Below, piece by piece: positions 1-64,000 of a stretch of 64,000 bases of DNA; position 1 is the first letter of the stretch; each line of letters opens with the position of its first letter. The stretch comes from Saliphagus infecundisoli. Its GTDB lineage: Archaea; Halobacteriota; Halobacteria; Halobacteriales; Natrialbaceae. The stretch spans positions 1 to 64,000 of the forward strand of contig NZ_JAIWHV010000007.1 in NCBI RefSeq assembly GCF_020177375.1, read 5' to 3'. The translations under genes and the position numbers were made by a program. Below the pieces are notes generated by a model. It ran no database searches, was not told the DNA's origin, and worked only from the letters and a program-made list of their open reading frames with translations.

Positions 1-60
1 GACGCCGAGGTCAACGAGTTGCTCAAGCATTCCGCCGAGAGCAGCGCGTTCATTGGTCAT
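1..60 (-). CDS. N-terminal fragment of an unidentified protein (runs off the window)
   Basis: An ATG at 60-58 opens a frame that reads through 20 codons to the window edge without a stop (starts M-T-N-E-R-A-A-L, then G-G-M-L-E-Q-L-V-D-L-G-V). The residues are compatible with an amphipathic helix, but no family can be named from 20 residues. It is called only because the frame is open and begins with an ATG directed away from the gene at 101-793. It could be spurious. Confidence 0.35.
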   Translation of the reverse strand, partial: MTNERAALGGMLEQLVDLGV

Positions 61-100
61 GTACAACTGCTGTCGGCGGAATGCACTAACTTCCGTGATC

Positions 101-793
101 TCAGTTCCGCAGTACTACAGAAGAGCGGCGAGGATCGACCTCGATCACCGACGCCTCCTCGACACCGGTCAACGTCTCACGGAACCGGTCGTCGACCGGT
201 CCGAGGAGGGCGACCGTGCTCTCGCCCGCCAGATCGGAAAGCACCTCGCGGAGTCGCCTCTCGGACGCGGTCGGGGAGACGATCGCCGAGACGCCGAGCG
301 CCGGCGCCGGAAGCGAGTCGGCGTCGACGGTCGAAACGACCGTGAGGCCGACGACCTCCTCGCGGCCGGCGCGCTCCCGGAGGGCCTCGAGGTCGGCCCG
401 CGTCGGAACGCCACAGTCGACGACCGCGTGATGGGGGCCGTCGGGCTCGCCCTCGAGGACCTCGTACCCGGAGCGCTCGAGTTGCTCGACGAGCAGCCGG
501 TCGAACCCGTCGTCGACCGACAGGGCGACCGGGGGCGCGGAGTCGGGGGCCGCGGGGAGGGGGTCGTCGCTCTCGACGACCTCCGCGACGCCGTCGGCCT
601 CGAAGGCGTGTGCGATCACCGTCCCCAGCTCCTCGCTCGCGCCGACGATCTCCTCTAGGGCGTCGCGCTGTTCGTCGGTTACCGGGCCGAACGCGCCGTC
701 GAGCGCCAGCTCGGCGTTGCCGAGGATCGGCGCGATCCGCCGCCGGAGCTCGTAGGCGAGGGTTTCGGTCTCCTCGTCTCGAATGACCGTCAT
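101..793 (-). CDS. Histidine-kinase-like (HisKA-type) protein without phosphoacceptor His
   Basis: A 230-residue acidic protein. Its first ~60 residues resemble the dimerisation/phosphoacceptor helix of sensor kinases: the stretch LAYELRRRIAPILGNAEL aligns with the usual SHELRTPL..ILGNAEL, but the phosphoacceptor His position is Tyr. No ATPase (N, G1, G2 box) domain follows. The remainder looks like a degenerate receiver-type alpha/beta fold. It is therefore probably a signalling scaffold or pseudo-kinase rather than an enzyme. The ATG at 793 is preferred over upstream in-frame starts because a TATA-like element (rc TTTTTATGG, 829-821) lies about 30 bases upstream, as expected for a leaderless haloarchaeal transcript. 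Family assignment is inference from motif similarity. Confidence 0.6.
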   Translation of the reverse strand: MTVIRDEETETLAYELRRRIAPILGNAELALDGAFGPVTDEQRDALEEIVGASEELGTVIAHAFEADGVAEVVESDDPLPAAPDSAPPVALSVDDGFDRLLVEQLERSGYEVLEGEPDGPHHAVVDCGVPTRADLEALRERAGREEVVGLTVVSTVDADSLPAPALGVSAIVSPTASERRLREVLSDLAGESTVALLGPVDDRFRETLTGVEEASVIEVDPRRSSVVLRN

Positions 794-979
794 GGCTGGT
801 GAGATCGACTCGTCGGTCGACCATAAAAACATGGATGGTTGACAGTCATGTGATCGTACCCGTCGGAGTCCGACCGTCGCGGAGTCCCGTCCCCGGGCCG
901 GGACGCGATACCCATTGGACAAACGACATCATAGATGCAAACGTTTTTACCCCGGTTGAATCACTTGTGGAGGTGTAGC

Positions 980-2095
980 ATGGGAGGCCGTCCGGGGAGT
1001 CGGGTTCCGGGGACCGGGAGCCGTATCGACCGACGAACGCTGCTTGCGACCGCGCTGTCGGGGACGACGGCGACAGCCGGCTGTCTCGCCGGCGCCGGGA
1101 GCGGTCTCGGGGAGGACTCCGGGGAGGAGCGGGTCGACGAGGTGGCGATGGTCTCGAGTCCCGCGGGGTTCGACGACGACGCGTTCAACGACGAGGCCCT
1201 GGCCGGCCTCCAAGAGGCCGCCTCCGAGTACGGGTTCGGGATCCGGACGATCCAGGCGACCCAGCCCGAGCGTTACGAGTCGGTCCAGGCGGACGCCGCC
1301 GAGGAGGGCCACGATCTGGTCGTCTGTGCCAGCGACTACCACACGGACGCGCTGTCGACGAACGCGGCGACCTACCCCGACCAGAACTGGATGTTGATCA
1401 ACAACGCCATCCAGGGCGCCGACAACGTCTCGGGCTGGATCGAGCGCAACGACCAACTCTCCTTTCTCGCGGGGGTCGTCGCCGGCACGATGACCGGCGA
1501 ACGGTTCCATCACAACCGGTACCGGACCGACCCGGAGCGCTCGGTCGTCGGCTTCGTCGGCGGCGAGGAGAGCGATCTGCTCCGGGCGTTCGAGCGCTCC
1601 TACATCGAGGGCGCCCGGTGGGCCAACGAGGACGTCGAGGTGCTCTCGGGGTACGGCGGCAGCTTCGAGGACCCCGCCGGCGCCGACCGCGTCGCGAGCG
1701 CCCAGATCGACGACGGCGCGGACGTCGTCTGGCACGCGGCCGCCGGGGCCGGCGAGGGGGTGTTCGCGGCGGCCGACCGGCGGGGCCGGTTCGCCCTCGG
1801 GGTCGACACCGATCAGTCGGTGGCCGTCGAGGAGTACGCCGACGTCATCCTCGGCTCGGCCGTCAAGGCCGTCGACTCGGCGACCTACCGGGTCGCGAAA
1901 GCGGTCGTCGAGGACGAGTTCGAGGAGGTGGTCGGCGAGCGGACCCTGAGCATCGCAAACGGCGGGGTCGGCTTCGTCGTCGGCAGAGAGTTCGAAGACC
2001 GCCTCCCCGAGGGCGTCCTCGAGGCCGTCGGCGACGCCGAGGACGCCCTCGAGGAGGGGCGGGTCGATCTCAGCTGTGGCCCGACCGGCTGTTGA
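980..2095 (+). CDS. BMP-family (PnrA/Med-like) substrate-binding Tat lipoprotein
   Basis: A 371-residue exported binding protein of the basic membrane protein (BMP) family, which usually delivers nucleosides or related ligands to an ABC importer. The N-terminus has a twin-arginine signal (IDRRTLLATAL) followed by a lipobox (T-A-G-C), so it should be Tat-exported and lipid-anchored. Family features include VAMVSSPAGFDDDAFN near the mature N-terminus, D-Q-N-W-M-L, the FLAGVVAG helix and VVWHAAAGAGEGVF. The start is fixed by a strong Shine-Dalgarno GGAGGTG at 969-975, four bases before the ATG; an upstream ATG at 935 lacks one. No permease or ATPase gene adjoins it, so it may act as a stand-alone sensor or with a distant transporter. 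The ligand is unknown. Confidence 0.85.
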   Translation: MGGRPGSRVPGTGSRIDRRTLLATALSGTTATAGCLAGAGSGLGEDSGEERVDEVAMVSSPAGFDDDAFNDEALAGLQEAASEYGFGIRTIQATQPERYESVQADAAEEGHDLVVCASDYHTDALSTNAATYPDQNWMLINNAIQGADNVSGWIERNDQLSFLAGVVAGTMTGERFHHNRYRTDPERSVVGFVGGEESDLLRAFERSYIEGARWANEDVEVLSGYGGSFEDPAGADRVASAQIDDGADVVWHAAAGAGEGVFAAADRRGRFALGVDTDQSVAVEEYADVILGSAVKAVDSATYRVAKAVVEDEFEEVVGERTLSIANGGVGFVVGREFEDRLPEGVLEAVGDAEDALEEGRVDLSCGPTGC

Positions 2096-2112
2096 GTCGG
2101 TCCAGGAGGTCG

Positions 2113-2580
2113 CTACGCGACGTCCCGGACGCGGACGTCGAGGACGAGCGTCTTCCCCGCGAGTTCGTGATTGAAGTCGACCTCGACGGTGTCACCGGCG
2201 ACGGCAGTGACGTCCCCGTGGAGGTCGTTTCGCGCCTCGACGTGGAGGCCGATCTCCGGCGGCCGCCCGACCATCGCCTCGAACTCGCCGACGTCGTACT
2301 CCCGGACCCGATCGGGGTCGTACTCGCCGTAGCCGTCCTCGGGCGGGACGGTGACGGTCGCGGTCTCGCCGACGTCCATCCCGACGACCGCCTCGTCGAG
2401 CCCCTCGATGACCTCGTTCCGGCCGACGGTAAAGGCGAGGGGCTCGCTCTCGTCGTCGTCGCCGGTCGGCTCCGGTCCCCCGCTCTCGGTGCCCGGCGGG
2501 TCCGACGTCGCGAACACGGTCCCGTCCTCGAGCCGGCCGACGTACTCGAGCAGTACCCGATCGCCGGGTTCGACGCTCAC
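2113..2580 (-). CDS. FKBP-type peptidyl-prolyl cis-trans isomerase (SlyD-like)
   Basis: A 155-residue prolyl isomerase and folding helper of the archaeal long-FKBP/SlyD type. The N-terminal FKBP part shows GDRVLLEYVGRLEDGTVFATS, then FTVGRNEVIEGLDEAVVGMDVGE and the PPEDGYGEYDP motif. The insert-in-flap region is followed by the closing strand DFNHELAGKTLVLDVRV, typical of this subfamily. An acidic Gly/Pro/Glu insertion (about residues 29-47) between the first strands is a halophilic extension. The start is GTG at 2580; no nearby ATG fits. Expected to be cytoplasmic. Confidence 0.9.
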   Translation of the reverse strand: MSVEPGDRVLLEYVGRLEDGTVFATSDPPGTESGGPEPTGDDDESEPLAFTVGRNEVIEGLDEAVVGMDVGETATVTVPPEDGYGEYDPDRVREYDVGEFEAMVGRPPEIGLHVEARNDLHGDVTAVAGDTVEVDFNHELAGKTLVLDVRVRDVA

Positions 2581-2645
2581 GGGTCGTACTACGCGAAGGC
2601 GAGGATAGCCCTTTCGATGAGCCTCGGGAGGACGCCTCGGAGATG

Positions 2646-3821
2646 CTACCGCTGGAGATCGTACAGGCGGCGGAACGCGGTCGGGGGAAAGCGCAACTCG
2701 AGGCGACTCGGCGGTCGTCCCTTGCCGGTCGACAAGTCGGACCGGACGCGCTCGACGACGGCGATTTCGGCCATCTCGTAGAGGAACCGTTTGACCGTTC
2801 CCGCGGAGAGATCGACGTCGGGTTCGGCGCTGATCGCCTCGGTCGTCGCGGTGACCGAACCCCGATCCTCTGGATCGAGGTCGACGAGGTGGCGCAACAC
2901 GAGTCGCTTGTTGGCCGGCAGCGAGAGCACCCTCCCGAGGGAGACCGACGGCCGCGGGATCTCCTCGATCGCCGCCGTGACGTCGGCCTCGGTGAGACGA
3001 GTGCGTCCCTCCCGGTCGGCCCGGTCGGCGGCGACGAACAGCGCGGTCAGCCCGTCGTGGGCGTTGCCCTCGGCCCAGACGGCGATCCGACGCGCCAGGT
3101 CGTGCTCGAGTGCCTGCTGGGCGAGCCCCGCCGAGGCACGCGCCATCAGAACGTCGACGAGCACCCGGCGCCGGTAGCGCTCGACCGGGATCGACGTCGC
3201 CGTGTACCTGCTCAGGCTCGTCTCCTCCGGGTCGGCTCTCCCGACGGCGAGCCAGCTCACGGTGCTCGGAAGGCCCGCAAACAGGTCGGCGAGCGCCGCC
3301 GCGTCGATCCCCCCGGGATCGTCGACGTGGTCGACCGCCACGACGGCCCCGGTCCGGGACGACCCCAGCAGCGCGTGGAGGCGCTCGCGGAGCTCCGCCG
3401 TACCGACCCCGTGGTCGGGGACCGGCTCGTCGACGAGCTCGTCGAGGACGCCGTGGTAGAAGGCGAACTCGCTGGTCACCTCCCGCAGGTCGACGTAGAC
3501 GAACTCGGGAACCGTCGGCGGCACCGCCCGCGTGCTCGTGTGGATGATCGACCGCGTCTCCCTTGACAGCCCTCCCAGATGCGCGAACAGCGCCGTCACG
3601 ATCGCGGATTTTCCGGACCCGAACGGGCCGTGGACGTACGCGTTCGGGGGGAGCCCGCCCTCGAACACCGGATCGAGATGGTCGAGCAGTCGCTCGAGTA
3701 CGGGTCCCCGATCGGACGGTTCGTCGACGTGTGCGACCGGCGACAGCGAGTCGTAGTTCCGGATCAGGCGAGGGCTCCCGTCCTGGCGTCGCCGTCGTTC
3801 GATTCTCGCGTCGATGTCCAT
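2646..3821 (-). CDS. Orc1/Cdc6 family AAA+ ATPase
   Basis: A 391-residue member of the archaeal replication initiator family. It has the Walker A motif GPFGSGKSA, a Walker B-like VVAVDHVDD, a sensor region, and a C-terminal winged-helix part (VLRHLVDLD... to RLELRFPPTAFRRLYDL) expected to bind DNA. I choose the ATG at 3821 rather than the GTG at 3860 because the TATA-like rc TTTTTTAGG (about 3871-3863) would place the transcript start near 3840, downstream of the GTG. No origin-type repeats are visible in the short flanks. It is probably one of the many divergent haloarchaeal Orc paralogues rather than the chromosomal initiator, which is inference. Confidence 0.8.
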   Translation of the reverse strand: MDIDARIERRRRQDGSPRLIRNYDSLSPVAHVDEPSDRGPVLERLLDHLDPVFEGGLPPNAYVHGPFGSGKSAIVTALFAHLGGLSRETRSIIHTSTRAVPPTVPEFVYVDLREVTSEFAFYHGVLDELVDEPVPDHGVGTAELRERLHALLGSSRTGAVVAVDHVDDPGGIDAAALADLFAGLPSTVSWLAVGRADPEETSLSRYTATSIPVERYRRRVLVDVLMARASAGLAQQALEHDLARRIAVWAEGNAHDGLTALFVAADRADREGRTRLTEADVTAAIEEIPRPSVSLGRVLSLPANKRLVLRHLVDLDPEDRGSVTATTEAISAEPDVDLSAGTVKRFLYEMAEIAVVERVRSDLSTGKGRPPSRLELRFPPTAFRRLYDLQR

Positions 3822-3888
3822 GTATTGGCCGGATCGTCGTCGGTGGGGAGTTTCGGTCACACCTAAAAAAGGATCGCGATCGGTGCTC

Positions 3889-4980
3889 TCAGAGGTAGCC
3901 CGCGTTCGGGAGTACGCCGAGGAGTGCGAGGATCCCGACGCCCAGCATCGCGAGCGCGATCGCCATCGCCGGCGGGTCGACGTGGGTCCCCGAGTGGGCG
4001 TAGAACAGCCGCTGGGTCAGTTCGCCCAGCAGTCCGCTCGCCGCCCCGAACACGCCGGCGGCGAGCAGGGCGACGACGCTCCCCGCGACGGGGTCGAAGA
4101 CGACGGCGCCGACCGCACCGACGAGCGTGATGTGGTGGGTCACCGGGATCTTCTCGACGCCGAGGTTCAAGAACAGCAGGCTCATCGCGGAGATCGCGTA
4201 GCCGAGGAAGATACTCCCGGTCTGGATCCAGATGTATCCCCCGAGGATCCCGCCGACGAGGCCGATGACCGTGACGCCCGACCATTCGTACTGGTGGGGG
4301 AGCCACGGCTCGGTCGCTAACCGACCCACGTGTTCTCTCTTCTCGCCTTCGGCTTCCGGATACGGCGTCTCGCTCTCGAAGAGGGACATGTCGAGGTAGC
4401 CCGATCCCCTCGGCTTCCCGACGAGCGGGTAGCCGAAGGCCAGACGGGCGAGAAGCGCCGTCGCGACCACCGAGACCGCGATGAAGTCCGTCGGGGGTGT
4501 CGTCTCCATGACGTTGATGAAGAGTCCGTTGGCCAGTTGCGTGATGAGCATCCCGACGACGCCGAAGACCGCGCCCACCGCGAGGATGTCCGGCTTCGTC
4601 CCGAACGCGTACAGGATGTCCTTCCCGAAGTGGTAGTCCCACCCCTCGGGTTTCATCTCGGGATACTTCTTGCCGGCGTACGCCGACGCGGCGACACCCC
4701 CCGCGAAAGCGATATGCGGGCCGGTGACGGCGCCAAAGCCGATGACGCCGGTGACCCCGGTCGCAAGATCGCCCGCGGCGACGACGTCGAGTCCCGCGAT
4801 CTCCCGCTCGAGGATCGCGATGCCCTCGCCGAGGAAGACGACGAACCCCGTGAAGACGAACGCCGGGAGCGCGCCGAGGGCCGCGCCGAAAGCACCCCCC
4901 GCAAGCGCGGTGATGAACAGGAGCGCGAACTCCTCCCAGGCCATCCCGACGACCGGAACCTGAAGGACGATTCCGTCCAT
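3889..4980 (-). CDS. Polytopic membrane protein of the glycerol operon (putative glycerol facilitator)
   Basis: A 363-residue hydrophobic protein with roughly nine to ten predicted membrane segments. Gly/Ala-rich helices occupy residues ~15-120, 145-205 and 235-360, and a soluble loop holds SLFESETPYPEAEGE. It starts four bases after the glpK stop, so the two are surely co-transcribed. In Haloferax volcanii the glpK operon carries a membrane-protein gene called glpX, proposed as a glycerol facilitator and unrelated to the bacterial FBPase GlpX; this protein occupies the equivalent place. It is not a MIP/aquaporin because NPA boxes are absent. The transport function is inferred from context only. 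Confidence 0.6.
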   Translation of the reverse strand: MDGIVLQVPVVGMAWEEFALLFITALAGGAFGAALGALPAFVFTGFVVFLGEGIAILEREIAGLDVVAAGDLATGVTGVIGFGAVTGPHIAFAGGVAASAYAGKKYPEMKPEGWDYHFGKDILYAFGTKPDILAVGAVFGVVGMLITQLANGLFINVMETTPPTDFIAVSVVATALLARLAFGYPLVGKPRGSGYLDMSLFESETPYPEAEGEKREHVGRLATEPWLPHQYEWSGVTVIGLVGGILGGYIWIQTGSIFLGYAISAMSLLFLNLGVEKIPVTHHITLVGAVGAVVFDPVAGSVVALLAAGVFGAASGLLGELTQRLFYAHSGTHVDPPAMAIALAMLGVGILALLGVLPNAGYL

Positions 4981-4984
4981 CGTG

Positions 4985-6517
4985 TTACTCCTCGCGCGCC
5001 CAGTCGAGCGAGCGCTCGACGGCGTCGTCCCACCGGCCGTACATCCGATCGGCCGTCGAGTCGTCCATCTCGGGGACGAACTCCCGGTCGACCCGCCAGT
5101 TGTCCCGCAACTCCTCGATGTCGTCCCAGTAGCCCACGGCCAGCCCGGCCGCGTACGCCGATCCCAGCGCCGTCGTCTCGTCGACGACCGGACGGGCGAT
5201 CTCCGTCTGGATGATGTCGGCCTGGAGCTGACACAGGAAGTCGTTTTTGACCGCGCCGCCGTCGACCCGCAGCGACGTCGTCTCGATCCCCGAATCCGCC
5301 TCCATCGCCTCCGCGATGTCCCGGGTCTGGTAGGCGATCGACTCCAGAGTCGCCCGGACGATGTGTTCCTTCCCGGTCCCGCGGGTCATCCCCACGATCG
5401 TCCCCCGGGCCCGCCCGTCCCAGTGGGGCGCACCCAGCCCGGTAAACGCCGGCACCATGTAGACGCCGTCGGTCGAATCGACGGAACTCGCGAGCTCTGC
5501 GGTCTGTGCGGCGTTGTTGATCAGGTCAACGTCCTCCAACCACTCGATGGCGGCGCCGGTGATGAAGATCGAGCCCTCGAGGGCGTACTGGACCGGCTCG
5601 CCCGAGAGCTGGAAGCCGACGGTCGTGAGCAGGCCGTGGTCGGACTCGACCGCCTCCTCCCCGGTGTTCATCAGGTAGAACGACCCGGTGCCGTAGGTGT
5701 TCTTCGCGTCCCCCGTGTCGAAACAGGTCTGTCCGAACAGCGCCGCCTGCTGGTCGCCGAGGGCCCCGGCGACCGGGACCTCGGCACCGAGGAAGCCGTC
5801 GGGATCGGTGTGTCCGTACAGGTTTTCGTCCGAGGAGGGCCGGACCTCGGGCAGCATCGCCTCCGGAACGTCGAACTCCGCGAGGAGGTCGTCGTCCCAC
5901 GCCATCTCGTGGATGTCGTACAGCATCGTCCGGGAGGCGTTCGTGACGTCCGTGATGTGGTTGCCCGTCAGGTTGTAGACCAGCCACGAGTCGATCGTCC
6001 CCATCAACAGCTCGCCGTCGCGGGCGCGTTCGCGCAGGTCCCGCGACCGGCCGCTCTGGAGCTTCAGGGGCTCGGCGTTGTCAAGGATCCACTCGACTTT
6101 CGTCGCCGAGAAGTAGGCGTCACACTCGAGGCCGGTCTTCTCGCGGATCCCCTCGACCTTGCTCGCGTCCTGGAGTTCCTCGACGCGATCCGTGGTTCGA
6201 CGGTCCTGCCAGACCAGGGCGTTGTGTATCGGCCGGCCGCTGTCTGCGTCCCAGACCATCGTCGTCTCGCGCTGGTTGGTGATTCCGACTGCCGCCAGCT
6301 GCTCGGGGTCGAGGTCCGCCTCCTCGAGCGCCGTCTCGACGACGTGTACAGTGTTCTCCCAGATCTCTACGGGATCGTGTTCGACCCAGCCCGGTTCCGG
6401 GTAGATCTGTTCGTGTCGTTCGTAGGAGTTGGCGACGACCTCCCCGCTGTGGTCGAAGACCATGAAGCGGGTCCCGGTCGTTCCCTGATCGATCGCGCCG
6501 ACGTATGAAGTTGCCAT
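4985..6517 (-). CDS. glpK: Glycerol kinase
   Basis: A 510-residue FGGY-family kinase that phosphorylates glycerol to sn-glycerol-3-phosphate, the first step of glycerol catabolism (glycerol is released by Dunaliella in brines). The N-terminal phosphate-binding motif is AIDQGTTGTRFMVFD; FGGY signatures include NQRETTMVWD, the active-site region LVWQDRRT, GALGDQQAALFGQ, the YGTGSF motif and GLGAPHWDGRARG, and DGGAVKNDFLCQLQAD. Length is normal for the family. It heads a two-gene unit with the membrane protein downstream and diverges from glpABC. Its promoter appears to be the TATA element near 6586-6597, giving a leader of ~45 bases that contains an inverted repeat (6543-6573). Confidence 0.98.
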   Translation of the reverse strand: MATSYVGAIDQGTTGTRFMVFDHSGEVVANSYERHEQIYPEPGWVEHDPVEIWENTVHVVETALEEADLDPEQLAAVGITNQRETTMVWDADSGRPIHNALVWQDRRTTDRVEELQDASKVEGIREKTGLECDAYFSATKVEWILDNAEPLKLQSGRSRDLRERARDGELLMGTIDSWLVYNLTGNHITDVTNASRTMLYDIHEMAWDDDLLAEFDVPEAMLPEVRPSSDENLYGHTDPDGFLGAEVPVAGALGDQQAALFGQTCFDTGDAKNTYGTGSFYLMNTGEEAVESDHGLLTTVGFQLSGEPVQYALEGSIFITGAAIEWLEDVDLINNAAQTAELASSVDSTDGVYMVPAFTGLGAPHWDGRARGTIVGMTRGTGKEHIVRATLESIAYQTRDIAEAMEADSGIETTSLRVDGGAVKNDFLCQLQADIIQTEIARPVVDETTALGSAYAAGLAVGYWDDIEELRDNWRVDREFVPEMDDSTADRMYGRWDDAVERSLDWAREE

Positions 6518-6542
6518 GATTGTGACTCTCCGTCAGGCGGCA

Positions 6543-6573
6543 GTTTACTAACCGAGCCACCTTGACAGTAAAC
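6543..6573. promoter_or_regulatory. Inverted repeat GTTTACT-N17-AGTAAAC in glpK leader
   Basis: Perfect 7-base arms (6543-6549 and 6567-6573) sit around the expected glpK transcript start, and the same GTTTAC half recurs near the glpA TATA at 7006-7012. A repressor such as GlpR, the DeoR-type regulator known to control glp genes in Haloferax, is a plausible binder. That is inference from position and symmetry. Confidence 0.4.
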
Positions 6574-6596
6574 AATAGCGGGATATGTATTAAATG

Positions 6597-6616
6597 TTCT
6601 CCATAATCGGGGAGAA
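6597..6616. promoter_or_regulatory. Inverted repeat TTCTCC-N8-GGAGAA upstream of glpK TATA
   Basis: Six-base perfect arms (6597-6602, 6611-6616) abut the upstream edge of the glpK TATA/BRE. The position suits an activator or a repressor operator. No regulator can be named. Confidence 0.35.
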
Positions 6617-7070
6617 TCACGGAACGCTCGGTCGGTCCCAGGAGCATGATCGGCGGATAGAAGCGACACTGGTGCCGTTCGGGGCCAGAGTCGCCTCGAT
6701 TGTCCCAAACCGCCCCTCCGATGGATCGTCGGCGGTGACCGCATGGGGCCTCTTGCTCGCCCGGCGGGTTCTCGCTTTCTCTCCGCGATGAGGACGAGCC
6801 GGCAGCGTGACCATCCCGTCCGAAACGCCGCCGGATCGCGCGTTCGGGCCGTCCATCGACCGCGTTCACCGCTCCCAACGAGCGGTTCGGCCAGCGATCG
6901 GCGGTAGCGAGACGGTTCGGGCGCGACGGGGGCGCGATCCGCGGGCCGAAGCGGTCCGTTCCGACGAGGAAGTTCTCGGGCGGATAGTGACCGTCTGCTG
7001 AATAAGTTTACCACCAGCTTCGACCCACCGGTTAAATAAAGTGGATCGGGGCCGAACGGGACGAACGGAG

Positions 7071-8801
7071 ATGGGATCGCCACCACACATCGCAGTCATC
7101 GGGGGCGGATCGACCGGAGCCGGGATCGCCCGCGACCTCTCGATGCGGGGCCTGGACGTGACCCTCGTCGAACAGGGGAACCTGACCCACGGCACGACCG
7201 GCCGGATGCACGGGCTGCTCCACAGCGGCGGGCGGTACGCGGTCTCCGACCGGGCGAGCGCGAGGGAGTGTATCGAGGAGAATCGGGTACTCAGGGAGAT
7301 CGCGACCCACTGCGTCGAGATGACCGGCGGCCTGTTCGTCAAACGCCCGGAGGACGACGAGGAGTACTTCCAGGAGAAGCTTCGGGGCTGTCGAGCGTGT
7401 GGGATCCCCGCCGAGGTGGTCTCGGGGGCGGAGGCCCGCGCGATGGAGCCCCACCTGGCGAAAGACGTCGAGAAGGCGATCTCGGTCCCCGACGGCGCGG
7501 TCGACCCCTTCCGGCTCGTGGTCGCGAACGCCGCGAGCGCGATCGAACACGGCGCGCGCATCGAGACCCACTCGACGGTCAGGGACGTCCTCATCGAAGA
7601 CGGCGAGGTGGTCGGCCTCGAGGTCGAACACGCCTCGGGCGCCGGCAAGCGCGTCCACGGCACCGAGGGGGGACGCGAGGAGATCCGCGCCGACTACGTC
7701 GTCAACGCGACGGGCGCGTGGGCCGGCCGGATCGGCGAGATGGCGGGCGTCGACATCGAGGTCCGGCCCTCGAAGGGCGTCATGACCATCATGAACGTCC
7801 GGCAGGTCGACACCGTCATCAACCGCTGTCGGCCGAAGGGCGACGCCGATATCGTCGTCCCCCACGAGACGACGGCCATCCTCGGCACGACCGACGAGGA
7901 GGTCGAGGACCCCGAGGAGTACCCCGAAGAGGGGTGGGAGGTGGACCTGATGATCGAGACGCTGTCGGAACTGGTGCCGATGCTCGAGGACGCCCGGACG
8001 ATCCGCTCGTTTTGGGGCGTGCGCCCGCTGTACGAACCGCCCGAGGTCGGGAGCACGGACCCGACGGACATCACCCGCGACTACTTCCTGCTCGACCACG
8101 CCGAACGCGACGGCCTCGAGGGGATGACGAGCATCGTCGGCGGGAAGTTCACGACCTACCGGATGATGGGCGAGGAGATCAGCGACCACGTCTGCGCGCA
8201 GTTCGGGATCGACGCCGACTGTCACACCGCCGACGTTCCGCTACCGGGCAGCGAGGACTTCACCGTGCTCCGGGATTACATGGACGAGTTCGGCCTGCGA
8301 TCGCCCATCGGCCGGCGGAGCGTCGAACGCCTCGGCTCCCGGGCCGACGAGGTACTGACGACCAGCGATCCCAACCCCACCGTCTGTACCTGCGAGGGAG
8401 TCACCCGCGCGGAGATCCGAGACGCGATCGAGGGGTCGGGCTCGGACCTGAACGCGGTCCGGATCCGGACCCGCGCCTCGATGGGCAACTGCCAGGGGGG
8501 CTTTTGTTGTCATCGCATGGCCGGCGAACTCCACGGCGAGTACGACGAGGACGTCGCCCGGCAAGCGTGGGACGAGCTACTCCAGGAGCGTTGGAAGGGC
8601 CAGCGCCACGCCCTCTGGGGCGAACAGCTCTCCCAGGCCGCACTGAACTACGCGCTCCACGCCACGACACAGAACCGCGACCGCGACCCGGCCGACGGCG
8701 ATCCCGTCGACTTCACGGCGTTCGACGGCGGCGCCCGATCAAGCGAGCCCTCGGGAACGGCCGGCGTCGCCACCGACGGAGGGGGCCAGGATGGCGATTG
8801 A
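7071..8801 (+). CDS. glpA: Anaerobic-type glycerol-3-phosphate dehydrogenase subunit A
   Basis: A 576-residue FAD-dependent catalytic subunit that oxidises sn-glycerol-3-phosphate to dihydroxyacetone phosphate. The N-terminal dinucleotide fold is visible as [17 protein letters not shown] from residue 11, then [20 protein letters not shown], typical of GlpA/GlpD. The C-terminus (about residues 439-480) carries a BFD-like [2Fe-2S] domain with CTCEG and [11 protein letters not shown] cysteines. The ATG at 7071 is preferred to the GTG at 7041 because the latter overlaps the TATA box and the expected transcript start is ~7063. It overlaps glpB by 11 bases, indicating translational coupling. It contains a large acidic C-terminal tail. 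Confidence 0.97.
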
Positions 8802-10065
8802 GTCGGAGGTGCTCGTCGTCGGCGGGGGGCTCGCGGGACTGACGAGCGCGCTCGCGGCCGCACGCGAGGGCGCGGACGTCCGGCTGGTCTCCTACAAGCA
8901 GAGCTCGCTGCACCACGCCTCCGGGCTGGTGGACTTGCTGGGGTACACGCCAGACGGCGAGGGGCCAATAGTCGATCCCTACGCCGCGATGCCCGGGTTG
9001 CCCGACGACCATCCGTACCGAACGGTCGGCGTCGAGACGGTCCGGGAGGCGATGACTCTGTTCGACGACGTGACCGACTACCGCGGCGGCCACACCGACG
9101 CGAACGCGCTGGTCCCGACCCACGGCGGGACGGTCAAACCGACCGCGCGCTACCCGGCGGGCGCGGCCGCCGGGCTGGCGAGCGACGACCGCAACGTGTT
9201 GCTGGTGGGCATCGAGTCCATGACCGACTTCGATGCGCCCCAGGCCGCGGCCCACCTGGAGGCCGCGGGCGTCCCGTTCGACGTCCGCGGGGAGACGATC
9301 CGATTTCCAGGCGACCTGCGGGCGGACGCGAAGGTGACCCGGTACGCGAAGCTGCTCGACACGAACGGCGAGGTCGCCGTCCGGGGGCGAACGCGGGGCG
9401 CCCGCGACGCGCTCGCCGAACGGGTCAACACCGTCCACGGGAACGAACGGCGCGTCGGTTTCCCGGCCGTCCTCGGCGACCAACATACCGACGCCGTGCG
9501 CGGTGCGCTCGAGGACCGGATCGGCGCCGACGTCTTCGAGGTTCCGATGGGACCGCCGTCGTTACCCGGCCTCCGGCTGGAAGAGGCCCTGTTCGAGGCC
9601 CTAAAGGAGGCCGGCGCGAGCGTCGAGACCGGAAACCCGGTCGTCGATTTCGACGCCGACGGCGGGGAAATCGAGACGGTGTACGTCGAGAAAAACGGCG
9701 CGCGGATCCCCAACCGCGCCGACCAGTACGTCCTCGCGACGGGCGGGCTGGTCGGCAAGGGCATCGAATCGGATCGGGAGTCGGTCCGGGAGCCGGTGTT
9801 CGACTGTCACGTCGCCCACGCCGACGACCGCTACGAGTGGTTCGACGGCGACGCCTTCGGCGACCACCCCTTCGCCAGGTTCGGCGTCGACACCGACGAA
9901 ACGCTCCGTCCGCTCGCCGCCGACGGGCGAGTCGAGTTCGAGAACCTGCGGGCGGCGGGATCGGTGGTCGGCGGCTACGACTTCGCCGCGGAGAAATCGG
10001 GCAGCGGCGTCTCGATCGCGACGGGCTACGTCGCGGGCAACACGGCTGCGATGGAGGTACGATGA
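8791..10065 (+). CDS. glpB: Glycerol-3-phosphate dehydrogenase subunit B
   Basis: A 424-residue flavoprotein subunit of the anaerobic-type G3P dehydrogenase. The FAD-binding fold begins at once ([18 protein letters not shown], residues ~8-25), and the family pattern [12 protein letters not shown] follows. The C-terminal [30 protein letters not shown] is characteristic of GlpB. It probably relays electrons between GlpA and the Fe-S subunit GlpC. Its ATG lies inside the end of glpA (11-base overlap) and its stop overlaps the glpC start as ATGA. Confidence 0.96.
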
Positions 10066-11447
10066 GCGACACAGGACCCCAAACCGACTTCGATCCGATC
10101 GAACCGAACACGGGCCGCGAGTTCGAGCCCGTCGACGTCTTTCCTGCGACCGAGGAGTTCGACCTGCGTCCGGGCGCCGACTCCTGTTTCAAATGCTCGG
10201 CGTGTGATACGAGCTGTCCGGTCGCGGAGGTCGACGACGACTTCCCCGGACCGAAGTTCCAGGGGCCCGAACAGTGGCGGCTCAAGCGCCGGCAGGGCCA
10301 CGAGATCGACGACTCGGTGATGTCGTGTTCGAACTGCATGCGCTGTGACGACGCCTGTCCGTCTGGCGTTCCGCTCTCCCAGATGCACAACACTGCCCGC
10401 GGGGAGTACGTCAGCGAGCAAATGAGCAAGACGTCGGTCGAATACTGGCGCAACCGCGTCCTCTCGAACTACCGCACCTCCGCCTTCCTCGCCAGCAAGG
10501 TGCCCCGCCTCGCCAACGTCGCGATGAACTTCGGGCCGGCCCGCTGGCTCATGGAGAAAACGATGGGTGTCACCAAAGAACGCGAGTTCCCCGAGTTCGC
10601 GTCCACGACGTTCCGCGAGTGGTGGGCCGAGCGCGGCGGGGCCGACGAGTCCCGTCGCCGTGCCAGAGCGCATCGTGAGCGTCTGGGACTGGACCGCGAC
10701 GCCGACAAACGGGTCGCGTACTTCCACGGCTGTTACTCGAACTACAACACCACCGAGGTCGGGAAGGCGATGGTCCGCGTCTACGAACGCTACGGCTACG
10801 AGGTCGTCGCCCCCGAACAGAAGTGCTCGGGCACGCCGATGTTCGCCAACGGGATGCTCGCGGACGCGCGACGCCACGCCGAGGTCAACGTCTCCTCGAT
10901 GGCGGACCTCGTCGAACAGGGGTACGACGCCATCGCGTCGTGTACCTCCTGTTCGATGGCGCTTCGCCAGGAGTACCCCGAACTGTTCGACATCGAGGGC
11001 ATCGAGACGGTCGCCGCCAACACCTTCGAGTCCGTCGAGTACCTGCGCATCCACGAGGATCTCAAAACCGACGTCCGGGAGGCGAGCGTCTCCGGGGAGC
11101 TGGCCAGGGAGTTCGCCTACCACGCGCCGTGTCACGCCCGCAATCAGGGACTGGAGCGCCAGTCAGTCGAGTTGTTCGGCGACCTCGAGGGCGCCGGCAT
11201 CGAGGACGTCGGCGACTCCTGTTCGGGGATCTCGGGAACCTACGGCTGGAAAGAAGAGAAGTACGAGACCTCGATGGAGATCGGCGAGGAGATGTTCGAC
11301 CACATGGCCGAGGCCGACGGCGACGTCGGGATGACGGAGTGTCCGACGTGTGCGATGCAGATGGAACACGGCACCGGCTACGAGATCCGCCACCCCCTCG
11401 AGTTGCTCGAGGAGGCGCTGGTCGAGAACCCGCAGTCGGAACCGTAG
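10062..11447 (+). CDS. glpC: Glycerol-3-phosphate dehydrogenase subunit C (Fe-S, membrane-linked)
   Basis: A 461-residue electron-transfer subunit. Two 4Fe-4S clusters are indicated by CFKCSACDTSCPV (from residue ~42) and CSNCMRCDDACPSG (from ~89). Two CCG-type domains follow, with CSGTPMFANG, CTSCSMAL, HAPCHARN and a final CPTCAMQ cluster. GlpC anchors the complex and passes electrons to the quinone pool. The ATG at 10062 overlaps the glpB stop by four bases; in-frame codons further upstream lie inside glpB and are not the start. It is the last gene of the operon and is followed by the AT-rich patch. Confidence 0.96.
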   Translation: MSDTGPQTDFDPIEPNTGREFEPVDVFPATEEFDLRPGADSCFKCSACDTSCPVAEVDDDFPGPKFQGPEQWRLKRRQGHEIDDSVMSCSNCMRCDDACPSGVPLSQMHNTARGEYVSEQMSKTSVEYWRNRVLSNYRTSAFLASKVPRLANVAMNFGPARWLMEKTMGVTKEREFPEFASTTFREWWAERGGADESRRRARAHRERLGLDRDADKRVAYFHGCYSNYNTTEVGKAMVRVYERYGYEVVAPEQKCSGTPMFANGMLADARRHAEVNVSSMADLVEQGYDAIASCTSCSMALRQEYPELFDIEGIETVAANTFESVEYLRIHEDLKTDVREASVSGELAREFAYHAPCHARNQGLERQSVELFGDLEGAGIEDVGDSCSGISGTYGWKEEKYETSMEIGEEMFDHMAEADGDVGMTECPTCAMQMEHGTGYEIRHPLELLEEALVENPQSEP

Positions 11448-11479
11448 TGGGTACGGTCGGAGTCGGTGCCGAGAACTCG

Positions 11480-12571
11480 TCATTCGGTGGAGTTATTAGA
11501 CGGCGTTGTAGAAGCATTTTCATCGTCGTTAGAAGCAGTAGAGGCAGTTTCATTAGATCCATTAGCATCGTCTGACGGGGTTGATGGTGACTCTAACCCA
11601 ATGGTAACGTCATCGACTCCAGAAGCATCAATAGTGGTTCCATTGCTTTCAAAGCCGTCAGCACTTACGTCGATGGTCCATTCACCACAGCGTTCATCGA
11701 TAATTGCTTCACCAGCTTTGTTAGTAGATCCGTCTGTATTAGCAAAGGCTCCAGCAGTAGTCGTAATGTCAACATCGATGGTAGCACCAACGATAGGTTC
11801 TTCAGCTTCGTCTAGGACAGTGATAGTGGTACTACACAAAGGTTCATTGAAGGTTTCTATTTGAACTTCAGTATCATCATGAACTTCTACGCTAGTCGTT
11901 TTTCCATATTCGTATAGATGGCCTTGTTGTCTAGTTGCAGCAGTAATGTCTACAACACCATTGTCGGCTAATGCATAGATGGAAACACCATCAGCAGGCT
12001 CTTCATATACATCTATGGTTGCAACGCCATCGTCGTTAGTTTGGATAATGCCATTGCCACCACTAAACATCAAAAAGCTTTGAATTGGTTCACCATCATC
12101 GACGGTAGTGATGGTTAGCTCATATGGCGGACCATCATCGTCTTCTTCAGTGTGAGAGCTATCAGAAGCTTCTGAAGTATCATTTTCTTCTTCGGTAGAG
12201 GTGTCTTCTTCGGTGTCATTCCCCTCCCCTTCATCTGGAGTGTCTTCTTCAGTGCTTTGTTCTTCAGTATCTTCCTCTACAGTTTCCTCTTCGGTATCCA
12301 TCTCCTCTTCTTCAGTTTGTTGTGCCGTTTCAGTTGATTGCTCTTCAGTGGTCTGTTGATCGTCAGACGCATTTTCAGAACCACTGGTATCTCCATCATC
12401 TACAGTGGCATTTTCAGGGGCCTGATTATCGTCAGAATCGTTTTGATTGTTGGTAGATGGTTGTTCAGTTCTGTTAGAGCCATTGTCAACCCGCTCAGAA
12501 CCGTTTGTGTTGCCTTCAGTCGTCTGTGAACGAGACGTATTGTTGGTATTGCTATTAGATGTGTTGTTTGT
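11480..12571 (-). pseudogene. C-terminal part of Tat lipoprotein gene split by an IS element
   Basis: The 3' part of an AT-rich gene whose 5' part is at 13859-14027. Joining the two across the IS, with one TTGT copy removed, restores a single frame of about 418 residues. This part encodes a long Asn/Thr/Ser/Glu-rich stalk, then two beta-rich modules (LTITTVDDGEPIQSFLMF..., and STTITVLDEAEEPIVGATID...) resembling Ig-like or carboxypeptidase-regulatory-like repeats, and an Asn/Ser/Thr-rich tail. A surface protein with a low-complexity stalk is the natural reading. Base composition is far more AT-rich than the flanking genes, which suggests acquisition. The frame also runs into the IS end (to 12766), but those residues are IS-encoded. 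Confidence 0.85.
12568..12571. repeat. Target-site duplication TTGT (left copy)
   Basis: The four bases before the left inverted repeat are identical to the four after the right one (13859-13862). Four-base duplications are usual for IS701-family insertions. Confidence 0.85.
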
Positions 12572-13858
12572 ACTCGGCTCTGCACGTTTAAGTTGAGGCG
12601 TGCTGTAGGCGGCGTCAACGGCTGATGCTGCCGATAACAGATTTCCTGTCGTGTACTGACCCGCTGGACGAGTTCGATTCGCTGTCGTATCACCAGACAC
12701 ATCACGCCAAAACGTACGTGACAGGTCTTGCTGCGGCCCGCAGCAAGACCGTGACTGGGATCGCACGAGAGGTACTTCCGGCAGGGAGTGACCGAGCGCT
12801 CAACAAGTTCCTCACCGAGTACGACTGGGACGAAGACCAGCTCAACCACGAGCGGTTAGAGGAACTGCAAAAGCACGGTGAGACGCGGTGGTCACAGGAT
12901 GGCTACATCGTCATCGACGATTCGGTGTTCCAGCGAACCGGGAAGGAACTTCCCGGTGCTGGGGAGTTCTACGATCATACCGAAGGAGAGCCTGTCTGGG
13001 GACAGGATCTCGTTTACTCGTTCTACACCGACGACAAAACGTCCTATCCGCTCGTGTTTCGCCAGTACGAGAAAGCCGACGACGAGGATCAGGATGACGC
13101 AGACGAGACGAAGTACGATCTGTCCCGGGAGATGGTCACGGAACTGGAAGAAGAGGTAGGTGTGCCTGCGGACACCTACCTCTTCGATTCCTGGTTTGCA
13201 CACGACTCGGAGTTGATCAAACACGTCGAATCATACGGCAAGGACTGGATCGGGCCGCTTCGGAGCAACCGGAAAGTGACCTACGCAAACCAGGAGATGC
13301 GCGTCGATGCGCTGGAAGAGCGCATCGACAAGGAAGAACGGGAGATTGACGAGGAAACGTACAAGATCTGGACGAAGACGCTGCCTGTGTCGAAGTTGGG
13401 CGAGGTTCGGCTGGTGATCGCTGAGAAAGTGACTGACGACGACGAGGAGAACCCGATCAAGTACCTTGCGACCAACAAGATCGACGCGCCTTCAGCCCAT
13501 ATCATTCGGAGCTATTCCTACAGATGGCGAATAGAGACGTTCTTCGAGGACTCGAAGCAGGATTTGGGCCTGGGAGACTGCGAGATGCGTGATTCTGACG
13601 GTGCCAGTCGTCACTGGCACCTCCAGATGCTCACCTACAGCCTCCTTCGTCTTGGTCCGGAATCGAGCGTCTCGGAGCGACTCGTCTCGAAAGCCTCGTC
13701 GCTCCGAGCACAGCTCGAACACGGCCTCAAAGAGGCGATCTACAACATGTTCTCGTGGGTCCGCGACCAGCCAGACCGAAATCTCGACGGACTGATGGAG
13801 GAAATCGACCACCTCTTCCTCCATTCTGACGGGAGCTTATAAACGTGCAGAGCCGAGT
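12572..13858 (+). mobile_element. Complete IS701-like insertion sequence (1287 bases)
   Basis: The ends are perfect 19-base inverted repeats (12572-12590: ACTCGGCTCTGCACGTTTA; complement at 13840-13858), flanked by direct TTGT duplications. A single full-length transposase gene lies between, so the element is intact and insertion was probably recent. It interrupts a lipoprotein gene in a region that is much more AT-rich than the element itself. Family assignment rests on the transposase character, length, 4-base duplication and end structure; no database match was run. Confidence 0.9.
12625..13842 (+). CDS. IS701-family-like DDE transposase
   Basis: A 405-residue transposase encoded by the intact IS. 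N-terminal residues ~20-60 (HHAKTYVTGLAAARSKTVTGIAREVLP) match the helical region of haloarchaeal IS701/IS4-like enzymes. Candidate catalytic acids are in GYIVIDDSVFQRTGKELPGAG (first Asp), DTYLFDSWFAHDSELI (second Asp) and RWRIETFFEDSKQDLGLGDCE (the Y-R-W-x-I-E-x-F-F-x-D-x-K block with Glu). The stop codon overlaps the right terminal inverted repeat. No frameshift or internal stop is present, so it should be active. Confidence 0.88.
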   Translation: MLPITDFLSCTDPLDEFDSLSYHQTHHAKTYVTGLAAARSKTVTGIAREVLPAGSDRALNKFLTEYDWDEDQLNHERLEELQKHGETRWSQDGYIVIDDSVFQRTGKELPGAGEFYDHTEGEPVWGQDLVYSFYTDDKTSYPLVFRQYEKADDEDQDDADETKYDLSREMVTELEEEVGVPADTYLFDSWFAHDSELIKHVESYGKDWIGPLRSNRKVTYANQEMRVDALEERIDKEEREIDEETYKIWTKTLPVSKLGEVRLVIAEKVTDDDEENPIKYLATNKIDAPSAHIIRSYSYRWRIETFFEDSKQDLGLGDCEMRDSDGASRHWHLQMLTYSLLRLGPESSVSERLVSKASSLRAQLEHGLKEAIYNMFSWVRDQPDRNLDGLMEEIDHLFLHSDGSL

Positions 13859-13862
13859 TTGT
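13859..13862. repeat. Target-site duplication TTGT (right copy)
   Basis: Matches 12568-12571 and directly abuts the right inverted repeat of the IS. Confidence 0.85.
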
Positions 13863-14027
13863 AGACGATTGATCTACACTGTTGGAGTCGTCGTCAGAAC
13901 TATTATTAGATGAAGTGGATGTGTTGTCATCTACGTCTTCTTCTGTACTTTGTTGTTCTTCATCTAACTGTTGAGTACAGCCAGCTAGGAGCACAGCACT
14001 ACCAGCCAACAGGTTTCGTCGTCGCAT
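13859..14027 (-). pseudogene. N-terminal part of the IS-split Tat lipoprotein gene
   Basis: Encodes the first ~56 residues of the disrupted protein: a twin-arginine signal (MRRRNLLAGSAVLLAGC) with lipobox L-A-G-C, then a Gln/Glu/Asp/Asn/Ser-rich linker. The ATG at 14027 fits a leaderless transcript because rc GTTTTATTT (14059-14051) lies ~28 bases upstream; a GTG at 14039 would fall before the start site. After the IS the frame runs into IS sequence and terminates. The product is now at best a short anchored peptide. Confidence 0.85.
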
Positions 14028-14039
14028 ATCCTTGTCCAC

Positions 14040-14398
14040 AACGCACAGTCAAATAAAACTTGACAATAGTGATAACAGTCACTAATGGCGTCAAAGGAGC
14101 AATAGAGTAGGGCTGGGCGGTATCTTATTTACTGAGTTATTGAGCAAACCTCTGACTTAGTAGTAATAGAGCCCTGTGTGATAATGTTTATACTATCTTA
14201 TAAGTTATAGACCTATCCAACTACATTGATGGTTGGTTGCGGCTCAATGGCCTATGACGCCTTCAATTGGTTCAACTGACGCAAATCCCTAGACGGAAGG
14301 CACTGCACTTACTGAGTAGGTGAACTGAAACCGTTTGACCGGTAGATGCTTTTAATTCACCGCTCTATACTGTGTATAGCCGTCGTCCAACAGAAGTA
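14040..14398. other. AT-rich intergenic stretch between split lipoprotein and tRNA-Ile
   Basis: About 360 bases with strikingly lower GC than the chromosome and no credible coding frame. It contains the lipoprotein promoter at its left edge and A/T runs such as TGTTTATACTATCTTATAAG near 14183-14203. It adjoins the 3' end of tRNA-Ile, a typical integration target, but no copy of the tRNA 3' end is visible at the other side of the AT-rich patch (near 11450). Confidence 0.6.
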
Positions 14399-14472
14399 TG
14401 GGCCAACTCGGATTTGAACCGAGAGCCTCCACCTTATCAGAGTGGCGCTCAACCTAATTGAGCTATTGGCCC
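14399..14472 (-). tRNA. tRNA-Ile (anticodon GAU)
   Basis: A 74-base cloverleaf on the minus strand. The acceptor GGGCCAA pairs with TTGGCCC (discriminator A at 14399). The D-arm is GCTC/GAGC. The anticodon stem CCACT/GGTGG encloses loop CTGATAA, giving anticodon GAT. The T-arm CTCGG-TTCAAAT-CCGAG is perfect. No CCA is encoded and no intron is seen. A TATA-like GTTTAAAC lies at about 14500-14507, ~30 bases upstream of the 5' end. Confidence 0.97.
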
Positions 14473-14499
14473 GCGCGTCTCCCCCTTGCCGGCTGTCGG

Positions 14500-14507
14500 G
14501 TTTAAAC
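14500..14507 (-). promoter_or_regulatory. TATA box of tRNA-Ile
   Basis: The palindromic GTTTAAAC is centred ~31 bases from the first tRNA base, at the usual spacing for archaeal TATA boxes. The intergenic space to the FxsA gene contains no other candidate. Confidence 0.6.
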
Positions 14508-14527
14508 GTTTCTTTCTCCCCCGTCGA

Positions 14528-15142
14528 CTATCGGGCGTCGGCGCCGTCGTCAGTCGGGTCGCCGTCGGAAGGGTCCTCGACGTCGACCGTGTACGACTCC
14601 CCCTCGACGGAGTAGTCGTCGTCGCCGAGATCGACGGTGTCCCCACCGTCGTCGGCGTCCGGGCCCGGTCCCGTGCCCGTCCGACCGGCCTGGCCCCCGG
14701 CGTCGGTGCCGCCACCGCCGGGGAAGCCGTAGGTCCAGACGGCGCCGCTCGTGAACCCGCCGGTCTTCTCGTCGAGATAGGGAGTCACGACGTACCGTTT
14801 GACGCCCATCCGGATCGGGACCCGGGTGATCGGGACGACCAGCAAGAATCCGATCAGGTCGGTGACGAGCCCCGGCGTGAGCAGGAAGGCGCCTGCGGCG
14901 ATCAGGAGCGCGCCGTCTAAGAGTTCGTTCGTCGGCGGCTGCCCCTCGGCGAGCGAGCGCTGGATCTTGCGGATCGTCCGCCGGCCCTCCGCCCGGACGA
15001 GGATCATCCCGACCAGGCCAGTGAGGACGACCAGTAACACCATCCCAACCCAGCCGACGTAGGTGGTCTGGCTGACGACGACCGCGAGCACGACGGCGTC
15101 GAGGAAGGGGATGAGCAACAACGCCAGGATCCACCGGAGCAT
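14528..15142 (-). CDS. FxsA family membrane protein
   Basis: A 204-residue cytoplasmic-membrane protein of the FxsA family. The hallmark N-terminus has helices LALLLIPFLDAVVLAVV and VGWVGMVLLVVLTGLVGMILVRAEGRRTI, followed by the motif AEGQPPTNELLDGALLIAAGAFLLTPGLVTDLIGF. The last ~75 residues are an acidic Gly/Asp-rich tail, a halophilic extension not required for the family. FxsA in E. coli relieves phage T7 exclusion when overproduced; its normal role is unknown. Confidence 0.9.
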   Translation of the reverse strand: MLRWILALLLIPFLDAVVLAVVVSQTTYVGWVGMVLLVVLTGLVGMILVRAEGRRTIRKIQRSLAEGQPPTNELLDGALLIAAGAFLLTPGLVTDLIGFLLVVPITRVPIRMGVKRYVVTPYLDEKTGGFTSGAVWTYGFPGGGGTDAGGQAGRTGTGPGPDADDGGDTVDLGDDDYSVEGESYTVDVEDPSDGDPTDDGADAR

Positions 15143-15266
15143 ACCCTGCGGTAGCGTCCGGGGGATGAAAACCCTTTACGTCCGACACGGGTTCGACCGG
15201 TCGGACGCGCCGGGCGATCCCACGGGCGAACGAAGGCCTTACGCCCGCCACGACCGACCCTCCGGC

Positions 15267-16946
15267 ATGGACGACCAGAGCCGGGTCGACTGGCGCCCGT
15301 GGGGGGAGGCCGCCTTCGTCGAGGCCGAGCGATCCGACCGGCCCCTCCTGCTCTCGCTGACGGCGACCTGGTGTGACCACTGCCACGAGATGGACCGGGA
15401 GACCTACGCCGTCGAGTCGATCGCCCGGACGATCGACGAGCGGTTCGTCCCGGTCAGGGTCGACGTCGACCGGCGCCCGCGGGTCCGCGACCGGTACAAC
15501 ATGGGCGGCTTCCCCTCCACGGTCTTTCTGTCGCCCGACGGCTCCCTGCTCACCGGCGCGGGCTATCTCGGCCCCGACGGGATGGAGCAGGTCGTAGAGC
15601 GAGTCGGGACGATGTGGGACGAGGAGGGCCGCGAGGCCGGACGGATCCCGCGGGCGCTCGCCGGGGAGGAGCCTCCCTCGGGAGAGCTCTCGGAGGCGAT
15701 CGAGACGGGGATGCTCGTCGCCCTCACCGACGCCTACGACGAGGTCGTCGGCGGCTGGGGCGATGGGCCGAAGTTCCCGCTGCCGGAGGCCCTCGAGTTC
15801 GCGCTCGCCCGCGACCGGTCGATGGCGACCCGCTCGCTGGACGCCGTGAGCGCGAACCTGCTCGACGACCACGAGGGCGGCTTCCACCGTTTCGCGGGCG
15901 AGCCCGACTGGTCCGGTCTCCGCCACGAGAAGCTCCTCGACACGAACGCCGCCCTCGTCAGGGCGTTCTCGAACGCCTACCTCGCGACCGGCCGCGAGGA
16001 GTATCGCCTGCCGGCCGAACGGACGATCGAGTACCTGACGACGACGCTGTGGACCGGCGACGCCTTCGCCGCCAGCCAGGCGCCCGGCGACCCCGAAGCG
16101 TACACCGCGGCGGCCACGGATCGGGAGGCAGCCACCGAGCCACCGGTCGATCGGACCGTCCTCGCCGGCCCGAACGCCCTCGCCGTCGAGGCCCTGCTGA
16201 CCTACGGCGCGTACACCGACGACGAGCGCGCCCGTCAGTACGCCGAACGCGCCCTCGATACGATCCGGGAGTCGCTCCTCGACGGGGGAGAAGTCGTCCG
16301 GTATCGTGAGCCGACGCGCAAGGGGGGCCACGACGGCGGGGAGGCCGACCCGCCGCCGTGGCGGACGGACACCGAGTCCCCCCGGCTCCTGCTCGCCGAC
16401 CAGGCCCGGGTCTGTCGGGCGCTGCTCGCCGCCCGAAGCGTGCTCGGAAGCGACACCGTAGCGCCCGCTCGAGAGGTCGCAGACCGGACGATCGAGGCCC
16501 TTCGCGAGGGAGAGTCGTTCCTCGACGGCCCCCGGGAGGGCGAGGGGTTGCTCGACCGTCCGCTTCGCCCGCTCGAGGGCAACGTCTGGATGGCCGACGC
16601 CTGCCTCGACCTCGCGACCCTCGCTGGCGACGACCGCTACCGCGAGGTCGCCCGGGAGACGCTCTCGGCGTTTGCCGGCGCGAGCGACCGTCTGGGTCCC
16701 GAAGCCGCGGGCTACGCCGCCGCCGTCGCCCGCCTCACGGGGGACCGGCTCGTTATCCGGGTCGGCACCGACGCGGGATCGGACCTCCATCGGGCCGCCT
16801 TCCGCCTCGCCGACCACGAGAAACTCGTCGTCCCCCGGGCCGACGTCGAGAGCGACACCGCGGTCGTCGAGTACGGCGACCGCGTCGCCGAGCCGGCAAC
16901 GACCCCCGCCGAACTCGAGAGTCGAGTCTCGGCGCTGTTCGAGTGA
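15267..16946 (+). CDS. Thioredoxin-domain / YyaL-like (DUF255) protein
   Basis: A 559-residue protein. An N-terminal thioredoxin-like DUF255 domain (about residues 1-115) has the motif TATWCDHCHEMDRETY, with a CxxC-type Cys pair, and the cis-Pro region GGFPSTVFLSPDG. A long alpha/alpha-barrel-like C-terminal domain, as in the YyaL/SPATA20 family, shows GGWGDGPKFPLPEALEFAL, GGFHRFAGEPDW and HEKLLDTNAALVRAF. It is shorter than most family members (~680-720), mainly through a reduced C-terminus. The ATG at 15267 gives W-G-E-A-A-F near the N-terminus as in relatives; an upstream ATG at 15165 adds 34 unlikely residues. The molecular function of the family is not established. Confidence 0.85.
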   Translation: MDDQSRVDWRPWGEAAFVEAERSDRPLLLSLTATWCDHCHEMDRETYAVESIARTIDERFVPVRVDVDRRPRVRDRYNMGGFPSTVFLSPDGSLLTGAGYLGPDGMEQVVERVGTMWDEEGREAGRIPRALAGEEPPSGELSEAIETGMLVALTDAYDEVVGGWGDGPKFPLPEALEFALARDRSMATRSLDAVSANLLDDHEGGFHRFAGEPDWSGLRHEKLLDTNAALVRAFSNAYLATGREEYRLPAERTIEYLTTTLWTGDAFAASQAPGDPEAYTAAATDREAATEPPVDRTVLAGPNALAVEALLTYGAYTDDERARQYAERALDTIRESLLDGGEVVRYREPTRKGGHDGGEADPPPWRTDTESPRLLLADQARVCRALLAARSVLGSDTVAPAREVADRTIEALREGESFLDGPREGEGLLDRPLRPLEGNVWMADACLDLATLAGDDRYREVARETLSAFAGASDRLGPEAAGYAAAVARLTGDRLVIRVGTDAGSDLHRAAFRLADHEKLVVPRADVESDTAVVEYGDRVAEPATTPAELESRVSALFE

Positions 16947-16992
16947 ATCAAACTACCACAGCGTTTATACTCGACGGGGCGGACGTCCCGGT

Positions 16993-17796
16993 ATGGCCAG
17001 TCTCAGGGATCTCGGGCTCTCGGAGTACGAATCGCGGGCCTATCGCGCCCTGTTGAACACCGGTCCGACAACGGCAAAGGAGTTGTCACGGGCCAGCGAC
17101 GTCCCGATGGGCCGGATCTACGACGTGTTGGGCGCGATCGAACAGTACAACCTCGTCCGGAGCCAGACCGCCAGCCGCCCGAAGAAGTACGTCGCCGTCG
17201 AACCCGACACCGCCCTCGAGCGCCTGCTCGACGACAAGCGACGCGAACTGAGCGAGACCGAGGAGCGCTACGAGGCGATGGTCGAGGAGCTCTCCGCGGA
17301 GCTAGAGGCCGCCGAACCGATCGAGGAGGAGTTCTGGACCGCCACGGTCGGCCCCGAGGAGACCGCCGACCTCCTCTTGGAACGGCTCGCCGCGGCCGAC
17401 GACAACATCGTGATGGTCGCCGTCGATCCCTCGCCCCAGCTCGACATCCGAACCCTGGGCGAGGACGCACTCGCCCACTTAGAGGACGCCCTCGATCGGG
17501 GCGTCACGGTCGAGATCCTGATGAGCCGGGAGCTCGTCGACTCGCTTCCAGAGACCGTCGGCCGGCGCTATCGCGAGGCCCTCCAGGAGCGTGCGGACTT
17601 CGCGGTCCGGACGAGCCCCGACGTCCGAGGGTCCTTTACCATCGTCGACGGCGTCGAGGTCTGTATCCAGGTCCCAAACCCGCTTGGATCGGGCGAGGCG
17701 TTCGGGATGATCGACCTGAAGGACCCCGAGTTCGCCGCCGACGTCTACGGGAAGTTCGGGCCCCGGTGGGAGGAGGCGACGCCGCTTTCCTTTTAG
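16993..17796 (+). CDS. TrmB-family transcriptional regulator
   Basis: A 267-residue regulator. The N-terminal winged helix (residues 1-75: LRDLGLSEYESRAYRALLNTGPTTAKELSRAS..GRIYDVLGAIEQ) is the classic TrmB HTH. A short coiled coil (~80-110) follows, then an HKD/PLD-like C-terminal regulatory domain (DNIVMVAVDPSP..., GVTVEILMSRELV). At 267 residues it is shorter than the sugar-binding global TrmB of Halobacterium, so it is probably a paralogue with a different effector. It is likely leaderless: GTTTATAC near 16963-16970 lies ~27 bases before the ATG. The target is unknown. No TrmB-like TACT..GTA palindrome is apparent at its own promoter. Confidence 0.9.
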   Translation: MASLRDLGLSEYESRAYRALLNTGPTTAKELSRASDVPMGRIYDVLGAIEQYNLVRSQTASRPKKYVAVEPDTALERLLDDKRRELSETEERYEAMVEELSAELEAAEPIEEEFWTATVGPEETADLLLERLAAADDNIVMVAVDPSPQLDIRTLGEDALAHLEDALDRGVTVEILMSRELVDSLPETVGRRYREALQERADFAVRTSPDVRGSFTIVDGVEVCIQVPNPLGSGEAFGMIDLKDPEFAADVYGKFGPRWEEATPLSF

Positions 17797-17903
17797 AGTT
17801 GGTATCTCCACGGGCCATTCGTTCCAACGGCATTGTGGGAAACGCCACCTACAGGTGTGGATCTCCCAAAAGAGTATGACGTTTCGCCAGTGATAGACGA
17901 GAC

Positions 17904-18122
17904 ATGCCCTCGTGGGAGGGGTTGAAAACGTGGTTCGACTACGAACTGGTGTTTACAGGGCTCGCTGTGGTGTTCGTCCTGATCTATTGGGGAGCGAGTC
18001 GAATACCACCGCTCTTCGGCGACTTCGCGGTTTCGGGTCCCCAACTCGCGGGCGTCGGAATCGGTATTAGCCTGAGCGTGATTCTCCTTCTGATGTGGAT
18101 GGCACGAGGACTCGACCGATAG
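17904..18122 (+). CDS. Small two-helix membrane protein
   Basis: A 72-residue protein with two predicted membrane helices (residues ~14-32 ELVFTGLAVVFVLIYWG and ~46-68 AGVGIGISLSVILLLMWMA) joined by a short loop with IPPLF. It is composition-consistent with the genome and ends before mptA, which converges from the other strand. The function is not recognised. A frame on the opposite strand (17793-18044) is a shadow. Confidence 0.6.
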   Translation: MPSWEGLKTWFDYELVFTGLAVVFVLIYWGASRIPPLFGDFAVSGPQLAGVGIGISLSVILLLMWMARGLDR

Positions 18123-18152
18123 ATTCGACGCTCGTCGATTCGTCCGGGGTGT

Positions 18153-19082
18153 CTAGTCGCCGTTGACTTCTGCTCGCAGGGTCCCCATCTCGACGACGCG
18201 CTCGGCGTGGGCGTTGTGCTGGTGGATCGACTCGTCGTTGGACTGTTTCATCGTGAGGACGGCGTCGTCGGCGAGGCCGTCGAACCGATCGACGACGCCC
18301 TCGGCCATCGAGCGTACGCAGTCCTCGACGAACTTGGCGTCGCTGTGGGCGTCGAAGGTCATGTGGTCCTCGTCGGGCCGCTTCGCCAGGTTGTAGATCC
18401 GGGCGCTCATCGAGTCTCTGGCGACGTCGATGAGGTCGTTCAGATCGACGTCGGGGTCGCCGTCGGCCTCGACGGTGAGGGTGGCGTGGCCCCGCTGGGA
18501 GTGACCCGGCTGGGGAATCTCGTCTAAGAACTCCGTGATCTTTCCCTCCGCAACGTCCAAGTCCTCGAGCTTCTGTTTCGCGCGGGCGACGGACATCCCC
18601 TGGGAGCACGGACAGACCGTCATCCCGACGACGCGGGCGCCAATCTCCTCGCGGGTGCCCTCCTCGGTCGCGGTCGCGCTCGCGAGGATGTCGACGGTGT
18701 GTTGGGTCTCGCGGTCGGTCGCGGGCGTCCGCTCGCGGCGGACGAACTCGGCCTCCATCGACACCTCGGCTTTCGTCGTGTAGTCGTGTTTCTCCAGCAG
18801 GCGTTCTGCGGCGTCGCCACAGACTTCCTCCGTCCGGTAGGCCTCCTCGCGGGTGGCCGCCTCGAGCACCTCGTCGATGACCTCCATGTTCCGGCTCATG
18901 TCGGCGCCCTTGCGCCAGGAGGGCAGATCGACGAAGACCTCGAACTCCGCCATCAGGACGATCGGCCGTTTCCCGTTACGGGCGATCTTGACCAGTTTCT
19001 CGACGCCGGTGACCCCCACCTGGCTCAGCCCGACGGTGACGTCGGGTGCCGTCGCCTGGACGTCCGGCAGCTGTTGGCTCAT
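18153..19082 (-). CDS. mptA: GTP cyclohydrolase MptA (type IB/IV, metal dependent)
   Basis: A 309-residue enzyme that opens GTP to a 7,8-dihydroneopterin cyclic phosphate, the first step of archaeal pterin/folate synthesis. COG1469/FolE2-family features: [13 protein letters not shown] near residue 20, the metal-binding Cys region [10 protein letters not shown] (C157, C159) and the His-bearing [11 protein letters not shown] (~199-209), with [18 protein letters not shown] near the C-terminus. Length and motif order match characterised MptA. In haloarchaea the product feeds tetrahydrofolate and possibly the queuosine-like archaeosine pathway. Confidence 0.95.
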
Positions 19083-19153
19083 TGACCGACCTTCAGGAGA
19101 GCGCGCGATTAGGCCTTTCGGAACCTGCAGGCCGCTCGTTTATACGCTGAACA

Positions 19154-19298
19154 GGCGCGTATCCACGCCCTTGAGTGGTCTGCGTAACGTTTGAACACGT
19201 GGTCGTCAAGGCTGGGACCGACGGGACGAGGAGACGCAGTTTGCAGAGCTTGGACGTGCAAAGGTTACGCCAATTACTCCGGGGCGTGGATACGCGCC
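19154..19298 (+). ncRNA. Candidate structured RNA: 145-base long-hairpin locus
   Basis: The outer arms are a perfect 17-base inverted repeat (19154-19170 with 19282-19298). Pairing continues inward in register: 19173-19179 with 19273-19279 (two G-U), 19182-19188 with 19264-19270, 19190-19193 with 19259-19262, 19196-19200 with 19254-19258. That is 40 base pairs separated by small internal loops, leaving a ~53-base apical region. It is not a tRNA, 5S, SRP or RNase P RNA by any signature I can see. A TATA-like element at 19138-19145 is close but would start transcription inside the left arm, so strand and promoter are uncertain. It could instead be the end or remnant of a mobile element. Confidence 0.5.
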
Positions 19299-19378
19299 GT
19301 CAATTGCTGCAACAATCCACCGCCTATTGCATGGCCGGATATTCTATACTGGATCGGTAGTAGTAAGTTCTCGAGGTC

Positions 19379-19392
19379 CATAACTGGTTATG
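19379..19392. repeat. Small palindrome at probable left end of the tnpB element
   Basis: CATAAC-TG-GTTATG forms a 6-base-pair hairpin 14 bases upstream of the tnpB start. Subterminal hairpins at this place are usual in IS200/IS605 and IS1341-type elements. The exact cleavage point and TAM cannot be set from one copy. Confidence 0.4.
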
Positions 19393-19405
19393 AAGCCAGA
19401 AATCG

Positions 19406-20665
19406 ATGCGCATCCACCGAACTTTCGAAGCGTCAATCACCAACCCAGGGCAGGTGAGTGACGACCTCGATCAACTCGGACGGGCCGCGTCGAAACTCTG
19501 GAACGTCGGTCGCTACTACGCACACGAACAGTGGGACGATACGGGCGAGATCCCCGATGACGGGGAACTCAAATCCGATCTCAAAGGCCACGAACGCTAT
19601 ACGGATCTTCATTCTCAATCCAGTCAGCGCGTTCTCGAGGAACTCGCTGAAGCGTTCAACGGTTGGTTCAGGAAGCGTCGGAGCGGCGAGAGCCGTGCCC
19701 GACCGCCCGGCTACCGCAAACGCGGCGATTCGCACCCACGTTCTACCGTGTCGTTCAAAGCGGCTGGCTTCAAGCATGATGCACAGTTCACCCGCGTTCG
19801 CCTCTCGAAAGGACGAAACCTGAAGGAACATCGCTCGGACTTCGTGCTGTGCGAGTACGGGCTACGTCCCGACGTAGACCTCTCCGAGTGGGACATTCAA
19901 CAGGTCCGGGCCGTCCACAAGTACGGCGAGTGGCGGCTTCAGTTCGTCTGCCGAACGACGATTGATCCCGAACCACCCGGTGAGGAGACTGCCGGGATCG
20001 ACCTCGGTATCTCGAACGTTGCCGCGCTTTCGTTCGGCGGTGAGTCGATCCTCTTCCCCGGTAACGCGCTGAAAGAGGACGAATACTACTTCGGACGAAA
20101 GAAGGCAAAGTGTGACGATAGTCGGTCGCACGAGCGGCTTCGGCTGGATCGGAAGCGTACCGAACGCCGAACTCACTTCCTCCATACGCTCTCAAAACAC
20201 ATCGTTGTGGAGTGCGTCGAGAGAGATGTCGGAACGATCGTCATAGGAGACCTCGGTGATATCCGAGACGACGAGAACGGGGACTCCCGAAATTGGGGCA
20301 CACACGGAAACCTCGATCTTCACGGGTGGGCGTTCGACCGCTTCACGTCGATACTCGACTACAAGGCGGAAGCCGAGGGGATCGACGTGACGGTGGAGTC
20401 CGAACGCGATACCTCAAAGACGTGTTCCGCCTGTGGGACGAAAGACGGCGACCAGCGCGTCGAGCGCGGGTTGTATGTCTGTGAAGAGTGCGATACGGTG
20501 GCGAACGCGGACGTGAACGGTGCGGAGAACATTCGGCGAAAAGTAACTCCGAGTCCTTCGCAGGATAGGAGTAACGGCTGGTTGGCACAGCCTTCAGTCC
20601 ATCTGTTCGATTGTAGTGAGGGCCGTTTCGCCCCGCGAGAACAGGTCGTGGACTGTAAACCGTAA
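19406..20665 (+). CDS. tnpB: TnpB, IS200/IS605 (IS1341-type) RNA-guided nuclease homologue
   Basis: A 419-residue TnpB. The RuvC-like parts are ETAGIDLGISNVAALS (Asp199), IVIGDLGDI (281-282) and VANADVNGAENI (Asp369). A zinc ribbon with CSAC (340/343) and CEEC (359/362) sits before the last acid. The N-terminal WED/REC-like part has LGRAASKLWNVGRYYAHEQW and HSQSSQRVLEELAEAFNGWF, as in other haloarchaeal TnpBs. Where ISDra2 TnpB and Cas12 enzymes have Glu in RuvC-II, this protein has Gly281 followed by Asp282. No tnpA is present, so it depends on a transposase elsewhere. Full length, no frameshift. Confidence 0.95.
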   Translation: MRIHRTFEASITNPGQVSDDLDQLGRAASKLWNVGRYYAHEQWDDTGEIPDDGELKSDLKGHERYTDLHSQSSQRVLEELAEAFNGWFRKRRSGESRARPPGYRKRGDSHPRSTVSFKAAGFKHDAQFTRVRLSKGRNLKEHRSDFVLCEYGLRPDVDLSEWDIQQVRAVHKYGEWRLQFVCRTTIDPEPPGEETAGIDLGISNVAALSFGGESILFPGNALKEDEYYFGRKKAKCDDSRSHERLRLDRKRTERRTHFLHTLSKHIVVECVERDVGTIVIGDLGDIRDDENGDSRNWGTHGNLDLHGWAFDRFTSILDYKAEAEGIDVTVESERDTSKTCSACGTKDGDQRVERGLYVCEECDTVANADVNGAENIRRKVTPSPSQDRSNGWLAQPSVHLFDCSEGRFAPREQVVDCKP

Positions 20666-20718
20666 TATCCCAACGGCGGTCGGGATTCCACGTCGTTTAC
20701 GGCGCGGGGGATGTCAAC
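20560..20718 (+). ncRNA. Probable omega/reRNA region overlapping tnpB 3' end
   Basis: In TnpB systems the guide-RNA scaffold is made from the 3' end of tnpB plus the right end, and sense overlapping RNAs are reported for haloarchaeal IS1341-type genes. Here the region after the stop contains hairpin ATCCC-N10-GGGAT (20667-20686) and ends in GGGGGATGTCAAC at about 20706-20718, a plausible element right end. The guide would then read from ~20719 into the leuS upstream region. The 5' boundary is a guess. Confidence 0.45.
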
Positions 20719-20769
20719 CCGGGCCCAACAGTGATATGGACGCCCCACCCAGGTGAGCCAAGAGCCGGG

Positions 20770-23400
20770 ATGACGAGACAGTACAACCCCGCCGAGGCCC
20801 GCGAGTTCTGGCAGTACGTCTGGGATCGCGAGGACGTTTATGCGCTTCCCGAGGACGTGACCGACCCGACCTACGTGCTGGGGATGATTCCCTACACGTC
20901 GGGGACCCTCCACATGGGACACGTCCGCAACTACGCGATCGCGGACGCCTGCGCCCGGTATCGCCGAATGCAGGGCGAGGACGTGCTCCACCCGATGGGA
21001 TGGGACGCCTTCGGCCTCCCCGCGGAAAACGCCGCCGAGCGGCGCCACACCGACCCCGAGTCCTGGACGCGGGCCTGCATCTCGCGGATGCGTGAGGAGC
21101 TCCGGACGCTCGGCTTCGGCTACGACTGGTCGAGGGAGATCACGACCTGCGAACCGGAGTACTACCGCTGGAACCAGTGGCTCTTCGAGCGGTTCTTCGA
21201 GGAGGGGCTGGTCTCCTACGAGGGGGCGACCGCCAACTGGTGTCCCGACTGCGAGACGGTGCTCGCCGATGCCCAGGTCGAGTCCGTCAGCGAGTCGGGA
21301 AGCGTCGAGAACAGGGGCAGCGACCAGGACCAGCGCCACGGCACCTGCTGGCGGTGTGGAACCGCAGTCGAGCGCCGGGAACTCGACCAGTGGTTCCTAC
21401 GGGTTACGGAGTACGCCGACGACCTCCTCTCGGGGCTCGACGACCTCCCAGGCTGGCCCGAGGGCGTCCGAGAAATCCAGCGCAACTGGATCGGCCGCCG
21501 GGAGGGCGCCCGGATCGCGTTTCGGGTCCCCGACTACGGCACCGTCGAAGCGTTCTCCGCGGAGCCCGAAACGGTCTACGGCGCGACCTTCCTCGCGCTC
21601 TCGCCGGGCCACGATCTCGCGGCGGAACTCGCGACCGACGACCCGGGCCTTGCCGACTTCCTCGAGCGCGACCGCGACGCCCGCGAGGGGGGCTACCGGA
21701 CCGACGCGCGAGCGATCCACCCCCTGACCGGCAAGGAGCTTCCGGTGTACGTCGCCGACTACGTCCTCGCCGACGTCGGCACGGGCGCGGTGATGGGCGT
21801 TCCCGCACACAACGACCGCGACCGATCGTTCGCGCGTGAGCAGGGCCTCCCGCTCGAGGAAGTGATCGTCGGAGAGGGAGCGGGCGGCGAGGAATCGCGG
21901 GAGGTGCTGACCGGCAGCGGGGAGTACGACGGACTCGCCCGGCCCGAGGCCCGCGAAGCGCTGTTCGAGCGGGAGGCGTTCGAGCCGGCGACGACCTACC
22001 GACTGCGCGACTGGCTGATCTCCCGCCAGCGCTACTGGGGGACGCCGATCCCGGTGGTTCACTGCGAGTCGTGTGGCCCCGTGCTCGTTCCCGAAGAAGA
22101 GCTTCCGGTCGAACTGCCGGAGTTCGTCGAGACGACCGGCAACCCGCTGGAGGCGGTCGAGTCGTTCGTCGAAACGGAGTGTCCTGACTGTGGCGCCGAC
22201 GCCCGCCGGGAGACCGACACGATGGACACGTTCGTCGACTCTTCGTGGTACTTCCTGCGATTTCTCGATCCCGACCTCCCCGACGCGCCGTTCGATTCCG
22301 ACGCCGCCCGCGAGTGGATGCCGGTCGATCTCTACGTCGGCGGCGACGAGCACGCGACCGCCCACCTGCTGTATGCCCGGTTCGTCATGCGTGCGCTCGC
22401 CGACATGGGCCTCGTAGACGATCCCGAGCCCTTCGAGCGTCTCGTGACCCAGGGGACGGTGCTCCACGGCGGCGAGAAGATGTCGACCTCGACGGGCAAC
22501 GTCGTCGCACCCCACGAGTACGGCGCGGAGACGACCCGCCTGTTCTTGCTATCGGGGGCCCACCCCGAACAGGACTTCGAGTGGACCGCCGACGGCGTCG
22601 GATCGGCCTACGACCTCCAGCAGAGCCTGTTCTCGACGGTCGTCGAGTTCGTCGAGGAGGCGACCGTCCGCGAGGAGCGCGAGCCGAGGGACGACTACCT
22701 CGACGGCGAGACCGACCGGACGATCGAGATCGTGACCGCCGAGTACGAACGCGTCCGGTTCCACCGTTCGGTCGCCGAGATCCGGCGGTTCGTCCGGCTT
22801 CTCGGGCGCTATCACGGCGACGGACCGGTTCACGAGGAGAGCTATCGGCGGGCCTTGCTCGCCGTTACCCGCCTGATCGGTCCGCTCGCCCCCTACGTCG
22901 CCGAGGAGTGCTGGAACAAGCTCCGGGGGGAGGGCCTCGTCGCCGGGAGCGACTGGCCCGAGCCGGCCGTCGAGCGCGGGGCCGACCGCGCCCGCCGCGA
23001 GCGCCGGCTGGTCGATCGAACGACCGACGACGTCCGGGAGATCGCGGCGGTCGTAGACCGGCCGGAGCCCGACAGCGTCGAGATCGTCGTCGCGCCCGAC
23101 TGGACCCACCGCGTGGCGGACCTCGCCCGCGAGACGGGCGATCCGGCGACCGTCGCCGAGCGGCTGGCCGGGGAGGGCCTCGGGATCGAGGCCGAGCGGG
23201 TGCGAGAGTACGCGGCCTCGGTCGTCGAGAGCGGAGGGGTCGATCCGGGCCTCGAGCCCGAGCGGGAACTCGCGGTCCTGCGAGAGGCCGCCTGGCTCGT
23301 CCGCGAGGAGTTCGGCGCCGAGGTGACGGTCCGTCGGGGCGAGGGCGGCGAACTGGCCGACGAGGCCCGACCGGGGAAGCCGGCGATCCGTCTCGAGTGA
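20770..23400 (+). CDS. leuS: Leucyl-tRNA synthetase, bacterial-type, short form
   Basis: An 876-residue class I synthetase charging tRNA-Leu. The catalytic signature HMGH is at 48-51 within PYTSGTLHMGHVRNYAIAD, followed by MGWDAFGLPAENAAERR and NWCPDCETVLADAQVE, which is the bacterial LeuRS pattern. A CP1 editing domain is present (TVYGATFLALSPGHDLAAEL, TGAVMGVPAHNDRDR). The KMSKS loop reads KMSTS (570-574), with the central Lys replaced by Thr. The C-terminal part (EIVVAPDWTHRVADLARE onward) is archaeal-like. Some haloarchaea carry two LeuRS, so this may be the second copy. The ATG at 20770 is preferred to 20731 by alignment of the N-terminus. A tnpB element lies just upstream. Confidence 0.93.
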   Translation: MTRQYNPAEAREFWQYVWDREDVYALPEDVTDPTYVLGMIPYTSGTLHMGHVRNYAIADACARYRRMQGEDVLHPMGWDAFGLPAENAAERRHTDPESWTRACISRMREELRTLGFGYDWSREITTCEPEYYRWNQWLFERFFEEGLVSYEGATANWCPDCETVLADAQVESVSESGSVENRGSDQDQRHGTCWRCGTAVERRELDQWFLRVTEYADDLLSGLDDLPGWPEGVREIQRNWIGRREGARIAFRVPDYGTVEAFSAEPETVYGATFLALSPGHDLAAELATDDPGLADFLERDRDAREGGYRTDARAIHPLTGKELPVYVADYVLADVGTGAVMGVPAHNDRDRSFAREQGLPLEEVIVGEGAGGEESREVLTGSGEYDGLARPEAREALFEREAFEPATTYRLRDWLISRQRYWGTPIPVVHCESCGPVLVPEEELPVELPEFVETTGNPLEAVESFVETECPDCGADARRETDTMDTFVDSSWYFLRFLDPDLPDAPFDSDAAREWMPVDLYVGGDEHATAHLLYARFVMRALADMGLVDDPEPFERLVTQGTVLHGGEKMSTSTGNVVAPHEYGAETTRLFLLSGAHPEQDFEWTADGVGSAYDLQQSLFSTVVEFVEEATVREEREPRDDYLDGETDRTIEIVTAEYERVRFHRSVAEIRRFVRLLGRYHGDGPVHEESYRRALLAVTRLIGPLAPYVAEECWNKLRGEGLVAGSDWPEPAVERGADRARRERRLVDRTTDDVREIAAVVDRPEPDSVEIVVAPDWTHRVADLARETGDPATVAERLAGEGLGIEAERVREYAASVVESGGVDPGLEPERELAVLREAAWLVREEFGAEVTVRRGEGGELADEARPGKPAIRLE

Positions 23401-23530
23401 GAACAAGGAAGCCAGCCCACCGTCGATCGCGATCCGCCTCCGCCGGGACGATCGATCGGCACACCGTTTCCTCTGCCCGACGAGCCGGGAAGGACACACT
23501 TATCCTCCCGCCTCGAGTGAGCCAGTACGT

Positions 23531-23812
23531 ATGGACGAGGGGGGCCGATCGACCCGATCAGTCGGCCGGATGGAACCGAGCCAGGCGATCATCGAGGCGG
23601 TCGCCGACCGCGAGGGCGTAGAGCCGACTGAACTGGCGCCGCCGGAGTACGAGACGCTGTACGAGGTCGTCGATCCCGGGGCGCTAGACGCGCTGTTCGC
23701 GCCGCGGGCAAACGGCGCAGGCCGGCTCGACGGTTCGGTCACCTTCCGGTTCTGTGGGTACACGGTGAGCGTCACGGCCGAGGGGACGGTCTCGGTCGAG
23801 CCGGCGGAGTGA
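23531..23812 (+). CDS. HalOD1 output-domain protein
   Basis: A 93-residue haloarchaeal protein matching the small HalOD1 output domain: PSQAIIEAVADREGVEPTEL helix, then a DPGALDALF helix, and the closing GSVTFRFCGYTVSVTAEGTVSVE strands. Such domains occur alone or behind receiver domains, so a signalling role is likely but unproved. The first ATG (23531) fits a leaderless transcript from the TATA-like ACTTATCC near 23497-23504; an internal ATG at 23570 is the alternative. Confidence 0.8.
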   Translation: MDEGGRSTRSVGRMEPSQAIIEAVADREGVEPTELAPPEYETLYEVVDPGALDALFAPRANGAGRLDGSVTFRFCGYTVSVTAEGTVSVEPAE

Positions 23813-23857
23813 GTCCGAAGGGGAACACGGATACGGGACCCGTCCCAACCCCCGATA

Positions 23858-24463
23858 ATGGCTATTGCGACAGCGAGACGGCGGCTCCGCGAGCACGCTC
23901 TCGGCGTCACCCTGTTGCTGACGGTCGTCGGCTACGCGCTCGTGATCGGCACCTTCCTCGTTGACCTGCCGATCTACCCCGACCTGACCGAGGCCCAGGT
24001 GAACCTGCTTTCTCACGCGATCGCAGTCATCAACGCGGCGGCGACCCTCCTGCTCGTCGCCGGCTGGTACTGGATCCGCCGGGGCGAGGTAGACAAACAC
24101 CGGCTGGCGATGGTCGGCGCGTTCGTCCTGATCCTCGCCTTCCTCGTCGTCTACCTGCTCCGGGTCGGCGGCGGCGGCGAGAAGTACATCGCAGGCGCCC
24201 CCGATCTCGCACGGTACGCCTACCTCGGGATGCTCGCCGTCCACATCCTGCTGTCGGTGGTCGCGGTCCCGGTCGTCCTCTACGCGCTCGTCCTCGGACT
24301 CAGCCACACGCCGGCCGAGTTGCGAAACACGGCCCACGCCCAGGTCGGCCGGATCGCCGCGGGCTCGTGGATCCTGAGTCTCTTTCTGGGAGTCGTGACC
24401 TACGTCCTCCTGAACCACGTGTACGGCTACGAGTTCCACCCGGTGACGGTCCTCCCCGTCTAA
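23858..24463 (+). CDS. DUF420 membrane protein (cytochrome oxidase assembly-like)
   Basis: A 201-residue membrane protein with five predicted helices (residues ~14-34, ~49-70, ~84-104, ~122-145, ~164-185). DUF420/YozB/CtaM-like features are L-S-H-A-I-A-V-I-N-A, KHRLAMVGAFVLILAFLVVYLLR and AHAQVGRIAAGSWILSLFLGVVTYVLLNH, with conserved His residues that may touch haem. Homologues (CtaM) are required to mature haem-copper oxidases in Gram-positive bacteria. The ctaB fusion gene about 4 kb away supports an oxidase-assembly role, but that is inference. Confidence 0.85.
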   Translation: MAIATARRRLREHALGVTLLLTVVGYALVIGTFLVDLPIYPDLTEAQVNLLSHAIAVINAAATLLLVAGWYWIRRGEVDKHRLAMVGAFVLILAFLVVYLLRVGGGGEKYIAGAPDLARYAYLGMLAVHILLSVVAVPVVLYALVLGLSHTPAELRNTAHAQVGRIAAGSWILSLFLGVVTYVLLNHVYGYEFHPVTVLPV

Positions 24464-24469
24464 GTACCG

Positions 24470-25228
24470 CTAGTCGGTCCGTGGGATCGACCGCGCGCCG
24501 AGTGCGAAGAAGGCGACGGCAAAGGCCGACAGGACGAGCAGGTTCACCGTCGGATCGCCCCCGCCCGCGACCTCGGGTGCGGTCGCAGCCCGGACCCCCC
24601 GCGCGAAGTACGTGAGCGGCGAGAGCGCCATCAGGGGCTCGAACCAGCCCGGAAGCTGGGCCGCGGTGACGAACGTCTCCGAGAGAAAGAGCAGCGGAAG
24701 CCCGATCGCGTTGCTCGCGGCGACGGCGCCGTCCCGGGAATCGGTGTAGCTGCCCAGCATCGCGCCGACGCCACAGAAACAGACGACGCCGACGACGACG
24801 TAGGGTACCAGCAGGGGAGAGAACGCGATCCCGGCGCCGGTGAGGGCGACGACGAGACCCAGGATGAGCAGACTCGCGAGGCCGATGATCGCCGCGTTGA
24901 CGACCGTACTGGCGAACAGCCACTCCCCGCGGGTGAGCGGGGTGGTCGCGAGCTTCTCGAAACGGTTTCCCTCGCGGTGGCGTGCGACCTCGCTGCCCAG
25001 CCGCGAGAGGGGAGTGAAGAGAACGACGACCGCGAGATAGCCCGGAACGTAGTAGGCCGGCGGCTCGGCGAACAGCCCCCCGCCGCCCGGATCGGTCCGG
25101 ACCAGCGCGCCGAAGATGACGATCAGCAGCGCCGGAAAGAGGAACGTGAAGAAGACCGCGGTCCGCCGACGGGCGAACGACCGCCAGCCGGCCGAGATCT
25201 CCGCGCGAAGGCGTCCCACGCGGCTCAT
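24470..25228 (-). CDS. ABC-2 type transporter permease
   Basis: A 252-residue permease with six predicted helices of the ABC-2/NodJ type: FTFLFPALLIVIFGALV after the amphipathic N-terminus, the central FEKLATTPLTRGEWLFASTVV (the conserved L-x-x-T-P-L-T-R-x-E block) and PLLFLSETFVTAAQLPGWFEPLMALSPLTYFARGVR near the end. It overlaps its ATPase partner by four bases (ATGA), so the two form one exporter. The substrate is unknown; drugs, lipids or haem-related compounds are possible. Confidence 0.92.
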   Translation of the reverse strand: MSRVGRLRAEISAGWRSFARRRTAVFFTFLFPALLIVIFGALVRTDPGGGGLFAEPPAYYVPGYLAVVVLFTPLSRLGSEVARHREGNRFEKLATTPLTRGEWLFASTVVNAAIIGLASLLILGLVVALTGAGIAFSPLLVPYVVVGVVCFCGVGAMLGSYTDSRDGAVAASNAIGLPLLFLSETFVTAAQLPGWFEPLMALSPLTYFARGVRAATAPEVAGGGDPTVNLLVLSAFAVAFFALGARSIPRTD

Positions 25229-26202
25229 CGGGCCGACTCACCTCCCGTCCCGGCTCCGGCGGGACCGACGTCCGCCTCGTCGAAGCCGACTTCGCCACTT
25301 CTCCCCGTTCGAACGCCCTCGACCTCCCCCGCGAGTTCCATGTAGACGTCCTCCAAATCGGGTTCGCTCCAGGCGATCCCGGTGTACTCGATTCCCCGCT
25401 CCTCCAGGGCGGCGACGACGCCGCCGATCCCCGTGGGGTCGACGCCCTCGACGACGACGCCTCCCGCGACCGTCCTCGTCGGGTAGTCGACTCCCTCGAG
25501 GGTGGCGTCCGTCTCGACGACCAGCCTGCTCTCGCCGGCGTACTCCGCGATCAGGGTCTCGGGGGGGTCACAGGCGACGAGGTCGCCGTCGGCGAGCAGG
25601 CCGACGCGGTCGGCCATCCCTTCGGCTTCGGCCATGTCGTGAGTCGAGACCAGAACCGTGGTCCCGCCCGCCGCAAGCGAGTCGACCAGTCCCCGCACCG
25701 TGCGCCGGCCCGCGGGGTCGATCCCCGTCGTCGGCTCGTCCATGATCACGACGTCGGGGTCGTTGACCAGTGCCGTGCCGACACAGAGCCGGCGCTGCTG
25801 GCCCCCCGAGAGGTTCTCGTATCGCGTGTTGCCGGCGTCGGCGAGGCCGACCTCCCGAAGAACCGTGTCGGGCTCCCTGGCGTCGTCGTACAGTCCCGCG
25901 TAGTAGGCGAGCAGCTCCCGAGCAGTGAGCCGCTCGGGGGGCGAAAACGACTGGGGGAGCACCCCGATCCGGTCGCGATCGACCGCCTCGGGGCCAGTTC
26001 CGAGGATCGTCGCCGACCCCGAATCCGGGCGGGTCGTCCCCGTCAGTGCCCGGATCAGCGTCGTCTTCCCCGCGCCGTTGGGGCCGATGAGCGCGAACAC
26101 CTCCCCCGATCGGATTGACAGCGACACCCCATCGACGGCGAGATGGTCCCCGTACGCCTTCCGCAGGTCCTCGGCGACGACGACAGCGTCTCCCGCGTCC
26201 AT
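25225..26202 (-). CDS. ABC exporter ATP-binding protein
   Basis: A 325-residue ATPase. Walker A GPNGAGKTT, Q-loop VLPQSF, signature LSGGQQRRLCVGTAL, Walker B VVIMDEPTTGIDP and H-loop VSTHDMAEAEGMADRV are all intact. An additional ~95-residue C-terminal domain (EYAGESRLVVETDATL...) is common in drug-export ATPases. It is translated first and coupled to the permease by a four-base overlap. The ATG at 26202 is chosen because the N-terminus MDAGDAVVVAEDLRKAYGD fits the family; upstream in-frame codons add unrelated sequence. Confidence 0.95.
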   Translation of the reverse strand: MDAGDAVVVAEDLRKAYGDHLAVDGVSLSIRSGEVFALIGPNGAGKTTLIRALTGTTRPDSGSATILGTGPEAVDRDRIGVLPQSFSPPERLTARELLAYYAGLYDDAREPDTVLREVGLADAGNTRYENLSGGQQRRLCVGTALVNDPDVVIMDEPTTGIDPAGRRTVRGLVDSLAAGGTTVLVSTHDMAEAEGMADRVGLLADGDLVACDPPETLIAEYAGESRLVVETDATLEGVDYPTRTVAGGVVVEGVDPTGIGGVVAALEERGIEYTGIAWSEPDLEDVYMELAGEVEGVRTGRSGEVGFDEADVGPAGAGTGGESAR

Positions 26203-26306
26203 ACGGGCGCTACCGACCGCCCGCGGGTAAGGGGTTCGGTTCGTCGGGCACCGCGCAGGCTCACGCAAGGCGAACTCCCACGGAGCGGATCGCCGTAGCC
26301 GACCCC

Positions 26307-27263
26307 ATGGTAGAGATCGGCTACACGCTCTCGAGCGAGGAGCACGCCCCCGACGAACTGGTCGACAACGCCGTCCGTGCCGAGGAGGCCGGCTTCGACT
26401 TCGTCTCGATCTCGGATCACTTCCACCCGTGGGTGTCGGCCCAGGGCGAGTCCCCCTTCGTCTGGTCCACGCTGGGTGCCATCGCCCGCGAGACCGAGGA
26501 GGTCGGCATCGGCGTCGGCGTCACCTGCCCGACGGTCCGGATCCATCCGGTCAACGTCGCCCACGCGGTCGCCACGATCGCGGAGATGGCCGACGGCCGC
26601 TTCACCTTCGGCGTCGGCACCGGCGAGAACCTGAACGAACACGTCGTCGGCGAACGGTGGCCCGAACACGACGTCCGCCTCGAGATGCTCGAGGAATCGA
26701 TGGACGTCATGCGAAACCTCTGGACGGGCGAGGAGGTCAGCCACCACGGCGACCACTACACCGTCGAGAACGCGAAGCTCTTTACCGTCCCCGACGAGCC
26801 GATCCCGACGCTCGTCTCCGCCTTCGGTCCCCAGACCGCACGAATGGCCGCCGACTACGGCGAAGGGCTGTGGTGTTCGGGTCCCCAGGCCGAGGTCGTC
26901 GAGGCCTACGAGGACGCCGGTGGAGAGGGTCCGGCCTACACCCAACTCCACGGCTCCTATCAGGACACTGAGGAGGAAGCGATCGATACGGTGTACGATG
27001 TCTGGCCCAACGGCGCGATCACCGGCGAACTCGCCCAGGAACTCCCCTCGCCCGCACACTTCGAACAGGCAGCGGAGATGGTCGACCGCGAGGACGTCGC
27101 CGAAGGCGGAACGATCACCGAGCCGAGCCCCGACCCCTACGTCGAGAGCATCGAGACCGCGATCGACGCGGGCTACGACCACGTCTACGTCCACCAGATC
27201 GGCGACAACCAGGAGGAGTTCATCGACTTCTTCGCCGAGAACGTGATGCCCGAGTTCCGGTAA
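26307..27263 (+). CDS. F420-dependent LLM-class oxidoreductase (Fgd-like)
   Basis: A 318-residue luciferase-like TIM barrel. Its family markers (VEIGYTLSSEEHAP, FDFVSISDHFHPWVSAQGESPFVWSTLGAIA, GTGENLNEHVVGERWP) match the F420-dependent glucose-6-phosphate dehydrogenase/hydride-transferase subgroup TIGR03557-like. It probably uses coenzyme F420 to oxidise an alcohol or sugar; the substrate is not evident. It is followed after 50 bases by an aldo/keto reductase on the same strand, which may have its own promoter. An upstream in-frame start at 26115 lies opposite the ABC gene and is rejected. Confidence 0.9.
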   Translation: MVEIGYTLSSEEHAPDELVDNAVRAEEAGFDFVSISDHFHPWVSAQGESPFVWSTLGAIARETEEVGIGVGVTCPTVRIHPVNVAHAVATIAEMADGRFTFGVGTGENLNEHVVGERWPEHDVRLEMLEESMDVMRNLWTGEEVSHHGDHYTVENAKLFTVPDEPIPTLVSAFGPQTARMAADYGEGLWCSGPQAEVVEAYEDAGGEGPAYTQLHGSYQDTEEEAIDTVYDVWPNGAITGELAQELPSPAHFEQAAEMVDREDVAEGGTITEPSPDPYVESIETAIDAGYDHVYVHQIGDNQEEFIDFFAENVMPEFR

Positions 27264-27313
27264 AGGCGCCTGGGTTCGGGCGGCTTTTACCGCCGGCAGG
27301 CGAACCCGCTCGC

Positions 27314-28294
27314 ATGGAGTACACCACCCTCGGCGAGACCGGTCTGGCCGTCTCGCAGCTCTGTTATGGTACCTGGCGCTTCGGCAAGGAGACCGACGGC
27401 GTCGTCGAGACCGACCGCGAGGAGGCCCACGAGATCCTCGATGCCTGCCGCGAGCAGGGAATCAACTTCATCGACACCGCAAACGTCTACGGAGACCCCA
27501 ACGGCACCGCAGAGGAGTACATCGGCGAGTGGCTCGAAGACCACGACCGCGAGGAGTACGTGCTCGCCTCGAAAGTCTACTTTCCCTTCGACGGCTGGGG
27601 CGAGCCCGGTCCGAACGACTCGGGGCTCGGCCGAAAGCACATCCGCGCCCAGATCGAGGGCACCCTCGACCGATTGGGCACCGACTACCTCGACCTCTAC
27701 TACATCCACCGCTGGGACGACGACACCCCGATCGTCGAGACGATGCGAACCCTCACCGATCTCGTCCGCGAGGGGAGAGTCAACTACCTCGGTGCCTCGA
27801 CGATGGCTGCCTGGCAGCTCACGAAGGCGCTCTGGCAGTCGGATAGCGAAGGACTCGAGCGCTTCGACGTCACCCAGCCCCGGGTCAACGCCATCTACTA
27901 CGACGAGGTGAGCGACTATCTCGACGTCTGTGGCGATCAGGACCTCGCGGTCTGTCCGTACTCGCCCCTTGAGGGCGGCTTCCTCACGGGCAAGTACGAG
28001 CGCGCGGGCGACGACCCCAACGACGTGATCTCGCCGGACGGCTCCCGGGGCAGTCTGAGCGGGATGTCCGTCGACGAGAGCGACTGGGCCGTCCTGGAGG
28101 AAGTCGAGGCGGTCGCCGACGAACTCGACGCGACGCCCGCCCAGGTCGCCCTGCGCTGGCTGATCGACCAGCGCGAGTTCACCTGCGTCCCGATCGTCGG
28201 CGCGCGCTCGCCCGACCAGCTCGCCGAGAACGTCGGCGCGGTCGAACTCGAACTCTCTGACGACCAGTTCGATCGGATCGACGAGGCGCGCTGA
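27314..28294 (+). CDS. Aldo/keto reductase
   Basis: A 326-residue NADPH-dependent TIM-barrel oxidoreductase. The start GETGLAVSQLCYGTWRFG, catalytic Asp-Tyr pair in FIDTANVYGDPNGTAEEYIG, Lys in LASKVYFPF, and His in DYLDLYYIHRWDD are present. The C-terminal cofactor-binding loop VPIVGARSPDQLAENVGAVE is complete. A TATA-like CTTTTACC near 27284-27291 sits ~27 bases before the ATG, so the mRNA is likely leaderless and independent of the preceding gene. Substrate unknown. Confidence 0.93.
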   Translation: MEYTTLGETGLAVSQLCYGTWRFGKETDGVVETDREEAHEILDACREQGINFIDTANVYGDPNGTAEEYIGEWLEDHDREEYVLASKVYFPFDGWGEPGPNDSGLGRKHIRAQIEGTLDRLGTDYLDLYYIHRWDDDTPIVETMRTLTDLVREGRVNYLGASTMAAWQLTKALWQSDSEGLERFDVTQPRVNAIYYDEVSDYLDVCGDQDLAVCPYSPLEGGFLTGKYERAGDDPNDVISPDGSRGSLSGMSVDESDWAVLEEVEAVADELDATPAQVALRWLIDQREFTCVPIVGARSPDQLAENVGAVELELSDDQFDRIDEAR

Positions 28295-28303
28295 CGACGC
28301 GCG

Positions 28304-28528
28304 TCAGGACTCCTCGGAGTCGGAACAGGTGTCGATTCCCAGCAGGGCGTTCGCGCCACAGAAGCCGGTCGCCCAGTTGACGAGGAGACCGGCACCCGCA
28401 ACGACCGCGAGGACGCCGGCCGTCCGCCTCCCTGCCAGGATGGCCACGAGGGCGGCGACGACCAGCGAGGTGCCGAGGACGCCTCTGACGGTTCGATCCA
28501 GTCCGCCGACGTTCTTCGCGGGTCTCAT
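28304..28528 (-). CDS. DUF2892 / YgaP-type small membrane protein
   Basis: A 74-residue protein with N-terminal NVGGLDRTVRGVLG followed by two helices (VVAALVAILAG, AGVLAVVAGAGLLVNWATGF) and the Cys-bearing CGANALLGIDTC. This is the DUF2892 pattern, found fused to rhodanese domains in YgaP and common as a stand-alone haloarchaeal protein. It converges on the aldo/keto reductase with a 9-base gap. Confidence 0.88.
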   Translation of the reverse strand: MRPAKNVGGLDRTVRGVLGTSLVVAALVAILAGRRTAGVLAVVAGAGLLVNWATGFCGANALLGIDTCSDSEES

Positions 28529-28657
28529 GCCTAGCGGAAGGGGCTGGCGGAAAATAAGCGTGGTCCCGACTTATACGGTCGGAGACAACGATTTCCCGTT
28601 CAGTCGTAACAACGCATTACGACTGACGTTCACTGACTCGTCTCGTCTCCGAACGTA

Positions 28658-30085
28658 TCAGAGCACGAGCGCGTCGATCAGGACGGCGACGAGGACCGCC
28701 CCGAGGAACGCGTTCGAGGCATGGAACGACCGGAACGCGGCGGCCTCGCTTTGCTCGAAATGGAGCGAGACGGCGGCCAGGAGGAAGATCGCCCCGAAGA
28801 CGACGACGGTCGCGGCGTAGAGGGTCCCCAGATCGGTGATCCAGGCGAGCGCGATCGTTCCCAGCAGGGTCGCGCCGATGTAGTAGAGGATGTGTTTTCG
28901 GGTGACGGTCTCCCCGCGGACGACCGGCATCATCGGGAAGCCGCCGCGGGCGTAGTCCTCCTTGTAGGCGAGCGCGAGGTTGTAGAAGTGCGCGGGCGTC
29001 CAGAGGAAGATCACGCCCGCGAGCGCGAGCCCCGGGGCGCCGATCGAGTTCGTGACCGCGGCCCAGCCGATCAGCGCCGGCAGGGCGCCCGCAGCACCCC
29101 CCAAGACCGTGTTCTGAACGGTATGGGGCTTGAGTAGGAGGGTGTAGACGACGCTGTAAAAGAGGATCGCGGCCAGGCCCAGCGCGGCCGCGAGCGCGTT
29201 CACGGTGAGGAAGGCGGTCATCGAGGCCGCCGCCAGAGCCAGCCCGAACAGGAGCGCGTTCCGAACGGGGATCAGTTCGGTCGCCAGCGGCCGGTCTGCG
29301 GTGCGGGACATCCGCCGGTCGACGTCGCGCTCGAGGACGTGGTTGAAGGTGCCGGAGGCGCCGATCGCGAGCACGCCGCCGCCGAGGGTCGCGACGATCG
29401 TCCGGGCCTCGAGAGCGGGTCCAGCGGCCAGGGCCATCCCGGCGGCGGCGACCAGACAGAGCAGCCACATCAGGCGGGGTTTGGTCATCTTGAAGTACGC
29501 CCAGGCGGTCCGACGGGCGCGTCCGACGGCCGAACGGTCGACGCTGCCGGCGTCCGCGGCGGTGCCGGTCGGCTCGTCGGGGCCGGCGATGGGCTCTGCG
29601 GGCCGGTCGATCCGATCGTCGGTGCCAGTCGCCCGCTCTAGGTCCCAGGCGAGCGCGCCGACGACGCCCGCGAAGATGACGACGCCGAGCGCGAGGTGGA
29701 GTCCCGGCGCGACTGCGTCCGGGCCGAGGGTCGCGGTGACGGCGCCGACGCCGACCTGGAGGGCGTAGAGCCCGGTCGCCGAAAGCAGGGCGGCCCGGAC
29801 GCGGCCGGAGGCTCGCCCCAGCAGGGCGGCGGCGGTCGAGGCGGCGACCAGGAGGCCGACGACGACGGCGGCGAGCCGGTGGCCCCAGGCGACGGCGAGT
29901 TCTGTCTGGCCCGGCGCCGTCGGCGGGGAGCAGGCCGGCCAGGTCGAACACGCCGCGGCGGCGTCGGTCAGCGAGGTCGTGGCGCCGACGATCAAGAGGA
30001 GGTAGACCCCCACCGCGGTCGCTGTGAGCAGCCGCGAGAACCGTTCGTGTGTTCCGATCGGACGGGGGAAGTCGGTCGGTGCCAC
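28658..30085 (-). CDS. ctaB: Haem O synthase with N-terminal CtaA-like membrane domain
   Basis: A 475-residue integral membrane protein. Residues ~1-150 form four helices resembling half of a CtaA/COX15 haem A synthase (GTHERFSRLLTATAVGVYLLLIVGA, a Cys pair in CSTWPAC, VAWGHRLAAVVVGLLVA, GLHLALGVVIF), with likely haem-binding His. After a hydrophilic linker (~160-200), the UbiA prenyltransferase part holds FKMTKPRLMWLLCLVA, the first Asp motif NHVLERDVDRRMSRT and the second region YSVVYTLLLKPHTVQNTVLGG..ALPALIGW. It farnesylates haem B to haem O for the terminal oxidase. A TATA at ~30109-30117 (rc GCTAAATAC) makes the ATG at 30085 leaderless. Confidence 0.93.
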   Translation of the reverse strand: MAPTDFPRPIGTHERFSRLLTATAVGVYLLLIVGATTSLTDAAAACSTWPACSPPTAPGQTELAVAWGHRLAAVVVGLLVAASTAAALLGRASGRVRAALLSATGLYALQVGVGAVTATLGPDAVAPGLHLALGVVIFAGVVGALAWDLERATGTDDRIDRPAEPIAGPDEPTGTAADAGSVDRSAVGRARRTAWAYFKMTKPRLMWLLCLVAAAGMALAAGPALEARTIVATLGGGVLAIGASGTFNHVLERDVDRRMSRTADRPLATELIPVRNALLFGLALAAASMTAFLTVNALAAALGLAAILFYSVVYTLLLKPHTVQNTVLGGAAGALPALIGWAAVTNSIGAPGLALAGVIFLWTPAHFYNLALAYKEDYARGGFPMMPVVRGETVTRKHILYYIGATLLGTIALAWITDLGTLYAATVVVFGAIFLLAAVSLHFEQSEAAAFRSFHASNAFLGAVLVAVLIDALVL

Positions 30086-30192
30086 CGTTGGCTAGAGGTT
30101 CGGCTCCGCGTATTTAGCGTCGGCGGTTTTTCCCACGGCCCTCTGCTCGTTGGGGCCCCCAGCCTTATCGACCCGCGCTCCGGAGGTCGGGT

Positions 30193-31194
30193 ATGCAGTT
30201 CGACTGGATGGTCCAGTGTTACGCCGGCGACGGCGTCCACCGCGACGCGCCGCTGCTCGAACGACTCGACCGCGAGACCGTCATGTCGGGCGTCGATACC
30301 GCCGTCGACGTCGGCCTCGAGGGGCTGTGGGCGCCCGACCACTTCATGCTCGGTCCCCGCGCCGAGGAGTACGAGGTCTGGACGCTCCTCTCGGCGCTGG
30401 CCGAACGAACCGACGACGTCGATATCGGCCCCCTGGTGGGGTCGATCACCTACCGGAACCCCGCCCTGCTCGCGAAGATGGCCACCACGGCCGATATCCT
30501 CTCGGAGGGCCGTCTCAGGCTGGGCCTGGGCGCGGGCTGGCACGAGGCCGAACACGCCGCCTACGGGTTCGACTTCCCGGACGTGGGCACCAGAGTCGAC
30601 ATGCTGGAGGAGGGAGTCGAGGTCGTCCGGACGATGTTCACCGAGCCCAAGCCGACCTTTCATGGCTCTCACTTCGAGATCGAGAACGCGCTCAACGAGC
30701 CCAAACCCGTTTCCGACCCTCACCCGCCGATCGTGATCGGCGGCGCGGGGCCTCGAATGCTCCGGCTCATCGCCCGCGAGGCCGACGAGTGGAACGTCGA
30801 GATCAGCGCCCGGGCACGTGGCAAACCCATCGAGTTCAAGGTAGAGAAGTTCGAGGAGTACGCCGAGGAGGCCGGGCGCGACCCCGCAGAGATCGACCGG
30901 TCGTGGCTCGCCCACGTCCTCGTGTGCGAAGACCAGGAAGAAGTCGATGAGTACGTCGATCGGATCTTCCCGCTGCCCTGGGGCGAGGAGTCCGACATGG
31001 ACGAACAACTGGAGGACATAGAAGACGCCCGCGAGAAGGGGAGCATGCTGATCGGGACGCCCGCCGAAGTCGCCGAGGGGATCGAGGAGATTCGGGAACT
31101 CGGCTTCGGCAAACTCCAGCTCATGTTCCTCGACTTTCCCGACACTCGAGGCATGGAGCTGTTCGCCGACGAGGTCGCGCCCGAATTCCGGTGA
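30193..31194 (+). CDS. LLM-class F420-dependent oxidoreductase
   Basis: A 333-residue luciferase-like barrel protein (TIGR03560-type). It starts MQFDWMVQCYAGDGVHRD, then LEGLWAPDHFM, the IGPLVGSITYRNPALLAKMATTADILSEGRLRLGLGAGW block and PIVIGGAGPRMLRLIAREADEWN, all typical of F420-binding members. It is a different subfamily from the protein at 26307. The substrate is unknown. A TATA-like CCTTATCG at ~30162-30169 places the start at the ATG (leaderless). It converges with the sugar-acid gene group on the other strand. Confidence 0.9.
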   Translation: MQFDWMVQCYAGDGVHRDAPLLERLDRETVMSGVDTAVDVGLEGLWAPDHFMLGPRAEEYEVWTLLSALAERTDDVDIGPLVGSITYRNPALLAKMATTADILSEGRLRLGLGAGWHEAEHAAYGFDFPDVGTRVDMLEEGVEVVRTMFTEPKPTFHGSHFEIENALNEPKPVSDPHPPIVIGGAGPRMLRLIAREADEWNVEISARARGKPIEFKVEKFEEYAEEAGRDPAEIDRSWLAHVLVCEDQEEVDEYVDRIFPLPWGEESDMDEQLEDIEDAREKGSMLIGTPAEVAEGIEEIRELGFGKLQLMFLDFPDTRGMELFADEVAPEFR

Positions 31195-31225
31195 TCGCGA
31201 GCGCGGTTCGGGGACCGGACTCGAG

Positions 31226-32332
31226 CTACCAGGAGGTGACGGTTACGTCCCGGAGCGGGCGCGCCAGCGGAATCTCGACCTGTCCGTCCGTGTAGTGAGA
31301 GAGGTAGAAGGCAATGATGATCTCCAGAGAGCGCGTCGCCTCCTCGCCGGTCGAGCCGTTTTCGGCCTCGCCCTCCAGGACGTCGACGATGTGGGCGGCC
31401 GCGTTCGCGAACGCGCGCTGATAGTCGTCGTCCCACGTCCAGGCGCCCTCGATTCCCGGGAGGGGCCGTTCGACGTGGTCGCCGTCCTCGAGACTCCAGT
31501 AGCGCCACTCGCCGTCGTCGTTGTTCATGTAGAGCTTTCCCTCCGTGCCGACGACGTTGAACGTCATCGAGGAGATTTCCCGGGGAAGCGTGCAGTCGAC
31601 GGTGACGAACGTACCGTCGTCCATCACAACGAACCCGCCCCCGCCCGAATCGTCAACCTGTTCGCCTGCCTCGAGACTCTCGACGGCTTCGTTCTCGCCA
31701 GTGATGTACCCCGAAACCCGCTCCGCGCGCGCGTCGAGCAGGTAAACCAGCGTGTCCAGCAGGTGTGTCGAGTTCCGCAGCAGTTCCATCCGGAACTGAG
31801 TGCTTACCGACCGGATCTCCCCTAGTAAGTTCTCCTCGTGGATCAACTGTCGGAGCTGCTGAAGCTTGTCCGTAAACCGGAACGAGTGGTTCACCAGCAG
31901 TTCCGTCTCCGTGTCCGCACAGACGTCGACCATCTCCTCGGCGTCGCTCACCTGCGAGGCGATGGGCTTCTCACACCAGATCAGCGACGGGTCCGCCGTC
32001 GAGCGGGCGGCGTCGACGACGTGGTCGTGATGGAGGTAGGAGGGCGTACAGACCGAGATGATATCGAGGTCCTCGGCGGCGAGCATCGCGTCGTGGCCGA
32101 CGTAGCGCCGGTCGTCGGGGATCTCCCAGGCCTCGCCGAAGCGTGTGAGTTTTCCCTCGTCGACGTCCGCGACCGCGACGAGCTCGATTTCCTCGGTGGC
32201 GTCGAACCCGCCGGCGTGGCTCGCCTCGATCTTTGTCTGGCCGATCTCCTCGGCGTCGTGCATCCCGAGGATGCCCATCCCTGCGATGCCGCCCGTGCCG
32301 ATGATGCCTGCCGTGTAGCTCATCTCCGACAC
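31226..32332 (-). CDS. Gfo/Idh/MocA family NAD(P)-dependent sugar dehydrogenase
   Basis: A 368-residue oxidoreductase. The Rossmann fold begins AGIIGTGGIAGMGILGMHDA, and the family motif E-K-P-I-A lies in IWCEKPIASQVSDAEEM. The C-terminal beta-sheet domain contains SFRFTDKLQQLRQLIHE and the His of NSTHLLDTLVYLLDA. It starts directly against the stop of the enolase-superfamily gene, so they are co-transcribed. A role in oxidising a sugar or sugar-acid intermediate is likely, substrate unknown. A Gly-rich D-D-S-G-G-G-G segment is conserved-like rather than low quality. Confidence 0.9.
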   Translation of the reverse strand: MSEMSYTAGIIGTGGIAGMGILGMHDAEEIGQTKIEASHAGGFDATEEIELVAVADVDEGKLTRFGEAWEIPDDRRYVGHDAMLAAEDLDIISVCTPSYLHHDHVVDAARSTADPSLIWCEKPIASQVSDAEEMVDVCADTETELLVNHSFRFTDKLQQLRQLIHEENLLGEIRSVSTQFRMELLRNSTHLLDTLVYLLDARAERVSGYITGENEAVESLEAGEQVDDSGGGGFVVMDDGTFVTVDCTLPREISSMTFNVVGTEGKLYMNNDDGEWRYWSLEDGDHVERPLPGIEGAWTWDDDYQRAFANAAAHIVDVLEGEAENGSTGEEATRSLEIIIAFYLSHYTDGQVEIPLARPLRDVTVTSW

Positions 32333-33508
32333 CTACTCGTAGGCGTGGACCGAGCCGGTGGCGTTGTCCTCGATGTACTCCCAGTCGTAGGAGACGCCCA
32401 GTCCGGGACCGTCGGGGACCGAGATCTTCCCCTCGTCGTCGATCGTGTCGATCATGTCCGAGTAGTCGCCCTCGTAGACCGGCGGCTGGGTGTTGGGCGC
32501 CTCGGGGTGGACCAGCGCGAGTTCGTAGTAATTCGTATTTCGCGTGGCGGCGATGCAGTGGCGCTGGGCGGGGCCGGGCGCGTGGAACTCGACGTCGAGG
32601 CCGAACGCCTCGGCCATGTGGACGATCTTCATCGCGCCGGTGATGCCGGCGTCGTACTCGGGGTCCGCGCGGACGAAGTCGGTCGCGCCGTTGGCGACGA
32701 AGTCGGCGTGGGGTTCGAGCCCGCGGACGTGTTCGGTCTGGAGGATCGGCGTCTCGATGTGTTCGCCCAGGCGTTTGTGGCCGTGCTGGGAGATCCCGCC
32801 ATCCCGATAGGGGTCCTCGTACCAGAAGAAGTCCTGTTCGTCCAGCGCCTTCCCGACTTTGAGGGCGTCGCCGAACGTCTCGTACTCGCAGGCGGGATCG
32901 AACATCAGGTCCATCTCGTCGCCGACCGCCTCGCCGACGGCGTGGACCGACTCGATCTCGCGGCCGAGGTCGCGGCTGGCGTCGCCGCCACCCCAGCCGT
33001 GGATCTTGAAGCCGGTGTACCCCATCTCGAGACACTCCTCGCCGAACTCCGCGAACGCCTCGGGGGAGTCGAGCCCGCCGTTCTCGTCGCCGTGGTACGT
33101 CGAGGCGTAGGCCGGAATCTCCGTCCGGTAGGTGCCGAGGAGTTCGTGGATGGGGGCGTCGTAGTACTTGCCCGCGAGGTCCCAGAGGGCGATGTCGATG
33201 GGGCCGATGCCCATGCGGTCGTACTTGCGGAGGGCGCGTTTGATCTCCGACCAATGTTTCTCGCGGTCGAAGGGGTTCTTCCCGATGAGGTAGTCGGCGA
33301 ACATGTTGACCTGGGCGGCGCCGGGGGAGTTCCCGCCGACGTACTCGCCGGTGACGCCCTCGTCGGTCTCGATCTGGATGGCGAACAGTTTCCGCCAGGT
33401 AGTCTCGCCGGGCTCGTAGACGAGGTTGAAGCCGTGCTGGTCGGTCGCGAGGTCCTCTAAGGGGTACTCGAACTCGCGGCTCTCGATGCGCGTGATCGTC
33501 GGTGCCAT
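32333..33508 (-). CDS. Enolase-superfamily (mandelate racemase group) sugar-acid dehydratase
   Basis: A 391-residue member of the MR/MLE family. The N-terminal capping domain (LFAIQIETDEGVTGEYVGG, GIGPIDIALWDLAGKYYDAP) precedes the barrel. Apparent catalytic features: a K-x-H motif in GFKIHGWGG rather than the common K-x-K, metal ligands Asp in MFDPACEY, Glu in WYEDPYRD and Glu in ILQTEHVRG, an Asp in DPEYDAGIT and the His of VEFHAPGP, forming a possible His-Asp dyad. A sugar-acid dehydratase is the best reading. Its own TATA (rc CTTTATGATAC near 33533) makes the ATG at 33508 leaderless. It heads a pair with the Gfo/Idh gene. Confidence 0.88.
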   Translation of the reverse strand: MAPTITRIESREFEYPLEDLATDQHGFNLVYEPGETTWRKLFAIQIETDEGVTGEYVGGNSPGAAQVNMFADYLIGKNPFDREKHWSEIKRALRKYDRMGIGPIDIALWDLAGKYYDAPIHELLGTYRTEIPAYASTYHGDENGGLDSPEAFAEFGEECLEMGYTGFKIHGWGGGDASRDLGREIESVHAVGEAVGDEMDLMFDPACEYETFGDALKVGKALDEQDFFWYEDPYRDGGISQHGHKRLGEHIETPILQTEHVRGLEPHADFVANGATDFVRADPEYDAGITGAMKIVHMAEAFGLDVEFHAPGPAQRHCIAATRNTNYYELALVHPEAPNTQPPVYEGDYSDMIDTIDDEGKISVPDGPGLGVSYDWEYIEDNATGSVHAYE

Positions 33509-33607
33509 ACGCGACGACCGGCGGGGAGTATCATAAAGCCAGCCCTCCCGGAGGCGGCTGCCGTCGTTCGAGGCGTCCGGCCGATATCGGTGCCGACCGG
33601 TCGAACG

Positions 33608-34696
33608 CTACAGCGACGGCCCGGCCCGCTCGATCGCAAACGAGGTCACGCCGTGTCGTTCCGCCCGGCAAGGCTCGCCCGCCGCAGTCTCTCGGACCCG
33701 CCGGGCGAGTCCCGCGGCGTCGGTCTCCCTCGCGTCGACGTCGATGTCCGCGCCGACCGCCTCGAGGGTGGCCCGCGTCGCCGACACCTTCAGGACGGGC
33801 GCGAGCGGGTGACCCGTCGGGATCCCGTCGCCGGTGACGTGGACGACGATATGGGCACCGGCGGCGACGACTCCGGTCGCGGCCTCTTCGAATCGGGAGG
33901 CCGAATCGACGAGCGCCAGCCCGGAATCGGGGGCGGGACGGTCGCCGTAGGCGACGACCTCCTCGATCCTTCCTTCGCCCCACAGCCGACCGACCTCGGC
34001 CGGAGCGTACTCCCCGGCTTCGCGGGCCACACGGGGCGCTCGGGCGGGTTCTCCCCGGTCCGATAGGAGCTCCTCGATCGCCTCTCGGTCTCCGACGAAC
34101 CGCTCCCGGGCCGCGTCGGGATGGGCCCGGACGCGCTCGGTTCCGGCGACGACGACCCGCCCGCCGGCGGACCGGACGCGGTCGACGAACTCGCCGACCA
34201 GCGGTTCGGCCCGCCCGACGGTGGGCTCGGCGAGGTCGGTGCTGACGACGCCGACCGTGAGATCGCCGAGGTCCGGCCCGCCGTTCTCGACGGCGTGGTC
34301 GGCCCGAAGCTCCTCGGCGGCCGCGACTCCCTCCTCGAGGCAGGCGTCGGTGCCGCCGACGCTCTGGATCGAGAGCTCCCGGACGGGGACGCCCCGGTCG
34401 GCGATCCGGCCGGCGAGGGCGTCGCTCTGGACGTGCTCACAGCCCAGCCCGACGACGACGCAGCCGGCGACGTTCGGGTGGTCGCCCATCGCGACCAGGG
34501 TCCGTGCGGTCCGGTCGTTGTCCCGGCCGATCTGGGCACAGCCGTGGTCGTGGGGTGTCGCGACCGCGCCGGGGACCCGGTCTGCGATCTCCTCTGTCAC
34601 CTCGTGCGAGCAGATGACCGACGGAAGGATCAGGACCCTGTCCCTGATACCCGGCTCCCGGCGGTTCTCGGCGGTTCGGGCGTCCGCCGTGCTCAT
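33608..34696 (-). CDS. UxaA-family large subunit, N-terminal Cys motifs kept, C-terminal half degenerate
   Basis: A 362-residue protein aligned with the large domain of altronate dehydratase (UxaA). It keeps the N-terminal Cys motifs: I-C-S-H-E-V (family N-C-S), D-H-G-C (family H-G-T-G-C) and GLGCEHVQ. In contrast it lacks the central ECGGSD..SG and SETPE blocks (here VVSTDL and VAGTER) and the FTTGRGS block (here HVTGDGI). Its start overlaps the small-subunit stop (ATGA). Together with the 404-residue paralogue upstream it looks like half of a heteromeric dehydratase. Complementation is inference; loss of function of this copy is the alternative. Confidence 0.75.
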   Translation of the reverse strand: MSTADARTAENRREPGIRDRVLILPSVICSHEVTEEIADRVPGAVATPHDHGCAQIGRDNDRTARTLVAMGDHPNVAGCVVVGLGCEHVQSDALAGRIADRGVPVRELSIQSVGGTDACLEEGVAAAEELRADHAVENGGPDLGDLTVGVVSTDLAEPTVGRAEPLVGEFVDRVRSAGGRVVVAGTERVRAHPDAARERFVGDREAIEELLSDRGEPARAPRVAREAGEYAPAEVGRLWGEGRIEEVVAYGDRPAPDSGLALVDSASRFEEAATGVVAAGAHIVVHVTGDGIPTGHPLAPVLKVSATRATLEAVGADIDVDARETDAAGLARRVRETAAGEPCRAERHGVTSFAIERAGPSL

Positions 34697-35007
34697 GACC
34701 GCCCCCCTCCGGCCGCCGCGTCCGCGTTCGCTCCGTCGGCTCTCCCCCGCGCGCTGTCGCAGTTGTGGGTATGGACCCACTCGCCGGCCCGGATCGGCTC
34801 GGTCGCGACGCCGATCGCCTCGCCGTACTTCCGGACCGCCTCGTCCCGCTCGTGATCTCGAAGGGCGACCTTGTGCCCAAAGGGGATCTCTTCGGCAAGT
34901 TCGACGTCCCCCTCCACCGCGAGGGAGTGGCCGACCTCGCCGCCTTCCAGCATCGTCGCGACGGTATCGGTCCCGTCGAGGACGATCGCCTTACGGTCGT
35001 CGCTCAC
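34693..35007 (-). CDS. UxaA-family small subunit (SAF domain)
   Basis: A 104-residue SAF-type domain equal to the N-terminal ~85 residues of bacterial UxaA: KAIVLDGTDTVATMLEGGEV, then EEIPFGHKVALRDHERDEAVRKYGEAIGVATEPIRAGEWVHTHN. The closing G-x-W-V-H-T-H-N is the family signature. A GTG start at 35007 overlaps the stop of the upstream large subunit (GTGA), and its stop overlaps the next start (ATGA), so the three proteins are translationally coupled and probably form one enzyme. The Ala/Gly-rich tail is unusual but short. Confidence 0.85.
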   Translation of the reverse strand: MSDDRKAIVLDGTDTVATMLEGGEVGHSLAVEGDVELAEEIPFGHKVALRDHERDEAVRKYGEAIGVATEPIRAGEWVHTHNCDSARGRADGANADAAAGGGRS

Positions 35008-36218
35008 GAGCCGCCCGCCTCCGCGGGGTCGGGCTCGCCCTCGAAGTATCCGAGCTCGTTGGGCTGGAGCTCGTTGATCGCGAACTCCCGCAGTCCCCGG
35101 ACCTCGGCGGCGGTCCGCCGGCCGCTCGCCGTCTCCAGGATCGTCCCGTAGATCCGCTCGCCGACGGTCTCGAGGTCGTCTCCGCCCGTGACGATCGTGC
35201 TCGCGTTCGCGTCCATGTTCGAGCCCATCCGCTCCCAGGTCTCGGGGTTGCCACAGACCTTGATCACGGGTGCGATCGGGTTGCCGGTCGTGCTCCCCCG
35301 CCCGGTGGTGAAGACGATCACCTGCGCGCCGCCGGAGACCTTGCCGGTGACGCTCTCGACGTCGTAGCCGGGGGTATCCATCAGGACGAGTCCCTCGCCC
35401 GTCGGAAGGTCTGCGCCGTAGGGAACGACGTCCCGGATCGGGGTCGTCCCGCCCTTCGCGATCGCGCCCAGGCTCTTCTCCTCGATGGTCGTCAAACCGC
35501 CCTCCTGGTTTCCGGGCGAGGGCTGGGCGCCCCGGAGGTCGGCGCCCATCAGTTCGGCGGCGGCCTCGCGGCGCTCGACGTACGCGAGCAACTTCTCGCG
35601 GACCGCCTCGCTCGCACACCGCTCGGCGAGGACGTGTTCGGCGCCGATGAACTCGGGGGTCTCGCTGAACGAGGCGGTTCCTCCCGCCTCGATCAGCCGG
35701 TCGCAGGCCTCTCCCACCGCCGGGTTCGAGGCGAGCCCGCTGGTCGCGTCGCTGCCCCCGCACTCGACGCCGACGACGAGTTCGGAGACGTCGACGGGCT
35801 CTCGGCGGGCGCCGGCGGTCTCCGTAGCCAGATCGTCGACGATCTCCTCCCCGGCGGCGACTGCCGCGGCCGTCCCACCTTCCTCCCGGATCGATAAGGT
35901 CTCGACCGGCCGGCCCGCCGCGGCGACCGCATCCGCGACCCGCTCGCCGTCGACCGCTTCGGTACCGAGCTTGAGGAGCAACGCGCCGCCGACGTTGGGG
36001 TTGGTCGCGACGCCCTCGAGGACCCGTCTCGTTTGCTCCAGGGTCGCCTCGGGCGCGTCGGCCGCGAGCTGGTGGGGGGTCGCATGGACCCGGTCGGGTC
36101 CCTCCTCGGCGATCCGGGCGGCGACCGCGCTGACCGCGACCGACAGGGGCATGACGGCGACGACGTTCCTGACGCCGACGGTGCCGTCACCCCGCCGGTA
36201 GCCTTCGAACGTGTTCAT
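35004..36218 (-). CDS. UxaA-family large subunit (altronate/galactarate dehydratase type)
   Basis: A 404-residue dehydratase subunit. The core blocks of UxaA are intact: VGVECGGSDATSGLASNPAVG, ASFSETPEFIGAEHVL, GLTTIEEKSLGAIAKGGTTPI, LMDTPGYDVESVTGKVSGGAQ, IVFTTGRGSTTG and SNMDANAS. However, the N-terminal Cys motifs are missing (family N-C-S is P-L-S, H-G-T-G-C region is AADAP, GLGCE is KLGTE). The paralogue downstream shows the reverse pattern. The ATG at 36218 is chosen over 36245 because a TATA-like GGTTTATGC (rc, ~36244-36252) is ~28 bases upstream. First gene of a five-gene sugar-acid group. Confidence 0.85.
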   Translation of the reverse strand: MNTFEGYRRGDGTVGVRNVVAVMPLSVAVSAVAARIAEEGPDRVHATPHQLAADAPEATLEQTRRVLEGVATNPNVGGALLLKLGTEAVDGERVADAVAAAGRPVETLSIREEGGTAAAVAAGEEIVDDLATETAGARREPVDVSELVVGVECGGSDATSGLASNPAVGEACDRLIEAGGTASFSETPEFIGAEHVLAERCASEAVREKLLAYVERREAAAELMGADLRGAQPSPGNQEGGLTTIEEKSLGAIAKGGTTPIRDVVPYGADLPTGEGLVLMDTPGYDVESVTGKVSGGAQVIVFTTGRGSTTGNPIAPVIKVCGNPETWERMGSNMDANASTIVTGGDDLETVGERIYGTILETASGRRTAAEVRGLREFAINELQPNELGYFEGEPDPAEAGGS

Positions 36219-36348
36219 GTGAAACCTCAACGAATTCGCGCGCATAAACCGTTAGGGTCCCCCTCGATCTCGCGACGTCGGTTGGTTCGGCTCGATCACC
36301 GGGCCGTACCTCGAGCGGACGTGCCCTCGCGAACCGACCCGCCCCGGC

Positions 36349-36660
36349 TCACATCCCCATGTCCGCGGCCGGGTCGGGAACCGGGAGGTCGCGGGGAGAG
36401 ACCCCGAGGCGTTCGCCGACGTGGTCCAGGGCCATCTCGAACCCGTAGTAGCGCTCGAGTTCCTCGCCCTCGCGAGCGGTCCTGACGGCCACCATCGCGT
36501 AGCCGTCGCGGTTCTGGGCGACCGCGGCCGTCCGACCGTCGCGTTCGAACGTCAGGAGCCGCTCGGTCTCGGTCTCGGCGTACGTCGCGACGATGCCGTT
36601 CGACTCGCGTTCCGTGTCGACGCGTTCGCTCCCGCCTCGGTCGTCGGGGTCGCCGTCCAT
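36349..36660 (-). CDS. Conserved haloarchaeal hypothetical protein
   Basis: A 103-residue acidic protein. The middle (GIVATYAETETERLLTFERDGRTAAVAQNRDGYAMVAVR) looks like a beta-rich small domain, followed by EGEELERYYGFEMALDHVGERLGVSPRDLPVPDPAADMGM. I recall such proteins as haloarchaeal-specific uncharacterised families but cannot name a function. The ATG at 36660 is preferred; upstream in-frame residues are Arg/Pro-rich and improbable. Confidence 0.75.
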   Translation of the reverse strand: MDGDPDDRGGSERVDTERESNGIVATYAETETERLLTFERDGRTAAVAQNRDGYAMVAVRTAREGEELERYYGFEMALDHVGERLGVSPRDLPVPDPAADMGM

Positions 36661-36746
36661 GCCGGACGGTGGGCGTGGGGGAACGCCAACGTGTCGGTCC
36701 CGGCCCGACCGAAATCTTCGAGAGGACGGCACCGCTAACCGGCGGT

Positions 36747-37034
36747 ATGGCGAAGTGGCTACAGAGCGGGCGCCGACGGGACATCTGTATCGTTCTCGCG
36801 GCGGAGGGGGAGCTTCCGGGCCAGCGGGTGAAGTCCGAACTTGAGTCCCGCTACGACGAGCACATCGAGCCGAAGGCGTTCTACGGCTCGCTGTCGGCGC
36901 TGGTCGATACGGGGTTCGTCGAGAAGCGCACTGAAGGAATACAGGATCTCTACGCGCTCACCGAGGCCGGCGAGCGCCGGCTCCGCGAGCAGTTCGAGTG
37001 GATGTCCGGCGCGGTTGAGGGCGGAAACGAGTAG
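36747..37034 (+). CDS. PadR-family transcriptional regulator
   Basis: A 95-residue winged-helix protein: DICIVLAAEGELPGQRVKSELESRYDEHIEPKAFYGSLSALVDTGFVEKRTEG is the PadR DNA-binding fold, and DLYALTEAGERRLREQFEWM is the usual closing wing and helix. It has almost no C-terminal dimerisation helix. Diverges from the hypothetical gene at 36349-36660. Target unknown. Confidence 0.88.
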   Translation: MAKWLQSGRRRDICIVLAAEGELPGQRVKSELESRYDEHIEPKAFYGSLSALVDTGFVEKRTEGIQDLYALTEAGERRLREQFEWMSGAVEGGNE

Positions 37035-37184
37035 GCGGAATTACTCGAACGGGTCGCCGGGCATCATGCAGATCGGTGGGTTCGTGACATCGATTGTCAG
37101 AACTACTTTCCTTCCTAATCCGTAGGTCAAACAACGATTGTAGTTACGTTAGCAATTTTTATAATTCAGGTTCTATCGACATCC

Positions 37185-37724
37185 ATGAATCGTCGAGCGG
37201 TACTTTCGATCGCCATAGCGGGCTTCGCTTTTAGTGGCTGCTTGGGTCGGATCGAGAGAGATGGCGACATCTCCTCGGATAACACGTCGGTAATACAACG
37301 TAGGGAGTTCCAATTTCTTGAGTACGATGAGTTTTCTGAGGATCCGAATGAAGGTCCACAGATAGAGTTCGATACGGCTGGGAATCAGGTTACGGTTACT
37401 GGGCGTCTCTTTGTGGGGTCCGGGAATTGCAAAGAAGCACAGTTAGACGACATACGGTACGAGAAATCGGAAGATCAGCTCACGGTTATTGTCACTCACG
37501 GAAAAAGTGGAAATCATCCGAATAATAACCCTCTCGGCTTGGGATCATGTACCGAGGACATGAGTTCGGACGGATACGAAGTTACAGTTACGACAGAGGG
37601 ATCGCTTCCCACGAGAACCACCGCAATCGAGCGGGATGCCGAGAACGATGAACAGACGACGACGACGGCTACACCGACGAATAGACGCTCGCAGTATATG
37701 ACAACTAGGCCGAGCGATCGATGA
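37185..37724 (+). CDS. Tat lipoprotein of unknown function, AT-rich
   Basis: A 179-residue exported lipoprotein: twin-arginine start (MNRRAVLSIAIAGFAFSGC) with lipobox F-S-G-C. The mature part is a beta-rich domain with two Cys that could pair (GSGNCKEAQLDDIRYEK and LGLGSCTEDM), then a Thr-rich C-terminus. This resembles small haloarchaeal lipoproteins with V-T-G-x-I..C..A-x-L patterns. It is less GC-rich than its neighbours. TTTTTATAATT at 37156-37166 lies ~25 bases before the ATG, giving a leaderless mRNA. Function not recognised. Confidence 0.7.
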   Translation: MNRRAVLSIAIAGFAFSGCLGRIERDGDISSDNTSVIQRREFQFLEYDEFSEDPNEGPQIEFDTAGNQVTVTGRLFVGSGNCKEAQLDDIRYEKSEDQLTVIVTHGKSGNHPNNNPLGLGSCTEDMSSDGYEVTVTTEGSLPTRTTAIERDAENDEQTTTTATPTNRRSQYMTTRPSDR

Positions 37725-38867
37725 CTACTCGAGCAACTGATCGCCGATGGTGTTCCGGAGTACCTCGCTGGTACCCTCGTAGATCTCGTTCAGCTTCGCG
37801 TCGCGGTAGAAGCGTTCCGCGGGGAAGTCCTTCGTGTAGCCGTAGCCGCCGTGGATCTGGATCCCCTCGTTTGCGACCTCCCGGCTCACCTCGCTCGCGT
37901 ACAGTTTCGCCTGTGCGGCCTCCTTGATGTAGTCCTCGCCGCGGATCTTTCGATCCGCCGCCCGGTGCATCAACAGCTTCGCGGCCTGGATCTTCGTGTC
38001 CATGTCCGCGAGCTTGTGTTTGATCGACTGGAACTCGCCGATGGGCTGGCCGAACTGCTCGCGCTCGCCGGCGTACTCTCGGGCGGCCTCGAAGGCTGCC
38101 CGCGCGATGCCGACGCCGCGGGCGGCGATGGTGATCCGGCCGCCGTTCAGGGTCTTCAGCGCGTGGACGAACCCCCGACCCTCCTCGCCGAGCCGGCGCT
38201 CTTCTGGAATCCGCATCCCGTCGAACCGGAGTTCCGCCGTGGGACAGCCCTTGTCGCCGAGTTTCTCCTCGGTCCCCTCGACGTGGAATCCGTCGTCCTC
38301 CTCGGGCCGGACGATAAAGGAGGAGATCCCCGCGTTTCCCGCGTCGGGATCGGTCTTCGCGAACAGCGTGATCGTATCAGCCACTGAGCCGTTCGAGATC
38401 CAGAGCTTGCCGCCGTCGACGACGTACTCGTCGCCGTCTTTCCGAGCCCTGGTCTCCATCGCGGGCACGTCGCTGCCCGCGCCCGCCTCCGAGAGCGCGA
38501 ACGCGCCGATCTCCTCGCCCTCGGCGAGCGGGACCAGATACTCCGCTTTCTGCTCTTCGTTGCCGAACTCGTAGAGCATGTTTCCGGCGAGCGAGACGTG
38601 GGCCGCGACGACCGTTCCCAGCCCGCCCGAGCCCCGCGATATCTCCTCCAATGCGAGCGCGTAGGCGTGATAGTCGAGGCCGGCCCCGCCGTACTCCTCG
38701 GGGAACGGCATCCCCATCAGTCCGAGCTCCGCCATCTCCCCGACGAGATCCTGGGGGAACTCGTCCTCGCGGTCGATCTCTCCCGCGACGGGGACGACCT
38801 CGCTGTCGACGAACTCCGCGACCATCTCCCTGATCTGGCGCTGCTCGGCCGAGAGGGTGAGATCCAT
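37725..38867 (-). CDS. Acyl-CoA dehydrogenase
   Basis: A 380-residue FAD-dependent acyl-CoA dehydrogenase catalysing the first step of acyl-CoA beta-oxidation. Recognisable blocks: N-terminal LSAEQRQIREMVAEFVDSEV, FALSEAGAGSDVPAMETRA, GGKLWISNGSVADTITLFAKT, GRITIAARGVGIARAAFE, the QFGQPIGEFQSIKHKLADM block, and the C-terminal IHGGYGYTKDFPAERFYRDAKLNEIYEGTSEVLRNTI, where Glu in the I-Y-E-G-T motif is the catalytic base. Start at 38867 (MDLTLSAEQ) fits the family; the upstream frame to 38897 does not. Chain-length preference cannot be read. Confidence 0.95.
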   Translation of the reverse strand: MDLTLSAEQRQIREMVAEFVDSEVVPVAGEIDREDEFPQDLVGEMAELGLMGMPFPEEYGGAGLDYHAYALALEEISRGSGGLGTVVAAHVSLAGNMLYEFGNEEQKAEYLVPLAEGEEIGAFALSEAGAGSDVPAMETRARKDGDEYVVDGGKLWISNGSVADTITLFAKTDPDAGNAGISSFIVRPEEDDGFHVEGTEEKLGDKGCPTAELRFDGMRIPEERRLGEEGRGFVHALKTLNGGRITIAARGVGIARAAFEAAREYAGEREQFGQPIGEFQSIKHKLADMDTKIQAAKLLMHRAADRKIRGEDYIKEAAQAKLYASEVSREVANEGIQIHGGYGYTKDFPAERFYRDAKLNEIYEGTSEVLRNTIGDQLLE

Positions 38868-38973
38868 ACCCGCCCGGTCGCCCGGAGGGACCTTCATTGT
38901 TCCTCATCCCGGGCCGCGAACGGCCGCGACCACGGTGTTTTTCCGGAATGGGAACATACGTGGGGGCACGTAG

Positions 38974-40026
38974 ATGACCACCAGCCAGTCCCGATCGACG
39001 GAAGACGCCGATATGGAGTGGTGTTACGAGGCCGTCCACGGCGTCTCGCGGACGTTCTCCATCACCGTCGATCGCCTCGAGGAGCCGATGGCGAGACAGA
39101 TCTGTCTCGGCTACCTCCTCTGTCGGGTCGCGGACACGATCGAGGACGCAGGGCATATTCCTCCCGGAGAACAGAGCCGGCTACTCGAGCAGTACGACCG
39201 CGTCCTCGACCCTGAGGACCCGACAGACGCCGAGGCCTTCGTCGCGGAGGTCGGACCCTGGCTCCCCGAACCCGAAGAGCGCACCGAGGACTGGGAGGTC
39301 GTCGCCCGGACGCCCCGGGTCGTCGCGACCTACGAGGCCCTAGAGGAGGAGCCCCGCGAGATCATGCGCGAACCGGTCCGCGAACTCGTCGACGGGATGG
39401 CGATGTTCACCCGCCGGTACGCCGAGGAAGGGGGCCTTCGCCTCCAGACCTTAGAGGAGTTAGAGGAGTACTGCTGGTACGCCGCCGGCACCGTCGGCAC
39501 GCTGATCACCGGGCTCGTCTCGCGGGGAGCCTCGCCCGAGCGGGCCGCGACGCTCCGGGACAACGCCCGTTCCTTTGCCCTCCTCCTCCAGCTGGTCAAC
39601 GTCGCGAAAGACGTCGAGGACGACTACCACGAAGAGAACAACGTCTACCTCCCCGCGGAGTGGCTCGAAGAGGAGGACGTCGAGAGCGAGGCGGTCACCG
39701 ACGACGCGAACCACGGCGGCGTGACGACGGTCATCCGGCGAGTCGCCGGTCGGGCGGAGGGCTACCTCGACGGCGCCCACCGCTACCTCGAGGCCGTCCC
39801 CGAACGCCACGGCAACACGCTCTCGGCGTGGGCAATCCCCTACCTGCTCGCGGTCGGCACCCTCCGGGAACTGCGCGAGCGCCCCGAGGACGTCCTCCGC
39901 GAGGGCGACGTCAAGATCTCGCGGGCGGAGGTATACGCGCTGCTCCAGGCCTTCGAGGGCGACGTCTCCCAGGCGCACCTGCAGGCGTTGCGCGAGGAGA
40001 TGGTCGAGGCGCCCCTCCACCAGTAG
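38974..40026 (+). CDS. Squalene/phytoene synthase family protein (squalene synthase-like)
   Basis: A 350-residue trans-isoprenyl diphosphate synthase-fold enzyme that condenses two prenyl diphosphates head to head. The two Asp-rich motifs are DTIED (54-58, after CLGYLLCRVA) and DVEDD near residue 211 (LLLQLVNVAKDVEDDYHEENNVYLPAEWL). Conserved VSRTFS occurs early. Haloarchaea use such enzymes for squalene and for C40 carotenoids (bacterioruberin). The sequence around YCWYAAGTVGTLIT is closer to squalene synthases, which is a moderate inference. An ATG at 39013 is the alternative start. Confidence 0.88.
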   Translation: MTTSQSRSTEDADMEWCYEAVHGVSRTFSITVDRLEEPMARQICLGYLLCRVADTIEDAGHIPPGEQSRLLEQYDRVLDPEDPTDAEAFVAEVGPWLPEPEERTEDWEVVARTPRVVATYEALEEEPREIMREPVRELVDGMAMFTRRYAEEGGLRLQTLEELEEYCWYAAGTVGTLITGLVSRGASPERAATLRDNARSFALLLQLVNVAKDVEDDYHEENNVYLPAEWLEEEDVESEAVTDDANHGGVTTVIRRVAGRAEGYLDGAHRYLEAVPERHGNTLSAWAIPYLLAVGTLRELRERPEDVLREGDVKISRAEVYALLQAFEGDVSQAHLQALREEMVEAPLHQ

Positions 40027-40060
40027 ATCTTCTCGCCGGCCGCCACGATATTCCGCCCGA

Positions 40061-41347
40061 CTACTCGTGTGCCAGGCGCCGACCGAGCAACGCGACCGGA
40101 TAGCCGAAGGCGACGACGACGGCGATCCAGGGCATCAACAGGAGACCGTAGACCGCCGGGCCGAAGCCGAGGACGTAGACGGGAGCGACGGCCGCGACCG
40201 CGGCGATCGGCGCGAGCGCGGCGAGCGCGACGATCGCGACCGGCGTCCGTCCCCGCTCGGCAGCGTGGCCGATCGGGAGATAGAGCGCGGTCGCCAGCCC
40301 GAAGGCGAGCGGTGTCGCGTACACCGGACCGGCGAGGAGGTGGGCGATCCCCGCGGCGACGACCGTCGCGAGCACCGCGAGGCCGACGAGCCCGCGGGTC
40401 CCGAAGCGAGCGAGACGACGCGCTCCGGACCCGAGCAGGGCGTAGCCGGCGCTCAGCGAGGCCAGCGCGGCGAGTTCCGGCGCGAGGCCGCCGGCGGTCG
40501 TGACCGCACCGACGACGAAGAAGCCGGCCGCGCCGACGATCCCGACGGCCACGATCAGTCTCTCGAGCGTCGCGGCGTCGAACGCGTCGCGGCCGAAGCG
40601 GGTGTGGCCGATCCCGATTCCCGCGAGTACCAGCACCACCGCGGGAACGACCCCGCCGCGAACGCCGTGGTCGAGTGCCGTCGGGCCGGTTTCCGCGGCG
40701 AGCGTCGCATACCCCCTCATCGAACCAAAGGGGCCGTCTCCGCCGTAGGTAACGTACGTCTGCTCGTCGAACCCCCCGGGTACTTCGCCCTCGCGGGTCC
40801 AGGTAGCGGCGTTTCCCTCGACGGCGGCGCCGGCGGGATCGTTCGTGACAACCGCCCTGGCCGGCGCGTGGATCGTCACCCGCTCGACGACCATCTCGTA
40901 ACGCGTGGGCGACGCACCCGTCGCGAAGTAATCGACGATCCAGGCGTCGCCGACGCCGGGTTCGGCGACGTCATCGACGGTGTAGTTCACCACGACGGCG
41001 CCCTCGGCCACCCTCGACTCGACGGTCCGGACGTCGCCAGCGGCGACGTGGTGGCGCGCCCACGCGTCCTCGACCGCGGCCTCGAGGGCGGCCCCGTCCG
41101 TCCGGTAGCGCTCGGCCGCGTCCTCGGCGACCGGCACGGTGGCCTGCCAGCGGGAGTCGCCGTCGTCGTCGATGTAAACGTCGAGCGTTCCCGGACCCCT
41201 CGCGCCCGCGATCTCGGCGTCGTTCGCGGTGCTCGGGCCACAGACGCCACAGAGCTGTTCCGGCGGCGGCGCGCCGGCGACGACGGCGGTGGCGAGGACG
41301 CCAGCGACCACGAGATAGACCGCGAACGCGAGACCGGCGCGTCCCAT
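40061..41347 (-). CDS. Membrane protein with N-terminal extracellular domain (unknown)
   Basis: A 428-residue protein with one N-terminal helix (AGLAFAVYLVVAGVLATAVVAG), an ~180-residue hydrophilic domain that should lie outside the cell (two Cys in LCGVCG just after the helix, ending near YVTYGGDG), and about seven to eight helices in the second half (VVPAVVLVLAGIGIGHTR, ... PWIAVVVAFGYPVALLG). The topology resembles surface sensors or anchors. No family recognised. Start at 41347 places a short positive N-terminus before the helix. Confidence 0.65.
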   Translation of the reverse strand: MGRAGLAFAVYLVVAGVLATAVVAGAPPPEQLCGVCGPSTANDAEIAGARGPGTLDVYIDDDGDSRWQATVPVAEDAAERYRTDGAALEAAVEDAWARHHVAAGDVRTVESRVAEGAVVVNYTVDDVAEPGVGDAWIVDYFATGASPTRYEMVVERVTIHAPARAVVTNDPAGAAVEGNAATWTREGEVPGGFDEQTYVTYGGDGPFGSMRGYATLAAETGPTALDHGVRGGVVPAVVLVLAGIGIGHTRFGRDAFDAATLERLIVAVGIVGAAGFFVVGAVTTAGGLAPELAALASLSAGYALLGSGARRLARFGTRGLVGLAVLATVVAAGIAHLLAGPVYATPLAFGLATALYLPIGHAAERGRTPVAIVALAALAPIAAVAAVAPVYVLGFGPAVYGLLLMPWIAVVVAFGYPVALLGRRLAHE

Positions 41348-41421
41348 CGACTCGATCAACTCGTGTCAGTGCCAAATAGGTACCCCGCGATGGACGGGCG
41401 GCGACTCGGGACGGACGGCCG

Positions 41422-42276
41422 TCACTCGTACTCGTAGAATCCCGTGCCCGTTTTCTTCCCGAGGTCGCCGGCCTCAACCTTCCGTTTGAGGAGGTAGGCA
41501 GGGATGTAGCGATCGCCCAGTTCCTCGTGGAGCGTCTCGGAGGCGTGCAGACAGACGTCGAGCCCGATGTGGTCGGCCAGTTTGAGGGGCCCCATCGGGA
41601 CGTTCGTCCCGAGTTCCATCCCCCGGTCGATGTCTTCCTTCTCGGCGACGCCCTCGTCGTAGGCTCGGATCCCCTCGTTGATCCAGGGCATCAGGATCCG
41701 GTTGGTGACGAAGCCGGGCTTGTCGTCGGCCTCCCAGGTCGTCTTTCCCAGCGATTCGGAGAAGTCGTTGGCCAGCGCAACGACTCCCTCACTGGTCCGC
41801 TCGCCGACGACGATCTCGACGCCCTCCATGATCGGGACGGGGTTCATGAAGTGGATTCCCACGACCCGTTCGGGAGAATCGGTCGCTGCCCCGATCGACG
41901 TGATCGAGAGCGTGCTCGTGTTCGTCGCGAGCACCACGTCGTCGGGAAGGAGGTCGTCCAGATCGGCGAAGACCTCCCGCTTGATCTCGAGGTCCTCGAC
42001 GATGGCCTCGACGACGAGATCGCAGTCCGCGAGGTCCGCCAGCTCGGTGGTTCCCGTCACGCGCCCGCTGATCTCCCCGGGCTCTTCCTCCAGGTCGTCC
42101 CGATCCTCGAGCCGCGAGAGGCTCGAGTCGATCGCCGCCAGCCCGTCCTCGACGAACTCCGCCTCGACGTCGCGCATGACGACGTCGTAGCCTGCCGTCG
42201 CGGCGACCTGTGCGATCCCGTTTCCCATCGTCCCCGCGCCGACGACGCCGACCCGGTCGATCCGATCGCGAACCAT
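41422..42276 (-). CDS. 3-hydroxyacyl-CoA dehydrogenase
   Basis: A 284-residue NAD-dependent dehydrogenase of fatty-acid or PHB-type metabolism. The Rossmann fold GVVGAGTMGNGIAQVAATAGYDVVMRD begins at residue ~8. The catalytic His is in ERVVGIHFMNPVPIM, and the dimer region FVTNRILMPWINEGIRAYDEGVAEKEDID..MGLGTNVPMGPL-like (here ELGTNVPMGPLKLADHIG) is intact. Start at 42276 puts a TATA-like GGCTTACG (rc, ~42300-42307) 27 bases upstream. It diverges from fba, sharing a promoter region with an operator-like palindrome. Confidence 0.95.
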   Translation of the reverse strand: MVRDRIDRVGVVGAGTMGNGIAQVAATAGYDVVMRDVEAEFVEDGLAAIDSSLSRLEDRDDLEEEPGEISGRVTGTTELADLADCDLVVEAIVEDLEIKREVFADLDDLLPDDVVLATNTSTLSITSIGAATDSPERVVGIHFMNPVPIMEGVEIVVGERTSEGVVALANDFSESLGKTTWEADDKPGFVTNRILMPWINEGIRAYDEGVAEKEDIDRGMELGTNVPMGPLKLADHIGLDVCLHASETLHEELGDRYIPAYLLKRKVEAGDLGKKTGTGFYEYE

Positions 42277-42323
42277 GCCCTCCGTTGCTCGGAGGGGGCC
42301 GTAAGCCTGGCGCCCCGAGGATT

Positions 42324-42340
42324 TACTACACGAGGTAGTA
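42324..42340. promoter_or_regulatory. TrmB-like operator TACTAC-N5-GTAGTA on the fba TATA
   Basis: Perfect 6-base inverted repeat overlapping the BRE/TATA of fba (TATAAATTT at 42339-42347). The published Halobacterium TrmB motif is TACT-N7/8-GAGTA; this site is TACT-N8-TAGTA. The downstream genes fba and fbp are of gluconeogenesis, which fits that regulon. Binding is inferred. Confidence 0.55.
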
Positions 42341-42399
42341 TAAATTTTCACCGTTGCAACCGCCACAAATATATGCGCTCCTGTCGGAGGTGTTTCCCA

Positions 42400-43227
42400 A
42401 TGCTACCGATCGACGATTCGCCGATCGTCCGGGACGGAAAGTCCGTTATCCTCGCGATGGATCACGGACTCGAACACGGCCCGGTGGACTTCGAGGACGT
42501 GCCCGAGAAGTTAGATCCCGCCCAGGTCTTCGAGACGGCGACCCACGACGCGGTGACCGCGATCGCCGTCCAGAAGGGGATCGCCGAAGGGTACTACCCC
42601 AGTTACGAAAACGACGTCAACCTGCTCGTCAAGCTCAACGGCACCTCGAACCTCTGGATGGGCGAGCCCGACAGCGCCGTCAACTGCTCGGTCGAGTACG
42701 CCGCCGAGATCGGCGCCGACGCCGTCGGCTTCACCGTCTACGGCGGTTCGAACCACGAGATCGAGATGGTCGAGGAGTTCCGGGAGATCCAGGAGGAGGC
42801 CCGCGAGTACGGCCTCCCGGTCGTGATGTGGTCGTATCCGCGCGGCCAGGGGCTGAAAAACGACACCAAGCCGAGCACCATCTCCTACGCCACCCGCCTG
42901 GCTCTCGAACTCGGCGCCGACATCGCGAAGGTGAAGTATCCCGGCAGCCGGGAGGCGATGGCACACGCCTGCCGGTGTGCCGGCGACATGAAGGTCGTGA
43001 TGAGCGGCGGCTCGAAGACCAGCGACGAGGAGTTCCTCTCGACGGTCGAGTCGACGATCCGGTCCGGCGGGTCGGGCCTCGCAGTCGGGCGCAACGTCTG
43101 GCAGCGCGAGGACCCCACGCCGCTTTTGGACGGCCTCGAGTCGGTCATCTACGAGGAGCAAACTGCGGGGGCCGCCCTCGGCAACGAGTCGGAGGCCGAC
43201 GCCACGGACGCCGCCATCGAGGGATGA
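42400..43227 (+). CDS. Class I fructose-1,6-bisphosphate aldolase (archaeal DhnA type)
   Basis: A 275-residue Schiff-base aldolase cleaving or forming fructose-1,6-bisphosphate. Family blocks: SVILAMDHGLEHGPVDFE near the N-terminus, AVQKGIAEGYYPSYENDVNLLVKLNG, VMWSYPRGQGLKNDTKPSTISYATRLALELGADIAKVKYPGS (Lys in A-K-V-K-Y is the likely Schiff-base Lys) and VVMSGGSKTSDEEFLSTV. The ATG at 42400 has a clear Shine-Dalgarno GGAGGTG at 42386-42392. It overlaps fbp by ATGA. The pair forms a gluconeogenic operon. Confidence 0.95.
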   Translation: MLPIDDSPIVRDGKSVILAMDHGLEHGPVDFEDVPEKLDPAQVFETATHDAVTAIAVQKGIAEGYYPSYENDVNLLVKLNGTSNLWMGEPDSAVNCSVEYAAEIGADAVGFTVYGGSNHEIEMVEEFREIQEEAREYGLPVVMWSYPRGQGLKNDTKPSTISYATRLALELGADIAKVKYPGSREAMAHACRCAGDMKVVMSGGSKTSDEEFLSTVESTIRSGGSGLAVGRNVWQREDPTPLLDGLESVIYEEQTAGAALGNESEADATDAAIEG

Positions 43228-44108
43228 GCGAGGGTCTGGATGCCCTCGTCGTCGGCGGCGACCACGACCGCGTCGTCGGCGAGGTCGTAGACGTCGTCAG
43301 CCGAACGGCCCCCGAGATCCGGGAGGGCCTCGTTGGCCGGCGCCAGCCGGTCGGCGGAGAGGCAAACCCCACCGGGGACACACAGATGGAAGCCGACGTC
43401 TGGGCCGACGACCTCCTCGGAGAGCGGCTCCGGGCGATCGAGGGCGTCGGCGAGTACGCAAGCGAGGAGCGCGAGTCGGTGGTCGACTGCGGCGAGGGAC
43501 TCTCGGTCGCGGTCGATCCCCTCGATGGCTCCTCGAACCTCGTCTCGAACAACCCGATGGGCACCATCTTCGGCTGCTATACCGAACCGATCCCCGCCCC
43601 GGGAACCGCCCTCGTCGCCGCGGGCTACGTCTGTTTCGGCCCCGTGACGACGATGGTCGTCGCCACCGACGACGGCGCCGCCGAGTACGAGATCGACGGC
43701 GGCGACCGCCGATTGCTCGAGGGCTCCGTGACCCTCCCGCGGGAGCCGACGGTGTACGGCTTCGGCGGCCGGGTCCCCGAGTGGTCCCCCGAGTTCACCG
43801 CCTTCGCCCGCGAGATCGAAGGCGAGTGCAAACCCCGCTACGGCGGCGCGATGGTCGCCGACGTCAACCAGGTGCTCTCCTACGGCGGGATCTTCTCGTA
43901 CCCGGCACTCGGCTCCCGGCCCGCCGGAAAGCTTCGACTCCAGTTCGAGGGGAACCCGATCGGCTACGTCGTCGAACGTGCGGGCGGTCGTTCCTCCGAT
44001 GGGGAGGGGTCGCTGCTCTCCCGCGATGCGGACGAACTCCATGGACGGACCCCGGTCCACGTCGGCTCCCCCGATCTGATCGACCGGCTCGAGGACGCGC
44101 TCGCGTAG
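43224..44108 (+). CDS. fbp: Fructose-1,6-bisphosphatase class 1
   Basis: A 294-residue phosphatase of gluconeogenesis, hydrolysing fructose-1,6-bisphosphate. The metal site is VAVDPLDGSSNLVSNNPMGTIFG, with an upstream Glu in EYASEERES. Later blocks are YGGAMVADVNQVLSYGGIFSYPA, RLQFEGNPIGYVVERAGG and the closing PVHVGSPDLIDRLEDAL, where R-x-P-V-x-x-G-S is the sugar-phosphate site. The start overlaps the aldolase stop as ATGA, so the two should be made in fixed ratio. Confidence 0.97.
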   Translation: MSEGLDALVVGGDHDRVVGEVVDVVSRTAPEIREGLVGRRQPVGGEANPTGDTQMEADVWADDLLGERLRAIEGVGEYASEERESVVDCGEGLSVAVDPLDGSSNLVSNNPMGTIFGCYTEPIPAPGTALVAAGYVCFGPVTTMVVATDDGAAEYEIDGGDRRLLEGSVTLPREPTVYGFGGRVPEWSPEFTAFAREIEGECKPRYGGAMVADVNQVLSYGGIFSYPALGSRPAGKLRLQFEGNPIGYVVERAGGRSSDGEGSLLSRDADELHGRTPVHVGSPDLIDRLEDALA

Positions 44109-44115
44109 CCGGCGG

Positions 44116-44922
44116 CTACCGGTTTTTCTCGAACCACTCCGTCGCGAAATCGACGAGATCTCGGTGGTCACACCGGACGGCGGTTGCCGCGCCGACCTGT
44201 CCTCTCTCCGCGCCGACCTCGCGCTCGAAGGCCTCGCCGACCGCGGGGAAGTCTCCGGTGTCCTCCGGGACGTTCTCGTACTCGATCCAGACGCGCTCGC
44301 CGTCGGCGAGGATCGGGGCGCCGTTTTCGACCGTCTCGGTCCCGAGGTCGGCCCGGTTCTCGGCCAGGTGCAGGGAGGTGTTGGCGTCGTGGCCGACGCC
44401 GAGTAAGAGCACCGAGCCGTCCCGATCGTAGATCTCTGCCAGCGGGGAATCCTCGCCGTGAGGGTAGTCGAGGGCGTGATCGGCGACGACCGCCTCGGCG
44501 TCCCGTCCCCAGGCGGCCATTGAGGTCGCGGGGTGGGCACTCCGGTGGACGTCCGGGTAGCTCCGAAAGCATTCGGGGATCGCGCCCATCCCCCGAGTCG
44601 GCGTGATCGACGGACGGTACGGCGGCATCGTCTCCTTGATCCGGTCGATCCACTCGTCGGGAACAGGCGGGTTCGACCAGCTCTCGGGATCGGTGTAGTC
44701 CGTCGAGTGCGTCGGCATCATGAGCGTCCCTGCCTCGCTCACCGCTCGCTGGAGGGCATCGAGGACTGCCGGCGCGCCGCCGGGAACCCACCCGATCGCC
44801 GACAGCGAGGAGTGGACCAGCAGCGTCTCGCCGCCCTCGATTCCGAGGGCTCGGAGGTCGGCCACGATCCGCGACGGCACCACCGGCTCGGCGACCCGCT
44901 CGATCGCCTCCCATTCGCTCAT
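44116..44922 (-). CDS. AAC(3)-family N-acetyltransferase
   Basis: A 268-residue acetyltransferase related to aminoglycoside 3-N-acetyltransferases. Signature LLVHSSLSAIGWVPGGAPAVLDALQRAVSE, then LMMPTHSTDY, and the active-site run HPATSMAAWGRDA with later LLLGVGHDANTSLHLAENRADL. In archaea these proteins are commonly not resistance genes; a house-keeping substrate is likely. Converges on fbp with a 7-base gap. Confidence 0.92.
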   Translation of the reverse strand: MSEWEAIERVAEPVVPSRIVADLRALGIEGGETLLVHSSLSAIGWVPGGAPAVLDALQRAVSEAGTLMMPTHSTDYTDPESWSNPPVPDEWIDRIKETMPPYRPSITPTRGMGAIPECFRSYPDVHRSAHPATSMAAWGRDAEAVVADHALDYPHGEDSPLAEIYDRDGSVLLLGVGHDANTSLHLAENRADLGTETVENGAPILADGERVWIEYENVPEDTGDFPAVGEAFEREVGAERGQVGAATAVRCDHRDLVDFATEWFEKNR

Positions 44923-44947
44923 GAAGGGAGTGTTGTCGCGGGGTCTC

Positions 44948-45136
44948 TCAATCCTTCTGATCGGCCGTGATCTCGACCCAGGCGGCGATCCCGCCGACGA
45001 GCAGGGCGTAGAACACCGACCTGGGCCAGGCGGTCGCGAGGGCAGCGAGCGTCAGGAAGGCGACCCAGACGGTGACCACGAGGAGGTCGGCGAGGACCCG
45101 GCGGACGACGCCGAGAACGTCAGAAGTGGTACCCAT
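44948..45136 (-). CDS. Small membrane protein coupled to the Tat protease gene
   Basis: A 62-residue protein with two helices (ADLLVVTVWVAFLTLAALATAW and FYALLVGGIAAWVEIT) separated by Pro-Arg. Its ATG lies inside the end of the protease gene (17-base overlap), so it is co-translated. No function is recognised; it could anchor or inhibit the protease, or be unrelated. Confidence 0.65.
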   Translation of the reverse strand: MGTTSDVLGVVRRVLADLLVVTVWVAFLTLAALATAWPRSVFYALLVGGIAAWVEITADQKD

Positions 45137-46256
45137 GGGTTTCGGTGAGGTGGTAGGCGGCGACCCCCCAGAGGTGGTTCTGGCCGGGCCACCAGGTCCG
45201 GGCGTTGTTGAACCCCGCGATCAGGAGCCCCTCCTCCGTCGGGTAGTAGGCCGCCGAACCGCTGTCGCCGTCGGTCAGGTCGGTCTCGGTGCCCCACTGA
45301 AGCTGTCCCCGCCGGCAGTCACCGGTCACGCAGGTGACGGCGTCGATCCCCAGGATCTCCCCGGTCGTGTGGCCGGTCTGGGCGCCGACCTTCTCGAGAG
45401 GCTCGCCCCGCGCCGCGAGGTCCGCGAGCCCGAACCGGGTGAGCTGTCCGATCACCCGCGAGGGGGTGGCGCCGTCGATGGCGCTCTCGGGTTCGAACCC
45501 CCCCGTCGGCGAGACGGCGACGACGTCCACGGCGGGGTGGACGTGGCGAACCCGTCCGATCTCGACCGTCCCCGCGTCCCGCCGGGGCAAAGAGAGGGGG
45601 TCGCCGACGGTCGCGCCCTCGCCGTAGGCGTGTTCGGCCGTCGTGAAGTACGCAGAACCGTCCCGGTAGAGCGCGGGCCCGAGCGTCGCGACCCTGTCCC
45701 CGGTCCGGCAGCGAACCCCGCCGGGGACGGGACCGCCCCCGAGAGCACCCGCGAGTCGTGGCTCGCCCGACGCGTCCTCGGGAGGGTGCCGACGGACCGA
45801 CTCGATCGTGACTTCCTCGCCCGCGAGCAGCATCTCGAGGGCCTCGCCCACCTGGTCGGCGTCCTCCGGGCGGACCTCGACCGCGAGCGTCGCCGTCCCT
45901 CGGTCGTAGGAACCGGGACGGACCGCGCTGCCGAGCAGCCCGGTGATCGAGCGGGCGGCGACCTGCTCGTGGAGGGCGAAGGCTTTCGACACCCGGGCGT
46001 ACCAGTCGGCGGGGACGGCCCGCGTCCGGGAGGTGAGCGACGACGGATCCGAGCGGTCCTCCCGCACGAGGGCGGTGACGACCGGGACCTCGCCCTCGTC
46101 GGCCGCGAGGAACTCGTCGACGCCGAGGAGGCTCGCCAGCCCGAGGCCGTAGCCGGTGGTTCCGGCGACTCGGAGAAAGCGACGCCTCGATGTCCTCGAG
46201 GAGAGCCGATCCCGGACGGCGGCGAGTCGGTCGGCGGGGCTCCCGGTTGAGGTCAT
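45120..46256 (-). CDS. Tat-exported trypsin-like (chymotrypsin-fold) serine protease
   Basis: A 378-residue exported protein. The signal is twin-arginine (RTSRRRFLRVAGTTGYGLGLASLLG) without a lipobox. After a ~150-residue propeptide-like region, a protease-like fold shows a His in YFTTAEHAYGEG, an Asp in VHPAVDVVAVSP, and Ser in TDGDSGSAAYYPTEEGLLIAG, which is the G-D-S-G-S nucleophile motif. Two Cys (TCVTGDC) flank the last part. The order His-Asp-Ser is normal for S1. The N-terminal part may mask or guide the protease. Secretion and folding by Tat are typical in haloarchaea. Confidence 0.85.
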   Translation of the reverse strand: MTSTGSPADRLAAVRDRLSSRTSRRRFLRVAGTTGYGLGLASLLGVDEFLAADEGEVPVVTALVREDRSDPSSLTSRTRAVPADWYARVSKAFALHEQVAARSITGLLGSAVRPGSYDRGTATLAVEVRPEDADQVGEALEMLLAGEEVTIESVRRHPPEDASGEPRLAGALGGGPVPGGVRCRTGDRVATLGPALYRDGSAYFTTAEHAYGEGATVGDPLSLPRRDAGTVEIGRVRHVHPAVDVVAVSPTGGFEPESAIDGATPSRVIGQLTRFGLADLAARGEPLEKVGAQTGHTTGEILGIDAVTCVTGDCRRGQLQWGTETDLTDGDSGSAAYYPTEEGLLIAGFNNARTWWPGQNHLWGVAAYHLTETHGYHF

Positions 46257-46363
46257 CGAGAGCGAGAGTGTGGCGCCGGTCGTGATAGCTAATGTTCACG
46301 TACAGCGGTCGGTCGGGAACGATAATGGGAAAACGGTTTGGAGCGCGCTCTCCCAGAGCCGGC

Positions 46364-48157
46364 ATGGACGTCCGAATCGCGGCCGGCGCCAGCGAGGAGG
46401 AGGCCGCCGCCATCGCCGCCGCGCTCGCGGGACACGTCGACGAATCGGTCGCTGTCTACGCCGAGGAGGGCGAGGAACCGATCGCGGTTCGGGACCCACC
46501 CGGCGAAACTCGAGGCGAGGACTCCGGGAACGATCGAGAGCCCGAGGTCCAAGCGGGACCGACCGACCGGGAAGAACGGCTGCGCGAGGAGATCGACGAC
46601 ATCCTCGAGGGAGGACCCGAGAAGTATCGCGACCGGCTCGCGGAGCAAGGTAAACTGTTCGTCCGCGACCGACTCGAGCTCTGGTTCGGGGAGAAAAGCG
46701 CCCACCAGGGGGGCGATTCGGCGGGCGGGATCCGCTTCGAGGACGGCTCGTTCGCGAACTTCGACGCCTGGCATCCCGACGGGAGGGATCCCGACCCCGA
46801 CGACCGCCTGCCCGCCGACGGCCTGCTGACCGGCGCCGCCGAGTTCGAGGGCCGGGACGTCCACTTCATGGCCAACGACTTCACCGTGAAGGCGGGCTCG
46901 ATGGCCGAGAAGGGCGTCGAGAAGTTCCTCCGGATGCAACAGCGCGCGCTGAAGACCGGAAAGCCGGTGCTCTACCTGATGGACTCTTCAGGGGGGCGGA
47001 TCGACCAGCAGACCGGCTTCTTCGCCAACCGCGAGGGGATCGGGAAATACTACTACAACCACTCGATGCTCTCCGGGCGAGTGCCACAGATCTGCGTCCT
47101 CTATGGCCCCTGTATCGCGGGCGCGGCCTACACCCCCGTCTTCGCCGATTTCACCGTCATGGTCGAGGGGATGAGCGCGATGGCTATCGCAAGCCCCCGG
47201 ATGGTTGAGATGGTCACCGGCGAGGAGATCACGTTAGAGGATCTCGGGGGGCCCCAGGTCCACGCCCGAGAGTCCGGTTCGGCGGATCTGGTCGCCCGCG
47301 ACGAGGAACACGCCCGGGAGCTGGTCGCCCAGTTGATGGGCTACCTTCCCGACAACGCCGACCAGAAACCGCCGGTAGCAGAGTCCCAGAAGCCGACGGC
47401 GGCGCCCGAGGGACTGGACTCGGTCGTTCCAGGGGCGCCGAACAAGGGGTACGACATGGCCGACGTGATCGAGCGCGTGGTCGACGGCGACTCCTTTTTC
47501 GAACTCCAGCCCGAGTACGGCAAGGAGATCCTGACCGGGTTCGCCCGGATCGACGGCCGCCCGGTCGCCGTCGTCGCAAACCAGCCCGCCCACCGCGCGG
47601 GCGCGATCTTTCCGGACGCCGCCGAGAAGGCGGCGGGATTCATCTGGAAAGCCGACGCGTTCGACGTCCCCCTGCTCTACCTCTGTGATACGCCCGGCTT
47701 CATGGCTGGCTCGGGGGTCGAAAAGGAAGGCATTCTCGAACAGGGCAAGAAGATGATCTACGCGACCTCCTCCGCGACGGTTCCCACACAGACGGTCGTC
47801 GTCCGGAAGGCCTACGGCGCGGGGATCTACGCGATGGGTGGGCCAGCTTACGACCCCGAGAGCGTCCTCGGCCTCCCTTCCGGCGAGATCGCGATCATGG
47901 GTCCCGAGGCCGCGATCAACGCGGTCTACGCACGCAAACTCGCCGAGATCGACGACGAGGAGGAACGCCAGCGACGCGAGCAGGAGTTGCGCGAGGAGTA
48001 CCGCGAGGACATCGACATCCACCGGATGGCCAGCGAGGTCGTCATCGACGAGATCGTCGCCCCGAGCCGCCTTCGAGAGGAACTCGCCGCCCGGTTCGAC
48101 TTCTACGCGGACGTCGAGAAGGAACTGCCCTCGAAGAAACACGGGACGATCCTGTAA
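46364..48157 (+). CDS. Acyl-CoA carboxylase carboxyltransferase subunit with epsilon-like N-terminus
   Basis: A 597-residue biotin-dependent carboxyltransferase (PccB/AccD5 type). Residues 1-40 (VRIAAGASEEEAAAIAAALAGHV) resemble the small epsilon/PccX subunit that stabilises other acyl-CoA carboxylases. The carboxyltransferase begins near residue 70 and has the acyl-CoA side (GPCIAGAAYTPVFADFTVMVEG, carrying an S-G-G-R-I-D-Q-Q oxyanion region) and the biotin side (GFARIDGRPVAVVANQPAHRAGAIF, LCDTPGFMAGSGVEKEGIL, KAYGAGIYAMGGPAYDP). Fatty acyl, propionyl or acetyl-CoA could be the substrate. The biotin carboxylase subunit is not in the window. ATG at 46364 fits the epsilon motif. Confidence 0.93.
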   Translation: MDVRIAAGASEEEAAAIAAALAGHVDESVAVYAEEGEEPIAVRDPPGETRGEDSGNDREPEVQAGPTDREERLREEIDDILEGGPEKYRDRLAEQGKLFVRDRLELWFGEKSAHQGGDSAGGIRFEDGSFANFDAWHPDGRDPDPDDRLPADGLLTGAAEFEGRDVHFMANDFTVKAGSMAEKGVEKFLRMQQRALKTGKPVLYLMDSSGGRIDQQTGFFANREGIGKYYYNHSMLSGRVPQICVLYGPCIAGAAYTPVFADFTVMVEGMSAMAIASPRMVEMVTGEEITLEDLGGPQVHARESGSADLVARDEEHARELVAQLMGYLPDNADQKPPVAESQKPTAAPEGLDSVVPGAPNKGYDMADVIERVVDGDSFFELQPEYGKEILTGFARIDGRPVAVVANQPAHRAGAIFPDAAEKAAGFIWKADAFDVPLLYLCDTPGFMAGSGVEKEGILEQGKKMIYATSSATVPTQTVVVRKAYGAGIYAMGGPAYDPESVLGLPSGEIAIMGPEAAINAVYARKLAEIDDEEERQRREQELREEYREDIDIHRMASEVVIDEIVAPSRLREELAARFDFYADVEKELPSKKHGTIL

Positions 48158-48323
48158 CCACCCCGTTCGTCGGATTCCGTGGCCGTTCGAGCCGCCTCCA
48201 TTGGTGTAGGGGTGGCCTACCGATCCCCCGAGGGGGCCCGCACGCGGCTCATACCAATACTCCCGCCCGGTCCTTCTCCGTTCCCGCGAGGGTTCGGGCC
48301 GGTTCGACTCCGGCGGCGGGGGT

Positions 48324-48677
48324 ATGGGAACCGATCGCGTTCGGGAGGAAGTCCTCGGTCTCGGACGACCCGGGACGCCGGGCAGGCTTGAGCGCGCCCT
48401 CTGGCTCGCGGTCGCCCTCGCGCTCGTCGGCGACGTCGTGACGACGCTTCTCGGACTCCACCTCGGCCTCGTCGAGTCGAACCCGGTTGCTCGCGGCGCG
48501 ATCGAGGTCGCGGGACCCGTCGCGATGGTCGCGATGAAGGCGGGGGCCATCGGCGTCGGCCTCGCCTGCCGGCCGCTGCTTCCCGCTCCCTACGCGCCGA
48601 TCGTCCCGGCCTGTCTCGCCGGTCCCTGGCTCTGTGCGACCGCGTACAACCTCTCCGTGCTCGTGGTCGTCATCTGA
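48324..48677 (+). CDS. Small polytopic membrane protein (DUF5658-like)
   Basis: A 117-residue protein with about three helices (ALWLAVALALVGDVVTTLLGLHLG, PVAMVAMKAGAIGVGLAC, IVPACLAGPWLCATAYNLSVLVVVI). The pattern D-V-V-T-T..G..E-S-N-P-V-A-R resembles the DUF5658 family. No function known. The 5' flank (48158-48323) contains no gene I trust. Confidence 0.65.
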   Translation: MGTDRVREEVLGLGRPGTPGRLERALWLAVALALVGDVVTTLLGLHLGLVESNPVARGAIEVAGPVAMVAMKAGAIGVGLACRPLLPAPYAPIVPACLAGPWLCATAYNLSVLVVVI

Positions 48678-48721
48678 CCGATGCGTGAACGCTTTTGTCG
48701 GTTCCCCTCCTGGCCCCCGCT

Positions 48722-49912
48722 ATGGCCGACACCGACGGGCCGACGACGGGCGAACTGACGCCGCCGGACCGGACGCTGATGGGGCCGGGACCGAGCGACG
48801 TCCACCCGCGCGTGCTGCGCGCGATGAGCACCCCCCTCGTGGGCCACCTCGACCCCGCCTTCGTCGAGATCATGGACGAGGTCCAGGAGCTTCTCAGGTA
48901 CGCCTTCCGGACCGAAAACGAGTGGACGATCCCCGTCTCGGGCACCGGCTCGGCCGCGATGGAGGCCGCCATCGGCAACGTCGTCGAGCCCGGCGACACC
49001 GTACTCGTGCCCACGAACGGCTACTTCGGCGGCCGGATGGCCTCGATGGCCCGCCGGGCCGGCGGCGGCGTCGTGGAGGTCGAGGCGCCGTGGGGCGAGC
49101 CCCTCGATCCCGACGCCGTCGCCGACGCGCTCGCGACCCACGATCCCGACGTCTTCGGCTTCATCCATGCGGAGACGAGCACCGGCGTCCGCCAGCCCGC
49201 AGTGCCCGAACTCACGGCGGCGGCCCACGACCACGACGCGCTCGTGATCGCGGACTGCGTCACCTCGATCGGCGGCGTCGAGCTTCGGGTCGACGACTGG
49301 GGGATCGACGTCGCCTACGCCGGCCCCCAGAAGTGTCTCTCCTGTCCGCCGGGCGCGAGCCCACTCACGCTCTCGGACGAGGCCATGGAGAAGGTGCTCT
49401 CGCGCGAGGAGGAGGTCCGGTCGTGGTACCTCGACCTCTCTCTTCTGGAGGGCTACTGGGGCGAGGAACGTTCGTATCACCACACCGCGCCGGTGTCGAA
49501 CGTCTACGCTCTGCGAGAGGCGCTACGGCTCGTCGCGGAGGAAGGGATCGAGGCACGCTGGGAGCGCCACGAGCGGATCGCGGGCGCGCTGAAGGCGGGC
49601 GTCGAGGGAATGGGGCTGGAGATGAACGCCCCCGACGACTACTGGCTCCCGAGCCTGAACGCAGTCCGCGTTCCCGACGGAGTCGAGGACGGCGAGGTCT
49701 GTGCGGAGCTGTTGGATCGGTACGACCTCGAAATTGCGAGCGGACTGGGCGACTTAGAGGGGGAGATCTTCCGGATCGGCTGTATGGGCCACTCGGCGCG
49801 CCCGGAGAACGTGATCTACGTGGTGACGGCACTGGGTGACGTGCTCGAGTCGATGGGTGCCGACGTCGATCCCGACGCCGGCGTGGCGGCGACACGGCGC
49901 GCGCTGCGCTAA
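48722..49912 (+). CDS. Alanine-glyoxylate / serine-pyruvate aminotransferase
   Basis: A 396-residue fold-type I PLP aminotransferase of the AGT/SGT group. Key features: LMGPGPSDVHPRVLRAMSTPLVGHLDP at the N-terminus, WTIPVSGTGSAAMEAAIGN for PLP phosphate contacts, ALVIADCVTSIGGVELRVDDWGIDVAYAGPQKCLSCPPGASPL with the Schiff-base Lys in P-Q-K-C-L, and IFRIGCMGHSARPENV at the C-terminus. It interconverts alanine or serine with glyoxylate or pyruvate. It overlaps convergently by four bases with the next gene. Confidence 0.95.
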   Translation: MADTDGPTTGELTPPDRTLMGPGPSDVHPRVLRAMSTPLVGHLDPAFVEIMDEVQELLRYAFRTENEWTIPVSGTGSAAMEAAIGNVVEPGDTVLVPTNGYFGGRMASMARRAGGGVVEVEAPWGEPLDPDAVADALATHDPDVFGFIHAETSTGVRQPAVPELTAAAHDHDALVIADCVTSIGGVELRVDDWGIDVAYAGPQKCLSCPPGASPLTLSDEAMEKVLSREEEVRSWYLDLSLLEGYWGEERSYHHTAPVSNVYALREALRLVAEEGIEARWERHERIAGALKAGVEGMGLEMNAPDDYWLPSLNAVRVPDGVEDGEVCAELLDRYDLEIASGLGDLEGEIFRIGCMGHSARPENVIYVVTALGDVLESMGADVDPDAGVAATRRALR

Positions 49913-50226
49913 GCCGAGACGGTCGGTCCCGGGGGCGCGCGCTCGACCTCGTACTCCTCGCCGTCGACGACCATGATCGCCCATTCGTAGTCCGGATCGA
50001 CCCGGCGGAGTTCGGCCTCCAGGTCGTCGGCGCTCTCGGGTTCGGCGACGAAACAGTGGAAGTCGCCGCCCTCGGGGAGCCGTCCCTCCTCGAGTACGGT
50101 CCGGACGTGGACGACCTTCCACTCGCGTTCGGCCCGGAACTCGGGGCCGTCGCCCTCGACAGTGTATCCCAGCTCCGCGAAAATCGACCTGGCCTGCTCG
50201 ACGAGACGCGTGTTAACAGGTCCCAT
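49909..50226 (-). CDS. Conserved haloarchaeal hypothetical protein
   Basis: A 105-residue protein of unknown function. Residues 1-30 (GPVNTRLVEQARSIFAELGYTVEGDGPEF) and EWKVVHVRTVLEEG look like a small alpha/beta domain; the middle FHCFVAEPESADDLEAELRR and YEWAIMVVDGEEYEV follow. No catalytic motif. A TATA-like GCTTATGAC (rc, ~50250-50258) lies ~28 bases upstream of the ATG at 50226. Confidence 0.7.
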   Translation of the reverse strand: MGPVNTRLVEQARSIFAELGYTVEGDGPEFRAEREWKVVHVRTVLEEGRLPEGGDFHCFVAEPESADDLEAELRRVDPDYEWAIMVVDGEEYEVERAPPGPTVSA

Positions 50227-50590
50227 TCGTACTGGGATACGTTCGCATCGGTCATAAGCCTTTGCGTTGTACTCTCCTGGCGGATGTTTGTGGACGTGCG
50301 GACGATAAAAGGCCATAAAGCGCAAACATGGCCCATCAGTCCGGGTCAGAACTATCCGTGTTCTGCGCCCCGATCGGTAGGCGTGCGGAGATTGCCGGCA
50401 GTCGCACTCGCTCGCCCCATCGGGTCCATCGCCGCGTCGGCGCTCACAGGTCGGAAACGAAGCGCTACGGTCCTCGCTCGGGCACCGGAGGCGACACGGC
50501 GGGCAGGGCCGCGTCGAGCGCGGTCGAGGGCACCACCCGGACGCCACCGTTTCCGCGGGTTTTACGAGCGGGCGAGAAAAGAGGATACTG
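50227..50590. other. 364-base divergent intergenic region
   Basis: No convincing gene. It carries the minus-strand promoter for 49909-50226 and, at the far end, a plus-strand TATA-like GGTTTTACG near 50555-50563, leading to a leaderless ATG at 50591. A/T-rich words ATAAAAGGCCATAAAG occur near 50304-50319 but do not match the palindromes found elsewhere in the cluster. Confidence 0.5.
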
Positions 50591-51850
50591 ATGCGGTCTC
50601 ACGCCCGTGACGACGCGGTCTTCTCGACTCTCTACGTTGCGTTCGTCTTCGCGGGCGTCTACAAGAGCGCGTGGTACCTCGCCTGGATCCCGGTCGATCT
50701 GACCCTGGTGTTCGGAACGCTCATGGTCGCCGCCGGGGGCTGGCTGGTCCTGCGAGGGCGGATCCGGCTCACCCGGGCCGGCCTCGCCCTCACCGCCTGT
50801 TTCGTCGCCTTCAGCGCCTATGCGGTCGTCTCCGGGCTGTGGACGCCGAGTTCGGAGTACTACCTCTCGAAGGCGTTCCGGCTCGTCGCCGTGACCGGAC
50901 TGGCGTTCGGCGCCGGCGCCCTCGGCGTCGCGTCGTCGACCCGACGCCTCCGGTATACCGGGATCGCGACGACGGGACTCGCCGTGCTCACCGGGATCGA
51001 ATCGCTGATCGAGTACGCCCAGCCGTCGGGCCGGGCCACGCTCTCGCCGTTCGGGACCAACTACCTGATCACCAGTCGTCTCCTGGGGCTCGGCGTGTTG
51101 CTCCTCGTCGGCTATCTCGTCCTCTCGAGGAGCGATCGCCGGGTCACGGTCGCCGCGGCCGTGGCTCTCCCCGGGATGGTGTTCGCGCTCTTTGCGACCG
51201 GGGCCCGCGGTCCGATGGTCGCGACGATCGTCGCCATCGGGCTGCTCCTCGTCGTCGGCATCTCGACCGGCACGCTTCCGAACGGCGTCGCCGCGATCGG
51301 GGCCTACACGGGCGGTGCGCTCGCGCTCGGAGTCCTTACGGTGACGGTCGGGCGCCAGCTCGCCACTGTCCGGCGGCTCCTGGTGTTGGCCGACGGACCG
51401 GGATGGTCGCTCAACCGTCGGTTCGTGCTCTGGAACCAGACCATCGACGGGCTCGATATCGGGATGCTTCCGGTCGGGCACGGCCTGGGCTCGTGGCCGG
51501 TACTCACCGGCTACGGCGACCACCAGTACTATCCCCACAATCTCGTCCTCGAGGTCGTCTTCGAACTCGGGCTGGTGGGTCTGGGACTTCTCGCCTGCCT
51601 GTTCGGAACTGCCCTCTTCATCGCGCTCTCGGAGTGGCAGACGACCGGTCGGTCCGTCCATCTCGTTCTCCTCGTCGTGTTCGTCTATCTGGGAATCAAC
51701 GCGATGGTGACCGGAGACGTAAACGAGAACCGGTATCTGTTCGCCCTCGCCGGACTACTCGCCTATCGAGCAGATCCGCGTCGGTACGAACGGATTTCGG
51801 GACCGTCGGTTCTCGGTTCGGACTCCACGATGGGATCGGCGCGCTCGTGA
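50591..51850 (+). CDS. O-antigen ligase / Wzy-like membrane protein
   Basis: A 419-residue protein with around eleven predicted helices and one large extracytoplasmic loop (about residues 255-310: NRRFVLWNQTIDGLDIGMLPVGHGLGSWPVLTGYGDHQYYPHNLVLEVVFELG). The loop pattern R-x-x-x-W...G.G...H-N is typical of the O-antigen ligase/polymerase superfamily, which joins glycan units at the cell surface. Opens the glycan cluster. Promoter as above; likely leaderless. Specific role (ligase or polymerase) cannot be told. Confidence 0.85.
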   Translation: MRSHARDDAVFSTLYVAFVFAGVYKSAWYLAWIPVDLTLVFGTLMVAAGGWLVLRGRIRLTRAGLALTACFVAFSAYAVVSGLWTPSSEYYLSKAFRLVAVTGLAFGAGALGVASSTRRLRYTGIATTGLAVLTGIESLIEYAQPSGRATLSPFGTNYLITSRLLGLGVLLLVGYLVLSRSDRRVTVAAAVALPGMVFALFATGARGPMVATIVAIGLLLVVGISTGTLPNGVAAIGAYTGGALALGVLTVTVGRQLATVRRLLVLADGPGWSLNRRFVLWNQTIDGLDIGMLPVGHGLGSWPVLTGYGDHQYYPHNLVLEVVFELGLVGLGLLACLFGTALFIALSEWQTTGRSVHLVLLVVFVYLGINAMVTGDVNENRYLFALAGLLAYRADPRRYERISGPSVLGSDSTMGSARS

Positions 51851-51906
51851 GTGTCGGTTCGGCGAGCGCGTTCACCCGGCGGGTACCTTCGGTCCGGCGT
51901 CATTCG

Positions 51907-53400
51907 TCACGGACGTCCGACGAGCGACCGCCGGACGAGATCGAGGAGGCTTCGAACCACCATCCAGAGCTGGCGGATGACGATCTTGGTGTCGAACCAG
52001 AACGACTGGTTTCTGATGTACGTGAGGTCGTACTGCAGTTTCGCCCTGGAGTTCTCGCTCGAGACCTCGTTGATCTGGGCCAGCCCGGTCAGGCCGGGCT
52101 TGACGAACCACCGCTTCTTCCAGGTCGCCATCTCCCGCTGGATGACCTCCTCCTCGGCCGTCCACGCCGCTCGTGGTCCGACGACGCTCATCTGGCCCGT
52201 AAAGATGGCCCACACCTGGGGGAGTTCGTCGAGGTGGGTCCACCGCAGGAGGCGCCCGACGCGGGTGATCCTGTCCTCGTCGTCACCGGGAGCGGCGGCC
52301 TCGCTTTCGGGTTCCATGCTCCGAAACTTGTAGACCGAAAACCGATCGCCGAACTGCGTGGTGCGCTCCTGTTTGTAGATCACTGGTCCGGGACTGTCGA
52401 GTTTGATCGCGATGGCGATGGGGACGAACAGGAACAGCGTCACGAGGAGGCCGACGCCGGCGAACGCGACGTCGAACAGCCGTTTGACGACCCGGTTCTG
52501 GAGGTCCAGCGGTTCCATGTTGATCCCGATCAGACGGTCGGCCTGTTCGGACGAGATGGCGCTTTCGTCCTCGACGAGCACGCTCTCGTTGTGCTCGGTC
52601 AGGATCTCCACGTTCACGTTGTGTCGGTGGCAGGTCTCGAGGACGCCGAAGAACTCGGCGCGGTCGGTCTGGGGGAGGGCGGGGATCACCGTCCCGACGT
52701 CCGACCGATCGAGGATGTCGTCCAGACGGGAGAGCCCGCCGAGACAGTCGTACTGTGCCAGTTTCTCCGGAACCGGGTGGGCCCCGCCGTCGGCGCGGGC
52801 GTCACCGTCGACGCCGTGGGAGTCGGTCGGCGAGAACGCGTAGCCGGCGATCGGTTCCGCCGCGGCCTGCACTGCCGCCTCGATCCGATCCGGGTTGTTA
52901 CCGACGACCAGGGTCCCCTCGGCTCGTTTGAGCTGTCTCTGCTGGAGGAGGACGAACCAGCCCGGAAGCGTCACGGCGAGCACGCCCACGTACGACAGGA
53001 GCGTGGCCCGCGGAAGGTACAACGTCGTCGAGAAGTAGCCGGCCGTCGCGAGGGCGACGACGACGATCAGCAGGGACCGAACCGTCGCCGTGAGCATGTC
53101 CAGAATCCGCCGAGGCCGTGGCTTGCACAGCGGCAACGCAGCGAGAACCGTCACGACGGCCGTCGTCACCAGAACGACCGGCGACAATGTCATCGAGGGG
53201 GTCGTCCGTCCACTTTCGAACGGCCGTTCGAGGCCCGGGAGTCGCTGTGGCTCGGCGGCGACGACGACGAGAGCGAGCCCCGTCGCAACCACCAGCCCGA
53301 CGAACGAGAGGAGCCGATAGACATTTTTGCGACGCGAGAGAGAGCCATCGCCGGCGAACGTCGTCTCGACGTTCGACGATGACCGTGCGTCCGCTGGCAT
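51907..53400 (-). CDS. Polyprenyl-phosphate sugar-phosphate transferase (WbaP/WcaJ-like)
   Basis: A 497-residue initiating glycosyltransferase, transferring a sugar phosphate to a polyprenyl carrier at the membrane. Five helices occupy ~30-160, then a Rossmann-like CoA-binding domain (TLVVGNNPDRIEAAVQAA), a helix (FDVAFAGVGLLVTLFLFVPIAIAIKLDSPGPVIYKQERTTQFG), and the C-terminal bacterial sugar transferase domain (YKFRSMEPESEA, THLDELPQVWAIFTGQMSVVGPRAAWTAEEEV, FVKPGLTGLAQINE). A palindrome (53409-53424) lies nine bases upstream of its ATG. Confidence 0.95.
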   Translation of the reverse strand: MPADARSSSNVETTFAGDGSLSRRKNVYRLLSFVGLVVATGLALVVVAAEPQRLPGLERPFESGRTTPSMTLSPVVLVTTAVVTVLAALPLCKPRPRRILDMLTATVRSLLIVVVALATAGYFSTTLYLPRATLLSYVGVLAVTLPGWFVLLQQRQLKRAEGTLVVGNNPDRIEAAVQAAAEPIAGYAFSPTDSHGVDGDARADGGAHPVPEKLAQYDCLGGLSRLDDILDRSDVGTVIPALPQTDRAEFFGVLETCHRHNVNVEILTEHNESVLVEDESAISSEQADRLIGINMEPLDLQNRVVKRLFDVAFAGVGLLVTLFLFVPIAIAIKLDSPGPVIYKQERTTQFGDRFSVYKFRSMEPESEAAAPGDDEDRITRVGRLLRWTHLDELPQVWAIFTGQMSVVGPRAAWTAEEEVIQREMATWKKRWFVKPGLTGLAQINEVSSENSRAKLQYDLTYIRNQSFWFDTKIVIRQLWMVVRSLLDLVRRSLVGRP

Positions 53401-53408
53401 CGCCCTGT

Positions 53409-53424
53409 TTTCGGTCGGCCTAAA
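53409..53424. promoter_or_regulatory. Metalloregulator-like palindrome, box 1
   Basis: TTTCGGTCGGCCTAAA, 9 bases from the ATG of the sugar transferase gene, between its presumed TATA and start. Related copies at 53522, 61629 and 61732. The half pattern C-C-T-A-A resembles DtxR/MntR-type operators (for example DtxR TTAGGTTAGCCTAACCTAA). Regulator identity is inferred. Confidence 0.5.
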
Positions 53425-53521
53425 CCAAAAGCGTATGGATTTCGGCTCGAGCGTGCCACGCCCGTATCGGCGGGGTTCCGTCGGGATACCTACGATCGTT
53501 CGCTCCCTCGCCCCACATTGT

Positions 53522-53537
53522 TTTCGGCCGGCCTAAG
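53522..53537. promoter_or_regulatory. Metalloregulator-like palindrome, box 2
   Basis: TTTCGGCCGGCCTAAG, nine bases upstream of the TATA (CGTTTATCT at 53546-53554) of the glycosyltransferase gene at 53624. With its TTG-TTTTCGG flank it is close to box 1. Overlap with the BRE side suggests control of transcription start. Confidence 0.5.
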
Positions 53538-53623
53538 AATCGCATCGTTTATCTTCCCTCTTTCCACTATCCCGAACGAGCACGCCCTCCCACCGCCGTT
53601 GCCGGGATAGCACCCCCCAACCC

Positions 53624-54724
53624 ATGACCGAGAACACGCCGAACGTCCTGCAGGTCTGTACGTACTACTTCCCGTTTACCGGCGGGATACAGAAGATGGT
53701 TCGGACCCTGGTCACCGGAATCGACGACGCCAACTTCCGGATCCTCACCTCACGAACCCGGGGGTGGGGTGGCGTCGGCGAGAAACACGGTACGACGGTG
53801 GTTCGTGCCGGGAGTTTCGGCCCCGTCAAATCGACGCCGATCAGTCCGGGATTTCCCTGCCGACTGAGAGAGCAACTCGAGTGGGCCGACCTGATCCACT
53901 ACCACCTGCCCTTTCCGCTCGGGCCGGTGAGCCACCTCCTGAACCAGGTCGAGACGCCGTTCGTCGCGACCTTCCACGACGACATCATCGGCAAAGGACC
54001 CGTCGTCTACCCCTACAAGCCAGTGCTCGACCGGTTTCTCGGCGGTGCCGAGCGGATCATCGTGACCTCGCCCCAGATGCGAGACGAGTGTGCGCGCCTC
54101 TCGGAGTTCCGTTCGAACGCGGCGGTCGTCCCCATCGGAATCGAGGCCGACGACACCCCGATCGCCCCGAAACCGCTCGAGGGCCGGGAGCTCCTGTTCG
54201 TCGGTCGTCTCGTCGAGTTCAAGGGCGTCGATCGCCTCATCTCGGCGATGAGGGGCCTGGACGCGACGCTGTCGATCGTCGGGAAGGGGCCGGCCCGGGA
54301 CTCCCTGGAACGCCACACCCGCGCGGAGGGGGTCGCCGACCGCGTCACCTTCGAGGGGTTCGTCTCCGAGGCACGACTCGACCGGCTCTACTCCGAGGCG
54401 ACCCTGTTCGTCCTCCCGTCGGTGGGCAGAAACGAGTCGTTCGGGATCGTCCAGCTCGAGGCGATGAAACGCGGGCTGCCGGTGATCAACACCGCCCTTC
54501 CCACGGGCGTCCCCTACGTCAGCGTCGACGGGAAGACCGGCCGAACCGTTCCTCCGGGCGACCCCGGGGCGATCGCGGCGGCTGCCGAGGAGTTGCTCGC
54601 GGATCCGGAGCGCTACCGGCGCTACTCGGCGAACGCCCGGCGTCGCGTCCGCGAGGAGTTCGCCGAGACACGGATGCTCGAGCGGACGAGCGCCATCTAT
54701 CGGGACGCGGTCGCTTCCGAGTGA
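53624..54724 (+). CDS. Glycosyltransferase family 4
   Basis: A 366-residue GT-B glycosyltransferase. N-terminal VLQVCTYYFPFTGGIQKMVRTLV, the pivot ADLIHYHLPFPLGPVSHLL and FVATFHDDI, then C-terminal donor domain ELLFVGRLVEFKGVDRLISAM, VGKGPARDSLERH, FEGFVSEARLDRLYSEATLFVLPS and the E-x7-E region SVGRNESFGIVQLEAMKRGLPVI. Retaining transferase, acceptor and sugar unknown. First plus-strand gene of the glycan group behind box 2; the leader from ~53575 to the ATG is ~50 bases. Confidence 0.95.
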   Translation: MTENTPNVLQVCTYYFPFTGGIQKMVRTLVTGIDDANFRILTSRTRGWGGVGEKHGTTVVRAGSFGPVKSTPISPGFPCRLREQLEWADLIHYHLPFPLGPVSHLLNQVETPFVATFHDDIIGKGPVVYPYKPVLDRFLGGAERIIVTSPQMRDECARLSEFRSNAAVVPIGIEADDTPIAPKPLEGRELLFVGRLVEFKGVDRLISAMRGLDATLSIVGKGPARDSLERHTRAEGVADRVTFEGFVSEARLDRLYSEATLFVLPSVGRNESFGIVQLEAMKRGLPVINTALPTGVPYVSVDGKTGRTVPPGDPGAIAAAAEELLADPERYRRYSANARRRVREEFAETRMLERTSAIYRDAVASE

Positions 54725-54799
54725 CCGCCCGATCGGATCGAGTCCGGGCCTTCGACCGATCCGCATCTATATGGGGCGTCCGGGAGTAGCCGTCCGCGA

Positions 54800-56047
54800 A
54801 TGGTCGCCGCCGCCGTCGTCGCGGTCGTCGTGGCGTTCGCCCTCGTCGCTCGGCGACGATCCCGGCTCTACGGCTACGCGGGCGGCGTCGCCCTCGCGGG
54901 CCATCTCCTCCTCGCCGTGGTCGTGCTCCCCCTGGTCCCCTACGACTGGGACATCGATCTGTTCCATACGGCCGCCGTGGCCATCCTCTCCGGGGCCGAC
55001 CCCAACCTCCTGTCCCCGGTCGACGCGTTCGCCACGGTCCAGGCGCTCCTCTACGCCGCCTTCGGGGCCGATCCGACGGTGCTGGCCGTCGTCAACGGCC
55101 TGCTGGCCGTCCTGATTCCGCTCCCGCTGTGTTACGTCGCCCGGCGTCTCTACGCTCCCCTGGAATCGACCGACGGCCTCCTGGTCGTTCTGCTGTTCTT
55201 TCCGTTCCCGTTCCTGTTCAACACGCTCCCGATGCGCGACGCGCTCTCGACGCTGCTGGCGGTGGCGCTGCTCGCGGTCTGCGTGCGGGTCATCGCAGAC
55301 GGCCGGCGCCGGTGGGCGCTTCCCGCCCCGGCGCTGTGGGTGGCCGTCTTCTTGTTGCGGGAGGAACTGGCCCTGCTGATCCTGCTGGGTGCCGGGGGAG
55401 CGCTGCTCGTCGCCGTAGTGAGGAAAATCGCCGGCCGGGAGATCCCGCTGCGTTCCCTGGCGCTCGCAACGATCCCCGTCGGCGTCTGCGGGTTCGCGCT
55501 GTTTTCCGCCCTGTTCCCCGTCGATGCCCTCGACGCGCGGGTGCAGTACCGCGCGATCGGGGGCGGCGCCTACCTCGAGTCCATGCGATACGAGTCGTGG
55601 CTCGACGTCGTGCTGGCCGCGCCGGTCCGTGCGATCTACTTCCAGTTCGCGCCGTTCCCGCTGCACGTCGATTCGGCGTTCGACCTGGCGGCCGTCCTCT
55701 CGCTGCCGCTCCTGGTCGCGCTCGTCGTGATCGCCTACCGCTCGCTTCGCGCCGTCGAAGCCGACTCCGCCGTGGCCGTCTTCCTGCTGGTCGTCTACGG
55801 CGGCGGCGTCGTCGGCTACGGCCTGATCGACTCGAACTACGGGACTACGATCAGACACCGTTCGATCTTCGTGTTTCTGTTGGCCGTCCTCGGCGCGCCC
55901 GTCCTCGAGTCGTGGTACCGGTCACTCCGTCGGTATCTCGAGGAAACGGTCGATCAGCACCGCCAGGGGGACGAACACCAGCACGAAGCTCAGGAACTCG
56001 ATGCCGGCGGCGGGGTTCGAGCGGAACACCGAGACCGCACTCGCTAG
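54800..56047 (+). CDS. Polytopic membrane protein of the glycan cluster (GT-C-like)
   Basis: A 415-residue protein with about ten helices. An early extracytoplasmic motif PYDWDIDLFHTAAVAILSG with adjacent acids resembles the catalytic loop of GT-C transferases that use polyprenyl-linked sugars, but overall similarity is weak. A TATA-like ATCTATATGG at 54764-54773 gives a leaderless ATG at 54800. The last ~42 residues are Gln/His/Asp/Arg-rich and lie antisense to the small membrane-protein gene 55922-56191, so the C-terminus may be poorly constrained. Confidence 0.75.
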   Translation: MVAAAVVAVVVAFALVARRRSRLYGYAGGVALAGHLLLAVVVLPLVPYDWDIDLFHTAAVAILSGADPNLLSPVDAFATVQALLYAAFGADPTVLAVVNGLLAVLIPLPLCYVARRLYAPLESTDGLLVVLLFFPFPFLFNTLPMRDALSTLLAVALLAVCVRVIADGRRRWALPAPALWVAVFLLREELALLILLGAGGALLVAVVRKIAGREIPLRSLALATIPVGVCGFALFSALFPVDALDARVQYRAIGGGAYLESMRYESWLDVVLAAPVRAIYFQFAPFPLHVDSAFDLAAVLSLPLLVALVVIAYRSLRAVEADSAVAVFLLVVYGGGVVGYGLIDSNYGTTIRHRSIFVFLLAVLGAPVLESWYRSLRRYLEETVDQHRQGDEHQHEAQELDAGGGVRAEHRDRTR

Positions 56048-56191
56048 AACGGAGACGGCGAGAGCGCCGATCAGCACCCGCTCGTCGCCCAGGACGGAGA
56101 GAGCCCTGCTGCTCGCCGCCCGCCGGTAGAGCGTCCGTATCGCGGCGTTCGCCTTCGACTCCGAGGACGATCGGCGTCGGTCCCGATCCAT
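55922..56191 (-). CDS. Small two-helix membrane protein
   Basis: An 89-residue protein with a hydrophilic N-terminus and two helices (ERVLIGALAVSVLASAVSVF and GIEFLSFVLVFVPLAVLIDRFL). A TATA-like AGTTATCATC (rc, ~56216-56225) lies ~28 bases upstream of the ATG, supporting a real leaderless gene. Its 3' end overlaps the opposite gene by 126 bases. Function unknown. Confidence 0.65.
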   Translation of the reverse strand: MDRDRRRSSSESKANAAIRTLYRRAASSRALSVLGDERVLIGALAVSVLASAVSVFRSNPAAGIEFLSFVLVFVPLAVLIDRFLEIPTE

Positions 56192-56242
56192 CGATCGAGG
56201 GTAGGCCCGATCCGATGATAACTGTTGGCACTCCGGGATGGG

Positions 56243-57430
56243 TCAGCCGACCAGTCCCTCGAACCCTCGTTCGAGTCGGTCGGTGACCCCTCCCCACGTG
56301 TAGCCCTCGTCGATTACGTAGGACCGACAGGCGTCGCCCGCTTCGGAACGCGCCGGCGCCGACAGCCGCGCCCACGCCACCAGCCGTGTGGCGAGCGCGT
56401 CGGCGTCGCCGGGGTCGACCAGCAGCGACTCCGGGATCCCTTCCCGGGACTCCAGATCGCCCAGGATCTCGGGGGTCGCGCCGGCCCGCGTCCCGATCAC
56501 GGGCGTGCCCGCCGAAAGCGCCTCGAGCGTCGCGAGCCCGAACCCCTCGAGCTCGAGCGTCGGGAGGACGAAGACGTCCGCGCCGGCGTAGAGGGTGGCG
56601 AGGTCTTCCTCCGGGACGTAGCCGAGAAAGGTGACGGCCGACTCGATTCCCAGCCGATCCGCGCGCGCCCGCAGTCGATCGCGGAGCGGGCCGTCGCCCC
56701 CGACGTAGAGGTGGGCGTCGGCGCCGTCGGCGACGCTCGCGAACGCGTCGAGTAGCGTCTCGAGACCCATCCGCGGGGTGAGCCGGCGGACCGTGAGAAA
56801 CGCGGTCTCGCCGTCCGAGAACAGGTCGGGGCGGGGACCGTCGAGGGGAGCGAACCGGGCGGCATCGACGCCGCCCGGAACGACCGAACAGGGCGAGGCG
56901 TGGGGATGGTACTCCCGGAGGCGCTCGCGCATGAACTCGCTCAACACGATGGCACCGTCGCTGTGGCCCAGTACGTTGGCCTCGATCCGGTGGCGCAGAA
57001 TGCTGTTGAGCCAGTGCCACGGGGCCGCCCACGGACTCGGGTCGACCAGCCGGTCGCGGTACTCCACGCCCCAGAGCCCGTGGACCGTGTACGTTCGTGG
57101 AACCGGGTCGGCCACCGCTCTATCGACGCCGAACGAACTCAGTGCGCCGTGAAAACTCACGAGGTCCACGGGCGCCTTCGACCGGATCGACGCCACCAGC
57201 CGGTCGATCTCGCGGAGCGTCGCCGGGAGCCGCGGGATCGACGCGCCGTAGCGGTGGACGTCCATCCCGGCGACCGTCTCCCGGGCGGGCGCGTCGCCCC
57301 GGCGTCTCGTGACGACCGACACCGTGTGCCCCCGTTCGACGAGTTCGCGACCGACCTCGTAGTTGTAGCGCCCGGAGCCGGTCGCCTCCGGCTCGGGATA
57401 GAGGTTGTTCGTCGCGGCGAGGACGTGCAT
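56243..57430 (-). CDS. Glycosyltransferase family 4
   Basis: A 395-residue GT-B enzyme. Start HVLAATNNLYPEPEATGSGRYNYEVGRELVERGHTV (nucleoside/acceptor loop), a middle SHF-like YTVHGLWGVEYRDRL, then GGVDAARFAP, LTVRRLTPRMGLETLLDAF, YVGGDGPLRDRLRARADRL, FLGYVPEEDLATLYAGADVFVLPTLELEGFGLATLEALSAGTPVIG with the E-x7-E pair. The ATG at 57430 is preferred; 25 upstream residues in frame are Arg-rich. Sugar unknown. Confidence 0.94.
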   Translation of the reverse strand: MHVLAATNNLYPEPEATGSGRYNYEVGRELVERGHTVSVVTRRRGDAPARETVAGMDVHRYGASIPRLPATLREIDRLVASIRSKAPVDLVSFHGALSSFGVDRAVADPVPRTYTVHGLWGVEYRDRLVDPSPWAAPWHWLNSILRHRIEANVLGHSDGAIVLSEFMRERLREYHPHASPCSVVPGGVDAARFAPLDGPRPDLFSDGETAFLTVRRLTPRMGLETLLDAFASVADGADAHLYVGGDGPLRDRLRARADRLGIESAVTFLGYVPEEDLATLYAGADVFVLPTLELEGFGLATLEALSAGTPVIGTRAGATPEILGDLESREGIPESLLVDPGDADALATRLVAWARLSAPARSEAGDACRSYVIDEGYTWGGVTDRLERGFEGLVG

Positions 57431-57536
57431 ACGCCGTCTGGACCGCGATGGAGAATCAACGTTGCGCTCGACGCGAGGGTTCGCTCGAACGGGATGGCGA
57501 AACACTCATTTCCCGTCTCGAGCGAGGTTGGGGCAC

Positions 57537-58463
57537 ATGGACGCGCGTCCGCGGCTGTCCCGTGCGCTCAAGAACCCGATCCTGTTTTGCAGACACGCAA
57601 ACCGGCTGTACCACCGCCGGCTCGGGCTCCGCTCGTACAACGAGGACGGCATCGACCCGTTCGCGGCCGACTGGGACAACCTGCTCGTGCTCGACGCCTG
57701 CCGGTACGACATGTTCGAGCGCCGGGCGGACCTGCCCGGTCGCCTCCGACGCGTCGAGTCGCGGGCCTCCACGACGGTCGAGTTCCTCCGTGCGAACGTC
57801 GGCGGGCGCGACCTCCGGGACACCGTCTACGTGACCGCGAACCCACAGCTCCACCAGCACCGCGAGTCGATCGAGGCTCAGTTTGCTGCCGTCGTCGACG
57901 TCTGGCGCGCCGACGGCTGGGACGACGAGCACGGCACGGTGCTCCCCGAGACGGTGACGGCGGCCGCACTCCGGGCGAACGAGGAACACCCCGACAAGCG
58001 ACTCGTGATCCACTACATGCAGCCCCACTACCCCTTCATCGGGGCCGACACCCGCTTTGCGGGCGGGGACTTCACCGACACGGAAGCGAGCGAGGAAAAC
58101 GTCTGGGTCCAGCTGTTACAGGGACGCCTCGACGCCGACCGCGAGGGGATCTGGGAGCTGTACGACGCCAACCTCGACCGGGCGCTCCCCCACGTCGAGG
58201 AGGCGATGGAGAAACTCGGGGGGAGGACGGTCGTGACCGCCGACCACGGCAACATGGTCGGCGAGCGCGCGTTCCCGATCCCGTTCCGGGAGTGGGGCCA
58301 CCCCCGCGGCGTCTACACCCCGGAACTCGTCTCCGTCCCGTGGCTGGTCTACGAGGACGGCCCCCGCCGGAAGATCCGTGCATCCACCGCCGGCCACGGC
58401 GAGGAATCGGCCGACGACGACGTCGTCGCCGAACGGCTCCGCGACCTCGGGTACGCCGAATGA
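57537..58463 (+). CDS. Alkaline-phosphatase-superfamily (sulfatase-like) hydrolase
   Basis: A 308-residue protein with the sulfatase/alkaline phosphatase core: NLLVLDACRYDMFERRADL at the first metal site, with Cys or Tyr near the nucleophile position, FLRANVGGRDLRDTVYVTANPQLH, RLVIHYMQPHYPFIGADTRF, and TVVTADHGNMVGERAFPIPFREWGHPRGVYTPELVSVPWLVYE. The H-x-Q-P-H-Y-P-F and T-A-D-H-G-N motifs match haloarchaeal sulfatase-like proteins found in glycan clusters. It may add or remove a phosphate, phosphoglycerol or sulfate on the glycan. No signal peptide, so the active site is probably cytoplasmic. Confidence 0.85.
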   Translation: MDARPRLSRALKNPILFCRHANRLYHRRLGLRSYNEDGIDPFAADWDNLLVLDACRYDMFERRADLPGRLRRVESRASTTVEFLRANVGGRDLRDTVYVTANPQLHQHRESIEAQFAAVVDVWRADGWDDEHGTVLPETVTAAALRANEEHPDKRLVIHYMQPHYPFIGADTRFAGGDFTDTEASEENVWVQLLQGRLDADREGIWELYDANLDRALPHVEEAMEKLGGRTVVTADHGNMVGERAFPIPFREWGHPRGVYTPELVSVPWLVYEDGPRRKIRASTAGHGEESADDDVVAERLRDLGYAE

Positions 58464-58485
58464 GAACGAACGCGAGGGGGACGGC

Positions 58486-59703
58486 GTGAAGGTCGGTTTC
58501 GTCCATCCGACGTACCCCCAGGGCGAGGGGACGGGCGCGACCCACAGCGCCTCGCGGATCGCCTTCGAGTTGGCCGATCGGGGCCACGACGTGACGATAT
58601 ACCCCTGGGAGACGCCGCCCGAGGACGCGACGATCGACGCCGGCGTCTCGGTCCGCCCGCTCGCCCTCTCGGGATATCCCTACCACTCGGCGCTCCAACT
58701 GAACGACGCGCTCCGCGAGCGCCTTCCCGAGTTCGACGAGTACGACGTCGTTCACAGCTACGTGATGAACGCCATGCCGGCGATGGGGGCGATCGCCGAG
58801 CGGACGGACGCCGCGACGGTCGTGACGCTCAACGCCTACGGCGCGATCTGTCCGAAGAACGACCTCCGCTACATGGACCGCGAGCCCTGTACCGAAAACG
58901 GGCTGGCGAAGTGTACGGCGTGTTCGCTCGCGACCAGCGGCGGCGGCGAGGACGGTCCCCTCTATCGTTCGGCGAGCAGACTGGGCTATCTGAAGCTCGT
59001 GCAGGAGGGCGAACGGGTGGCCGACCGGATCGATGCCTACCACGCCCTCTCGCCCCACATCGCGGCCACCTACGCCGACTTCGGCTTTCCTCCGGAGCGG
59101 CTGACGGTCGTTCCCAACGTTCTCGACGAGCGGTTTTGCCGCCCCCACGAGAGCGACTTCGAGGGGCCCTACGACCTGCTGTACGTCGGCTCGCTGGCCG
59201 AACACAAGGGCGTCGATCGTCTCGTTCCGGTCCTCGATCGCCTGAACCGGCAGGTTTCGGACGCCGTCCGGCTGACGGTCGTCGGCGACGGCGATCTCCG
59301 GAGCGACGTGGAACGACAGGCCGCAGAGAGCGGTCTCGCCGATCGCGTCACGGTCACCGGCTGGCTGCCCAACGACGACCTCCCGGCGGTGTTCGCGTCC
59401 CACGACTGCTTCGTCTATCCCGGTCGATGGGACGAACCGTTCGGGCGGGTGTTCCTCGAGGCGCTCGCGACGGGGACGCCGGTCGTCGCAAGCGACGTGG
59501 GCAGCGTCGCCGAGATCGTCGGCGATGCCGGCGTCACGACCGACGGCTCCGTCGAGGGGGTCGTCGCCGCACTGGCGGACCTCCTGGCTGGCGAGGCGCT
59601 TTCGGCCCGATCGGCGGCGGCCGCCGAGGAGATCGAAGCCTACCGGGCCGAGGCCGTCGTTCCGCAGTTCGAGGCGCTGTACGAGGCGGCAATGGAGCGA
59701 TGA
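58486..59703 (+). CDS. Glycosyltransferase family 4
   Basis: A 405-residue GT-B enzyme. N-terminus VGFVHPTYPQGEGTGATHSASRIAFELADRGHDVT; middle VTLNAYGAICPKNDLRYMDREPC and a Cys-containing loop (CTENGLAKCTAC) unusual among GT4 proteins; donor domain LLYVGSLAEHKGVDRLVPVL, VVGDGDLRSDVERQA, TGWLPNDDLPAVFASHDCFVYPGRWDEPFGRVFLEALATGTPVVASDVG. The GTG start at 58486, 22 bases after the previous stop, has a GAGGGGG Shine-Dalgarno-like sequence at 58472-58478. Co-transcribed with the hydrolase. Confidence 0.93.
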   Translation: MKVGFVHPTYPQGEGTGATHSASRIAFELADRGHDVTIYPWETPPEDATIDAGVSVRPLALSGYPYHSALQLNDALRERLPEFDEYDVVHSYVMNAMPAMGAIAERTDAATVVTLNAYGAICPKNDLRYMDREPCTENGLAKCTACSLATSGGGEDGPLYRSASRLGYLKLVQEGERVADRIDAYHALSPHIAATYADFGFPPERLTVVPNVLDERFCRPHESDFEGPYDLLYVGSLAEHKGVDRLVPVLDRLNRQVSDAVRLTVVGDGDLRSDVERQAAESGLADRVTVTGWLPNDDLPAVFASHDCFVYPGRWDEPFGRVFLEALATGTPVVASDVGSVAEIVGDAGVTTDGSVEGVVAALADLLAGEALSARSAAAAEEIEAYRAEAVVPQFEALYEAAMER

Positions 59704-59731
59704 CTCCGGTAGCCGCGGCGGTTTCGGCGCT

Positions 59732-61534
59732 CTACCCACCGGTCTGGGTCGCGTAGAGGGCGGCGTACTCGCCGTCGTTCTCGACGAGGTCGTCGTGGGA
59801 GCCGACCTCGGAGATCTCGCCCGCGTCGAGCGTATAGATGCGGTCTGCGTTCCGGACCGTCGTCAGCCGGTGGGCGACGGTGACGACGACGTACTCCTCG
59901 TCCATCGTCTCGATGCCCTCCTGGACGTCGCGCTCGAGGGTCGAGTCCAGGTCGCTGGTCGCCTCGTCGAGGAGCAACACGTCGGCGTCGCCGAGCAGGG
60001 CCCGCGCGATGGCGAGGCGCTGTTTCTGTCCGCCCGAGAGGCGCACGCCGTCGTCCCCGACCCGGGTCTCGTACCCCTTCGGGAGGTCGTCGAGGAACTC
60101 GTCGACGCGTGCGATCTTACAGACGCGATCGATCTCCTCGCGCGTGGCCGCCCTGTCGGCGATCGTCAGGTTGTATCGGAGGGTGTCGTCGAAGACGTAA
60201 GGGTCCTGGCCGACGACGGCGACGCGCTCGCGCCACTCCTCGATCGCCATCTCGCCGATCGGGATCCCGTTGGCCCGGATCTCGCCGCCCGTGGGTTCGT
60301 GCAGCCGCGCGAGCAGGGAGACGACGGTCGACTTCCCGGCGCCGGACTGGCCGACGAAGGCCACGAACTCCCCCCGTTCGGCGGCGAAGTCGACCCCACG
60401 GAGCACGTCGGTCTCCCCGTCGTAGGAGAAGCTGACGTCGTCGAAGGCGATCGACTCGACGGTGTCGGGTGTCTCGCGTCGGGCGACGTCGGGCTCGGCG
60501 TTGTGCGCGAGGTCGCGTGTGAACCGTCGCGTGCGCACGAGATGCGGGAGGTCCTGTTCGATCCGGTAGAGCAGTTCGTTGGCCCGGCTGGCCTTGGGCC
60601 CCAGCCGGAACATCGCAAAGAGGAAGAGTCCGAGCGAGCCGAGCGTCAGCTCCGCGTACGTCAGCGAGACGTAGATGAGCGCGAACACGGAGACCGCGAC
60701 GGCGAGCTGATAGGCGTTGTCGATCGCGGCCTCGTTGCGGCGCAGCCTGATCCGGGCCCGCGTGTAGTCCTCGACGCTGTCGGCGAAGTCGCCGTACAGT
60801 TCGTCGACGAGTCCGAAAATCCGGCTCTCGCGCATCCCCTGTGTGCCCGCCTGGGCGGCCTCCTGGCGCCGCTCGTTTGCGTCGGCGACCCGATCGCCGA
60901 TGTCGTAGCCGGGTTCGACGACGACGCGCAACAACACGGTCACGCCCCCGAGCACGGCGACCGTCAGGACGGTGAGCGTCGGCGAGACGAGGAAGGCGAT
61001 GAGCCCGTAGACGATGCCGAGGAACGACTGTTCGACGAACAGGACCAGCCGCTCGATCACCTGGCCCGCGTAGAACGTCTGGGTGATGATCGCGTTCAGC
61101 ACGTCGTCCGAGCCCTCCTCGTCCAGATAGGTGATCTCGGCGTCGAAGGCGTTCCCGAACGCCTCGGTCTGGAGGTCCCTGATGTAGGACATCCGGAGGC
61201 GTTCGCGAAACCACGCCACCAGGAAGCTCGCGGTAAAGCGGACGGTCATGACGGCGGCGACGCCGAGCACCGCCGTTCCGAGCGTCAGGGGGACGTTCAG
61301 GGTTCGGTAGACGGTGGCGAAGACCCCGGCGATCCCGCCCTCCGCGGGCCGGCCGTCGGCCCGGACCAGCTCGATGATCGGAAGGACGAAACTCAGTCCG
61401 ATCCCTTCGAGGACGGCGGCGGCGATCCCCAGAGCGACGATCGGAACCGTGAGCTTCGGGTCGTAGGCGAGGACGCTGCGTAAGGCGTCGAGTTTCTCGC
61501 GTCGCGAGGCCGGCGGGGAGTCGGAGTCGGACAT
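59732..61534 (-). CDS. ABC transporter, fused permease-ATPase (MsbA/flippase type)
   Basis: A 600-residue type IV exporter half-transporter. Six helices span ~30-330, then the ATPase: Walker A FVGQSGAGKSTVVSLLARL, Q-loop VVGQDPYVFDDTLRYN, signature VRLSGGQKQRLAIARALLG, Walker B VLLLDEATSDLDSTLE, H-loop VTVAHRLTTV. In this setting flipping a lipid-linked oligosaccharide is likely. A TATA-like rc GATTTATACGC near 61571-61581 is ~45 bases upstream of the ATG. A palindrome (61629-61644) lies further upstream. Confidence 0.94.
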   Translation of the reverse strand: MSDSDSPPASRREKLDALRSVLAYDPKLTVPIVALGIAAAVLEGIGLSFVLPIIELVRADGRPAEGGIAGVFATVYRTLNVPLTLGTAVLGVAAVMTVRFTASFLVAWFRERLRMSYIRDLQTEAFGNAFDAEITYLDEEGSDDVLNAIITQTFYAGQVIERLVLFVEQSFLGIVYGLIAFLVSPTLTVLTVAVLGGVTVLLRVVVEPGYDIGDRVADANERRQEAAQAGTQGMRESRIFGLVDELYGDFADSVEDYTRARIRLRRNEAAIDNAYQLAVAVSVFALIYVSLTYAELTLGSLGLFLFAMFRLGPKASRANELLYRIEQDLPHLVRTRRFTRDLAHNAEPDVARRETPDTVESIAFDDVSFSYDGETDVLRGVDFAAERGEFVAFVGQSGAGKSTVVSLLARLHEPTGGEIRANGIPIGEMAIEEWRERVAVVGQDPYVFDDTLRYNLTIADRAATREEIDRVCKIARVDEFLDDLPKGYETRVGDDGVRLSGGQKQRLAIARALLGDADVLLLDEATSDLDSTLERDVQEGIETMDEEYVVVTVAHRLTTVRNADRIYTLDAGEISEVGSHDDLVENDGEYAALYATQTGG

Positions 61535-61628
61535 GGCGGGTGGCTGTGTCTACGTCACCCCTCCGGCCTCGGGCGTATAAATCCACTCATCCCCGAGTAT
61601 CGCCCCCTCCGAGCCTCGAGACGGGTGC

Positions 61629-61644
61629 TTTAGGCCGGCCAAAC
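61629..61644. promoter_or_regulatory. Metalloregulator-like palindrome, box 3
   Basis: TTTAGGCCGGCCAAAC, the most symmetric arms (GGCCGGCC core with TTTA/AAAC). 85-95 bases upstream of the flippase start. Spacing of ~103 bases to box 4 is like that between boxes 1 and 2 (113). Confidence 0.5.
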
Positions 61645-61731
61645 ATATGGGAACGGCTTTATTCGAGGATCCGAAAGGGTCGGTGTGAGAGCCTCGTCGC
61701 GTCGGCGGGCCGACGCGGGACCTACACATTT

Positions 61732-61747
61732 TTAAGGTTGGCCTAAA
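61732..61747. promoter_or_regulatory. Metalloregulator-like palindrome, box 4
   Basis: TTAAGGTTGGCCTAAA overlaps the TATA of the siderophore operon, an ideal place for iron-dependent repression. Siderophore genes are normally repressed by iron, which supports a DtxR/Idr-type regulator. Confidence 0.6.
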
Positions 61748-61773
61748 AATTGGGTGTAACGAGCGATCAGGAG

Positions 61774-61830
61774 ATGAACTCACACACTGAAACGACGCGT
61801 TCTCGGCTCCGGACGGCGATCCCGGCATGA
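61774..61830 (+). CDS. 18-codon upstream frame overlapping the acyltransferase start
   Basis: An ATG 14 or so bases after the expected transcript start opens a frame of 18 codons (MNSHTETTRSRLRTAIPA) that ends in TGA overlapping the next ATG as ATGA. An AGGAG lies directly before the ATG, too close for a normal Shine-Dalgarno. It could be a leader peptide that couples or throttles translation of the operon, or an accident. Confidence 0.3.
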   Translation: MNSHTETTRSRLRTAIPA

Positions 61831-62414
61831 CCGGGCCCCGGGAGACCGTCGGGTCGGGGTACAGCTTCCTCACGACCGACCCCGACCTCGGGAGGACCAT
61901 CGGCTTCCGGAAGGTCGATCTCGCGCGCGACCTCGGACGCCTCCACACGTGGCTCAACAGCGAGCACGTCCTGCCCTACTGGACCCAGAACGATCCGCTT
62001 CCCCAGGTCAGAGACACGATCGACGAGCGGGCGAGAGACGACGACCAGACGCTGTACATCGGCTACCTCGATCACACCCCGATGAGCTACTGGGAGTCCT
62101 ACTGGGCCGCCAGGGACCGAATAGGGGAGTACTACGACGCTGAACCGGCCGACCAGGGGATCCACCTGCTCATCGGTCCCCCCGAGTATCTCGGGAAGGG
62201 GTACGCGAGCCCGCTCGTGACGGCCATGGTCGCCTTCCAGTTCCAACATCCGGAAACCCGGCGGATCGTCACGGAGCCCGACGCCCGGAACGAACGCGCC
62301 ATTCGCGCCTTCGAGAGGAGCGGCTTCGAGCGCCAGCGCGAGGTCGAACTGCCCGACAAGACGGGCGTTCTCATGTTCTGTGACCGGGATCGGTTCGAGG
62401 AGGAGATCGTATGA
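61827..62414 (+). CDS. GNAT acyltransferase (IucB-like, siderophore biosynthesis)
   Basis: A 195-residue acyl-CoA N-acyltransferase similar to the IucB/RhbD-type proteins that acylate N6-hydroxylysine or a hydroxy-diamine to a hydroxamate. Motifs: FRKVDLARDLGRLHTWLNSEHVLPYW (with D-L-x-x-x-H..W), TLYIGYLDHTPMSYWESYWAARDRIG, HLLIGPPEYLGKGYASPLVTAMVAFQF (acyl-CoA P-loop-like G-x-G-Y-A), RIVTEPDARNERAIRAFERSGF. It overlaps the monooxygenase by four bases, and so acts in the same step sequence. Confidence 0.88.
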   Translation: MTGPRETVGSGYSFLTTDPDLGRTIGFRKVDLARDLGRLHTWLNSEHVLPYWTQNDPLPQVRDTIDERARDDDQTLYIGYLDHTPMSYWESYWAARDRIGEYYDAEPADQGIHLLIGPPEYLGKGYASPLVTAMVAFQFQHPETRRIVTEPDARNERAIRAFERSGFERQREVELPDKTGVLMFCDRDRFEEEIV

Positions 62415-63772
62415 CCGACCGCGTCCGCAACGTCGTCGGCATCGGAATCGGCCCGTTCAACCTCGGGCTGGCGGCGCTCGTAGACGACGCGCCCGCCGAC
62501 GTGGACGCCGTCTTCCTCGAGCAGGAACCGGAGTTCAACTGGCACGAGGGGATGCTCATCGAGGAGACCACCCTCGAGGTCCCCTTCCTCGCGGATCTGG
62601 TCACGATGGCCGATCCGTCGAACCCCTACAGTTACCTCAGCTACCTCCACGACCGCGACCGCCTCTACGAGTTCTACTTCTACGAGGAGTTCTTCATCCC
62701 GCGTCGCGAGTACAATGACTACTGCCGGTGGGTCGCCGACCAGCTACCGTCACTGGCGTTCGACCGGCGGGTCACCGACGTCCGGGAGGAGGGAGGCGTC
62801 TTCGTCGTCGAGACGGTCGATCCCGGGACGGGCGAGCGGACGAGCTACGCCGCCGAGAACGTCGTGATGGGGATCGGGACCCAGCGCCACGTCCCCGACC
62901 AGTTCGAGGACGTCCTCGGAGGCGACGTGTTCCACTCGGCGTCATATCTGCACAATCGCGAGCGGTGTCTGGAGGCCGACTCGGTCACCGTCGTCGGCTC
63001 CGGCCAGAGCGCGGCGGAGGTGGTTCGGGACCTCCTCGAGCGCCAGCCCGACCACGACTACGGCCTCGACTGGATCACCCGGTCGCGGGGATTCTTCCAG
63101 ATGGCTGACGGCAAACTCGGCCACATGGTCTACACCCCCGACTACATCGGCTACTTCTACGATCTGGATCGGGAGACCAAAGACGAGTTGCTCGGGAGCC
63201 AGGACCTCCTCTACAAGGGGATCGACGAGCGCACGAGCGCGCGGATCTACGACGCGCTCTACCGGAACTCCATCGGCGACGCCGATCCCGACGTGGGGTT
63301 GCTCGCGGCGACGGAGGTCACCGACATCGAGAGCCGGGAGTCGCGGGGAGGCTACCGGATGATCTGCCGGCAGTGCCAGGAGGACGAACGGTTCCTCCAC
63401 GACAGCGAGGTGGTCGTCCTGGGAACGGGCTACGCCCGGAGCGATCCGCCCTTCCTCGCGCCCCTGGAGGACCGGCTCCGGCGCGACGGGCAGGGCCGTC
63501 TCGAGATCACGCGGGACTTCCGCTTCGTGACCGACGGACTCGACGGCGAGATCTTCGTCCAGAACGCGGAGTTACACACCCACGGAATCAACGCGCCCGA
63601 CCTCGGGCTCGGTCCCTACCGGAACGCCACCATCGTCAACGCCGTCGCCAGCGAGGAGCTCTACGAGCCCGCAAGCGCCGACGTCTTCCAGAGCTTCGCG
63701 GCCGGCGACTTCGTTGCCGACCGGGGAGCGCGCCGGCTCTCGGACGCACCGCGAGTGGGCGACGAGGACTGA
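62411..63772 (+). CDS. L-lysine / L-ornithine N-monooxygenase (IucD-like)
   Basis: A 453-residue NADPH- and FAD-dependent monooxygenase making the N-hydroxy-amine used in hydroxamate siderophores. FAD motif VVGIGIGPFNLGLAAL (10-24); family block EFNWHEGMLIEETTLEVPFLADLVTMADPSNPYSYLSYLH and YNDYCRWVADQLPSLAF; NADPH motif SVTVVGSGQSAAEVVRDLL; final ATGYXXXXP-like VVLGTGYARSDPPFL. Overlaps the upstream acyltransferase (ATGA) and is followed by the next gene after one base. Lysine, ornithine or a diamine substrate cannot be separated by eye. Confidence 0.94.
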   Translation: MTDRVRNVVGIGIGPFNLGLAALVDDAPADVDAVFLEQEPEFNWHEGMLIEETTLEVPFLADLVTMADPSNPYSYLSYLHDRDRLYEFYFYEEFFIPRREYNDYCRWVADQLPSLAFDRRVTDVREEGGVFVVETVDPGTGERTSYAAENVVMGIGTQRHVPDQFEDVLGGDVFHSASYLHNRERCLEADSVTVVGSGQSAAEVVRDLLERQPDHDYGLDWITRSRGFFQMADGKLGHMVYTPDYIGYFYDLDRETKDELLGSQDLLYKGIDERTSARIYDALYRNSIGDADPDVGLLAATEVTDIESRESRGGYRMICRQCQEDERFLHDSEVVVLGTGYARSDPPFLAPLEDRLRRDGQGRLEITRDFRFVTDGLDGEIFVQNAELHTHGINAPDLGLGPYRNATIVNAVASEELYEPASADVFQSFAAGDFVADRGARRLSDAPRVGDED

Positions 63773-63773
63773 G

Positions 63774-64000
63774 ATGGTCGGCCTCTCAGGGGTTTTCGGC
63801 GACGCGGCCGACAGCATCGAGGTCGAGACCGTTCCCGAAACCGTCGCCGGCGAGGTCGCCGACACCTATCGCGAGCACGGCGTTTCCGTCCGCTCTGCGT
63901 TCCACGAGGGGACGGCGACCGACCAGCCCGCCGAGGCCGGGGGCGCGCTCGTCTGGACATGGGGCGAGGTGTACAGCGTCACCGATTCGAACGGTACGCG
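63774..64000 (+). CDS. Asparagine-synthetase-like protein lacking the Ntn Cys, partial
   Basis: The first 75 codons of a protein that leaves the window. It begins M-V-G-L-S-G-V-F-G, matching the N-terminus of class II glutamine amidotransferases (M-C-G-I-x-G) except that the catalytic Cys2 is Val. Later ALVWTWGEVYSVTDSNG recalls the L-x-x-N-G-E-I-Y-N segment. It may therefore be an asparagine-synthetase fold that works without glutaminase, as in beta-lactam synthetase, forming an amide for the siderophore. The start follows the monooxygenase stop after one base. Only ~75 residues support this. Confidence 0.55.
   Translation, partial: MVGLSGVFGDAADSIEVETVPETVAGEVADTYREHGVSVRSAFHEGTATDQPAEAGGALVWTWGEVYSVTDSNGT

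Follow-up and report, generated by a model that had tools for sequence, protein, structure and literature searches.

What is the long hairpin that lies between a minus-strand gene and tnpB in Saliphagus infecundisoli, and how did it come to be there? The locus occupies positions 19154−19298 of the window, i.e., the whole stretch of 64,000 nucleotides that was analyzed. On the + strand, these bases are predicted to form a single long hairpin with interruptions (MFE −80.2 kcal/mol, z = −8.5; 200 shuffles had a mean of −50.95 and a standard deviation of 3.43, and none was equally stable), and the minus strand folds likewise (z −7.6). The initial annotation, which drew attention to this hairpin, was right about its coordinates, its perfect 17-base arms (GGCGCGTATCCACGCCC and GGGCGTGGATACGCGCC), and the further helices that continue inward in register. 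It also counted 40 base pairs and took them for one structure: the pairing stands (the prediction nests ∼38 outer pairs), whereas a single evolved structure is contradicted by the existence of empty sites.

A palindrome within a palindrome

Comparison with these unoccupied sites indicates that the hairpin is two nested palindromes of different origins, the outer one formed by the 17-bp arms and the inner one by a 107-bp insert. Contig C18 of the same genome is homologous to the window at 19140−19175 (83%) and again at 19282−20717 (95.3% identity across 1436 bp of the tnpB element), and the insert is the exact break between the two. C18 reads CCACGCCC TTCA GGGCGTGG, and the window reads CCACGCCC TT[107 bp]CG GGGCGTGG. 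The parts of the original hairpin, all on the + strand, are the left arm (19154−19170), TT as the first half of a four-base loop (19171−19172), and, beyond the insert (19173−19279), CG as the second half of the loop (19280−19281; CA in C18 and relatives) and the right arm (19282−19298). An uninterrupted hairpin is also present, in a conserved context, in 10 haloarchaeal contigs, typically as TTATACGCTGAACAGGCGCAATACCACGYCCTTCAGGGCGTGGATACGCGCC. The source of these empty hairpins was an exact scan of genome contigs for the 17-base pattern; the haloarchaeal matches supplied them, and the matches outside the haloarchaea were mostly due to chance. The empty sites, which lack the inner part, show that the 107 bp are an insertion and that the outer palindrome received them in its loop. 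Any element with inverted ends that lands at the center of a palindrome produces, as a consequence, a long continuous hairpin, and this is what the initial annotation saw. A single ancestral structure at the left end of the tnpB element, comprising both sets of helices, would suit their continuity and register in the window, yet this idea is refuted by the empty sites: C18 and the 10 contigs have the outer hairpin but lack the inner part, and the inner part is found alone elsewhere.

To what does the outer palindrome belong? Its uninterrupted occurrence in C18 and in the 10 haloarchaeal contigs identifies it as the left-end hairpin of an IS200/IS605-type element with an open tnpB, located at 19140−20717 on the + strand. 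The left boundary is approximate, and the assignment draws on the C18 homology and on the left-end context kept in the 10 contigs. Two features of IS200/IS605 (tnpB) elements are found in this outer part, namely, the tnpB gene and a near-terminal palindrome at the left end. The gene is an open frame of 419 aa (19406−20665, + strand) with the domains PF01385 and PF07282 and a match to NF040570 (guided_TnpB, 194 bits, cutoff 100); its 3′ end is overlapped by a sot0042 RNA (RF02656; 20541−20708, + strand; 107 bits, gathering score 88). In the IS200/IS605 family, splitting of the left-end hairpin should block recognition by the element's own Y1 transposase. Having split this hairpin, the insert probably immobilizes the tnpB element.

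The left arm deserves a comment of its own. In the window it reads GCGCGTATCC, and in C18 and the 10 haloarchaeal contigs it is GCGCAATACC or near it. Four bases, all within a stretch of five, are unlike those of all relatives, and with these changes, all in the same sense, the left arm has become perfectly complementary to the right one, as if corrected by a hairpin-templated (quasi-palindrome) process.

Then, what is the inner part? It is a non-autonomous element of 107 bp (GAGT...ACTC) with imperfect terminal inverted repeats of ∼25 bp, the left one being GAGTGGTCTGCGTAACGTTTGAA (19173−19195, + strand) and the right one, in its minus-strand reading, GAGTAATTGGCGTAACCTTTGCA (19257−19279). 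The outer 43 bases of the locus are 81% identical to each other, and the terminal pairs are kept across 12 copies. A search of the genome with the 145-base query returned seven further copies, one on C9 with 99% identity and the others on C66, C22, C55, C6, C31, and C26 with 74−81%; most of the matches cover only the query from about bases 16/20 to 126/130, i.e., the inner part alone. The element measures 107 bp in all eight copies, a length that leaves no room for a transposase gene. The surroundings of the copies are unrelated, transposase genes included, and the alignment places each of them apparently at the center of a palindrome, the sequences of these palindromes being all different.

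Could the locus nevertheless encode a novel structured RNA, or a processing stem, transcribed between the flanking minus-strand gene and tnpB? The fold is very stable on both strands, and neighboring tnpB elements are known makers of RNA, as the sot0042 RNA at the 3′ end of this tnpB illustrates. However, insertion is how the structure arose, as the empty sites show, the inner part recurs in unrelated contexts that include transposase genes, and no Rfam match was found inside the hairpin at gathering or relaxed thresholds. In addition, folding of the alignment of 12 diverged copies gave −17.8 kcal/mol for the consensus, the covariation term reaching just −0.61 kcal/mol, and two-sided changes affected 5 of 27 pairs, mostly in single sequences. 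The pairs that are kept are mainly terminal repeats of the transposon type, which a transposase would conserve anyway. The structured-RNA reading of 19154−19298 was rejected on this alignment folding, and an RNA gene or processing stem is highly improbable. The initial annotation had listed these two possibilities together with the remnant of a mobile element; it is the third that survives, in kind, as the inner part is MITE-like. It had also named target duplications as the sign of a MITE. At the window site the duplication is 0 nt, and the MITE-like nature is proven by the empty sites; the proposed sign would have misled because this group of elements makes duplications of 0 or 1 base.

Targets of the insertion

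The next question is whether the palindromes were there before the elements. Eleven insertions were compared with unoccupied homologues from the same genome or from relatives, and the palindrome pre-exists in 11 of 11 alignable empty sites, several of which show, at the junction, exactly the bases of the filled site. The target duplication is 0 nt at eight of these sites (C44/C75, C9:1853, C8, C12, C6:31587, C9:13695, C31, and the window, where the insert sits in the middle of the four-base loop) and 1 nt at three, with one central base duplicated at C26, at C9:19199, and probably also at C9:2941, whose homologues have a diverged loop. The empty copies of C44/C75 and C9:1853 are identical at the junction, as are several of those of C6:31587. 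In some of the zero-duplication cases, the base beside the junction is unlike that of the homologue, so that zero duplication there rests on equal length. A rule by which the duplication equals four minus the loop length failed at C44/C75 (2-nt loop, 0 duplication). Loop parity, with 0 for even and usually 1 for odd loops, fits better, the exception being C12 (5-nt loop, 0 duplication, off center).

The same comparison bears on the idea that the palindromic flanks were made by the insertion itself, e.g., if one flank served as the template for the other, and do not reflect a preference for certain targets. The altered left arm of the window, now a perfect complement of the right arm, is what one would expect in that case, and the flanks of the copy on C36 appear chimeric; set against the palindromes that were already present in all of the alignable empty sites, the idea is hardly credible. 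As for the C36 copy (C36:18058−18210; L176/L226), its right flank resembles the left-flank gene in inverted form, as derived from another copy, and it may be a recombinant between two element-bearing copies.

How general is the preference? Across 40 sites, the palindrome score averaged 7.9 for the paired flanks and 2.9 for mismatched ones, and the observed sum was reached in 0 of 20,000 permutations. One site was then taken out, L177, a supposed 1024-bp element in which a 155-bp MITE had been wrongly paired with an end unrelated to it. Among the 39 left, 23 reach a score of 7 or more and 19 a score of 9 or more, compared with 1.0% and 0.1% of random window positions (n = 6,000), and 19 of the 23 are exactly centered (24% expected). 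Scores of at least 7 were obtained for 16 of the 21 sites of the window's genome alone and for 6 of the 11 full IS630 transposons. About 40% of the sites, most of them from other genomes, stay below a score of 7, and several are without any palindrome; the scoring permits no bulges and consequently undercounts. The target palindromes are IS605-type end hairpins, palindromes inside repeated genes (transposase-like where the frame was read), and intergenic repeats, and because they occur in such varied places, the targets are alike in shape and not in sequence. In short, the MITEs and IS630 transposons of this group tend toward the centers of palindromes of unrelated sequence.

Other families in the same genome were seen along the way. 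A second MITE family, of 153−155 bp, has IS630-type ends and ∼13 copies, most of them at palindrome centers (contigs C2, C6, C8, C9, C12, C14, C22, C36, C44, C66, and C75; L219−L230). The end motif GAGTNNTYNGCGYAACNTTTG occurs 13 + 14 times in the genome, and the reversed control pattern 0 times; the same end type bounds MITE families of 109, 131, 153, and 155 bp, and also ∼1100-bp transposons in related genomes.

A different IS630 subgroup, with ATGAGNRCGAAAAC-like ends and TA target duplications, is also centered in palindromes, here of 10−13 bp, as in the example GACACAGCGACGC TA[IS]TA GCGTCGCTGTGTC. It includes L183 on C50, L181 on C9 (transposase gene at 1480−2589), and L329 in a second genome, G179. 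Given that a TA-duplicating subgroup is found at palindrome centers too, the preference for palindromes may predate the loss of TA.

IS630-type ends and known relatives

Which enzyme could move an element that has no gene of its own? HTH_32, HTH_33, and DDE_3 domains are found in the proteins of longer elements that have these ends, and one of these elements, the transposon L200, has an intact transposase of 348 aa (NF033545, transpos_IS630, 235.5 bits, cutoff 100). The window element shares with the end of L200 20 of 22 bases on its left side and 16 of 22 on its right side. BLAST matches between the ends of the 107-bp family and IS630 extend over 23−27 bp at both ends, the likeness being limited to ∼25 bp, and the 155-bp family matches IS630 ends across 36−63 bp. 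Terminal repeats are thus common to the 107-bp element and to an autonomous IS630 member, as is required of a MITE, and the autonomous elements with these ends encode an IS630 transposase. Insertion at TA with TA duplication is not a feature of the 107-bp group, and for this reason the element is classed not with canonical IS630 but with a variant branch, from which it derives or by which it is moved. In the window's genome, no intact transposase turned up whose element has exactly the ends of the 107-bp family, and mobilization in trans is therefore inferred.

Many of the IS630 elements have a transposase frame broken at the same place, the conserved TTCTTTCGATG (L191, L199, L201, L202, L203, L204, L205, and L216, and also L179 in the window's genome). 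The first frame ends ...FGFFR* and the second goes on ...FDEAWPQPF; L200, L206, and L218 are single-framed. A programmed +1 frameshift at this site is possible.

Elements of comparable habits have been described before. The SMR-A repeats of Haloquadratum walsbyi (HqIRS42, HqIRS43, and HqIRS55; Dyall-Smith et al. 2011) are ∼110 bp long, have prominent terminal inverted repeats, make no target duplication, and lie within near-terminal palindromes of IS605-type elements and PATEs; their ends were unlike those of any transposon, and their mobilization was termed enigmatic (PMC3119063). No later solution to this point emerged from literature searches. The window element is similar in its length of 107 bp, its terminal inverted repeats, its duplication of 0−1 nt, and its position in an IS605-type near-terminal palindrome. 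It differs in that the interior of its family is unrelated, its ends match IS630 transposons, and the family, with eight copies in its own genome, also strikes palindromes outside IS605-type elements. Because of this match of the ends, the 107-bp element would be, by the 2011 scheme, a MITE working like SMR-A. Ends unlike a known transposon, a feature of SMR-A, are found neither in the 107-bp element nor in the Haloquadratum-type repeats that were tested.

These latter repeats came to light when 392 genomes of the order were searched by pattern. They form an independent parallel: in G179, five insertions belonging to two unrelated families of ∼108 bp are located in this very hairpin, between TT and CA (L316, L323, and L326−L328); among the loci read, the true cases of insertion in this hairpin were confined to the window's genome and G179, and the other matches were chance spans. 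One of the two families has ∼30 matches in G179 and four in H. walsbyi J07HQW1. Its ends are matched at 16 of 22 and 17 of 22 bases by those of a 1163-bp IS630 element of G179, TAGTGCTTCACAGAAGATTTAGG and TAGTGATTAACGTAACTTCTG, and each end is best matched to its own partner. For the Haloquadratum-type copies, the permutation test has little force (147 of 20,000), since these copies have for the most part struck the same IS605-type palindromes. In J07HQW1 (G421), a copy of the repeat lies 60 bp from a decayed fragment of an IS630 transposase (C1:2557494−2558059; L330, L336). The match of the ends in G179 speaks for SMR-A elements being MITEs of this IS630 branch.

Would a different enzyme explain the same facts? 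One could think of a single-strand reaction by the Y1 (HUH) transposase that IS200/IS605 elements use, or of a site-specific recombinase, with the likeness to IS630 ends being convergent or merely inherited. The absence of a target duplication and the preference for hairpin loops suit a single-strand mechanism, and many of the victims are IS605-type hairpins. However, both ends of the window element match those of IS630, full IS630 transposons with these ends occupy the same kind of site, the two ends of the Haloquadratum repeats each find their best match in the corresponding end of an IS630 element, and the targets include palindromes unrelated to IS605. Another enzyme is therefore unlikely, and an IS630-family transposase is the preferred candidate.

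Among the members of this family, ISY100 (Tc1/mariner group) inserts almost exclusively at TA, which it duplicates (PMC2170065). The branch considered here has in common with it the transposase family NF033545, with its HTH and DDE_3 domains, and common terminal repeats; it differs by its GAGT or TAGT ends, the lack of a TA requirement, the duplication of 0−1 nt, and the palindrome centers as targets. RUP of Streptococcus pneumoniae is likewise a 107-bp MITE, with IS630-Spn1 as its proposed mobilizer and a tendency to sit in other insertion sequences (PMC2229807); it inserts at TA with duplication, and a preference for palindrome centers is not described in that review. As for PATEs, they are haloarchaeal and tied to IS605-type palindromes (PMC3119063), but they are without terminal inverted repeats and carry palindromes themselves, so that they are the victims and not the invader.

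As regards novelty, the SMR-A-like mode and the IS630 type of mobilizer were each known, and the link between them is new here, as is the quantified rule of insertion at palindrome centers without TA duplication. Neither the rule nor the link between SMR-A and IS630 was found in the literature searched; the classic papers on IS630 targets (Tenzen and colleagues 1990, 1991; cited in PMC2170065) may hold an earlier report of palindromes.

Proposed mechanism and its meaning

The explanation that very probably applies to the locus is that a non-autonomous element of 107 bp with IS630-type ends inserted in mid-loop into the left-end hairpin of a tnpB element, most likely through an IS630-family DDE transposase acting in trans, and that it selects its targets by shape. 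Direct support comes from the repeat family, the empty sites, the targeting of palindromes, the lengths of the duplications, and the sharing of ends with IS630. As to the mechanism, the transposase, whose own transposons have related ends, would act on a pre-existing inverted repeat of any sequence, probably extruded as a hairpin or cruciform, and both transposon ends would be joined at the extruded tip, at or beside the dyad center. The stagger would follow the loop, with even loops giving 0 and odd loops usually 1 nt, and would replace the usual TA duplication. Once the end hairpin is split, the tnpB element would be immobilized.

A broader proposal can be made, and it is offered tentatively, at somewhat less than even confidence. 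A branch of IS630 may have swapped TA for targeting by shape, joining its ends at the tips of extruded hairpins, either cruciform or single-stranded. In that case, nearly any inverted repeat of at least ∼8 bp would be a target, with a duplication that depends on the loop. The orphan SMR-A elements would then be explained as parasites of IS200/IS605 elements, which they silence when they split the end hairpins.

What would all this mean? At the least, a testable answer is now available to the question posed in 2011 of what moves the haloarchaeal SMR-A repeats, and the data suggest a DDE transposase able to choose its target by the shape of DNA. If this is true, shape targeting would join the sequence-, protein-, and RNA-guided modes, and these elements would be a natural probe of extruded hairpins in living cells. 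It would also mean that one mobile element disables another by breaking the very structure that its victim needs to move.
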